Shown here in pieces: positions 1 to 40,246 of a DNA stretch of 40,246 nt. The DNA is from Desulfuromonas sp. (GTDB lineage Bacteria; Desulfobacterota; Desulfuromonadia; Desulfuromonadales; BM501). Every line of letters starts with the position of its first letter. Position 1 is the stretch's first letter. The notes under the pieces are model-generated. The model saw only the letters and a list, made by a program, of their open reading frames with translations. It had not been told where the DNA came from and ran no database searches. Location: the NCBI RefSeq assembly GCF_002868845.1, contig NZ_PKUB01000018.1, positions 120,790-161,035 on the forward strand, in the 5' to 3' direction. The position numbers were made by a program, and so were the translations under genes.

Positions 1-522
1 CGCCTGGTCGACACCGTCATTATGCGTTTCGTCGATATCATGCTCTGCTTTCCGACCTTCTTTCTGATCCTGGCGGTGATCGCTTTCCTGGAGCCCTCCA
101 TCTGGAACATCATGATCATTATCGGCCTGACGAGCTGGATGGGGGTGGCCAGGCTGGTCCGTGCCGAGTTTCTCTCCCTGCGCGAACGCGATTTCGTTCA
201 GGCGGCCCGGGCTCTCGGCGCCCGCGACTCCCGCGTTATTTTCAAACACATCCTGCCCAACGCCCTCTCTCCGGTGCTGGTCTCCGCGACACTGGGGGTG
301 GCCGGCGCCATCCTCACCGAAAGTGCATTGTCCTTCCTGGGGATCGGCGTTCAGCCGCCCACCCCGTCCTGGGGGAACATGCTTATTGCCGGCAAGCAGA
401 CCCTCGGCACAGCCTGGTGGCTTTCGGCGTTTCCCGGGCTGGCGATCCTGTTTACCGTGCTGGGTTATAACCTGTTGGGGGAGGGGATTCGGGACGCATT
501 CGATCCGAGGCTGAAGGAATAG
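1..522 (+). CDS. ABC transporter permease, DppC/OppC type (5'-truncated by window)
   Basis: This is the C-terminal part of an inner-membrane permease of the dipeptide/oligopeptide/nickel ABC importer family. The frame is open from base 1, so the start lies outside the window; the first in-frame ATG at 22 is internal. The EAA loop that docks the ATPase is visible as RDFVQAARALGARDSRVIF followed by HILPNA. Next come the family-typical segments ESALSFLGIG and PPTPSWGNML and a last membrane helix ending in GEGIRDAFDPRLKE, the usual DppC terminus. About 173 residues remain of a usual 280-300. Substrate cannot be told from this part. The next gene starts directly after its stop codon. Confidence 0.9.
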   Translation, partial: RLVDTVIMRFVDIMLCFPTFFLILAVIAFLEPSIWNIMIIIGLTSWMGVARLVRAEFLSLRERDFVQAARALGARDSRVIFKHILPNALSPVLVSATLGVAGAILTESALSFLGIGVQPPTPSWGNMLIAGKQTLGTAWWLSAFPGLAILFTVLGYNLLGEGIRDAFDPRLKE

Positions 523-1029
523 ATGAAGGTTGGACGAAACGATCCCTGCGCCTGCGGCAGCGGGCGCAAATTCAAAAAATGCTGCATGAATCTCACCGGC
601 AGTCCCGGCACCCGGTCGGACCTTGCCCCCTCGGAGCTTGTCCTTGCGAGGCGGGAGGCCTTCGACCGGGGGGACTTCGCCTATATCTACGACACCTATC
701 ATCCCGATTCGATGTTCCGTCAGCAGTTCCCCGACCGCCAGGAGTACCTGCGCTACGGGGCAAGCTCGCTGGCGGCCGACTACCGTATCCTTGAATGCCG
801 CATTCTCCGCGAGGAGATTGCCGAGGATGCGGCCCGGGTCCTTTTCCTTCTCGCATCCGAGTATGGCGGACAGAGGGTCGAAAGCCTGGAACTCTCCCGT
901 TTTCTTCGCACCGGCAAGGGGTGGCGCTATCATTCCAGCCAGAAGATGACCCGGGACGAGTATCCCGGCAAGATAGAGGACATCGGCTGGGACGACTTCG
1001 ACAGGGGCAAGGACAAGGTCTTTTTCTGA
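523..1029 (+). CDS. YchJ-like SEC-C motif protein
   Basis: This 168-residue protein opens with a SEC-C zinc-binding motif (residues 5-21, [18 protein letters not shown]), the metal-binding tail also found on SecA. The rest matches the NTF2-like middle domain of YchJ-family proteins in layout (an [20 protein letters not shown] segment, then a [15 protein letters not shown] strand region). The biochemical role of YchJ is not established. The ATG follows the permease stop with no gap (TAGATG) and its own stop overlaps the next start, so it is probably translated by coupling. Identification is by motif and length; function is unknown. Confidence 0.8.
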
Positions 1030-1535
1030 TGCGGATCATCGATGAACAACTTCTGAAGGATCTGGCCGACCAGGCCCGCCGAACCCCCCGGAGACGGAAG
1101 AACCTCAACCTGCACACCAGCTACGGCGACCCCTGCCAGCGACTTCTGAACGCTCTGGAGCCCGACACCTATGTCCGGCCTCACCGACACCTGACTCCTC
1201 CCAAGCCCGAATCCTTCGTCGCACTGCGGGGGAGAATGGCACTTCTGATTTTCGATGAAGGCGGCGCCGTCGCGGACGTGGTCCTGTTCGGGGCCGGAGG
1301 CCCCGTCCTGGGTGCCGACATCCCTCCCGGGGTCTGGCACTCCATTGTCTGCCTTGAGAGGGGGTCGGTCTTTTTCGAGGCCAAGCCGGGGCCTTACGAA
1401 CCCCTGTCGGACAAGGATTTCGCTCCCTGGGCGCCGGAGGAGGGGAGGCCCGAATCCGGGGAATATCTTGCCTTCATGCGGCGGGCCGTCGACGAGATGC
1501 CCGGCCCGGGGAAAGCCCCGGATTCCTGCGCATGA
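1029..1535 (+). CDS. WbuC-family cupin-fold metalloprotein
   Basis: This 168-residue protein has the features of the WbuC cupin family. An N-terminal segment RRRKNLNLHTSYGDPCQRLL is followed by the metal-site strand YVRPHRHLTPPKPESF (His-x-His plus Glu), then the small-barrel strands and PPGVWHSIV, the second cupin His. WbuC members often occur in O-antigen clusters, but many are elsewhere and the reaction is unknown. I chose the ATG at 1029 because it overlaps the preceding TGA (TGATG) and fits the family N-terminus; the frame stays open further upstream but that part overlaps the YchJ-like gene. Confidence 0.8.
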   Translation: MRIIDEQLLKDLADQARRTPRRRKNLNLHTSYGDPCQRLLNALEPDTYVRPHRHLTPPKPESFVALRGRMALLIFDEGGAVADVVLFGAGGPVLGADIPPGVWHSIVCLERGSVFFEAKPGPYEPLSDKDFAPWAPEEGRPESGEYLAFMRRAVDEMPGPGKAPDSCA

Positions 1536-1556
1536 CACTTTACCAGAGGTGGGAGG

Positions 1557-2915
1557 ATGGCTGATCAACGCGCCGGCCGCGCCCATTGGGCGAGCCGCTT
1601 CGGATTCGTCCTGGCCGCGGCTGGGAGCGCCATCGGGCTCGGGAACATCTGGAAGTTCCCTTACATCACGGGGCAGAACGGGGGCGGAGCCTTCGTCCTC
1701 GTCTACCTCGGGTGCATCGTCGTCGTCGGTCTGCCCATCATGATGGCCGAGTTCCTCATCGGGCGGCACGGCCAGCGGGACGCCGTCGGCTCCTTTGTTG
1801 CCCTGGAAGGCAAAGGCAGCCCCTGGTGCCTGGTCGGCTGGGGGGGGGTGGCAGCCTCTTTCATCGTCCTCTCCTTCTATGCCGTGGTTGCCGGGTGGAG
1901 CTTCGACTACGTGGTCAAGTCGGCCATGGGGACCTTCCCTGGACGGAGCGCCGGGGAGATCAACGCCCTGTTCGGGGGGCTCGTCTCCTCGCCCCTGCAG
2001 GTTGTCTTCTGGCAGGGGTTCTTCGTTGCAGCGACCGTCTCCATCGTACTCGGCGGCATCCGCGGGGGGATCGAGCGCTGGAGCAAGGTCCTCATGCCGG
2101 TCCTCTTCATGCTCCTTGTGTTGCTCTTTGTTCGGGGCATGCTCTCCCCCGGCGCCGGCGCCGCCCTCGACTTCATGTTCCGGCCTGATTTCGGCCGGCT
2201 GACGCCGCAGGCTCTCCTCGACGCCCTCGGCCACGCGTTCTTCACCCTGTCCCTCGGTGCGGGAACCATGATCACCTACGGTTCCTACCTTCATCCCAAA
2301 TCCGATCTTTTTTCCCTCTCGGTTCGGATCACCGTTCTCGACACCCTGGTGGCCCTGCTGTCGGGCCTGGCCATCTTTTCCGTGGTCTTTGCCGCGGGCC
2401 TCGAACCGGCCGCCGGTCCGGGCCTGGTCTTCCAGACCATTCCCATCGTCTTCGCCTCGCTTCCCTTCGGCTCCCTGCTGGCCTTTGTATTTTTTGTTCT
2501 GCTGGCCTTCGCCGCCCTGTCCTCCTCCATCTCCATGCTCGAGGTCTCGGTGGCCTATCTCATCGACGAGAAGGGCTGGGGCCGAAAGAGGTCCACCTTC
2601 CTGATAGGCAGCCTGGCCTTTCTGGTCGGACTGCCCTCGGCCCTTTCCTTCAACGTCTGGGCGCAGGTCACCCCCCTGTTCGGCAAAACCTTTTTTGACC
2701 TGATGGATGTCCTTGTCTCCTCCTACATGTTCCCCTTGGGCGGACTGTTCGTCGCTCTTTACGCAGGCTGGTTCTGGAAGGGGGAGGGGGAGAAGGAAGA
2801 ACTGCTCGGCGGAAGGCACAGGGCTTGGCTTTTCCCCCTCTGGCACTTTCTTCTGCGGTATGTCGCCCCGTCTGCCGTTCTGTTGATCCTGCTTAATCAG
2901 ATCGGTGTGTTTTGA
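1557..2915 (+). CDS. Sodium-dependent transporter, NSS/SNF family
   Basis: This is a 452-residue polytopic membrane protein of the neurotransmitter:sodium symporter family, which couples Na+ entry to uptake of amino acids or related solutes. The signature of TM1 is clear: RFGFVLAAAGSAIGLGNIWK then FPYITGQNGGGAFVLVYL, with the unwound glycine segment that binds sodium and substrate. Later segments SLGAGTMITYGSYL (TM6 region) and FAALSSSISMLEV (TM8 region, sodium-site serines) also match. Length is typical of bacterial members, which often have 11-12 helices. The start ATG has an upstream GGTGGGAGG ribosome site. The substrate cannot be assigned. Confidence 0.92.
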   Translation: MADQRAGRAHWASRFGFVLAAAGSAIGLGNIWKFPYITGQNGGGAFVLVYLGCIVVVGLPIMMAEFLIGRHGQRDAVGSFVALEGKGSPWCLVGWGGVAASFIVLSFYAVVAGWSFDYVVKSAMGTFPGRSAGEINALFGGLVSSPLQVVFWQGFFVAATVSIVLGGIRGGIERWSKVLMPVLFMLLVLLFVRGMLSPGAGAALDFMFRPDFGRLTPQALLDALGHAFFTLSLGAGTMITYGSYLHPKSDLFSLSVRITVLDTLVALLSGLAIFSVVFAAGLEPAAGPGLVFQTIPIVFASLPFGSLLAFVFFVLLAFAALSSSISMLEVSVAYLIDEKGWGRKRSTFLIGSLAFLVGLPSALSFNVWAQVTPLFGKTFFDLMDVLVSSYMFPLGGLFVALYAGWFWKGEGEKEELLGGRHRAWLFPLWHFLLRYVAPSAVLLILLNQIGVF

Positions 2916-2984
2916 ATAGGCAGGAAATGATTCCCTCAATCATCTGCAGCGTCTCCCCCTCCCTTACCCGAAGCGCTATCGGCC

Positions 2985-3253
2985 ATGCCTGAATTGCCCG
3001 AGGTCGAGACGACCCCCCGGGGATCGCGTTGATGGCATGGCCCGGTCCATTCGCGGTGTGCTCGGTGGGCCGTTAACGCGGGGGAACCACCCTGCGGGCC
3101 TTTACCGATCAGGAAGGGAGGCCAGGCCACGGTGTCCCAGATCTAGAGGTTTACAGCAGGGAAGGGAAGGATTGTGCGCGATGCGAGGGGGTCGTCGTTC
3201 GAACTATGCTTGGGCAGCGCCCCACCTACTGGTACCGTAAAAGCCGGCGGTGA
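2985..3253 (+). pseudogene. mutM: Decayed mutM/fpg (formamidopyrimidine-DNA glycosylase) relic
   Basis: The ATG at 2985 starts MPELPEVETTPRG, the N-terminal signature of MutM with its catalytic Pro2 and Glu3; a frame break follows directly. From about 3027 one frame reads MARSIRGVLGGPL. From 3077 another reads RGGTTLRAFTDQEGRPG and then LEVYSREGKDCARCEG up to LGQRPTYW, ending at a TGA at 3251. Those are the conserved C-terminal helix and zinc finger of MutM in the right order. About 190 central residues are missing, at least two frame changes are needed, and the last two zinc cysteines are gone (WYRKSRR where a CxxC should be). The pieces are too well matched to be chance; the gene is dead. 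Confidence 0.85.
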
Positions 3254-3288
3254 GGGTTCTGCCCGGTCGATAAAAAAGGAGGTTTTCT

Positions 3289-3741
3289 ATGGAGGGGTAT
3301 CGTTTCACTCTGCCCTACATCGTACGGGTCGCCGACGTCAACTACGGCGGTCATGCCGCCAACTCGGCCGTTCTCAATTTTTTCCAGGACGCTCGCATCG
3401 CTTATCTGGCCCGAATCGGCCCCTATGACGAGTTGGATATCGGAGAGGGCTGCGGGATCATCCTTCCCGAGGCCCATGTGCGTTACCTTGCGGAGATGTT
3501 TCTTGGCGACCGCTTGGAGATCGGGGTCAAGGTTGAGGAAGTGCGCAACTCGTCCTTCGTCATGCGCTACAGGATCGAAAGGGATGGCGAGGTCAGCGGA
3601 GAGGGGACAACGTCACTGGTCTGCCTCGATTACCGGGCCCGGAAGGCGAGAAGGCTTCCCAAAACGTTCCGGAGCGCATTGCTGGATTTCGAGGGCAGTG
3701 AGGGAATGGTAAACGGGGCGGGCGGCCCGGACTCTTTTTGA
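3289..3741 (+). CDS. Acyl-CoA thioesterase, 4HBT hotdog family
   Basis: This 150-residue protein looks like a hotdog-fold thioesterase of the 4-hydroxybenzoyl-CoA thioesterase type. The N-terminal strand and helix carry RVADVNYGGHAANSAVLNFF, equivalent to the family DxxxxGHxxN active-site segment. It is followed by YLARIGP, a strand ending VRYLAEMFLGDRLEIGVKVE, and SFVMRYRIERDGE. It would hydrolyse a short- or medium-chain acyl-CoA in the cytoplasm; the acyl group is unknown. A very strong ribosome site (AAAAAAGGAGG) sits 7 bases before the ATG. It stands alone between the mutM relic and the chemoreceptor. Confidence 0.85.
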   Translation: MEGYRFTLPYIVRVADVNYGGHAANSAVLNFFQDARIAYLARIGPYDELDIGEGCGIILPEAHVRYLAEMFLGDRLEIGVKVEEVRNSSFVMRYRIERDGEVSGEGTTSLVCLDYRARKARRLPKTFRSALLDFEGSEGMVNGAGGPDSF

Positions 3742-3775
3742 CGGTTAGGTCGGTGTAATTAATGAGACTTTTGCC

Positions 3776-3805
3776 TTGACTAAACGGCATTGGGGTCGCT
3801 AGTGT
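3776..3805 (+). promoter_or_regulatory. Possible sigma-70 promoter of the chemoreceptor gene
   Basis: TTGACT at 3776-3781 is followed after 18 bases by TAGTGT at 3800-3805, about 90 bases upstream of the chemoreceptor ATG. The -35 box is good and the -10 box is poor, so this is a weak call made by eye. I saw no sigma-28 or sigma-54 pattern here. Confidence 0.3.
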
Positions 3806-3892
3806 AGGAAAGTTAAGAAAGGTGCAACCTGTCCGGGAACGGACTCCAGGGGGCTTGTTCCCCCCTGGCATGCTGAAGAGGGGCCAGGCAAA

Positions 3893-5899
3893 ATGAATAA
3901 CGAAGTTTCTTTTGGCGGCGTCGGTCGGAGTTGGCTCTACGCGCTGTTCGGCTTTTTCCTCGGGATCCTTGCTCCTTCCGGATGGATCGTGCTTCGGTTG
4001 ATCCTGTTCTGGCAGCCGGGGGAGACCCTGTGGAGCCAGATCTTCGGTGATGTGGTCCGTTCCAGCGAGAACATGCTCCTCTACGCCTACATGGGGGGCG
4101 GGACCGCCCTGGTCCTTTGCGTGGTCGGTTTTCTCATCGGCAAAGGGGCCGAGCAGATTCACCAGAGAGCCCGTAACCTCGACGAGCTGAATCAGGCCAT
4201 CGCCCAGCAGAAGGAAAGCTACGAAAGCCGGTTTATCGACCTCAACAACGGTATCAAGAACTTTCACGCCATCAACAATCACATCCAGAAATCGATCGAT
4301 TTCCGGGAGGTCCTGCGCCTTGCGGCGAACGGCTTGCACGAAATCCTCGGCTACGACCGGGTCAACATCCTCATGGTCAACCTGGAGCGCAACTGCCTCG
4401 AGTTCGTCGCCAGTCGCGGTTGCGGCAATGACGACGTCTCCGGGATCAGCATCCCTCTGGATGGCCGGGCCGGGGCTCTTTTCAAGGCGGTGAACGAGAA
4501 CCGTCTCCTTCTCGTAGAGGACATCGGGAGGATGCCCGAGGACTACCACCTCCAGCCTCCCTGTGACGATGTTCATCAACTGCGATCCAAGAGTTTCATC
4601 CTTTGCCCGATCGTCGTTCGGGACGAGGTCGTCGGGGTATTCGGCGTGGACAACAAGGTTAAGCGCAAGGAGCTTGACGACACCGATGTCGATACGGTCA
4701 AGCTTTTCGCCGACCAGGTCGCCTCGACCCTGACCAAGATCAACCTGCTGGAGGCGGTCGAGACTCTGACCAAGGAGTTGGAGCACACTTTCGAAGAACT
4801 TCTCAGAAACCGGGAAGAGCATTCCCGTTACGACCTTTCCCTTAAACAGGCCACTGCCTCCACCAGCGACGCCACCAACGACATCGCCAGTGCCGCCGAC
4901 GTGGTTCGGGAGGCGGTCGATGTCACCCGCTCTTCGGTCGGGGAGATTTCCGTCTCCATTGAGGAGGTCTCCCAGAACCTCAACCAGCTCAGCGGGTTCA
5001 TGGAGAACTCCATCTCGGCCATGACCGAGATTTCCAACACCATCAAGGAGGTCGAAGAGAACGGGATTCGTTCCCACGGCATGTCCGAAAAGGTCAAGCA
5101 ACAGGCCGAGGAGGGATCCCGGGCGGTCGGCGACGCCATGGCCGGGCTGCACGGCATTTCCGAGGCGGTCGACGGGGCGGTTGCCGCTATCGGGCGGCTT
5201 TCGGAGAAGGGCGAGGAGGTCGACAGCGTTACCTCGGTGATCAACGAGATCACCCAGAAGACCAACCTGCTTGCTCTCAACGCGGCGATCATCGCGGCTC
5301 AGGCCGGGGAACACGGCCGCTCCTTCGCGGTTGTGGCCGACGAGGTGCGCAGCCTGTCCCAGGAGGCGGCCAACTCCACCGGCGCCATCGCCCAGATCAT
5401 CCAGGAAATTCAGCAGTACACCCGGGAGACGGTCGAGCATATCGATCAGACCCGGCAACTTGTTCAGGGCGGACTCGTCCTCGGGCAGGGGATGGAGGCA
5501 AGCCTGCACCAGATTCTCGACAGTTCAGTGCTCGCCATGGAACGAACCCACGAGATCCGCAAGGCTACCCAGGAGGTGGCCCGCAGCGTGGAGTCGGTCA
5601 GCGAGTCGATCGAGAACCTCGGCGACATGTCCTCACAGGTCACGGTAGCGACCCGGGAGCAGGCCCAGGGGACGCGCAGTATCGTCCAGTCGGTCGAGGA
5701 GGTGAAAAACATGGCCGACGACATGGTCCATGCCACCGAAAAACAGCAGCGCAACACCCGGGAGATCGAACTCGCGGTCACCGCGGTCAGCGAAATGACC
5801 AGGAAGATCTTCAGCGAAATGGAAGAGCGGCAGAAGGGCAGCCGGGAGGTTCTGGAGAACCTTGAAAGGCTCAAGAAGGGCAGTTCCGGCGCGACCTGA
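3893..5899 (+). CDS. Methyl-accepting chemotaxis protein with cytoplasmic GAF domain
   Basis: This 668-residue chemoreceptor has two N-terminal membrane helices (about residues 13-40 and 58-83) separated by only some 20 residues, so there is no sizeable periplasmic sensor. A GAF domain follows at about 130-290 (LGYDRVNILMVNLERNCLEF, FADQVASTLTKINLLE), suggesting cytoplasmic sensing of a small molecule or redox cofactor. The long signalling coiled coil runs from about 310 to 660, with the hairpin tip near 455-490. The tip reads NAAIIAAQAGEHGRSFAVVA, differing from the usual NAA(I/V)EAARAGE at two positions known as trimer contacts in E. coli Tsr. There is no C-terminal NWETF-type tether. No che genes lie nearby. 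Confidence 0.92.
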   Translation: MNNEVSFGGVGRSWLYALFGFFLGILAPSGWIVLRLILFWQPGETLWSQIFGDVVRSSENMLLYAYMGGGTALVLCVVGFLIGKGAEQIHQRARNLDELNQAIAQQKESYESRFIDLNNGIKNFHAINNHIQKSIDFREVLRLAANGLHEILGYDRVNILMVNLERNCLEFVASRGCGNDDVSGISIPLDGRAGALFKAVNENRLLLVEDIGRMPEDYHLQPPCDDVHQLRSKSFILCPIVVRDEVVGVFGVDNKVKRKELDDTDVDTVKLFADQVASTLTKINLLEAVETLTKELEHTFEELLRNREEHSRYDLSLKQATASTSDATNDIASAADVVREAVDVTRSSVGEISVSIEEVSQNLNQLSGFMENSISAMTEISNTIKEVEENGIRSHGMSEKVKQQAEEGSRAVGDAMAGLHGISEAVDGAVAAIGRLSEKGEEVDSVTSVINEITQKTNLLALNAAIIAAQAGEHGRSFAVVADEVRSLSQEAANSTGAIAQIIQEIQQYTRETVEHIDQTRQLVQGGLVLGQGMEASLHQILDSSVLAMERTHEIRKATQEVARSVESVSESIENLGDMSSQVTVATREQAQGTRSIVQSVEEVKNMADDMVHATEKQQRNTREIELAVTAVSEMTRKIFSEMEERQKGSREVLENLERLKKGSSGAT

Positions 5900-5924
5900 G
5901 CTGCGACAGAAAACCGGAAACGAC

Positions 5925-5951
5925 AAGGAGGGGCTCGCCCCTCCTTTTTTT
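5925..5951 (+). terminator. Rho-independent terminator after the chemoreceptor
   Basis: AAGGAGGGG pairs with CCCCTCCTT across a CTCG loop and runs into seven T residues. It lies 25 bases after the chemoreceptor stop. The T run overlaps the stop codon of the convergent CDF gene. Confidence 0.85.
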
Positions 5952-6894
5952 ATGGCTCTTTGGGCCGGGGAGAGTGCAGATCGCGGGTCTTTTCCGCCGG
6001 GCATTTCTCGCGCCCCGGGCACTTTTCTTCGACGCACTGTTCGATGTGGATGGTGACGTCGGAGCCGCGGATTTCCTCCTGAATCCTTTTTTCAAGGTGG
6101 TCGGAGATGGCGTGGGCTTCCTCCACCGAGAGATGCTTGCAGACGGTCAGGTGGAAATCCATGATTTTCTGCGATCCCGCCCGGCGGGTGCGCAGGTTGT
6201 GGAAATCGAGCAGGTGCTCCCGGTGTTCCTTGATGAGCCGCGCGACCTCCTGGCGGATCTGTTCGGGCAACTCTTCGTCCAGAACGTCCCTGAGGCCGTG
6301 GCGCACGAGGCGCAAGGCCTCGTAGAGGATATAACCGGCCACCAGGAGGGAGAGGATCGGGTCGAGCCAGGGGGTCTTCAGCAGGGATATGAGCCCCAGG
6401 CCGACCAGCAGGGCCAGGTTGGTGTAGACGTCCATGGAGAAGTGGAGGGCGTCGGCCTGGAGGGCCGTCGAGTCCGTCTGGCGGGCCACCCGGCGCAGGT
6501 GGCGGGAAATGGCCCAGGAACCCGCGGCGCTCAGCGCAAGGACGGTTATGCCCCCCTCGAGGTGGACGAGGCTTGAGCCCTGCAGAAGGCGCCGGAGGGA
6601 CTCGAAGATGATCCACCCTCCGGAGAGGGCGATGAACAGCGATTGAACCAGGGTGGCGACCGTTTCGAACTTGCCGTGACCGAAGGGGTGGGATTCGTCA
6701 GGGGGCTGTTCGGCCTGGCGGATGGCCAGGTAATTGACCCCCGACATGAGGATGTCGAGAAGGGAGTCGATCGCCGAGGCGAGGACCGCCATCGATCCCG
6801 TGTGGAGGCCGGCGACCAACTTGAGGGCGGCGAGGCCGGTCGCGGTGACGATTGAGAAGCGTGCTGCCTTGATTTTGGGATTGGTTCGGGTCAT
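5950..6894 (-). CDS. Cation diffusion facilitator (CDF) metal exporter
   Basis: This 314-residue inner-membrane protein matches the CDF family that exports Zn2+, Fe2+ or similar ions in exchange for protons. TM2 carries the metal pair D43/D47 (ASAIDSLLDILMSG) and TM5 carries HxxxD in QADALHFSMDV, the DD-HD arrangement of E. coli FieF/YiiP. The family loop SHPFGHGKFE lies between TM2 and TM3, and a C-terminal cytoplasmic domain follows (ITVLALS through DVTIHIEQC). An unusual tail with three cysteines (CVEEKCPGREKCPAEK) follows the last domain. The gene converges on the chemoreceptor and ends inside its terminator. Metal choice cannot be decided by sequence alone. Confidence 0.9.
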   Translation of the reverse strand: MTRTNPKIKAARFSIVTATGLAALKLVAGLHTGSMAVLASAIDSLLDILMSGVNYLAIRQAEQPPDESHPFGHGKFETVATLVQSLFIALSGGWIIFESLRRLLQGSSLVHLEGGITVLALSAAGSWAISRHLRRVARQTDSTALQADALHFSMDVYTNLALLVGLGLISLLKTPWLDPILSLLVAGYILYEALRLVRHGLRDVLDEELPEQIRQEVARLIKEHREHLLDFHNLRTRRAGSQKIMDFHLTVCKHLSVEEAHAISDHLEKRIQEEIRGSDVTIHIEQCVEEKCPGREKCPAEKTRDLHSPRPKEP

Positions 6895-6921
6895 GGTCGT
6901 CCAGGGGGTGGGGCGGAGATG

Positions 6922-7434
6922 TCAGCCTTTGAGGGAACACTGCCGCTCCCATTCGGGGTATCCACCGTCGCCGATGTTCCAGAAATCCTCGATGCGCCCC
7001 CGGTAGTAGTCCAGGTCGGCGCAGTCCCGGCGGATCGCCTCGAGCAGTTCGGCGGGAACCCTGCCTGCCCGGTGGGCGAATTCGTAAAAGGCTTCGACCC
7101 CCTCGAGAATTCCTTTTAACTCCGCCATGTTCGGCTCCATGTTTTTGACAATATACCAGTTCCCTGCGAACTGGCGGACCCGGCCCGGTTTCAGGGCATA
7201 GATGTTCTCGCGGAGAGCTGGGACCACGAACTCCTTGAGGAAATAAGACGCTCCGTAGGCCAAGACGCTGGCTTCTTCGGGCTGGAGGCCTGATTGCTGA
7301 ACCTGATCGGCATAGAACAGGTTCAGCAATCGTTCGCATAAGCCGTCCACCCGGATCTCGTCCTGAAGGTCCCGAACCTCGAAACTCTCCTGCTCGAAGA
7401 GTTCCCGGTCACCATTCTGCGTGTCTTTGTTCAT
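6922..7434 (-). CDS. Hypothetical protein, unknown function
   Basis: This 170-residue soluble, acidic protein is not one I recognise. I chose the ATG at 7434 because a very strong AAAGGAGG site lies 8 bases upstream; the frame stays open further but has no such signal. The sequence is mostly helical in look, with one tryptophan-rich strand-like stretch (VRQFAGNWYIVKNMEPNM) and a C-terminal DYYRGRIEDFWNIGDGGYP segment. There is no signal peptide or membrane helix. It is 27 bases upstream of the CDF gene on the same strand and probably co-transcribed with it. It stands divergent to mutS. Confidence 0.75.
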   Translation of the reverse strand: MNKDTQNGDRELFEQESFEVRDLQDEIRVDGLCERLLNLFYADQVQQSGLQPEEASVLAYGASYFLKEFVVPALRENIYALKPGRVRQFAGNWYIVKNMEPNMAELKGILEGVEAFYEFAHRAGRVPAELLEAIRRDCADLDYYRGRIEDFWNIGDGGYPEWERQCSLKG

Positions 7435-7523
7435 TATAATACCTCCTTTGACTGGGGCTTTCTTAACATCCGGCGCACCACGGGTCAAGGCCCTTTGCGG
7501 GGCGACCGGGCCCGGACAGGGTA

Positions 7524-7552
7524 TTTACATCAACAGGGGGGTTTGATACGAT
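7524..7552 (+). promoter_or_regulatory. Probable sigma-70 promoter of mutS
   Basis: TTTACA at 7524-7529 and TACGAT at 7547-7552 are separated by exactly 17 bases, about 100 bases upstream of mutS. The leader contains a perfect 7-bp stem (CCGGCGC, loop CCTCA, GCGCCGG) at 7576-7594. The call is by eye. Confidence 0.4.
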
Positions 7553-7651
7553 GGCATCCTCTGTTCGGGGGAGGGCCGGCGCCCTCAGCGCCGGGTTGTT
7601 CCCCGTCCCTGTATACGGCTGTTTTTCAACTCCTCGAGGCCCGAAATCCCC

Positions 7652-10270
7652 ATGGCTCAAGCCACCCCCATGATGCGTCAGTATCTGGAGATCAAGTCCC
7701 AGTATCCCGACGCTATTCTTTTTTTCAGACTCGGCGATTTCTACGAGATGTTTCTGGACGACGCGGTGACCGCCTCGCGGGTTCTCGATATCACCCTGAC
7801 CTCGCGCAACAAGGGGTCTGACGACGAAATCCCCCTCTGTGGGATACCTTACCATAGCTGTCAGCCCTATCTTGCGCGTCTCGTGGAGCACGGCCACAAG
7901 GTCGCCATCTGCGAACAGGTGGAGGACCCGAAGACCGTCAAGGGGATCGTAAAGCGCGAGGTGGTCCGGGTGGTCACCCCCGGCCTGGTGGTTGACACCG
8001 ACACCCTCGAACCCAAGGAAAACAACTACCTCATGGCCGTCGCCTCGGGGGACGCTGCCGATGCCTTGGGAGTGGCTGTTGTCGATATCACCACCGGCGA
8101 GTTCCGGGTCACTCAGGTTTCAGACCTCGACGCAGTGCGCGGGCAGATCGCCTCGCTCGCTCCCAGCGAGATCCTCTTCTCAGAGGGGGAGGAGGGGGAA
8201 GGGAAGCTCAAGGCGCTCGCCCCCGTCCTGGATGGACGGATGGTCAACCGCCTTCCCGAATGGGTTTTTGAAACTGATCGTGCCGAAGGGTTGCTGTGCG
8301 GATTTTACGGCTGCGCGTCTCTCGACGGATTCGGCTGCTCAGGTCTTGACGGGGCGGTTCGCGCCGCCGGCGTCATTCTGCACTACCTGGAGGAGACCCA
8401 GAAGGGTGCCGTCGATCACCTGAAGCCCCTGTCGACCTATCACAGCGAACAGTTTATGATTCTGGACGAGGCCACCCGGCGCAACCTCGAGCTGACCTCC
8501 AGCCTTTATGACGGCCGCAAGCGCGGGTCGCTGCTCGGGGTTCTCGACCGGACGGTGACCGCCATGGGGGGGCGCAAGCTTCGCCAGTGGATCCAGCAGC
8601 CGCTCGTTCACGTGGAGAGGATCCGCAGCCGGCACGAGGCGGTGGCCGAGATGGTCGAAAAGAGCCTGGTCCGCGCCGAATTGCGCGAACTCCTGGACGG
8701 CGTCTACGACCTCGAGCGGCTTCACTCCAAGGTTGCCATGGGGACCGCGAACGCTAAGGACCTCGTCGCCCTGAAGGGCTCCCTTGAGCGACTGCCGGCG
8801 ATTATCTACTGTCTCTGCGCCCCCGAATCCTCTTTTCTCGCCGGGCTCCGGGTTGGGATCGACCCCCTCGAGGACGTGGCGGTGCTCATCGCCGGTGCCA
8901 TTGTCGATGATCCACCCTTCATCCTGCGTGAGGGGGGACTGATCCGGGACGGATACGACCAAGCCCTGGACGAACTGAGGGCCATCAGCCGGGAGGGGAA
9001 GGGTTGGATCGCCCGCCTGGAGACCGAAGAGAGAGAGCGCACCGGGATCGCCAAGCTCAAGGTGCGCTTCAACAAGGTGTTCGGCTACTACATCGAGATC
9101 ACCAAGAGCTTTCTCGACCGGGTTCCCGAGGACTACCAGCGCAAGCAGACCCTGGCCAACGCCGAGCGTTACATCACTCCCGCCCTCAAGGAATACGAAA
9201 GCAAGGTCCTGGGGGCCGAGGAAAAGTTGGTCGAGCTCGAATTCGACCTCTTCCAGCAGGTCCGGCAGCAGGCCGCTCTTCACGGGGGGCGCATCCAGGC
9301 GACCGCCGAAGCCGTCGCCACCCTCGACGTCGTCCTTTGCCTTGCCGAGGTGGGGCACGAGCGCAACTACGTTCGCCCCGAGATCGTCGAGAGCGATGAA
9401 CTGGTCATCGAGGAGGGACGCCACCCGGTGGTCGAAACGATGAGCCTCTCGGAACGCTTCGTGTCGAACGACGTGCTACTCGATACCGTGGAGAACCAGA
9501 TCCTCATCATCACCGGCCCCAACATGGCCGGCAAGTCGACCTTCATGCGCCAGGTGGCTCTCATCACCCTCATGGCCCAGATGGGAAGCCTGATTCCGGC
9601 GCGCTCCGCCCGCATCGGCGCGGTCGACCGGATCTTCACGCGAGTGGGGGCCAGCGACAACCTCGCCCGGGGCCAGTCCACCTTCATGGTCGAGATGACC
9701 GAGACCGCCAATATCCTCAACAACGCCACCCCGCGCAGCCTGATCGTACTCGACGAAATCGGCCGTGGCACCTCGACCTTCGACGGGGTCAGTATCGCCT
9801 GGGCGGTGGCAGAGTATTTGCACGACCATGCCCCGGTGGCGGCCAAGACTCTCTTCGCCACCCATTACCACGAACTGACCGATCTGACCCTGACCCGAGA
9901 GCGGGTCAAGAACTTCAACATCGCGGTCAAGGAGTGGAACGACCAGATCATTTTCCTTCGCAAGATCGTCAAGGGGGGCACCAGCCATTCCTACGGAATC
10001 CAGGTGGGGCGTCTTGCGGGGCTGCCCCTGGAGGTGATCGACCGTGCCAAGGAAGTGCTGAAAAACCTGGAGTCGGGTGAGTTCGAGAGGGAGGGCCAGC
10101 CGCGCCTGGCCCGCAGTGCCCGTCCCGCTCCGGCCAGGGATGTCCCCCAGTTGTCCCTCTTCGATGGAGGGGACGCTTCCCTGAGACAGCGGTTGGATGA
10201 GGTCGATGTCTCCGTGCTCACCCCTCTTGAGGCCCTCAATATCCTCGACGAACTGAAAAGACTGGTCTGA
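7652..10270 (+). CDS. mutS: DNA mismatch repair protein MutS
   Basis: This 872-residue protein recognises base mismatches and small loops and recruits MutL. The N-terminal mismatch-recognition motif ([10 protein letters not shown], with the Phe-x-Glu wedge) is at about residues 27-36. The Walker A motif GPNMAGKST begins at residue 622, with [12 protein letters not shown] and the THYHELTDL switch following. The end is the usual helix-turn-helix dimer region and a C-terminal tail. Length and order are standard for MutS1. The ATG has only a weak ribosome site. Its TGA overlaps the next ATG (TGATG), so the amidase frame is translationally coupled. Together with the mutM relic, DNA-repair genes occur twice in this window, one intact and one dead. 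Confidence 0.97.
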
Positions 10271-11967
10271 TGATGCCCTTAATTCGCCTTTTAAGCCTCA
10301 TCTTTGCCCTGTTTTTGATCATCCCAGGGGCCGTCGTCGCCGGGGATGCTGAAACCGATTACCAAAAGGCGCGGGAGAGCTACCGTCGGCTGCTCGGCTC
10401 GACCAAGAAGCAACTCTACCGGGAAAACTGGGAGCGGGTCATCGACCGCTTCCTCGCCGTCAAGGAAACCTATCCCCGCAACGACTTGGCCCCGTCCGGA
10501 CTCTACATGGCCGGCAAGGCGTGCCGAGGCCTCTATGGCGTCTCCCGCATCGCCCCAGACGCGCGTCGTGCAGCGGGGCTCTTCGATGCCGTCGCCGACA
10601 CCTATCCGGCAAGTTCCCTCGCAGACGACGCGCTGGTCCTGGCCGGGGAGATTTACCAGGAAACCCTGAAGGAGCCCAGGCAGGCTTACCTGCGCTTCGC
10701 AAGGGCGGCCGACCGATTTCCCGAAGGGGATATGGCCGGCAAGGCGTTGAAGAAGAAGAAGGAGCTGGCCCGCTACGCGCCTCCGGCCCCGGCTGCGCCA
10801 AAGCAGGCAGGCCGGTTGAGAGGAGTGCGCTTCTGGTCCAATCCCGGCTACACCAGAGTGGTTCTCGACCTGAGCCAGGAGGCGAACTACAGCTCCAATG
10901 TTCTGCCGGCCAAGCCCGAGCGGGGGGATCCCCCCAAGATTTTCCTCGACCTTCATGGCATCGCCCCCGGCGAAGCATTGCCCCAGGCGATGAGTGTGGA
11001 CGACGGTCTCCTGCGCAGGATCCGCACGGGCCAGCCCGAGCGCGGGACGGTGCGGGTGGTGCTCGATTTGGTCAGCATGAACGACTACAAGGTCTTCCCC
11101 CTTCAGGACCCTTACCGCCTGGTCATCGACATCGGGGGGGAGGGGCAGCGGCAGGCCCAGGCTACCCATCCCGAGATCAGTTACCCGCCCCCGTCGAGCG
11201 ACGGGATCGACCGGATTCTCGATCAAAGCCCCCGGGAGAGGCCCCTGAAGATCAAGCTGCCCGCAACCCAATCCCATGGGGGCTTGCGACGCATCGTGGT
11301 CGATGCCGGCCACGGCGGAAAAGACCCCGGGGCCGTCGGCCCGAGTGGAACCTATTAAAAGGACGTGACTCTGGCTCTGGCCAAGGAATTGGCCAAGCGT
11401 CTGGAGAAGGAGTTCGGCTGCGAGGTGATCCTCACCCGGGACCGGGATGTCTTCCTGCCCCTCGAGGAACGAACCGCCATCGCCAACAAGGTCGATGCCG
11501 ACCTGTTAATCTCGGTTCACGCCAACGCCAACCGCAACAGAAAGGCCTACGGTGTCGAGACCTTTTACCTGAACTTTTCCAAGAACGACAAGGCGGCCGC
11601 AGTGGCCGCCCGGGAAAACGGGACGTCCCTGAAGCAGGTCGGCGATCTGGAACTGATCCTGTTCGACCTGATGGCCAACGCCAAGATCAACGAGTCGAGC
11701 CGGCTTGCCTCGGAGATTCAGAGGGCCCTGGTCAATGACCTGGGCAAGGAGTACAAGGAAATCCGCGACCTGGGAGTCAAACAGGGGCCCTTCTACGTGC
11801 TGCTCGGAGCGACCATGCCCTCGGTTCTCGTGGAGGCCGCCTTCATCAGCAACAAACGCGAGGAGAAGCGGCTCACCGACCGACGCTTCCAGCAGAAGAC
11901 CGGCTCCGCCATCGTGCGGGGCATCCGCAATTACGCAACCGCCCTTAAACTGATCGCAGCCAAATGA
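10270..11967 (+). pseudogene. N-acetylmuramoyl-L-alanine amidase (TPR-AMIN-Amidase_3) interrupted by an in-frame TAA
   Basis: The frame encodes a signal peptide (residues 1-25), TPR-like helices to about 165, an AMIN domain at about 175-290 and a zinc amidase domain from about 335 to 560. It is the secreted cell-wall amidase that splits daughter-cell peptidoglycan. At 11356-11358 a TAA interrupts it after residue 362, and the same frame continues for 202 more residues with no shift. The family reads GTxEKDVxLA here, so the stop sits exactly at the zinc-ligand glutamate; GAA to TAA is one base. The other ligands are intact (H348 in DAGHGG, H417 in SVHAN) and so is the catalytic E522 in VLVEAAFIS. 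The downstream half has no usable ribosome site. It is either a recent nonsense mutation or a base-calling error. Confidence 0.88.
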
Positions 11968-14693
11968 CTTCTATAGAGAACCCCCAGGAGTGCCCAGAAA
12001 AGACCGCTAAACCTTTTTTCTCTCCGAAGGAACTGACCGATCCCGGCATTCCCTTCGAGGAGCGCAGGGCCAATCTGCTGGAGGCCTCCAGCAAATACCT
12101 CGGATATTTCCGGGACTGTATCAGGGAGAAGCACCGGCAAGGCGCCTCCGGCCGGGAGATCGTCGGGCGCCTGACCGCCTTTACCGACACCCTGCTTCGA
12201 AACCTTTACTGTAGCCTCTCCGCGGACCTGGTCGAGCAGGACCTTGAGAATTGCGCCCTCATCGCCCTCGGCGGCTACGGCCGGGCCGAGCTCAACCCCG
12301 GTTCAGACATCGACCTCATGTTCTTCTACGGGGGCAAGGACCGCACTTTTGCCGAGCAGGTCTCCGAGCGAATGCTCTACCTCCTCTGGGACCTCGGTTT
12401 CGACGTAGGGCACAGCGTGCGCACGGCCAAGGATTGCCTCGACATGGCCGAGCGAGACATCACCGCTCGCACCGCCCTGCTCGACGGCCGTTACCTGGTC
12501 GGTTCAGAAACCCTGTACAGAGAGTTCGAGCAATCGGTCTTGAAGCCGGTGATGGGGCGCAACACCAAGGCTTTCCTTCGCGAGAAAATCGAAGAGAATG
12601 ACAGGCGGCTGGGCAAGTACGGCTCTTCGGTCTACCTCCTGGAGCCCAACATCCAGGAGGGGGAGGGGGGGCTGCGCGACCTCCACACCGCCATCTGGAT
12701 GGCCCGGGTCAAGTTCAAGGCGAGCTCCCTTCGCGATCTCCTCATCAAGGGCGTTCTGACCGAACAGGAGGAGGCCGCCTTTGAGCAGGCCTTCGACTAT
12801 CTCTGGCGGATTCGCAACGAGCTTCACTACATCTCCCCGCGCAAGAATGAACAGATCCATTTCGACCAGCAGGAGCAGATCGCCAAGTTCCTCGGCTACC
12901 GGGACAGCAAGCGGGCCCTGGCCGTCGAGCAGTTCATGCAGGACTACTACGCCCACGCCACCGAGGTCGAGCACCTCGCCTCAACCCTTATCACCAAGGC
13001 GACCCAGCAGGAGGAGCAGACCACGCGCATTCTCGGCTACTTCACCCGAAGGAACCTCGAGGACGGGTTCTATGTCCTGAGGGGGGAATTGCGCGTTTCC
13101 GTCGACGACCTGTTCGAAAAAGATCCCGCTCTCATGATGCGCGCCTTTCTCCTGGCAAAAAACCACGGAGTGCGCCTGAGTGTTCCTCTCAAGGGGCTGA
13201 TCCGCGCCAACCTTCACCGCATCAACGACCGGGTGCGTCGCTCCCGGGCTATGACGGACGACTTTTTCGGTATCCTGCGCAAGCCCCACGGGGTCGGGGA
13301 CACCCTGCTGGTCATGCATCACCTGCGCTTTCTGAACCGCTTCATCCCTGAGTTCGAGCGCATCTACTGCAATGTCCAGCACGATCTTTATCATATCTAC
13401 ACGGTGGACATTCACTCCATCTTCGCCCTTGAGGAGATTGCCAAACTGTGGCGCGGCGATTACGCCCGGAAGAAGCCCCTGCTGACCAAAATCGCCAACG
13501 ATATCGAGAAGCGTGAACTTCTGTTGCTGGCGGTTCTTCTCCATGACATCGGCAAGGGGGAGGGAAAGGACCACTGCAACAAGGGCGCGGACATGATCCC
13601 CACCATTGCGCGGCGCCTCGGCCTCAACAAGGAGGACAGCCAGCGCCTCGAGTTCCTGGTCCGTCAGCACCTGCTCATGGCTCACAACGCCCAGCGCCGC
13701 GATCTGCACGACGACAAGCTCATTCTTCAGTTTGCCCGCACCATGGGAATGAGCGAGAACCTCAAGATGCTCTACCTGCTGACCTTTGCCGACATCAAGG
13801 CCGTCGGCCCGGAGGTCTGGTCCGAGTGGAAGGGGTTTCTCCTGCAGGAACTCTACGAGAAGACCTACGACGTTCTCGAAAGGGGCGATTTCCGCCTCGA
13901 AAAGCGCTCGGAAAAAGTTCGCAACCGCAAGCGCAAGGTCGTCGGCCTGCTCGAGGAGGAGTTCGGCACCAAGGTCATCAAGGGGGTGCTGCGCGGGATG
14001 AACACCCGCTACCTCCTTTCCCACCGCTCGGCCGAAATCGCCGAACACCTGAGGGTTTTTCTCGGGCGGGGGGAAAAGCCTTTGGCCATGAAGGTGGAGC
14101 AGGGAACCCAGGGCGAATATACCCAGCTCACCATTTCCACCGTCGACATCCCCGGGCTCTTCTCCAAGATCACGGGAGTTATGGCCGCAAACGGCATCAA
14201 CATCCTCGGTGCCCAGATCTATACCCAGAACCAGGGGGTGGCCCTCGACATCCTGCAGGTGAGCAGTCTCACCGGCGAGATTATCGTCAACCCTGAAAAG
14301 TGGCGCCGGGTGCAGAAGGACCTTGTCGGAGTGGTGGAGGGACGCCTCCGGGTCAAAGAGCTGGTCAAACGCTGCAAGGAACCTTCCTTCGTGGGTGAGC
14401 GCCCCAAACCCCGGTTCACCAACCGGGTGGAGATCGACAACGAGGTCTCCGACGAGTACACCGTGGTCGATATTTACGCCCACGACAAGGTCGGCCTCCT
14501 TTACCAGATCACCAGAACGCTGAAGGAGCTTGGGTACTACATCGGGGTGTCGAAGATTTCGACCAAGGTGGACCAGATCGCCGACACGTTCTACATCCAG
14601 GATATTTTCGCCCAGAAGGTCACCTTTGAGGACAAGCTCGAGGAGCTCAACCGACGGCTTCTCGAGTGCCTCGACGCCGAACTCGGAAGCTAG
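11964..14693 (+). CDS. glnD: [Protein-PII] uridylyltransferase / uridylyl-removing enzyme
   Basis: This 909-residue cytoplasmic sensor adds UMP to PII when glutamine is low and removes it when glutamine is high. The nucleotidyltransferase signature GGYGRAELNPGSDIDLMFF gives metal residues D115 and D117. The HD hydrolase motif LLHDIGKGEGKDH gives H527 and D528. Two ACT domains for glutamine sensing close the protein, at about 710-790 and 825-900 (ISTVDIPGLFSKITGVMAA and VDIYAHDKVGLLYQITRTL). All four parts are present and intact. Its ATG overlaps the amidase stop by 4 bases (ATGA), so its translation is probably coupled to the amidase frame, which now holds a nonsense codon. Confidence 0.96.
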   Translation: MTSIENPQECPEKTAKPFFSPKELTDPGIPFEERRANLLEASSKYLGYFRDCIREKHRQGASGREIVGRLTAFTDTLLRNLYCSLSADLVEQDLENCALIALGGYGRAELNPGSDIDLMFFYGGKDRTFAEQVSERMLYLLWDLGFDVGHSVRTAKDCLDMAERDITARTALLDGRYLVGSETLYREFEQSVLKPVMGRNTKAFLREKIEENDRRLGKYGSSVYLLEPNIQEGEGGLRDLHTAIWMARVKFKASSLRDLLIKGVLTEQEEAAFEQAFDYLWRIRNELHYISPRKNEQIHFDQQEQIAKFLGYRDSKRALAVEQFMQDYYAHATEVEHLASTLITKATQQEEQTTRILGYFTRRNLEDGFYVLRGELRVSVDDLFEKDPALMMRAFLLAKNHGVRLSVPLKGLIRANLHRINDRVRRSRAMTDDFFGILRKPHGVGDTLLVMHHLRFLNRFIPEFERIYCNVQHDLYHIYTVDIHSIFALEEIAKLWRGDYARKKPLLTKIANDIEKRELLLLAVLLHDIGKGEGKDHCNKGADMIPTIARRLGLNKEDSQRLEFLVRQHLLMAHNAQRRDLHDDKLILQFARTMGMSENLKMLYLLTFADIKAVGPEVWSEWKGFLLQELYEKTYDVLERGDFRLEKRSEKVRNRKRKVVGLLEEEFGTKVIKGVLRGMNTRYLLSHRSAEIAEHLRVFLGRGEKPLAMKVEQGTQGEYTQLTISTVDIPGLFSKITGVMAANGINILGAQIYTQNQGVALDILQVSSLTGEIIVNPEKWRRVQKDLVGVVEGRLRVKELVKRCKEPSFVGERPKPRFTNRVEIDNEVSDEYTVVDIYAHDKVGLLYQITRTLKELGYYIGVSKISTKVDQIADTFYIQDIFAQKVTFEDKLEELNRRLLECLDAELGS

Positions 14694-14828
14694 AGTTCCC
14701 TTCGGCTCGTACGATCGATCAAAATGGTCCGTCGGCAAAGGGCCCTGAGGGTCTCCTCCCGGAGTCTTTCGCGGGGTCCGGCCGGGCTTATCGCAAGAGC
14801 GGCAAAACCGCCATTACTTAGATGGGTT

Positions 14829-15719
14829 ATGAACCAATACCTCGACCTGTTTCTTCACTATCTGGCTGTCGAGCGGGGGCTGTCGCGCCACACTCTGGAC
14901 GGATACGGGCGCGATCTGGCCCGCTATCTCGATTTCCTGACTGACGGCGAGAAGGTGAAGGGGCCTGACGAGGTCACGCCGGCCGTCGTCCTCCGTTTTC
15001 TGGGTCTGCTCGCAGGGCGGGGCCTCGGCTCTCGCAGCCGCGCCCGGGCTTTGGTCGCCCTGCGCATGTTTCACCGGTTCCTGATCGCCGAGGGGCACGC
15101 TCGCAGCAACCCGACCGCCCTGCTCGAAGCTCCCAAGAGCCTGCGGGCCCTGCCTCAGACCCTCTCCACCGCCGAGGTGGAGGGGCTGCTCGCTGCTCCG
15201 AAGGGGGAGGGGGCCCTCGCCCTGCGCGACCGGGCCATGCTTGAGATCCTATATGCCACCGGTCTTCGGGTTTCCGAGCTGGTCGGGCTCGCTCTCGGGG
15301 ATCTGCAGCTCGACGTCGGATACCTGATGACCCTCGGCAAGCGGGGAAAACAGCGCATCGTCCCCACCGGCGAGGTTGCCCGTGCGGAACTTCTGAACTA
15401 CCTTCAGAGGGGGCGACCTGCGCTCGAAAAGGGGGTGGGCGGCGGGACGGTCTTTCTTAATCGCTCCGGCCGGGGGTTGACACGGCAAGGCTTCTGGAAG
15501 ATGATGAAGCGCCGCGCCCAACAGGCTGGAATCGTCAAGGAGGTCAGCCCCCATACCCTGCGCCATTCCTTCGCCACCCACTTGTTGGAGAACGGCGCCG
15601 ACCTGCGCTCGGTGCAGACCCTGCTTGGGCATGCGGACATCTCCACGACCCAGATTTACACCCACGTCACCCGCGAGCGGCTGAAGAAGGTGCACGGCCA
15701 GTTCCATCCTCGGGGTTGA
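14829..15719 (+). CDS. xerD: Site-specific tyrosine recombinase XerD
   Basis: This 296-residue integrase-family protein resolves chromosome dimers at dif with XerC. The N-terminal SAM-like core-binding domain (YLDLFLHYLAVERGLSRHTL) is followed by the catalytic domain. Its arginine is in ATGLRVSELVGL, its His-x-x-Arg in SPHTLRHSFATHLLENGADL, the second His in LLGHADISTTQIYTHV, and the nucleophile is Tyr in QIYTH. The ending ERLKKVHGQFHPRG resembles XerD more than XerC. I chose the ATG at 14829 because it gives the family length; an open frame upstream lacks family-like sequence. It follows glnD by 135 bases with no clear terminator. Confidence 0.92.
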   Translation: MNQYLDLFLHYLAVERGLSRHTLDGYGRDLARYLDFLTDGEKVKGPDEVTPAVVLRFLGLLAGRGLGSRSRARALVALRMFHRFLIAEGHARSNPTALLEAPKSLRALPQTLSTAEVEGLLAAPKGEGALALRDRAMLEILYATGLRVSELVGLALGDLQLDVGYLMTLGKRGKQRIVPTGEVARAELLNYLQRGRPALEKGVGGGTVFLNRSGRGLTRQGFWKMMKRRAQQAGIVKEVSPHTLRHSFATHLLENGADLRSVQTLLGHADISTTQIYTHVTRERLKKVHGQFHPRG

Positions 15720-15785
15720 AGATTCAGCCTGACGGCAAAGACTCGAAAGTCGATAGCCCTTTGGGCCGTTATTGAAAGGATAGTC

Positions 15786-17006
15786 ATGAAATACATCGTT
15801 CTCCTCGGCGACGGCATGGCCGACGAACCGATCGAAGAACTCGGCGGGAAGACCCCTCTGGAGGCGGCCCGCATTCCTCGAATGGACGCTCTGGCCCGCG
15901 CCGGGCAGTTCGGTCTGGTCGAGACCGTTCCCGAGGGTTATCACCCCGGCAGCGACGTGGCCAATCTCTCGGTTTTCGGCTACGACCCGGCAACCTGCTA
16001 CAGCGGGCGCGCCCCTCTCGAAGCGGCCAGCATGGGCGTGGAACTCGGCCCCGAGGACGTCGCCTTTCGCATGAACCTGGTCAACCTCGTCGCCCACTAC
16101 GGCAGGCTCTACATGGGGGACTTCTCCGCCGGCCACATTACGACTCCCGAGGCTCGAGAGCTCGTTGAGGCTCTTGAGGAGGAGTACGGTGGAGGCGAGT
16201 TCCGCTTCTATCCCGGGGTCTCCTACCGTCACCTCATGGTCTGGAAGGGGGGCAAGGAGAAACTGACCTTCTCCCCGCCCCATGACCTGTCAGGGCAGGG
16301 GGTCGAGGACCATATGCCCAAGGGCGACGGCGCCGACCAGCTTATCCACCTCATGAACGCTTCCCAGTTGCTGCTGCACAACCACCCCGTCAACAAAAAG
16401 CGCGAGGCGCAGGGAGAGGCCACTGCCAACTCCATCTGGCTATGGGGCCACGGCCGGGCTCCCCGGATGGAGACGATGAAGGAGAAGTTCGGCATCACGG
16501 GTGGTGCGGTGATTTCCGCCGTCGATCTCATCAAGGGGATCGGCAAGTATGCCGGCCTCGACATCATCGAAGTGCCCGGGGCCACCGGCTATCTCGACAC
16601 AAACTACCGGGGGAAAGCCGAGTACGCCCTGGACTGCCTCAAGGACCACGACTTCGTCTATGTGCACGTCGAGGCCCCCGACGAGGCGGCCCACGCCGGC
16701 AGCGTCGAAGAAAAGATCAAGGCCATCGAGGCCTTTGATGAACTGGTGGTGGGAACTGTCGTCGACGGCCTGGGAGATTTGGGTGACTACCGCCTGGCGG
16801 TCCTGCCAGACCACCCGACCCCGGTGAAGAAAATGACCCACACCACCGACCCGGTTCCCTATATTCTCTGCGGTTCCGGGGGGGAGTTCCCTCCCGCCTC
16901 CGGGGTGGAGGGCTACAGCGAAAAGGCCGCCCTGGCCACCGGGGTGAAAATCGACCGGGGGCACGAACTGATGGAGAGGTTGGTGCGCGGCCCCGCACAA
17001 GGGTAA
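15786..17006 (+). CDS. apgM: Cofactor-independent phosphoglycerate mutase, archaeal type
   Basis: This 406-residue metalloenzyme interconverts 3- and 2-phosphoglycerate without 2,3-bisphosphoglycerate. It belongs to the ApgM branch of the alkaline-phosphatase superfamily. The first metal motif is VLLGDGMADEP (D9), and the phosphorylated serine is expected in HPGSDVANLSVFGYDP (S56). Later metal motifs are YVHVEAPDEAAHAGS and VLPDHPTPVKKMTHTTDPVP. The length matches the ApgM branch (about 400) rather than the longer GpmI (about 510). It follows xerD after 66 bases and ends at a strong hairpin. Its presence in Desulfuromonas/Geobacter-type genomes supports the assignment of the host. Confidence 0.93.
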   Translation: MKYIVLLGDGMADEPIEELGGKTPLEAARIPRMDALARAGQFGLVETVPEGYHPGSDVANLSVFGYDPATCYSGRAPLEAASMGVELGPEDVAFRMNLVNLVAHYGRLYMGDFSAGHITTPEARELVEALEEEYGGGEFRFYPGVSYRHLMVWKGGKEKLTFSPPHDLSGQGVEDHMPKGDGADQLIHLMNASQLLLHNHPVNKKREAQGEATANSIWLWGHGRAPRMETMKEKFGITGGAVISAVDLIKGIGKYAGLDIIEVPGATGYLDTNYRGKAEYALDCLKDHDFVYVHVEAPDEAAHAGSVEEKIKAIEAFDELVVGTVVDGLGDLGDYRLAVLPDHPTPVKKMTHTTDPVPYILCGSGGEFPPASGVEGYSEKAALATGVKIDRGHELMERLVRGPAQG

Positions 17007-17032
17007 GAACCTTCCGTCAACTGCAGACTCTG

Positions 17033-17075
17033 GCAGAAAGCCCCGGACCATTCGGCCCGGGGCTTTCTGCGTTTT
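17033..17075. terminator. Terminator hairpin after apgM, possibly bidirectional
   Basis: GCAGAAAGCCCCGG at 17033-17046 pairs perfectly with CCGGGGCTTTCTGC at 17057-17070 across a 10-base loop, and GTTTT follows. The 14-bp stem is strong and the T tract short. It lies 26 bases after the apgM stop. Confidence 0.75.
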
Positions 17076-17360
17076 GGTGACCCGAAAGGGCCGCCTCTTG
17101 CGGTAAAGGGGCGAGGTTCCGCTAGCTCTTCTGGAGCTCATCGTCCAGATTGTCCGAGCCGCCGCCGAGGTCGAAGTCGACCCCACCTGAATGGGTCGCC
17201 TTGGCCAGGGCCGTCGATAGGCTCAACAACCGCCCTCGAAAGTGTCTTGGGTACCGGACACCCCAGGAGGTCTTCGATGACGCTCGGGGTGGTGCACTTG
17301 CAACTTGAAACGACCGATCCGGGGCTTTCGAATGGGACAAAACGATTTTATTGGGAACCG
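17076..17360 (-). other. Intergenic stretch with possible coding relic
   Basis: Between the apgM terminator and the ACT gene there is no intact gene. On the minus strand a frame ending at a TAG at 17122 reads STALAKATHSGG and then VDFDLGGGSDNLDDELQKS, which looks like a real acidic C-terminal tail. Its upstream part does not look like protein, and I could not match it to a family. Confidence 0.3.
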
Positions 17361-17891
17361 CTACCGGGAGACCGTAATGTCCACATGGACTTCTTCGGCG
17401 ACAGCGGCGAGACCGTCCTCCAACTGGCTCGGAGAGGAACCCCCGGGGACCTGTACCAGAATCTCCATCGTGTAGACGGCGGTTCCACTTTCCGGTGAAG
17501 CCTTGACCGTGGACTTGATGTCCACGATATTGACCGCGTTGTCGGCCAGGTATCGGCTGATCTTGTAGACGATGCCCGCCTGGTCCATCCCCTCGACATG
17601 CAGGGTACAGTCTTGGGATTTGCTCCGACTGACCTCCCGGCGTTCTTCCAGGGGGCGGATGAAGGCCGAGATGCCATTGTCCCGTTCGAGTCGTCTGCAC
17701 TCCCTGTTCAAATGTTCCTCGATGTCCTTTCGCGGACAAGTGAAGAGGAGGATCAGGGTGAATTCGTCCACCAGCAGGGTCATGGTGTTGTCTTCAAGGT
17801 TGCAGCCGTTTTCGTAGAGAATCTTGGTCACGTCGGCAACAATGCCCGGACGGTCCCTGCCGAAGGCGGTCATGATGTAGCGGCTTTCCAT
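17361..17891 (-). CDS. Tandem ACT-domain regulatory protein (GcvR-like)
   Basis: This 176-residue protein is made of two ACT domains. The first starts IMTAFGRDRPGIVADVTKIL (residues 6-25) and the second CTLHVEGMDQAGIVYKISRY (about 94-113), each with the Gly that ends the first strand and ligand-facing turn. ACT pairs of this type resemble GcvR, a glycine-responsive regulator, but a GcvR role in this group is not shown. It should bind an amino acid and act through a partner protein since it has no DNA-binding domain. The start has a GGGAGG site 7 bases upstream. It is read toward apgM, downstream of and on the same strand as fumarase. Confidence 0.85.
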   Translation of the reverse strand: MESRYIMTAFGRDRPGIVADVTKILYENGCNLEDNTMTLLVDEFTLILLFTCPRKDIEEHLNRECRRLERDNGISAFIRPLEERREVSRSKSQDCTLHVEGMDQAGIVYKISRYLADNAVNIVDIKSTVKASPESGTAVYTMEILVQVPGGSSPSQLEDGLAAVAEEVHVDITVSR

Positions 17892-18027
17892 CGGTTCCTC
17901 CCTGTTCGAAGACGCCTGGGAAATTAAAGGCGAGGGTCCTTCCTGCTGTCCGGACCGCCCAGTTCATATTGTCGCATTTTTCGGGTGATTTTTTTCAAGA
18001 AACTTGTTTTCCGCCGAAACCGGAAAC

Positions 18028-18063
18028 AAAAAGCCCCGGCTCCTTGCGGAACCGGGGCTTTTT
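18028..18063. terminator. Bidirectional terminator between fumarase and the ACT gene
   Basis: AAAAAGCCCCGG at 18028-18039 pairs with CCGGGGCTTTTT at 18052-18063, with a loop that adds a short inner pairing. The minus-strand reading ends fumarase 22 bases past its stop codon with a run of five T residues. Confidence 0.85.
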
Positions 18064-18084
18064 GCGATGAGGAGGACCTGTTTC

Positions 18085-19704
18085 CTACAGCCCGAGTTTC
18101 TTGAAGAAGTCGTTCCCTTTGTCATCGACGAGGATGAAGGCGGGGAAGTCCTCGACCTCGATCTTCCACACGGCTTCCATGCCGAGTTCGGGGAAGTCGA
18201 TGCATTCGACCTTCTTGATGTTCTCCTCGGCGAGGACAGCGGCGGGGCCGCCGATGGAGCCGAGGTAGAAGCCGCCGTGCTTGTTGCAGGCGTCGGTGAC
18301 CTGCTGGGAGCGGTTGCCCTTGGCGATCATCACCATCGAGCCGCCGTTGGCCTGGAGCAGGTCGACGTAGGAGTCCATGCGCCCGGCGGTCGTGGGGCCG
18401 AAGGAGCCGGATGCCTTACCTGCAGGGGTCTTGGCGGGTCCCGCGTAGTAGATCGGGTGCTTCTTGAGGTAGTCGGGGAGGGGCTTGCCCGAGTCGAGGA
18501 TCTCCTTGAACTTGGAGTGGGCGATGTCGCGGCCGACGACGATCGTCCCCTTGAGCAGGAGCGGGGCGCCGACTTCGAGCTTGGTGAGGTCGGCGAGGAT
18601 CTCGCTCATCGGCCGGTCCAGGTCGATCTGGGTGCCGTGGCTGTGCTTGCCGCGGTACTGCTCGGGGATGAAGCGGCCGGGGTTGCGGTCCATCTCCTCG
18701 ACGAAAAGGCCGTCGCGGGTGATCTTCGCCTTGATGTTGCGGTCGGCGGAGCAGGAGACCGCCATGCCGACGGGGCAGGAGGCGCCGTGGCGGGGGAGGC
18801 GGATGACGCGGACGTCGTGGGCGAAGTACTTGCCGCCGAACTGGGCGCCGATGCCGAGTTTCTGGGCCGCTTCGAGGAGCTTCGCCTCGAGGGCCGTGTC
18901 GCGGAAGGCACGGCCGTGGTCGTTCCCCTCGCTGGGGAGGCCGTCGAGCTCTTTGGCGGTGGCGAGCTTGACCGTCTTCATGCAGGCGTCGGCGCTGGTG
19001 CCGCCGATGACGAAGGCGATGTGGTAGGGGGGGCAGGCGGCGGTGCCGAGGGTCTTCATCTTGGCGACGAGAAAGTCGTAAAGCTTCTCGGGCGTGAGGA
19101 GCGCCTTGGTCTCCTGGAAGAGCATCGTCTTGTTGGCGCTGCCGCCGCCATTGGCCATGAAGAGGAACTTGTAGGCCTCGCCCTCGGTCGCCATGATGTC
19201 GATCTGGGCCGGCAGGTTGGTGCCGGTGTTCTTTTCCTTGTACATGTCCAGAGCGACGGTCTGGGAGTAGCGCAGGTTCTCCTCGGTGTAGGTCTTGTAG
19301 ACCCCCTGAGAGAGGTACTCGGCGTCGTTGGCGCCGGTCCAGACGTTCTGGCCCTTCTTGGCGACCATGGTGGCGGTGCCGGTGTCCTGGCAGAGGGGGA
19401 GTTCAAAGTTGGCGGAGATTTCGGCGTTGCGCAGGAAAGCCATCGCTACCCCCTTGTCGTTCATCGACGACTCGGGGTCCCGCAGGATCTTCGCGACCTG
19501 CTCGTTGTGCTCGGGGCGCAGCATGAAGGAGACGTCCTTCATCGCCTGGTTGGCGAGGACGGTGAGGGCTTCGGGGTCGACCTTGAGGACGTCCTGGCCG
19601 TCGAAGCTGGCGACCGAAATGAACTTCTCCGAGCCTTCGATCTTGTAGTACTTGGTCTCGTCCTTTGCCAGCGGGAAAGGATCCTGGTACGTGAAATCCG
19701 GCAT
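18085..19704 (-). CDS. fumA: Class I fumarate hydratase (4Fe-4S)
   Basis: This 539-residue protein is a single-chain class I fumarase, which hydrates fumarate to L-malate in the TCA cycle with an oxygen-sensitive 4Fe-4S cluster. The three cluster cysteines fall at C105 ([11 protein letters not shown]), C224 ([12 protein letters not shown]) and C318 ([16 protein letters not shown]), the same numbers as in E. coli FumA. The C-terminal swivel domain carries [20 protein letters not shown] and [16 protein letters not shown] chose the ATG at 19704 because AAAGGAG lies just upstream and it gives [10 protein letters not shown], a natural N-terminus; a longer frame upstream has no support. In Desulfuromonas/Geobacter metabolism this enzyme serves acetate oxidation. 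A strong promoter lies 74 bases upstream. Confidence 0.95.
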
Positions 19705-19756
19705 CTCTTCTCTCCTTTGCATTGTTATGGACATCGGACGGCTCAAATGCCGTCAA

Positions 19757-19785
19757 TTGTATCAATTCCAGCGCAGCATTATATA
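19757..19785 (+). promoter_or_regulatory. Possible plus-strand promoter toward the thiolase
   Basis: TTGTAT at 19757-19762 and TATATA at 19780-19785 are separated by 17 bases. The -10 box overlaps the fumarase -10 box on the other strand. It would drive the thiolase gene about 110 bases downstream. Confidence 0.35.
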
Positions 19786-19806
19786 GAAAGCGTATACACT
19801 TGTCGA
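19778..19806 (-). promoter_or_regulatory. Probable fumarase promoter with palindrome in the spacer
   Basis: On the minus strand TCGACA (19801-19806) and a perfect TATAAT (19778-19783) are separated by exactly 17 bases. Inside the spacer and into the -35 box lies the near-palindrome AAGCGTATACACTT (19788-19801, 12 of 14 positions symmetric around GTATAC), placed where a repressor would block polymerase. Confidence 0.55.
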
Positions 19807-19901
19807 CACCTGGCTGAGGCCAAAAATGAAAATTTTCTCGTTTCTGTTACTGTTGTAGGAAGGAGACTCATTAACGAGGTTGTCGGGTGGGGAGGAATGC
19901 C

Positions 19902-21158
19902 ATGGACATTGAAGCGCGGAAGAGGGTGGCGGTGGTCGGGGGAATGCGAACCCCCTTTGTCAAGGCCGGAACGGCGTTCAGCGACCTGTCCCAGTTGACG
20001 CTTTCATCCCACGCGGTGCGGGGGCTGCTCGATCGTTTTCCGGTCAGGGCGGAGGACGTCGATCTGCTCGTCTGGGGCCGCGTCCTTCATGACCCGCGGA
20101 TTTCCAATCTGGCTAGAGAGATCGTCTTCGACCTCGGCCTGCCTCCTTCGATTCGGGCTCACCTGGTTTCCAACAACTGCATCACGAGCATTCACGCCAT
20201 TACCGACGTGGCCGACGCCATTGAGCAGGGGCGGTCGGACATCGGCGTCGCTGGCGGGGTCGAGTCGATGTCCACCGTCCCGGTCCTTTTCGGGCAGGAG
20301 GCGGGGGCCATCTTCCTGCGGGCGGGCATGGCGAAGAGCGCAGGGGAGCGTTTCAAGAGTCTGCTTCGCCTGCGTCCACGCCATCTCTTCCCCGAACCCC
20401 TCTCTTTCAAGGAGCCGTCTACGGGGCTGACCATGGGCCAGCACGCCGAAGTCACCGCCAAGGAGTGGAATGCCTCCCGCCGAGAGCAGGACGAAATCGC
20501 CCTCGCGAGCCACCACCGGGCGGCCGCGGCAACCGTCGACGGGCGCCTGAAGGCGGAGATCCATCCTCTGCGGGGGATCGACCAGGACACTATCGTCCGA
20601 GGCGGTACGAGCCTGGAGAAGCTGGCGGGCCTGAGACCGGGCTTCGATCGCTCGGAGGAAGGAACGATCACCGCCGGTAACAGCAGCCCCTTGACCGACG
20701 GGGCCGCCGCGGTGCTCCTCATGTCGGAGGAGCGGGCCGCCGCCGAAGGGCTGAAGCCCCTGGCCTTTGTCAAAGCCGTCGAATATGCCGCCATCGATCC
20801 CGCCGAAGGCCTGCTCATGGCTCCCGCGGTGGCGGTGCCCCGCCTGCTGCAACGGGTCGGCCTGACCCTCGACGACATGGACATCGTCGAGGTGCACGAG
20901 GCCTTCGGCGCCCAGGTGGCCTGCAACCTCGCGGCCTGGGAAAAGGGCTGGAAGGAGCCGGCCATCGGCGGCGTGGACCGGGAAAGGCTCAACCCCCTGG
21001 GCAGTTCCATTGCCGTCGGGCATCCCTTCGGGGCCACCGGCGCTCGCATTGTCTCCACCCTGGCGGGGGAGATGGCACGGCGCGGCAGCCGCTACGGCCT
21101 CGTTTCGGTCTGCGCCGCCGGGGCGATGGCGGCGGCGATGATTCTCGAAAGCCCCTGA
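19902..21158 (+). CDS. Acetyl-CoA acyltransferase (thiolase)
   Basis: This 418-residue thiolase would cleave 3-ketoacyl-CoA or condense two acyl-CoA in the cytoplasm. The nucleophilic cysteine is C93 in SNNCITSIHAITDVADAI. The second-site motifs are GGVESMSTVP, VHEAFGAQVACNLAAWEKG, the His in GHPFGATGARIVSTL and the Cys in VSVCAAGAMAAAMILE. The sequence resembles the FadI-type branch by its long middle loop, but whether it serves fatty-acid breakdown or synthesis of ketoacids is not clear. I chose the ATG at 19902, with GGAGG 6 bases upstream; an in-frame GTG at 19887 is also possible. No fadJ-like partner is next to it. Confidence 0.88.
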   Translation: MDIEARKRVAVVGGMRTPFVKAGTAFSDLSQLTLSSHAVRGLLDRFPVRAEDVDLLVWGRVLHDPRISNLAREIVFDLGLPPSIRAHLVSNNCITSIHAITDVADAIEQGRSDIGVAGGVESMSTVPVLFGQEAGAIFLRAGMAKSAGERFKSLLRLRPRHLFPEPLSFKEPSTGLTMGQHAEVTAKEWNASRREQDEIALASHHRAAAATVDGRLKAEIHPLRGIDQDTIVRGGTSLEKLAGLRPGFDRSEEGTITAGNSSPLTDGAAAVLLMSEERAAAEGLKPLAFVKAVEYAAIDPAEGLLMAPAVAVPRLLQRVGLTLDDMDIVEVHEAFGAQVACNLAAWEKGWKEPAIGGVDRERLNPLGSSIAVGHPFGATGARIVSTLAGEMARRGSRYGLVSVCAAGAMAAAMILESP

Positions 21159-21217
21159 TCCCGGGGGGGCACGGAGTCCTGGAGGAGCGAAGGGAATCTA
21201 CTCCTTAGAACGGTCGG

Positions 21218-21258
21218 CGGGAAACAATGGCACCCAAGGTTGTTGTTTCCCGTTTTTT
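21218..21258 (+). terminator. Rho-independent terminator after the thiolase
   Basis: CGGGAAACAA at 21218-21227 pairs perfectly with TTGTTTCCCG at 21243-21252 and six T residues follow. It lies about 60 bases after the thiolase stop and 95 bases before ilvA. Confidence 0.85.
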
Positions 21259-21353
21259 ATGTTAAGTCACACATTTGCACCAATCCTGGTCCTTTTCTTT
21301 GTATTTTTCCGTGGTTCTCTGTCTCTGTGGCAGATTCTCCAAGGCTTTAGCTT

Positions 21354-22862
21354 ATGCAAAAGATGCTCAAGCGGATTCTGACCTCACGGGTCTACGAAGC
21401 CGCCGTCGAAACCCCCCTCGAGGAGGCCCCGACCCTCTCCGCCTCCCTGGAGAACAAGGTCCTGCTCAAACGGGAGGATCTGCAGCCGGTCTTCTCCTTC
21501 AAGCTTCGCGGGGCCTACAACAAGATCGCCCACCTTCCCGGGGAAGATCTCCGGCGCGGGGTCATCACCGCCTCGGCCGGAAATCACGCCCAGGGGGTCG
21601 CCTATTCCGCCAGGATGCTGGGGATTCCGGCGGTCATCGTCATGCCGGCCACCACGCCACAGATCAAGATCGACGCGGTACGCAGGATGGAGGCCGAGGT
21701 CGTCCTCCACGGAGACAACTATTCCGAGGCGCAGGATCACTGCGACCGCCTGGTCACCGAAAGGGGCATGGCCTTCATCCACCCTTTCGACGATGAGCTG
21801 GTCATCGCCGGACAGGGCACGGTGGCCGACGAACTGGTGCGGCAGACGGCGGGGAGGTTCGACGTGGTCTTCGTCCCCGTCGGCGGCGGAGGGCTGATCG
21901 CCGGCATGGCCGCCTACCTGAAGGCCCTCTGTCCCGAGGTGAGGGTCGTGGGGGTGGAACCCCTCGACAGCGCCGCCATGGCCGCCTCCCTGGAGAAAGG
22001 CCGCCGGGTGCGGCTCGATTCGGTGGGGATCTTCGCCGACGGGGTGGCGGTGCGGGAGGTCGGGAAAGCAAGCTTCGAACTCTGCCGTCGCTACGTGGAC
22101 GAGATCGTCCTCGTCGATACGGACGAAGTGTGCAGCGCCATCAAGGATGTCTACCATGCCACCCGCTCCATCGTCGAACCGGCCGGGGCCCTCGGCGTGG
22201 CGGGGCTGAAGAAGTACGTGCGCCGCGAAGGGGTGCGGGGCAAGACCCTGGTCGCCGTCAACTCCGGGGCCAACATGAATTTCGAAAGGCTGCGCTACGT
22301 GGCTGACCGGACCACCCTCGGCGAGCGCCGCGAGGCCCTGTTCGCTGTCACCCTTCCGGAGGAGCCGGGCTCACTGCGGCGCTTCTGCACGGAGGTGCTT
22401 CAGGAACGCAACATCACCGAGTTCAACTACCGTCTCGCCGGGAGGCGGCAGGCCCATATTTTCGTCGGGATTTCGGTCGGGGACGAGGGGGAACGGTCCT
22501 CTTTCGGGCGGCAGTTGGCCAATATCGGCTTCGAGAGCCTCGACCTGACCGAGAACGACCTGGCCAAGACTCACGTCCGCTACATGGTCGGCGGGCGCTC
22601 CTCGGAGGTCTCCGGGGAGGTGCTGTACCGTTTCTGGTTTCCGGAGCGGCCCGGCGCCCTGACCCGCTTTCTCGCCTCCATGGGGGAGAGCTGGAACATC
22701 TCTCTCTTTCACTACCGGAACCACGGAGGGGATTTCGGCCGGGTCCTCATCGGGCTGGAGATTCCTGCCGAAGACGAGTCCGATTTTCAGGCGTTTCTGG
22801 AAAGGCTCGGCTATCGCTATCAGGCCGAGACGAAGAACCCCGCCTACCGGCTCTTTCTTTAA
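21354..22862 (+). CDS. ilvA: Threonine ammonia-lyase, biosynthetic
   Basis: This 502-residue PLP enzyme deaminates threonine to 2-oxobutyrate, the first step of isoleucine synthesis. The PLP lysine lies in PVFSFKLRGAYNKIAHL. The phosphate-binding glycine loop is VPVGGGGLIAGMAAYLK, preceded by TASAGNHAQGVAYSARMLG. Two C-terminal ACT-like domains at about 325-500 (LFAVTLPEEPGSLRRFC and LYRFWFPERPGALTRFL) mark the long, feedback-regulated form rather than the short catabolic one. The start has a poor ribosome site; ATG at 21363 is an alternative. I looked for a T-box or attenuator in the leader and saw none. Confidence 0.94.
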   Translation: MQKMLKRILTSRVYEAAVETPLEEAPTLSASLENKVLLKREDLQPVFSFKLRGAYNKIAHLPGEDLRRGVITASAGNHAQGVAYSARMLGIPAVIVMPATTPQIKIDAVRRMEAEVVLHGDNYSEAQDHCDRLVTERGMAFIHPFDDELVIAGQGTVADELVRQTAGRFDVVFVPVGGGGLIAGMAAYLKALCPEVRVVGVEPLDSAAMAASLEKGRRVRLDSVGIFADGVAVREVGKASFELCRRYVDEIVLVDTDEVCSAIKDVYHATRSIVEPAGALGVAGLKKYVRREGVRGKTLVAVNSGANMNFERLRYVADRTTLGERREALFAVTLPEEPGSLRRFCTEVLQERNITEFNYRLAGRRQAHIFVGISVGDEGERSSFGRQLANIGFESLDLTENDLAKTHVRYMVGGRSSEVSGEVLYRFWFPERPGALTRFLASMGESWNISLFHYRNHGGDFGRVLIGLEIPAEDESDFQAFLERLGYRYQAETKNPAYRLFL

Positions 22863-23157
22863 GCGCTCAAGGGATTTGGGCTGCGGTTAATTGAAAGGCG
22901 GAGAACCGTAACAGAGGGTCTTTCGGAAGAGCCGGGGCTCAGTCAGCCTCGTCTCTTTTTGTCAACACCCATCCACTCCGCTTCGGCGGCGGCGAAAAGG
23001 GGGAGGGATTGAAAACAAGAGGGCCCGATTTTTTTTGCGGCTTTGCGTCTTGAGAGAGCATAGCGAACGGGCGTGAGGCAGCTTTTCCGGTTCTTGTTTT
23101 ATTGGTATTCTGCGCCGTGTATCCTATCCCTTGCAACCATTTTAATCCCGTGCGGAA
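22863..23157. other. Intergenic region between ilvA and the isc operon
   Basis: No gene is visible here. It holds a short stem-loop (GAGCC/GGCTC near 22930), a second small stem (CCGCTTCGGCGG near 22980) and the dispersed repeat copy at 23024-23087 described separately. The rest shows no clear structure. Confidence 0.5.
23024..23087 (+). repeat. Dispersed intergenic repeat, copy A
   Basis: This 64-base stretch is found again, in opposite orientation, at 39211-39274. Both contain TTTGCG and CTTTGCG units, CTTGAG, and an identical 17-base core GCGAACGGGCGTGAGGC. Copy A is flanked by AAAACAAGA and TCTTGTTTT, an inverted pair that may be chance. Confidence 0.75.
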
Positions 23158-23190
23158 ATAATTGACAGAATCGCTCAGGTATGTTAACCA
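23158..23190 (+). promoter_or_regulatory. IscR-type operator overlapping the cysE-isc promoter
   Basis: TTGACA at 23162-23167 is a perfect -35 box; with a 17-base spacer the -10 would be TAACCA (23185-23190). The 25 bases 23158-23182 agree at 21 positions with the E. coli type 1 IscR site consensus as I recall it, including YYGAC on the left and TCRRSTAT on the right. An iscR gene is the second gene downstream, so feedback control is the natural reading. Confidence 0.6.
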
Positions 23191-23286
23191 TATCAGGAAA
23201 TCATGGTTCTGGCCCTGTCTGCTCCGATCAGCTTGGCAAGAGGCAGCCCGGTCTTCAGCATTTCTAACGTCAGAGGAGAATGGCCC

Positions 23287-23988
23287 GTGATCCAGACCCT
23301 TAAAGAGGACTTGAAGGTCGTATTTGAGCGCGATCCGGCCGTACGCAGCGTATTCGAAATCCTTTTCTGTTATCCGGGGTTTCATGCGCTGCTCTTTTAT
23401 CGCCTGGCCCACGGCCTTTGGAGGCGAAACTTCTTCTTTCTCGGGCGCCTCCTCTCCCATATGGGGCGGTTTTTTACCGGCATCGAGATTCACCCCGGCG
23501 CCCGGATCGGGCGGGGGTTCTTCATCGACCACGGCATGGGAGTGGTGATCGGGGAGACGGCGGAGATCGGCGACAACTGCACCCTTTACCACGGCGTGAC
23601 CCTCGGAGGCACCTCCTGGGCCAAGGAAAAGAGGCATCCGACCCTCGGGGACAACGTCGTTATCGGTTCCGGCGCCAAAGTTCTCGGGCCTTTCAGGGTC
23701 GGAGACAACAGCAAGGTCGGTTCCAACTCGGTCGTCGTCAAGGAGGTTCCTGACAACAGCACGGTGGTCGGCGTTCCCGGCCGGATGGTCCTTGCGGCCG
23801 GGCAGAAGGTCGACAGCGCCAGGGCCGACCTGGAGCACGGAGAGCTTCCCGACCCGGTGGCCAAGGCCGTTTCCTGCCTGTTCGACCAGATCCGCACCCT
23901 CGAGGGGAAGCTGCAGGACCTCACCGAGGAACAGGTCCGGCTGCGGAAGCAGTTGGCCGACGCCGAGCAGGCCAAGGAGAACGCCTGA
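23287..23988 (+). CDS. cysE: Serine O-acetyltransferase
   Basis: This protein of 233 residues acetylates serine with acetyl-CoA, the committed step of cysteine synthesis. It has the short N-terminal helical domain followed by left-handed beta-helix hexapeptide repeats. The active-site region is [20 protein letters not shown], then [20 protein letters not shown] and GVPGRMV. The C-terminal end is a charged helix ([20 protein letters not shown]) of coiled-coil character beyond the family core. I chose the GTG at 23287 with AGAGGAG 8 bases upstream; the frame stays open to 23203 but that part does not look like CysE. It heads the isc operon and has 3 bases between its stop and iscR. Confidence 0.9.
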
Positions 23989-23991
23989 CGC

Positions 23992-24423
23992 ATGCGCCTT
24001 TCGACCAAAGCACAGTACGCGGTGCGCGCCCTGGTCAGTCTCAACCTCTTCGACGAGGGCTCGCCGATTTCCATCAAGGAAATCGCGGCCCGCGAGGAGA
24101 TCTCCCTGACCTACCTTGAGCAGCTTTTCGTCAAACTGCGCCGGGGTCACATCGTCAACAGCGTGCGTGGTCCCGGCGGCGGCTACGTTCTGGCCAGGCC
24201 TGCACGGGATATCCGCATCGACCAGATCATCGACAGCGTCGAGGAAACCCTCGTGCCGGTTTCCTGCATGGACGACGACGGCACCTGCAGTTGCACATCC
24301 CAGTGCGTCACGCACAGTGTCTGGCAGGGGCTCGGAGAGCGGATCCGCAACTTTCTGTCCTCCATCACCCTGGAAGACCTCACCCGCGAGGCGCGGGGAA
24401 AAATAGGGCAGGAGCAGTCCTGA
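23992..24423 (+). CDS. iscR: Rrf2-family Fe-S regulator IscR
   Basis: This 143-residue winged-helix regulator carries an Fe-S cluster and represses the isc operon when the cluster is present. The N-terminal helix-turn-helix reads MRLSTKAQYAVRALVSL then SIKEIAAREEISLTYLEQLF. The wing is VRGPGGGYVLARP. The cluster region SCMDDDGTCSCTSQCVTHSVW supplies three cysteines and the histidine with E. coli-like spacing (C-x6-C-x5-C-x2-H, one residue longer in the first gap) plus one extra cysteine. It follows cysE directly and precedes iscS by 94 bases. Presence of the cluster residues favours IscR over CymR, another Rrf2 regulator linked to cysteine. Confidence 0.93.
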   Translation: MRLSTKAQYAVRALVSLNLFDEGSPISIKEIAAREEISLTYLEQLFVKLRRGHIVNSVRGPGGGYVLARPARDIRIDQIIDSVEETLVPVSCMDDDGTCSCTSQCVTHSVWQGLGERIRNFLSSITLEDLTREARGKIGQEQS

Positions 24424-24469
24424 CCGTTTACGGACAAAGATTGTCGCGGGGCCCGGACCCGCCAGCGAA

Positions 24470-24487
24470 TAGACATGACCATGTCTA
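24470..24487. promoter_or_regulatory. Perfect palindrome upstream of iscS
   Basis: TAGACATG and CATGTCTA form a perfect 8-bp inverted repeat around AC, 30 bases upstream of the iscS ATG. It is too short and lacks T residues to be a terminator, so it may be an operator or an RNA processing hairpin. It does not resemble the type 1 IscR site upstream of cysE. Confidence 0.5.
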
Positions 24488-24517
24488 ATAGATGAAGAGA
24501 ACGAGGAGGAAACACCG

Positions 24518-25723
24518 GTGAAAAAGATCTACATGGACAACAACGCAACCACCGCGGTACGCCCGGAGGTGCTCGAGGCGATGCTCCCCTTCTTCTGCGA
24601 GGAGTTCGGCAACCCCTCCAGCGTCCACTGGGCCGGCAGGGCGGTGACCGGAGCCGTGGAAAAAGCCCGGGAGCAGGTGGCGAAGGCCATCAATTGCTCA
24701 CCGGCGGAAATCGTCTTCACGTCCTGCGGCAGCGAGGGTGACAATCACGCCCTGAAGGGGACTGTGGAGGCGCTGCGCGGCAAGGGGAACCACATCATCA
24801 CCACCACGGTGGAGCACCCGGCGGTGCTCAATACCTGCAAGTTTTTGGAAAAACAAGGGGTTGAGGTCACCTACCTCCCCGTGGACCATGACGGGATGCT
24901 CGACCTGGAGGCCCTGGAAAAGGCCATCACCGAGCGCACGATCCTCATCTCGATCATGTGGGGCAACAACGAGACGGGAAACATCTACCCCATCGAGGAG
25001 ATCGGCCGGATCGCCCGCAAGCACAAGGTCCGCTTCCACACCGATGCCGTCCAGGCGATCGGCAGGGTCCCCGTCGACATGGAGAAGGCGGCTGTCGACC
25101 TGCTGGTCATCTCCGGCCACAAGCTCGGGGCCCCCAAGGGGGTCGGCGCCCTCTATATTCGCAAGGGGACCAAGATGACTTCGCTGATCCACGGCGGGCA
25201 CCAGGAGCGCAACCGGCGCGCCGGCACCCACAACGTGCCGAGCATCGTCGCTCTCGGGGCCGCCTGCGAGCTGGCCGTGGCGCACATGGATGAGGAAGCC
25301 CCGCGGCTTAGGAGACTGCGCGACAAGCTACAAGACGGAATCTTCGAGGCGATTCCCGACGTCAAGCTCAACGGCCATCCGGACCTGCGCCTGCCCAACA
25401 CCCTCAACGTCAGCTTCGCCTGGATCGAGGGGGAGTCGCTGCTGCTCAACCTCGACATGAAGGGGATTGCGGCCTCCTCGGGCAGCGCCTGCACCTCCGG
25501 ATCGCTCGAGCCCTCCCACGTCATGGGGGCGATGTGCGTCGAAATCACCCTGGCCCACTCCAGCACCCGTTTCAGCCTCGGTCCCGACAGCACCGAGGAG
25601 GACGTCGACTACGTCCTCGAGGTCCTGCCCCCCATCGTTCAGCGCCTGCGGGAGATGAGTCCTCTCTACAAGCGCGACGGCAGCATGACCTGCGAGCAAT
25701 GCCGGATCATCAAGCGAAAATGA
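24518..25723 (+). CDS. iscS: Cysteine desulfurase (NifS/IscS type)
   Basis: This 401-residue PLP enzyme removes sulfur from cysteine and passes a persulfide to IscU, MnmA and other acceptors. The PLP lysine is K202 in ISGHKLGAPKG. The active-site cysteine is C325 in SSGSACTSGSLEPSHVM, the sequence of group I desulfurases. The start has GAGGAGG upstream. The C-terminus has an extra CxxC (MTCEQCRIIKRK) that could bind metal or hold sulfur. The order cysE-iscR-iscS-iscU places it between cysteine supply and scaffold. It could equally be called nifS; with iscR and iscU nearby I prefer iscS. Confidence 0.95.
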   Translation: MKKIYMDNNATTAVRPEVLEAMLPFFCEEFGNPSSVHWAGRAVTGAVEKAREQVAKAINCSPAEIVFTSCGSEGDNHALKGTVEALRGKGNHIITTTVEHPAVLNTCKFLEKQGVEVTYLPVDHDGMLDLEALEKAITERTILISIMWGNNETGNIYPIEEIGRIARKHKVRFHTDAVQAIGRVPVDMEKAAVDLLVISGHKLGAPKGVGALYIRKGTKMTSLIHGGHQERNRRAGTHNVPSIVALGAACELAVAHMDEEAPRLRRLRDKLQDGIFEAIPDVKLNGHPDLRLPNTLNVSFAWIEGESLLLNLDMKGIAASSGSACTSGSLEPSHVMGAMCVEITLAHSSTRFSLGPDSTEEDVDYVLEVLPPIVQRLREMSPLYKRDGSMTCEQCRIIKRK

Positions 25724-25789
25724 CGAAGAAATGTTGGCGATGCCCGCGGCCGGGCCGGGGCGAACCATCTGCATTAAAAGGAGCCGAAA

Positions 25790-26158
25790 ATGTACACTGA
25801 CAAAGTGATGGACCACTTCACCAACCCCCGCAACGTCGGGGAGATCGAGAACGCCGACGGGGTCGGGGAGGTCGGCAACGCCTCCTGCGGCGACATCATG
25901 AAGATTTTCCTCAAGGTCGAGGACAACGTCATCAAGGACGTCAAGTTCAAGACCTTCGGCTGCGGGGCCGCCATCGCCACCTCCTCCATGGTGACCGAGA
26001 TGGCCATCGGCAAGACCCTCGAGGAGGCCATGGAGCTCTCCAACAAGGCCGTGGCCGAGGCTCTCGACGGCCTGCCGCCGGCCAAGATGCACTGCTCGAA
26101 CCTGGCCGCTGACGCCCTCCACGAGGCGATCAAAAACTACCAGGAAACGCACTCCTAG
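25790..26158 (+). CDS. iscU: Fe-S cluster assembly scaffold IscU
   Basis: This 122-residue scaffold assembles 2Fe-2S and 4Fe-4S clusters from sulfur given by IscS. The three cluster cysteines are C33 (NASCGDIMKIF), C58 (FGCGAAIATSSM) and C102 (KMHCSNLAADAL), and the conserved Asp (D35 in SCGD) is in place. A strong AAAAGGAG site precedes the ATG. It is a plain IscU/NifU-N form with no extra NifU C-terminal domain. HscA/HscB, ferredoxin and IscA are not next to it. Confidence 0.95.
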   Translation: MYTDKVMDHFTNPRNVGEIENADGVGEVGNASCGDIMKIFLKVEDNVIKDVKFKTFGCGAAIATSSMVTEMAIGKTLEEAMELSNKAVAEALDGLPPAKMHCSNLAADALHEAIKNYQETHS

Positions 26159-26190
26159 GCGATGATTGTTCAGGATATGCTTTAACAGGG

Positions 26191-26222
26191 AGAGGGCCTT
26201 CGGGACGTCCGGATTGCCCTCT
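26191..26222 (+). other. Hairpin between iscU and mnmA
   Basis: AGAGGGC at 26191-26197 pairs with GCCCTCT at 26216-26222, and the 18-base loop has a weaker inner pairing around GGACGTCC. Only TCTGTTT follows. It could be a weak terminator that lets some transcripts reach mnmA, or a processing site. Confidence 0.4.
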
Positions 26223-26273
26223 TCTGTTTCATCTGCAAACCGATGAATCTGCCCTTGCGGCAGAACGAATATT

Positions 26274-27356
26274 ATGGCTTTTGAAAAAAAACGCATCGTC
26301 GTCGCCATGAGCGGCGGGGTCGACTCCTCGGTGACCGCCGCCCTGTTGAAAGAGCAGGGGCACGAAGTCATCGGCATGACCATGCAGATCTGGGACTACG
26401 GCCGATTTACCGCCGAACACGGCGACACCTTCGGCTCCTGCTGCTCCCTGGATGACGTCCACGACGCCCGCCGGGTCGCCGAAGGCCTCGGCATCCCCTT
26501 TTACGTGGTCAATTTCGAGAAGGACTTCCAGCAGCAGGTCATCGACGCTTTCTGCGACGACTACTTTGCCGGGCGCACGCCTAACCCCTGCGTTCTCTGC
26601 AACCAGGTCCTCAAGTTCGAACTGCTTCTGCGCCGGGCCCGGGAGTTGGAGGCGGACTGGCTGGCGACCGGTCACTATGCACGCATCGTCGAGGACGGGG
26701 GCGCTTTTTCCCTGCGCAAGGGACTCGACGACCGCAAAGACCAGAGCTACTTCCTCTATACCCTGAGTCAGGAGCAGATGAAGCGGGTCCTCTTCCCCCT
26801 CGGAGGAATGAGCAAGGACGAGGTCCGGGCCCATGCCGCCCGGTTCTCCCTGCGGGTGGCGGAAAAGGCCGAAAGCCAGGACATCTGCTTCGTCCCCGAC
26901 GGCGATTACGTGCGGTTCCTGGAAGATGAGCGCGGCGCCGGCAAGATGGACGGGGACATCGTCCACGTCTCCGGGGAAAAGCTCGGCACACACCGCGGCA
27001 CCTACCGTTATACCGTCGGTCAGCGCCGCGGCCTGGGGATCGGATGGAGCGAACCCCTGTTCGTGGTCGGCATCGACGCAGAAAAGCGCCGGGTGATCGT
27101 CGGGGAAAGGAAACACCTGGAACGGTCCGAGTTGACGGTTCACCAGGCCCACTGGCCGGGGAAGGTTCCTGAAGGCCCCCTGCGGGCCCTCTGCCGCATC
27201 CGCTATCGGCACAGGGAGCAACCCGCCCTGATCACCCCCCTGGAAAACGGCCGCGCCCGGGTGCAGTTCGATGAACCGCAGCAGGGCGTGACTCCGGGGC
27301 AGGCGGCGGTTTTTTACGAGGGGGACAGGGTCATCGGCGGAGGCTCGATCGAATGA
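26274..27356 (+). CDS. mnmA: tRNA-specific 2-thiouridylase MnmA
   Basis: This 360-residue ATP-pyrophosphatase puts sulfur on uridine 34 of tRNAs for Lys, Glu and Gln. The PP-loop is [17 protein letters not shown] (residues 9-25). The catalytic pair is C109 ([12 protein letters not shown]) and C205 ([12 protein letters not shown]), the same pairing as in E. coli MnmA. The C-terminal beta domain (KKRVI.. through [10 protein letters not shown]) is full length. Here a further cysteine, C106, sits in the same loop (NPC instead of NPD). It lies directly after iscU, its probable sulfur supply chain, and its stop overlaps the mtaB start. Confidence 0.94.
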
Positions 27357-28669
27357 GCAGGACTGTGTCCATTGCCACCCTCGGCTGCAAGACCAACCAG
27401 TTCGAGTCGGCGGCCCTCGAGGAGCGCCTTCGCTCCTCCGGCTACCGCATCGTTCCCTTCGAGGAAGGGGCCGATCTCGTCCTCGTCAACACCTGCACCG
27501 TCACCGCCGCCACCGACTCCCAGTCGCGTAACCTCATCCGCCGCGCCCGCCGCCTCAACGCCGAGGCGCGAGTGATGGTGACCGGATGCTACGCCCAGGT
27601 CGACCCCGAGGCGCTCCGGGCCATTCCCGGGGTTGCGGTTGTTCTGGGGAACGAGGAAAAGAAAGACTTTCTCAGATATCTCCAGGAGCTGGGGCAGGAC
27701 GAAGTCGGCAGGCCGCCCGTCGCAGTATCCGATATCCGGCAAAGCGCCGAGGCCTCGCCGCTGCCCATATCGAGCTTTGCCGAACGCAGCCGGGCCTTTG
27801 TCCAGATCCAGAACGGGTGCGACGCCTTCTGTTCCTACTGCATCATCCCCTATGCCCGGGGGCGCAGCCGCTCCGTGCCGCCCGAACAGGTTCTCGCCCA
27901 GCTCCGGCGGTTGGCCGAAGGGGGATACCCCGAGGCCGTTCTCACCGGAATCCACATCGGCGGCTACGGAGCCGATCTGTCGCCGAAAACCTCCCTGCTG
28001 GAGCTGGCCGGGTGCATCGAGGCCGAAACGGCCATCCCCCGGCTCCGGCTGGGGTCGGTGGAGCCGACGGAGATCCCGGATCGGCTCATCGAGGCGGTGG
28101 CCTCCTCGAAGATCCTCTGCCCCCATTTTCACATCCCCCTGCAGGCCGGCAGCGACTCGGTCCTCGCCCGCATGAACCGTCACTACGACACCGCCTTTTT
28201 CCGGGACCTGGTCCTGCGTATCAGCAAAAGCCTCCCCGATGCGGCCATCGGTCTCGACGTCATCGCCGGCTTCCCGGGGGAGACGGAGGAGGAGTTCTCG
28301 GAGACCCTGGCCCTGGTCGGGGCTCTTCCCGTGACCCACCTCCACGTCTTTCCCTATAGTAGCAGGCCGGGGACCCCGGCGGCGGACATGCCCGGACAGG
28401 TCCCCGGAGATGTCGCCAAGTCCCGGGCGGCGCGGCTGAGGGCCATGGGGGAGGAGAAAAACCGGGCCTTCGCCGAACGCTATGTCGGTCAGATCCTGGA
28501 GGTGGTGGTGGAGAAAGGGGAGGGAGGCGTCCTGCGATCGGGCCTGACCCGGAACTACCTAACAGTGAAGTTTCCCGGCGGGGAGGGCCAGGCGGGAAGG
28601 TTGGCAGAGGTGCTGATCGAGGCATGTGGCCCCGAAGGGCTTCGGGGTCGCCTGGTGCTGAATCGCTAG
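27353..28669 (+). CDS. mtaB: tRNA (N6-threonylcarbamoyladenosine-C2) methylthiotransferase MtaB
   Basis: This 438-residue radical-SAM enzyme adds a methylthio group to t6A37 of tRNA, giving ms2t6A. The N-terminal UPF0004 domain holds [12 protein letters not shown] (C11), [11 protein letters not shown] and [11 protein letters not shown], three cysteines for the auxiliary cluster. The radical-SAM motif [18 protein letters not shown] follows (CxxxCxxC), then a C-terminal TRAM region. It is shorter than MiaB and lacks MiaB-type N-terminal features, which favours MtaB. The start overlaps the mnmA stop (ATGA). The stop codon overlaps the GDPD stop codon on the other strand. Confidence 0.94.
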
Positions 28670-29463
28670 AGGATTTTCCCCGCCGTCGCCGCCAACAGCT
28701 CCGGATGGTCGCTCATGAGTCCGTCCACCCCCCATCCCAGCAGGCGTTCCATGTCCTGCGCCTCGTTCACGGTCCAGACGTGGACTTCCAGCCCCGCTCG
28801 GTGGGCGGCCCGAATCGTTTCCGGGGAGACCAGGCGCGTCGTCCCGAAGACCTCGGGGATCTGCAGGGCCACCCCTTCCGGCCGGTAGCTTCCGAGGCAT
28901 CCCCCCTGAATCCATTCCAGGAACGCGGCAACCTCTCCCCGGCTGAAGCTGGTCGGGATCTCCCCGCAGCACTCCCGAATCCGCTTCATGACCGCGTCCT
29001 GCTCGGCGGCCAGAAGGACTCTCTCTTCGGCTTCCGCCTCCCGGATCGTCGCCACCGTCAACTCCTCGGCGGCCGGCTCCGCCTGCTTGATTTCGATATT
29101 GCACCGTGCTTTCGGGAAGGCATCGAGGACCTGCCGAAGGGTGGGGACGATGACCCCCCGCCCCCGGAAGGGGTGGGAGCGGCCGCCGTCGGGGGAAAAG
29201 GTGTGCCCGGCGTCGAGATTCTGCAATTCCGCCAGGCTCAGGTCGCTGATGCGGCGGGGATCGCCGCAGAGCCTCAGGGCCGTCTCGTCGTGATGGACGA
29301 CCACGACGCCGTCGGCGGTCGACCAGACATCCATTTCCAGGTAGGGCAGTCCAGCTGCGACCGCCGACCGAAAGGCTGGCAGGGTGTTCTCCGGGGAGGC
29401 CGCCGAAGCGCCGCGATGGGCGAAGAGGCGCGGCGCAGGCGGGCAAAGGTAGACGCTGTTCAC
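28666..29463 (-). CDS. Glycerophosphodiester phosphodiesterase (GDPD)
   Basis: This 265-residue protein hydrolyses glycerophosphodiesters to glycerol-3-phosphate and an alcohol. The catalytic site starts FAHRGASAASPENTLPAF, then EMDVWSTADGVVVVHHDETA with the metal Glu-x-Asp and the second catalytic His. The C-terminal strands carry VHVWTVNEAQDMERLLGWGV then DGLMSDHPE, the family end. No signal peptide is visible, so it acts in the cytoplasm like UgpQ. I chose a GTG start at 29463 because it overlaps the transporter stop (GTGA) and leads directly to the first strand. Its stop overlaps the convergent mtaB stop. Confidence 0.9.
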   Translation of the reverse strand: MNSVYLCPPAPRLFAHRGASAASPENTLPAFRSAVAAGLPYLEMDVWSTADGVVVVHHDETALRLCGDPRRISDLSLAELQNLDAGHTFSPDGGRSHPFRGRGVIVPTLRQVLDAFPKARCNIEIKQAEPAAEELTVATIREAEAEERVLLAAEQDAVMKRIRECCGEIPTSFSRGEVAAFLEWIQGGCLGSYRPEGVALQIPEVFGTTRLVSPETIRAAHRAGLEVHVWTVNEAQDMERLLGWGVDGLMSDHPELLAATAGKIL

Positions 29464-30785
29464 GGGTTCTCTCCCCGGGCCTGGGCCCGTCCGCGGTCGA
29501 CATCGACCAGGGTCAGCAGGATCAGGCCGACAATGAAAAAGGCCGCCAGGGCCATGATCCCTGTCCGGGCCGACCCGGTCAGGTCGGCGATGATGGCGAA
29601 GATCAGGGGGCCGAAAATCGAGGCGAACTTGGCGGATATGGCGTAGAAGCCGAAGAACTCGGCCGACTTTTCCGGGGGGATGAGGGTGCTGAAGAGGGAG
29701 CGGCTGACCGCCTGGGCGCCGCCGTAGACGAGGGCGACGACGAAGCCGAGGAGCCAGAACTCCCAGCCGGCCCGCATGAAGTAGGCGTAGACCGATGCGG
29801 CGATGAAGACCAGGAGGGTGAGGGTGATCGAACGCCGCGCCCCGGAGCGCTCCGCGATGCGGCCGAAAAGGAGGGTGCCGGGCATGGCCACGAACTGGAT
29901 CATCAGGAAGCAGCCGAGGATGCTCCCTTGGGAGAGGCCGAGCTCCTCCCGGCCGAAGATGGCCGAGACGGCGATGAAGGTCTGGATGCCGTCGTTGTAG
30001 AAGAGGAAGGCGACCAGGAAGAGGAGGAGGTCCCTGCGTCCTCGGATTTCGAGAAAGGCCTTCAGGTAACCGGTCGATTCGCCCGGCGATTTTGGGGGGA
30101 CTGCCGGGACCTGCTTCAGCGAACGGAAGGCGGGCAGGGCGAAAACCGCCCACCACAGGCCGGTAAAGAGAAAGGCGATCCGGGTCGCGACCGCCTTGTC
30201 GGCGATGCCGAAGGAAGCGTGCGCCTGGATCAGGACGAAGACCAGAAGCAGGGCGAGTCCGCCGCCGAGGTAGCCGAAGGCGAAGCCGCGGGCGGAGAGC
30301 CGGTCCTGTTCCTCCCTTTCGGCCAGCACCGGCAGGAAGGCGTTGTAGAAGACGTTGCCGCCGGCGAAGCCGATATTGGCGAGGATGAACAGCCCGGCGG
30401 CCAGGGGCCAGTTGCCCGGCCCAGCAAAAAAGAGCGCGGCGGTGGCGCCGGCGCCGGTCAGGGCGAAAACGACCAGGAAGGAGCGGCGCTTGCCCCCGCG
30501 GTCGGCCAGGGCGCCGAGGTAGGGGGCGCAGAGGGCGACCAGGAGCATCGAGAGGGAGACGGCGTAGCCCCACAGGGCGGTCGCAGGGACGGTGCGGCTC
30601 AGGCCGAACAGGGTGATTCTTGCCCCCCAGGCGGGGACCAGGGCGGCGAAGTAGACCGGAAGGACGGCTGCGAGGATGACTGTGGCGAAGGCGGAGTTGG
30701 CCCAGTCGTACATGCACCAGCCGAACCATAAGCGATTTTTTCGGGAAGAATCCATCGGGCGCCTGCCGAGAGGGGGAGGAGTCAT
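29460..30785 (-). CDS. MFS transporter, UMF1 (Atg22-like) family
   Basis: This 441-residue protein has twelve probable membrane helices. Its N-terminal FGWCMYDWANSAFATVI is the hallmark of the UMF1 family, a bacterial relative of yeast vacuolar Atg22. Other MFS signs are LGALADRGGKRRSFLVVFAL (loop 2-3) and LLFGRIAERSGARRSITLTL (loop 8-9). The substrate is unknown. I chose the ATG at 30785 since it overlaps the ykgJ-like stop by four bases (ATGA); a later ATG at 30755 is also possible and gives a more usual N-terminus. The next gene, GDPD, also overlaps by four bases, so the three are likely one translationally coupled unit. Confidence 0.88.
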   Translation of the reverse strand: MTPPPLGRRPMDSSRKNRLWFGWCMYDWANSAFATVILAAVLPVYFAALVPAWGARITLFGLSRTVPATALWGYAVSLSMLLVALCAPYLGALADRGGKRRSFLVVFALTGAGATAALFFAGPGNWPLAAGLFILANIGFAGGNVFYNAFLPVLAEREEQDRLSARGFAFGYLGGGLALLLVFVLIQAHASFGIADKAVATRIAFLFTGLWWAVFALPAFRSLKQVPAVPPKSPGESTGYLKAFLEIRGRRDLLLFLVAFLFYNDGIQTFIAVSAIFGREELGLSQGSILGCFLMIQFVAMPGTLLFGRIAERSGARRSITLTLLVFIAASVYAYFMRAGWEFWLLGFVVALVYGGAQAVSRSLFSTLIPPEKSAEFFGFYAISAKFASIFGPLIFAIIADLTGSARTGIMALAAFFIVGLILLTLVDVDRGRAQARGENP

Positions 30786-31045
30786 CGAGAGGAGGAACGG
30801 CTTTCCCACCACTGCCTGTAGCCGCATCCCTCGGGCAGCCACTGGAGGGTGGAAACGACCTCCGGGGTCAGTTTGAGGCACCCCTCGCCCACTTCGAAGC
30901 GATGGGGGTAGACCTTGCACTTGCGGCTGACGATGTCGAGATAGCGGCAGGCGATGGAGGTCGGGTGGATGGTGCCGTCATCGTCGATCCACTTTTCGAA
31001 ACAGCACTCTCCGCAGCGGCGGCAGAGCCTTTCCCAGGCCATCAT
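30782..31045 (-). CDS. YkgJ-family cysteine cluster protein
   Basis: This is a small protein of 87 residues from the ATG at 31045. It is rich in ordered cysteines: CRRCGECCFEKWIDDDG, ACRYLDIVSRKCKVYPHRF, EGCLKLTPEVV and LPEGCGYRQWWE. That is the YkgJ/YcgN pattern, presumed to bind zinc or an Fe-S cluster; function is not known. The frame runs upstream to 31345, and an ATG at 31138 would add 31 residues. I prefer the later start because the family begins just before the first CxxC. It leads the ykgJ-UMF1-GDPD run. Confidence 0.82.
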   Translation of the reverse strand: MMAWERLCRRCGECCFEKWIDDDGTIHPTSIACRYLDIVSRKCKVYPHRFEVGEGCLKLTPEVVSTLQWLPEGCGYRQWWESRSSSR

Positions 31046-31191
31046 GGTCTGCGTCCAGTCCTTTGCGGGCCGCCCCCGTTGCTTTCGGGCGGCCGTTGAG
31101 GGAGGCCCCCTGCGAACGGGGGTGGAAACGAAAACCATTCTTAGCAGAAAAACAACTGGCGGGGAAGCCCGAAGGGGGTTTTGGAGGTCAT

Positions 31192-32406
31192 TTAATCGGA
31201 GGAGGCAGGCGAGGCAAAGCCGAAGGTGCCCTTGCCGTTTCTTTTGGCTTCGTACATCGCCCGGTCCGAACTGGCAATCAGGGCCTCTGGGCTTCTTCCG
31301 TCGGTCGGATAAATGCTGATCCCGATGCTGAAACCCATGGAGCATTCGTGCCCCTGGACCAGCAAGGGCTGTTCGAATTCACGGAAGACCTTCTGGATCA
31401 CCTCCTCGGCATCCTCCGGGCCCTTGATCCCCTGGATCACCATGGCGAATTCGTCGCCGCCGAGGCGGCCGATGGAATCGACCTCGCGCAGCCCCTGCTT
31501 GAGCCGCTCGGAGAAGAGGCGCAGGGCCTCGTCACCGACCTGGTGGCTGAAACGATCGTTGATCTGCTTGAAATTGTCGAGGTCGATAAACATGACGGCA
31601 AAATTCTCGTTCAATCGGCGGCTTCGGGCGATGGCCTGGTTGATCCGGTCGAAGAGCAACCGGCGGTTGGGCAGCCCGGTCAAGCCGTCGTGGGTGGCCT
31701 GCTTTTTGAGAACCTTGTTGAGGCGCCTCAACTCCTCCTCGACGTGCCGGCGCTCGGTGATGTCACGCACGATATCTCTGGATCCGACCACCTTTCCGTC
31801 CCGGACGATCGCCGAAGAACTCACCTCGATATCCAGGTAGTTCCCTGTTTTGCAGAGCATCTTGCCGGTGAATTTTTCGTATGATCCTTTGGCGCGAAGT
31901 TTTTCAAACTCGGCTTTGGTGGCGGGAACCTGATCCGGAGGAATAACGTCCATGATGGACATGCGCAGAAACTCCTCCCGGGTAAAGCCGAAGGTCTCGA
32001 TCGCCTTTCGGTTGACGTCCTGGTAGCGGAAATCCGAGTCGACGATGAAAATGGCGTCCTCGGCATTCTCGAACAGGTCGCGGTACTTGGCCTCGCTCTC
32101 TCTCAGCTCTTTTTCGGACCTTCTCTGGGCACGGAAGATCGGTTCGACGGCGAAAATGCCAGCCATCATCAGGAATGAGATGATAACGGCAACCAACTCC
32201 GCCGCCAGGTCGTGGGAGTGGCCGCCTCCGGATGATATGACGGCGTACAGGGTCACGCCCCTTCGAAGAGCCATCAGGCCGAGGGCTGTCGAGATCAGAA
32301 TCCAGGCGAAAGGTCGGGAGGTGAGGCGGGTCAGTCGCAGGGCGAAGAGGGCCGCCGTCAGTTGCAGCAGGATGGAAATAATCAGGACGATCAGTTCAGG
32401 TTTCAT
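31192..32406 (-). CDS. Membrane diguanylate cyclase with PAS and GGDEF domains
   Basis: This 404-residue protein would make cyclic di-GMP. Two to three membrane helices (about 5-25, 34-57 and 70-90) lead into a PAS domain at about 105-225 (LFENAEDAIFIVDSDFRYQD). A GGDEF domain follows at about 235-400. The active site GGDEF lies at 316-320, and the inhibitory RxxD site (REVD, 307-310) is five residues before it, so product feedback is likely. No EAL domain is present. I chose the ATG at 32406; a GTG at 32412 is an alternative. The upstream DUF4126 gene is on the same strand, 70 bases away. Confidence 0.93.
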   Translation of the reverse strand: MKPELIVLIISILLQLTAALFALRLTRLTSRPFAWILISTALGLMALRRGVTLYAVISSGGGHSHDLAAELVAVIISFLMMAGIFAVEPIFRAQRRSEKELRESEAKYRDLFENAEDAIFIVDSDFRYQDVNRKAIETFGFTREEFLRMSIMDVIPPDQVPATKAEFEKLRAKGSYEKFTGKMLCKTGNYLDIEVSSSAIVRDGKVVGSRDIVRDITERRHVEEELRRLNKVLKKQATHDGLTGLPNRRLLFDRINQAIARSRRLNENFAVMFIDLDNFKQINDRFSHQVGDEALRLFSERLKQGLREVDSIGRLGGDEFAMVIQGIKGPEDAEEVIQKVFREFEQPLLVQGHECSMGFSIGISIYPTDGRSPEALIASSDRAMYEAKRNGKGTFGFASPASSD

Positions 32407-32476
32407 AGGCACCGGAGCCTGTTGAGTGTCTTTTGCGGAAATCGGAGGATCTTACTCCTCATCGATGACTGTTCGG

Positions 32477-33106
32477 TTATCCGGATGCGGGCGGAGGCGC
32501 TGGGCCACGGAATATCCGCCCGAGAAATGCGAAAAAGCTTCGGACCCCCCGCCAGATCTTGGGGAGGAGCCAGGCAACCAGCACGATGAAGCCTGCCAGC
32601 AGGGCGAGGAAAACCCACGGGTAGTTGAGGGCCAGGAAGAGTCCACCGATGACGGCCACGTCCTCTCCGAGGGAGGCGACCCAGTTGGTCACCGGTTCGG
32701 GGGAGGTGTTGATCATGATTCTTGTTCCCGCCTTGGTGGCGTGAGTCGCTGCTGCGAGCCCGCCGCCGAAGAGGGCGGCCGCCAGGGAGAGGGCGGGGGT
32801 GACCTCGCCGACGGCCCCCGCGGCGAGGAGCGCCCCCATCGGAATGCGGATGAATGTCTGTATCCCGTCCCAGCCGGTGTCCACGCCGGGAACCTTGTCC
32901 GCTGCGAATTCGACCAGGTACATGGCTCCGGCGGCAAAGATCACGATCGGCTGAGTAAGAATCAGGAGATCCGGCGGGAGGGCGATGTTTCCGGTGGCGC
33001 CGAGCAGGCCGAGCATCAGGATCGCGGCATAAAGGTTGATGCCGCTGGCCCAGGCGACACCCATGGTCAGGGCAAGGGTGTTGGAGATCTGATTCAGGTG
33101 TTCCAT
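32477..33106 (-). CDS. DUF4126 membrane protein
   Basis: This 209-residue membrane protein resembles the DUF4126 family. It begins with ALTMGVAWASGINLYAAILM, where a polar helix with Ser-Gly-Ile-Asn is the family mark, and has four or more helices. ATHATKAGTRIMINTSPEP and NWVASLGEDVAV are the other conserved segments. The end is a basic tail (FRGPAPPPASG). The function is not known; the fold with a short broken first helix suggests a channel or carrier, which is inference. TCGGGAGA sits just upstream of the ATG. Confidence 0.83.
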   Translation of the reverse strand: MEHLNQISNTLALTMGVAWASGINLYAAILMLGLLGATGNIALPPDLLILTQPIVIFAAGAMYLVEFAADKVPGVDTGWDGIQTFIRIPMGALLAAGAVGEVTPALSLAAALFGGGLAAATHATKAGTRIMINTSPEPVTNWVASLGEDVAVIGGLFLALNYPWVFLALLAGFIVLVAWLLPKIWRGVRSFFAFLGRIFRGPAPPPASG

Positions 33107-33550
33107 GTCGTCTCCCGAGGGTGAAAGGTCAGTTTGTTTACCATTTTAACATGGTTTTTGATTTCCCGTAGATGCCTGGGGTTCGAGGCTTTCTGGGCGT
33201 GAAGCCACAGGTATAATGCTAGTTAGGTTAAACCCACTATAAGATTCATTCTATTTCAAAAAATGTTTTTGAGTGGCCATCAAGCTAAAGGTTAAAAAAC
33301 GAGTATTTTGATCCATATATTGAATAGAGGAAATCTGTGAAAATGTTGTAAATTGCTGTTGTATTGAGATGCGAATGGCGCATTTAAATTGTTTGCAAAA
33401 TATTGAAGGGTGATAATATGTAGGTGTGAAAAGAAAGAAAAGCGCCGTGTGAAAACAAAACTAGGGGCGCGGACAAAAGAACATCGGGGGTCGATAAAAA
33501 AGCACATGCTGGATGTTGCAATGAGATAACGTCCGGAAAAGGAGGTGCTT
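33107..33550. other. AT-rich intergenic region
   Basis: The GC content falls sharply from about 33220 to 33540, unlike the flanking genes. No intact gene is seen. A perfect TATAAT at 33212-33217 faces right, preceded by TTTCTG at 33190-33195, but the -35 is poor. GCGCC at about 33451 and GGCGC at about 33475 can pair. The last 130 bases form the leader of the 63-residue peptide gene. Confidence 0.55.
33392..33419 (+). promoter_or_regulatory. Possible promoter of the 63-residue peptide gene
   Basis: TTTGCA at 33392-33397 and TAATAT at 33414-33419 are 16 bases apart, and TG lies two bases before the -10. This would give a leader of about 125 bases before the ATG at 33551. Confidence 0.35.
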
Positions 33551-33742
33551 ATGAACAATACTGGAGAATATAAGGGCTACTTGGTAGGCGAGGATGCCTT
33601 TTCGGAGAAATACCTGAAGGCAACCTTGCGGATCGTCGGTAATGTTCTCATTTGCCTGGGTGGGTTGGTCGCAGCGCTGGTGATTTTTTGGCCGGCCCTT
33701 GCTTACCTGCTCGGCAGGGTCCTTCTGAACGGGATCTTTTAA
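33551..33742 (+). CDS. Small single-span membrane protein, 63 residues
   Basis: The ATG at 33551 follows GGAGG by five bases (AAAAGGAGGTGCTT), a very strong start signal. The product is MNNTGEYKGYLVGEDAFSEK followed by a hydrophobic C-terminal half, with a likely membrane helix or hairpin at about 28-60 (VLICLGGLVAALVIFWPALA). No family is recognised. A clear terminator follows its stop by 65 bases, so it is probably its own short transcription unit in an AT-rich region. Confidence 0.65.
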   Translation: MNNTGEYKGYLVGEDAFSEKYLKATLRIVGNVLICLGGLVAALVIFWPALAYLLGRVLLNGIF

Positions 33743-33806
33743 ACAGTAGACCTTCTTTGATTCTTTTCCGCACCTCTTTTTTGTTCCTTTGCAAGCGTTC
33801 GGGATT

Positions 33807-33835
33807 GCCAGGCTTTGACCTGGCTGTTTTTGTTT
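33807..33835 (+). terminator. Rho-independent terminator after the small membrane protein
   Basis: GCCAGG at 33807-33812 pairs with CCTGGC at 33819-33824 across CTTTGA, followed by TGTTTTTGTTT. It lies 65 bases after the stop codon of the 63-residue gene. Confidence 0.75.
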
Positions 33836-33902
33836 AAGGGTTGAGAAAATTGGGAAAAAAGAAAAGCGCTGCGGAATGCGATGTCGGGGGCTGCGGAATG
33901 GC

Positions 33903-33932
33903 TTGACAAAAGGGGACTCAATAGGTTATAAA
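33903..33932 (+). promoter_or_regulatory. Strong sigma-70 promoter of the small RNA candidate
   Basis: A perfect TTGACA at 33903-33908 is followed after 18 bases by TATAAA at 33927-33932 (or after 17 by TTATAA). It is one of the best promoter matches in the window. Nothing coding follows it in the same direction before a terminator. Confidence 0.65.
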
Positions 33933-33938
33933 TATACT

Positions 33939-34027
33939 AAAGAATTCAAAGGAGGCCCGGACGCGGGCTTCCGCTTTCGCCCCGAAAGGTTTCCCTCCTA
34001 CTTTCGGGGTGTTTTTTTTGTTTTTTT
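33939..34027 (+). ncRNA. Putative small RNA with CCTCCT-loop terminator
   Basis: Between a strong promoter and a strong terminator lie about 90 bases with no open reading frame. The expected 5' end is near 33939. A GGAGG at 33951-33955 is followed by a stem GCCCG/CGGGC around GACG (33955-33968). The terminator is a 9-bp stem (33980-33988 and 34001-34009) whose 12-base loop reads GTTTCCCTCCTA. That loop exposes CCTCCT, the same core as the anti-Shine-Dalgarno end of 16S rRNA. C-rich loops of this kind in some known small RNAs pair with ribosome sites of target mRNAs. The start point is inferred from the promoter and no family is recognised. Confidence 0.5.
33980..34027 (+). terminator. Rho-independent terminator of the small RNA candidate
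   Basis: CCCCGAAAG at 33980-33988 pairs perfectly with CTTTCGGGG at 34001-34009 and is followed by TG, eight T residues, G and seven more T residues. The orientation is plus, although the next gene is on the minus strand and ends 34 bases further on. Confidence 0.88.
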
Positions 34028-34060
34028 GCGGACTGTCGCCGACTACCGTGAAGAGGCGGC

Positions 34061-34663
34061 CTAGCCGGTGGCGGGGAGAGGGCGGCCGAGCAGGGTCAGA
34101 AAACGGCTCACCAGGCGGTAAGTGATGCCCCAAAGGACAGGGCGGGGGGGCTCCAGCAGGCGAAGGGCGGGGCGGACCAGGGCCGTCCCCCGGAAGTGTA
34201 CCGTGGCGTGCGCGTGGCGTTCAGGGGCGATCAGGTTTTCCAGGGGGACCCAGAAGGCGTCCATCACCTCTTCGTTCAAGGAAAAGTCTACGGGCCCCTC
34301 CAGGGCGAAAACGAAGCAGGAGACGACGATCGGAAGGTGGGCGCCGCTCAGGTCGTCCAGACGGCCGAGCAGGCGGGCGCCGGCGAGATCGACGCCGATT
34401 TCCTCCCGGGTTTCCCGCATCGATGCGTCCCGGGCGCCGCCGTCCTCCGGCTCGATCCGGCCCCCGGGAAAGCCGAGATCCCCGGACCAGGGGTCTCCCT
34501 CGTGGTGGGCCCGTTCGATGAAGAGGATCTCCGGGCCGCCCTTGGCCGGGCGCAGGATCATGGCTACCGCGGCGTGGGTACGATGGGCCGGTGCATGCGT
34601 CTTCGGTTGGTGGACGGACAGGGTTCCTGCGATCTGTCCCAGGGAGGGAGCCGGAGGTGTCAT
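34061..34663 (-). CDS. Nudix hydrolase, CoA pyrophosphatase type
   Basis: This 200-residue Nudix protein has the box GGRIEPEDGGARDASMRET followed by REEIGVDL, with all metal-binding Glu residues. The preceding PWSGDLGFPGG is the extension typical of the NudL/CoA pyrophosphatase group, which cleaves CoA and its derivatives. The C-terminal part (EVMDAFWVPLENLI and PVLWGITYRLVSRFL) is family-like as well. The start overlaps the LUD gene stop (ATGA). The ribosome site is otherwise weak. Substrate is inferred from group only. Confidence 0.88.
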   Translation of the reverse strand: MTPPAPSLGQIAGTLSVHQPKTHAPAHRTHAAVAMILRPAKGGPEILFIERAHHEGDPWSGDLGFPGGRIEPEDGGARDASMRETREEIGVDLAGARLLGRLDDLSGAHLPIVVSCFVFALEGPVDFSLNEEVMDAFWVPLENLIAPERHAHATVHFRGTALVRPALRLLEPPRPVLWGITYRLVSRFLTLLGRPLPATG

Positions 34664-35313
34664 AGCCCGAGGTCCTGGTCGATGAGAATCACCGTGACCC
34701 GTCCCCTGGGAAAGGATTTCTCGGTGATGGTCCAGGTGTTACAGATGCGCTGGGGGCTGTCGCAGTCGTGGCAGCAGCCGGTGCGGGCGCAGGGGGTCGC
34801 GAAGGCGTGGCGCATGGCGTTGGCCGGGGCGGCCAGTTCGCGGACCCGGTCCATGGCCGCCTCGAGACTCGGCACGATCTTGTTGCGCCCGGCAAAGATG
34901 ATCACCCTTTTGGGACCGAAGGCGATGGCCGCAACCCGGTTGGCGACCATGTCCAGGTTCACCAGCTGGCCCCCCTCGGTGACGGCGTTGCTGCCCGTGA
35001 GGAACAGATCGACCAGCAGGGCTCGGCGGCGGCGCTCGATGCCCTCTCCGCGCTCCACCCCCGGCTCGAAGGTGCGGATCACCTCCAGCCCGGGGCGGAC
35101 GAGGAGTTTGTCGAGGATGCCTGTCGCCTGCATGGTGAGGGAGTCCCCCCAGGAGAAGGACTTCGCCTCGAGGCGGGGCAGGATCTCCCCGATGACCAGA
35201 TCCCCGGCCTCGGCCGGGGTGGCCGAAACGAAGGCTTCGAAGCCGTTGGCCTCCAGGGCCTGGCGGCACATCTCGAGCCGGTTCCGGGACTCGTGTCGGG
35301 GCGGGGTTTCCAT
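34660..35313 (-). CDS. LUD-domain (DUF162) lactate-utilization-type protein
   Basis: This 217-residue protein has the LUD fold seen in LutC. The segments WGDSLTMQATGILDKLL, DLFLTGSNAVTEGGQLVNLD and RVIIFAGRNKIVPSLEAAMD are the family core. The C-terminal CARTGCCHDCDSPQRICN cysteine cluster is found in a subset of DUF162 members and may bind metal. LutA and LutB partners are absent, so a lactate-oxidation role cannot be assumed. It is coupled by a four-base overlap to the Nudix gene. Confidence 0.87.
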   Translation of the reverse strand: METPPRHESRNRLEMCRQALEANGFEAFVSATPAEAGDLVIGEILPRLEAKSFSWGDSLTMQATGILDKLLVRPGLEVIRTFEPGVERGEGIERRRRALLVDLFLTGSNAVTEGGQLVNLDMVANRVAAIAFGPKRVIIFAGRNKIVPSLEAAMDRVRELAAPANAMRHAFATPCARTGCCHDCDSPQRICNTWTITEKSFPRGRVTVILIDQDLGL

Positions 35314-35377
35314 GCGCCCATGATACCCCCTGGCCGTGCCGAGGGGAAGGGGGAAATGGTGCGGACTGCGCGGAGGG

Positions 35378-36208
35378 CTACTGTCCCTGTTGCATCATTT
35401 CCTGAAGGCGGCGCATCATCTCTTCCACATTTTCCACCCCCTCCATGGAGCCCTGATCGTCCATTCCCTCCATCGGGGGGAGCCCCTCCTTCATCGCCTC
35501 GTTCAGCCCCTCCATGGCCTCCCGCATCGTCTTCCCGACATCGACCACATCATACCCCGCCGGAACGGTGAACCACCCCTCCGGAGTCGATGCGTTCCGC
35601 TCCAGCTGCAGAACCCGGTACACCACCATTCCCTGGGGGTCCTCCACCTGCAGGGGGATGCCGTGCTTTTCGTAGATCTCCCGGGTGTTTCCGAAAGCCC
35701 GGTCGCAGGGGTCTTCTTCCGCACCGTAGAGCATCTCCTGCTGCTGTTCCGATTCGCCGAAATCTTCGAGCATGGACATGTGCTCGGCAAACTCCCGGGC
35801 CTTTTTGGAAAGCAGGAATTCCCCGCAGCTTTCTCCCTCGGCGCTTATGTGGAACCTTGTCGTGGGCAGGCCAGCGACCTTCGGTCCCTTTCCGATTTTC
35901 TCGAAGGTCGCCCGCAGGCGTTTTCCTTTCCCCTTGTCTTTCCCGCCCGCCATGGCCCCGCTCATGTCCATGACGGTGCGCTCCTGCGGGTTGACCACGA
36001 AAAATTGGCGCCGGTCGTTGTCGAGGAGCATGTATTCGGGGCGGCCGACCAAGGCCTGGCGCATTTTGGCCTTCTCGAACCACAACTCCTCGATCATCGT
36101 CCCTTCCTCCCCATCGTCGATTTCCACCTTCATGTAGGAGGCCGCGAAGGCGACGGCGGGGAGGAGGCAGAAGAGCAGAAACAGGATCGGAACGGCGGTT
36201 CTGGTCAT
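35378..36208 (-). CDS. Secreted DUF4412-like protein
   Basis: This 276-residue protein starts with a signal peptide (MTRTAVPILFLLFCLLPAVA, cut after AFA). The body has a beta-rich part (YMKVEIDDGEEGTMIEELWF, YMLLDNDRRQFFVVNPQERT) like DUF4412 proteins, then a helical acidic tail full of Met, Glu and Gln (EEMMRRLQEMMQQGQ). The identification is tentative. It should be in the periplasm. CAGGAGA lies 6 bases before its ATG, and it follows the TM2 gene by 19 bases. Confidence 0.65.
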   Translation of the reverse strand: MTRTAVPILFLLFCLLPAVAFAASYMKVEIDDGEEGTMIEELWFEKAKMRQALVGRPEYMLLDNDRRQFFVVNPQERTVMDMSGAMAGGKDKGKGKRLRATFEKIGKGPKVAGLPTTRFHISAEGESCGEFLLSKKAREFAEHMSMLEDFGESEQQQEMLYGAEEDPCDRAFGNTREIYEKHGIPLQVEDPQGMVVYRVLQLERNASTPEGWFTVPAGYDVVDVGKTMREAMEGLNEAMKEGLPPMEGMDDQGSMEGVENVEEMMRRLQEMMQQGQ

Positions 36209-36227
36209 GGTGGTCTCCTGGGCCGCT

Positions 36228-36662
36228 TTACAGTGGCGTTGCTATGGCGGGAGGCGCTTTCTCCGCATCGGGCTTGTTGACAAGGGCGACCTGGCTGTTG
36301 AGGGTCCAGAAGTCGTAGAGGTATCCCACTCCGAACAAGCCTCCGGTCACCAGGTAGAGGATGCCGGTGATCCACTTGCGCATATACATCCGGTGTACGC
36401 CGAGCAGGCCGAGAAAAGTCAGGAGGATCCAGGCGGCGGTATAGTCGATTTCGCCGGCGCTGTACCGACGGCCCGCCCTGCGTTCCATCGAAGGGATCAG
36501 GAAGAGATCGACGAGCCAGCCGATGCCGAGCAGGCCGAGGGTGAAGAAGTAGATCGTCCCGGAGATCGGCCTGCCGAAATAGAAGCGGTGCGATCCTGTG
36601 AACCCGAACAGCCACAGGATGTAGCCGATCGCCTTGATGTGGGTCTGGGTGCCTGTCGTCAT
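36228..36662 (-). CDS. Double TM2-domain membrane protein
   Basis: This 144-residue membrane protein contains two TM2 domains in tandem. The first is YILWLFGFTGSHRFYFGR with TIYFFTLGLLGIGWLVDLFL. The second is WILLTFLGLLGVHRMYMRKW with GILYLVTGGLFGVGYLYDFW. Each has the G-x-H-R-F/M-Y turn between two helices. The repeat probably arose by duplication within the gene. Function of TM2 proteins in bacteria is unknown. It is in an apparent operon with the DUF4412-like gene. Confidence 0.88.
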   Translation of the reverse strand: MTTGTQTHIKAIGYILWLFGFTGSHRFYFGRPISGTIYFFTLGLLGIGWLVDLFLIPSMERRAGRRYSAGEIDYTAAWILLTFLGLLGVHRMYMRKWITGILYLVTGGLFGVGYLYDFWTLNSQVALVNKPDAEKAPPAIATPL

Positions 36663-36740
36663 GGAGGTTCGCCTTTCTGGCCGGGAGGAAGCCGATGGCC
36701 GGGGTGGATGGTGGGAGAACTTCAGGGGCGCAGCGACCGG

Positions 36741-36863
36741 TTACTTCGGCCCGCGCTTTTCGCGACGTTCCATTAATTTTGCAATGATTTCAAAAGGGAT
36801 GACGGCGATGACGGCGAAAATGACGGTTGCGATGACGGCGAGAACGGTTTCGATGATGCCCAT
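36741..36863 (-). CDS. 40-residue small membrane protein
   Basis: On the minus strand ATG at 36863 follows AAAGGAGGGG by 7 bases and opens a 40-codon frame: MGIIETVLAVIATVIFAVIA, then VIPFEIIAKLMERREKRGPK. One hydrophobic helix (residues 3-28) is followed by a basic tail that should stay in the cytoplasm. On the plus strand the codons look like a GATGACGGC repeat, which is just the coding for alternating Val, Ile and Ala. A promoter candidate sits just upstream. No family is recognised. Confidence 0.65.
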   Translation of the reverse strand: MGIIETVLAVIATVIFAVIAVIPFEIIAKLMERREKRGPK

Positions 36864-36916
36864 GGCGAGCCCCTCCTTTGGGGAGATGAAAAAGGATATC
36901 CGAACCTAAGTATATT

Positions 36917-36944
36917 AGTATAACTCGCATCGGCGAAGGAGCAA
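36917..36944 (-). promoter_or_regulatory. Probable promoter of the 40-residue gene
   Basis: On the minus strand TTGCTC (36939-36944) is followed after 16 bases by TATACT (36917-36922), about 55 bases upstream of the ATG at 36863. Confidence 0.45.
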
Positions 36945-36990
36945 TGGAACGGGGCGAAAATGGGGCGGCGCAGGCCGGGACGGCCCACGG

Positions 36991-37851
36991 TCAGTGGCGG
37001 ACCTCGTCGGTCCAGACCGTGAAGCCGACCAGGGTGTTGAGGCCGAAAGCGGTGGTCAGGGCGACGTCCCCGGCGTCGCGGCCCCGGGCCATCAGGACCC
37101 GCCCGATGCGGGGGATGTTGTGGCGGGCGTCGAAGGTGTGCCATCGCCCGTCGAGGTAGGCTTCGAACCAGGCGCTGAAATCCATCGGGTAGGGAACCGG
37201 CGGGACGCCGATGTCGCCGAGGTAGCCGCAGGCATAGCGGGCCGGGATGTTCATGCAGCGGCAGAAGGAGATGGCCAGGTGCATGAAGTCGCGGCAGACC
37301 CCGACCCGTTCGGTGAAGGTGTCCCAGGCGCTCATGGTAGGCCGGGCGTACTCGTAGCCGAAGCGGATGTTGGCATGCACCCAGTCGCAGATCGCCTGGA
37401 CGCGCCCCCATCCCTCGGGGGCCGACCCTAACATGTCCCAGGCCGCCTCGGTCAGCCGGTCGGTGTCGCAGTAGCGGCTGCCGGCAAGAAAGGGCAGCGT
37501 CTCTACCGGCAGTTCCGGCACCGGGTGTTGACGGGCTTCGGCGCAGACCGGGTCCGGCTCTCCGCTGTCGCTGGCGAGGGCGTCGGTCCATATCCGAAAG
37601 CGGCCCGCCGGGGCCACGGTGCGGCCACAGCGGTTGCCAAAGCAGTCGATGAATTCGGTGATCTCCACTGACGGGTCGGTGTGAAGGTGGTCCGGTTCGA
37701 GCAGGGAGGAAGCCCGGGAAGGGTGTGTTTTGAGCATCAGGAGCAGGGGGGTCGGCGCGGTAAAGTGGAAGACCAGTTCGTAACCGAGGCGGATGGTCAT
37801 CCCCTTGCAGGTGTCGGGTGGATTAAGGCCGGACACATGGTTCGTCTCCAT
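36991..37851 (-). CDS. Transglutaminase-like protein
   Basis: This 286-residue protein has the transglutaminase-like fold of bacterial cysteine-protease relatives. The catalytic Cys is in ERVGVCRDFMHLAISFCR. The His and Asp are in DGRWHTFDARHNIPRIGR. The N-terminal beta part starts RLGYELVFHFTAPTPLLLML, as in proteins that hold a bacterial transglutaminase N-domain. No signal peptide is seen. I chose the ATG at 37851 because GGAG lies 8 bases upstream; MTIRLG at 37800 is possible. The real substrate is unknown. Confidence 0.87.
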   Translation of the reverse strand: METNHVSGLNPPDTCKGMTIRLGYELVFHFTAPTPLLLMLKTHPSRASSLLEPDHLHTDPSVEITEFIDCFGNRCGRTVAPAGRFRIWTDALASDSGEPDPVCAEARQHPVPELPVETLPFLAGSRYCDTDRLTEAAWDMLGSAPEGWGRVQAICDWVHANIRFGYEYARPTMSAWDTFTERVGVCRDFMHLAISFCRCMNIPARYACGYLGDIGVPPVPYPMDFSAWFEAYLDGRWHTFDARHNIPRIGRVLMARGRDAGDVALTTAFGLNTLVGFTVWTDEVRH

Positions 37852-37936
37852 GGCGATTCTCCGTCTTGGCAGGCTCTTTTTGGATACCCCGCCATTATAC
37901 CGAGTCTTGCGCTTTCTGTCATCGGGGGAAGGTGGG

Positions 37937-38713
37937 CTACATCTCGATCGGGGCCGGCGACTCGTCCAGGTAGGCCGTCCCGGCCGGGTCGAGGTATTCG
38001 CCGTTCTCCCAGCGCCCGCGCAGGACCTCCCCGTTGTCCGCATAGGTGAAGCGGCCCGAGCCGTGAAAGAGCCCTTTTTTGAACTGACCTTCGTAGGTGT
38101 CCCCGTTGGCGTAAATCGCGAGGCCGAACCCGTCCCAGTAGCCGTCCCGGAATTCGCCGTCGAAACGGTCCCCGTTGGCGTAGGCCGCAAGCCCTTTGCC
38201 GTTGCAGAGCCCCTCGCGGAAATCCCCGGCGACCTTGGAGCCGTCCTCGTAGGTCTGGATGCCCCTGCCATGGTAAAGGCCGTTCTTGAATTCCCCCTCG
38301 TAGACTTCCCCGAAAACGCTCGTGAAGACCCCGGTGCCGTTGAAGTTTCCCTCTTCGAACTGGCCCTCGTAGAGGTCGCCGTTGCGGTAGGTCAATCGGC
38401 CCCTGCCGCTCTTCAGGCCCTCGCGGTACTCGCCCTCGTAGGTCCAGCCCCTGGCGTGGGTGTGGCGGCCGGAGCCGTGGCGAAGGCCCCGGTGGAACTC
38501 CCCCTCGAAGCTCGACCCGTCCCGCCAGGTTAGTTTTCCATGGCCCTCGAAGAGGCAGTTTCGGAACTCTCCCTCGTAGACGGAACTGTCCGAAAGCTGG
38601 ATTTTGCCGCTCCCGTTCTCGACTTCGCAGGCGATGGCGGGAGAGGGAAGAAACAAGAGGAGAAGGAGGATGGGGGCGAGAAAAGAGGAGGCGCGCGGCA
38701 TGATAATGTCCAT
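37937..38713 (-). CDS. Exported MORN-repeat protein
   Basis: This protein of about 258 residues has a signal peptide (MPRASSFLAPILLLLLFLPS, ending near AIAC) and nine tandem MORN repeats of 23 residues, each with a Y/F-x-G-x-F type strand and G-x-G turn, for example YEGEFRNCLFEGHGKLTWRD. The Cys after AIA may be a lipid site, but a hydrophobic residue at -3 is missing, so this is uncertain. It should lie in the periplasm or on the envelope. Starts at 38713 and 38701 are both possible and neither has a good ribosome site. Confidence 0.85.
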   Translation of the reverse strand: MDIIMPRASSFLAPILLLLLFLPSPAIACEVENGSGKIQLSDSSVYEGEFRNCLFEGHGKLTWRDGSSFEGEFHRGLRHGSGRHTHARGWTYEGEYREGLKSGRGRLTYRNGDLYEGQFEEGNFNGTGVFTSVFGEVYEGEFKNGLYHGRGIQTYEDGSKVAGDFREGLCNGKGLAAYANGDRFDGEFRDGYWDGFGLAIYANGDTYEGQFKKGLFHGSGRFTYADNGEVLRGRWENGEYLDPAGTAYLDESPAPIEM

Positions 38714-38799
38714 TAGGTATTGGGTTTCAAGTCTTTGAAAAAGAATGCAAAGCAGGCAATGGGATTGAGTCTGCGTCCGTGGGATTGTCTCCCCCTGGT

Positions 38800-39129
38800 C
38801 TACTTCGGAGGCAGGGAGAGGGCGTAGTCCACCCCCATCTGAACCCACTTCTTCAGGTCGGTCTCGGCGTTCCACCCCTCGGGGGCGACCTTGACCCACC
38901 CGGTCATCGGGCGGCCGGTGAAGTCGAATAATGCGGCGTGGGGTTCGTCCAGGGCCTCGGCGTACTTCACCGGGCCGACCCGGGCGATGAGGAAGTCGCC
39001 GACGATGCCGCAGGCCATGTTGCCCTTCAGCATGAAGCAGATCCCGCCGAACATCTTCTTTTCAACGTATCCCTCGCGGGCGATCAGTTCGACCCGGATC
39101 CTCCCGGCGAGTTCTTCACTGTAGGCCAT
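38800..39129 (-). CDS. TfoX N-terminal domain protein
   Basis: This 109-residue protein matches the TfoX N-terminal domain: a helix, then KKMFGGICFMLKGNMACGIV, DFLIARVGPVKYAEALDEPH and RPMTGWVKVAPEGW. It lacks the C-terminal domain of the competence regulator TfoX/Sxy. Single-domain forms like this are common and their function is not known. AGAAAGG lies 5 bases before the ATG. Confidence 0.88.
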   Translation of the reverse strand: MAYSEELAGRIRVELIAREGYVEKKMFGGICFMLKGNMACGIVGDFLIARVGPVKYAEALDEPHAALFDFTGRPMTGWVKVAPEGWNAETDLKKWVQMGVDYALSLPPK

Positions 39130-39210
39130 GAATACCTTTCTGTGAGCATCTCTCAGGTTATGTGCTGCGGAAAGTTGCCTTCTGCCAGGGCAACAGGGGC
39201 GATTGAACTC

Positions 39211-39274
39211 AAAATCGGCCTCACGCCCGTTCGCATTCGCTCACTCAAGCCGCAAAGTCGCAAAGAAAATCATG
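39211..39274 (-). repeat. Dispersed intergenic repeat, copy B
   Basis: Read on the minus strand, this matches copy A (23024-23087) over about 64 bases with only scattered differences, and both share the core GCGAACGGGCGTGAGGC exactly. Confidence 0.75.
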
Positions 39275-39314
39275 AGGAATCGCTTTTTTGCCCTTCTTGG
39301 CGTCTTTGCGGCTT
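39247..39314. repeat. Imperfect inverted repeat (REP-like hairpin)
   Basis: AAGCCGCAAAGTCGCAAAG at 39247-39265 and CTTGGCGTCTTTGCGGCTT at 39296-39314 are inverted repeats that agree at 17 of 19 positions, with 30 bases between. The left arm is part of repeat copy B. Confidence 0.7.
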
Positions 39315-39494
39315 TGCGTGAGACACGGGTGTTGGGTTTGGGGTCGATCGTTACACCCGCTCATTTTAAAACGGGAGGAGGTGAAAAGGGTAGCCCTGTC
39401 GCGGTCTTTTGTCCAGCGAACGTGGGCGGGCCGGGACGAAGCGGCAAGCTTGGGAGGGGAATGGGGCGTGGGGTGTGGGCCGTCCCGGAAGGGC

Positions 39495-39998
39495 TCAGGA
39501 GGTCGTTCGGGCGAGGGTTCTGGCGTAGGTTTCCTGGATGATGAGGGCGTCCGAACTCGCCCTGTGGCGCTTCAGGTCCATGTCGGTGATGACCCGGTTT
39601 TTTGCCGTGTGCCAGATGTCCATCTGGGGTTCCGACAAGATCAGCTCCAGGGCGCTGACGCTGAACTTGCAAGGGACGCCCGCCATGTAAAAAAGCTTGT
39701 CCACCCAGGGTTTGTCCACCACCCATCCGTCTGAGTAGATGGTTTGGCCCTCGAGTATTTCGTTGAGATTGGCCGCTACCGCCTGAAGCGGTCTGCCGTG
39801 GGCCGTCAGGATCTCCTGCGTGACTTCGTGCTCCTTCTCGGCTTCCTCGTCCCAGTGGGTCCACTCGGGGTGGGGAGCGATGAGGGTGCAGAAACGCTCG
39901 CCGGATGAGAGGGCCAGGCCGATTTCGATGGGGTAGCTGAACGGGCCGAACCCGGAGGCTTCGACATCGATGATGGAGGGTCTTGCGCCAGGAACCAC
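39495..39998 (-). CDS. DEDD-type 3'-5' exonuclease family protein
   Basis: This protein of about 167 residues has the first exonuclease motif SIIDVEASGFGPFSYPIEIG with the catalytic Asp-x-Glu. The second Asp region is around SDGWVVDKPWVDKLF, and the last motif is HRASSDALIIQETYART with the general-base His and Asp. This resembles small RNase T/DnaQ-like single-domain enzymes. The substrate is unknown. I chose the GTG at 39998 because it leads straight to the first strand and has GAGAAAGG upstream; the frame is open to 40106 with no good start. Downstream of 40107 I see no feature. Confidence 0.72.
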   Translation of the reverse strand: MVPGARPSIIDVEASGFGPFSYPIEIGLALSSGERFCTLIAPHPEWTHWDEEAEKEHEVTQEILTAHGRPLQAVAANLNEILEGQTIYSDGWVVDKPWVDKLFYMAGVPCKFSVSALELILSEPQMDIWHTAKNRVITDMDLKRHRASSDALIIQETYARTLARTTS

Positions 39999-40246
39999 TG
40001 GGTTGTTGCCTTTCTCCCAAGATACCCGACAGGCCGGGATGCCCCGATGGGCGGGGTTTGCAACTTTGGTGGCATTAAATGTACCTTCTGGGCCACGCAA
40101 AGGCAAAACAATAATCTACGGTTCGTTGCCCGAAGCCGACGTCATGACGTTCTTGTCCTGCGTGGCCAGCCTTGTTTTTCCCGGGGATCAAGGGGAGGGG
40201 GGGCTCACGCTGGAGAATTCTTTCGGGAGGGCTTAGAACAACCGGG

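Follow-up and report, generated by a model that had tools for sequence, protein, structure and literature searches.

We analysed a 40,246-nucleotide stretch of Desulfuromonas sp. DNA (hereafter, the window), in which a gene for a putative peptidoglycan amidase lies between intact mutS and glnD genes (Table 1). Its reading frame runs from an ATG at 10270 through 565 codons to the terminal TGA, and the sole break in it is a TAA at codon 363. A Pfam profile search matched the open stretch ahead of this TAA to AMIN (PF11741, E 3.2e-12) and the one behind it (11359-11964) to Amidase_3 (PF01520, profile positions 23-174, E 4e-43), in agreement with the initial annotation, which had described a frame intact on either side of a nonsense codon. 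The ~185 residues N-terminal to AMIN gave no Pfam match at E 0.001. The 3' half alone scored 147.9 bits against PF01520, above the curated cut-off of 27 bits, which places the gene among the Amidase_3 peptidoglycan amidases; with the one TAA included, the whole region scored 185.9 bits. Among the 80 named loci of relatives, some of which are clipped by contig ends, mutS was matched at 74 and glnD at 77.

The division-type N-acetylmuramoyl-L-alanine amidases AmiB, AmiC and AmiA have the same AMIN plus Amidase_3 architecture, and the zinc-site motifs of the window amidase align with those of both AmiC (4bin) and AmiA (8c2o). It differs from them in that the assembled gene has TAA in place of the Glu ligand. 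The probable product of this gene in living cells is an ordinary peptidoglycan amidase with AMIN and Amidase_3 domains, similar in kind to AmiB and AmiC. A second Amidase_3 gene, which the initial annotation had proposed to look for, was found intact on another contig (C44) of the same genome and was the only other one recovered by the family search.

Table 1 Features of the window and in-frame stops of the same genome. Coordinates without a locus handle are those of the window; fractions give the relatives (or rows, where stated) with the residue at the position of the stop.
Feature	Position	Strand	Stop	Residue in relatives	Remarks
mutM remnant, N-terminal	2985..3029	+			15 codons (MPELPEVETT...)
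mutM remnant, C-terminal	3080..3250	+			57 codons in a different frame; last two zinc-finger Cys gone
mutS	7652..10270	+			Intact upstream neighbour, 872 aa; named by NCBIfam
Amidase gene, 5' part	10270..11355	+			362 codons: start, AMIN, first ~21 codons of Amidase_3, first zinc His (CAC, 11311-11313, His65 equivalent, placed by AmiA alignment)
Amidase gene, in-frame stop	11356..11358	+	TAA	Glu, 80/80 loci (best 80 of 280)	Zinc-ligand Glu position, AmiA Glu80 equivalent
Amidase gene, 3' part	11359..11967	+			Remaining Amidase_3, second zinc His (11518-11520), presumed catalytic Glu (11833-11835), natural stop TGA (11965-11967)
Possible GTG restart frame	11365..11967	+			200 aa
glnD	11964..14693	+			Intact downstream neighbour, 909 aa; named by NCBIfam
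gyrA	L211 6713		TAA	Asp, 5/5	Single in-frame stop; Asp not one step from stop
accD	L216 15994		TAG	Glu, 5/5	Single in-frame stop
aspS	L323 12534		TAA	Glu, 5/5	Single in-frame stop
PhnA gene				Glu, 4/4	
cmk				Glu, 4/5	
Gene at L205	L205			Glu, 2/2	
Gene at L122	L122			Glu, 3/4	
Gene at L311	L311			Glu, 4/4	
Gene at L313	L313			Glu, 4/4	
PilT gene				Glu, 5/5 nearest	Three paralogs shown differ
ZnuC gene				Glu, three PDB sequences of zinc-transporter ATPase	ABC paralogs mixed
Gene at L203	L203			Ser, 5/5 orthologs	Two distant paralogs differ
Cfa-like gene	L209			Ser, 5/5 rows	Paralogs included
Gene at L204	L204			Ser, 2/3	
Gene with Gly-position stop			TGA	Gly, 4/4	
MocR-like gene				Gln, 2/3 genomes	
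Gene with Lys-position stop				Lys, 4/6 rows	
ilvD				Ala, 2/3	Ala not one step from stop

In the alignment with AmiA, the stop falls on a Glu 15 residues past the His of the DPGHGG motif. The AmiA zinc ligands are given in PMC10268282 as His65, Glu80 and His133, with Asp135 and Glu167 in addition in the resting state, and the His65-Glu80 spacing matches this distance, so that the stop can be equated with Glu80. The nonsense codon thus lies where the initial annotation had put it, at the zinc-ligand Glu. Its further statements, that the whole catalytic domain is removed and that all other ligands and the catalytic Glu are still encoded downstream, hold in part. The second zinc His and the Glu that we take to be catalytic are downstream, but the first His is upstream, and about 21 Amidase_3 codons are spared ahead of the stop. 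No single open frame contains the complete His-Glu-His zinc set together with the catalytic Glu, as TAA replaces the Glu.

Glu occupies the position of the stop at every one of the 80 named loci in relatives (the best-scoring 80 out of 280, some of which share a genome). No stop was present in the best amidase match of any of 57 other genomes, which are related at the order level only and overlap with the 80-locus set. Conservation downstream of the stop had been described as full, and among the fully conserved positions we found a single exception, codon 413 (TTA, 11506-11508), just ahead of the SVHAN zinc motif, which encodes Leu where 80/80 loci have Phe. If it arose by C>A from TTC, the domain would contain two G:C>T:A changes, but T>A from TTT is also possible. 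Codon 223 likewise carries a private change at a near-invariant place (79/80 loci). A single base change would turn any of 144 amidase codons into a stop, and for 64 of these the change would be G:C>T:A. The chance of hitting one of the two active-site Glu codons among these targets is roughly 1-3%, for a coincidence that was spotted post hoc in a genome with many stops. We found no support for a special role of the zinc-ligand position, which is one Glu codon among several struck in this genome.

Could the gene be truly split into two products, with a restart at the GTG six bases past the stop? AAGGA immediately precedes this GTG, but it ends one base ahead of it, too close by the usual spacing. 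Of the three zinc ligands, the second product would have neither the first His nor the Glu, and for that reason it is not expected to be active as an amidase, and no relative is split at the site, either among the 80 loci or in the best matches of the 57 genomes. We consider a split gene extremely improbable.

In-frame stops were then sought across the assembly (G000). A strict coding-frame scan revealed 23 other in-frame stops in 1.24 Mb (TAG, n = 15; TAA, n = 5; TGA, n = 3), a few of which resemble gene boundaries, and the same scan of two relatives found none in 380 kb (G019) and one in 400 kb (G010). With a lax setting, which also picks up gene boundaries and gave several rows that resemble them, clean in-frame stops numbered 38 for G000 (840 kb), 5 for G019 (380 kb) and 7 for G010 (400 kb); the amidase stop was detected at the lax setting only. 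These scans replaced an earlier one based on codon usage, which was swamped by shadow frames. In searches by protein family, a stop was present in one of the two Amidase_3 matches of G000, and in one each of the matches to Response_reg (n = 94), Radical_SAM (n = 46) and HATPase_c (n = 71), although six relative genomes likewise have weak matches that contain stops, as matches can overrun gene ends. For ABC_tran, one stop was found among the 25 matches listed of 42, and none among the matches listed for three relatives. A weak family match with TAA was also seen at C20:51014 (L304). Frameshifts were not in excess in G000, at 121 per Mb versus 129 and 105 in relatives, counting events that include gene overlaps. 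The assembly is 99.84% complete in 56 contigs and does not look like a low-coverage assembly, which speaks against sequence errors as the source of the stops. A plasmid search gave no match.

We examined the residues replaced at 40 stops (two sets of fragments, of 26 and 13, plus the amidase), picked from the scans and family searches and thus not comprising all scan hits. A majority residue, taken from at least two relatives (for ZnuC, from the PDB), was assigned for 19 of the 40, i.e., Glu (n = 11), Ser (n = 3), and Gly, Gln, Lys, Asp and Ala (n = 1 each). The site was variable or covered by one relative for seven stops (L113, L114, L201, L324, L213, L214 and lysC), aligned too poorly for one (L127 10561), and was covered by no relative for 11 more. 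Two candidates, L217 3116 and L218 6277, were dropped as ordinary gene ends, since the relatives stop there too.

A G:C>T:A change fits 15 of the 17 stops with a one-step residue (11 Glu, 3 Ser and 1 Gly, with Ser counted on the assumption of a TCG codon), compared with a share of 47.7% expected from codon usage at equal rates (binomial tail 0.0006; 0.006 for 15/19). Among all 19 assignable stops, four cannot be explained by a single G:C>T:A step. The sequence context of the 15 showed no clear bias beyond codon make-up. The single GAA to TAA change put forward in the initial annotation agrees with the type of change seen at these stops.

If UAA and UAG were decoded as an amino acid in the organism, readthrough would make the amidase whole, stops in essential genes would be tolerable, and 11 of the 19 assignable stops are indeed at Glu positions. 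UAA as Glu was considered when the first three hits were all TAA, seemingly at Glu, and was dropped given the Ser and Gly positions, the TAG and TGA sites and the lack of a matching tRNA. The remaining residues (Ser, Gly at a TGA, Asp, Gln, Lys and Ala) are too varied and all three stop codons are involved, which disfavours a recoding with a single amino acid. The anticodons UUA, CUA and UCA are all missing from the 45 tRNAs found, in which the two tRNA-Glu are UUC, and TAA and TAG serve as ordinary terminators, ending 110 and 168, respectively, of 573 genes with a terminal stop. Neither one amino acid across genes nor a tRNA with the matching anticodon was found, and we regard recoding as very improbable.

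The assembly has one match each for gyrA, accD, lysC, cmk, ilvD and thrC, and in each the stop lies within the match. The gyrA, accD and aspS genes were each well above the NCBIfam cut-off, and the names lysC, cmk, ilvD and thrC pass as well. A cell without gyrA, accD or aspS should not live, judging from model bacteria, so the in-frame stops of this genome cannot all be inherited nonsense mutations of a living cell. Inherited nonsense pseudogenes would be expected among dispensable genes, and the stops here are not confined to these. By judgement rather than computation, the share of stops in essential-type genes looks like random placement. The process behind the stops in gyrA, accD and aspS would then also be the simplest explanation for the one in the amidase.

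We infer that the stops are errors solely from this expected lethality, with essentiality known from model bacteria. The amidase TAA is thus likely a G:C>T:A error, or unrepaired damage, that was fixed in the assembly and is absent from the gene of the living cell. Oxidised guanine, whether as DNA damage or as a library artefact, gives G:C>T:A errors, and guanine oxidation may be the chemistry behind the stops. Base damage of this type, or base error, would have been carried into the consensus, giving mainly G:C>T:A substitutions that are noticed where GAA or GAG, TCG or GGA become stops. Such damage or error would be expected to strike essential and dispensable genes alike, without extra frameshifts. 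The G000 stops resemble oxidised-guanine errors in substitution type, in having no frameshift excess and in their blindness to gene importance, but differ in that they sit in the assembled consensus. The initial annotation had offered two origins for the amidase stop, and of these our survey favours the base-calling error over the very recent mutation.

The window itself holds a feature that points the other way. The mutM (fpg) gene is reduced to a two-piece remnant with ~200 codons missing between the pieces (Table 1), whereas full-length mutM was found in 19 of 23 other genomes searched. The MutM product removes oxidised guanine. Together with mutT and mutY it forms the GO system, which protects against G:C>T:A according to PMC11078426. 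Since mutM is truly decayed, a real G:C>T:A mutation is likelier than usual. The lineage could be a mutator and the TAA a genuine nonsense mutation of very recent date, with the amidase being one of many genes hit (here GAA>TAA). The gene would then yield an AMIN protein of 362 residues with no amidase activity, partly covered for by the second Amidase_3 protein. The residue spectrum of the stops fits a G:C>T:A mutator, the second amidase is intact, and codon 413 may be another C>A change. The G000 stops resemble those of GO-system mutators in the decayed mutM and the predominance of G:C>T:A, but differ in that mutY is intact and that genes expected to be essential are struck, with gyrA and accD found in one copy each and a stop also in aspS, which a living cell would not be expected to tolerate. 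Moreover, no mutM was found in G010, which also lacks an excess of stops. We therefore consider a true mutation unlikely.

Private changes were counted in gyrA, accD, lysC and a carboxylase gene, four genes chosen because of their stops. G000 had 52 compared with 19-28 in five relatives, with all classes raised, and its G:C>T:A changes numbered 7 compared with 1-2. Part of the G000 excess reflects a longer branch, since three of the five relatives belong to one family and have lower private counts as a result.

It appears quite improbable that a living MutM-less bacterium has genuine G:C>T:A nonsense alleles by the dozen, including those in gyrA, accD and aspS, and survives by polyploid intact copies or leaky readthrough. 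Were the stops real, the loss of a repair gene would be readable directly from the dead genes of a natural lineage, and the amidase product would retain AMIN but have no catalytic function. With the stops as errors, the reading that we favour, the losses called from this assembly (among them the amidase, cytidylate kinase and the zinc importer ATPase) are false, and whether stops strike essential genes can serve as a screen for other assemblies.

Some minor observations concern the tRNA genes. A stem check found 0 of 930 bracketed pairs to be non-canonical, a count in which few hits are expected and for which ARAGORN may bracket good pairs only. By eye, both tRNA-Asp genes (L149 and L150; C4 ~94187 and ~94392) have a seemingly unusual D arm, with an A12-A23 mismatch and G13-C22, the usual form at 13-22 being C-G. 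A tRNA-Leu(caa) gene is located at the extreme ends of two contigs (C38:133417 and C53:59336), perhaps reflecting a shared repeat or overlapping ends.
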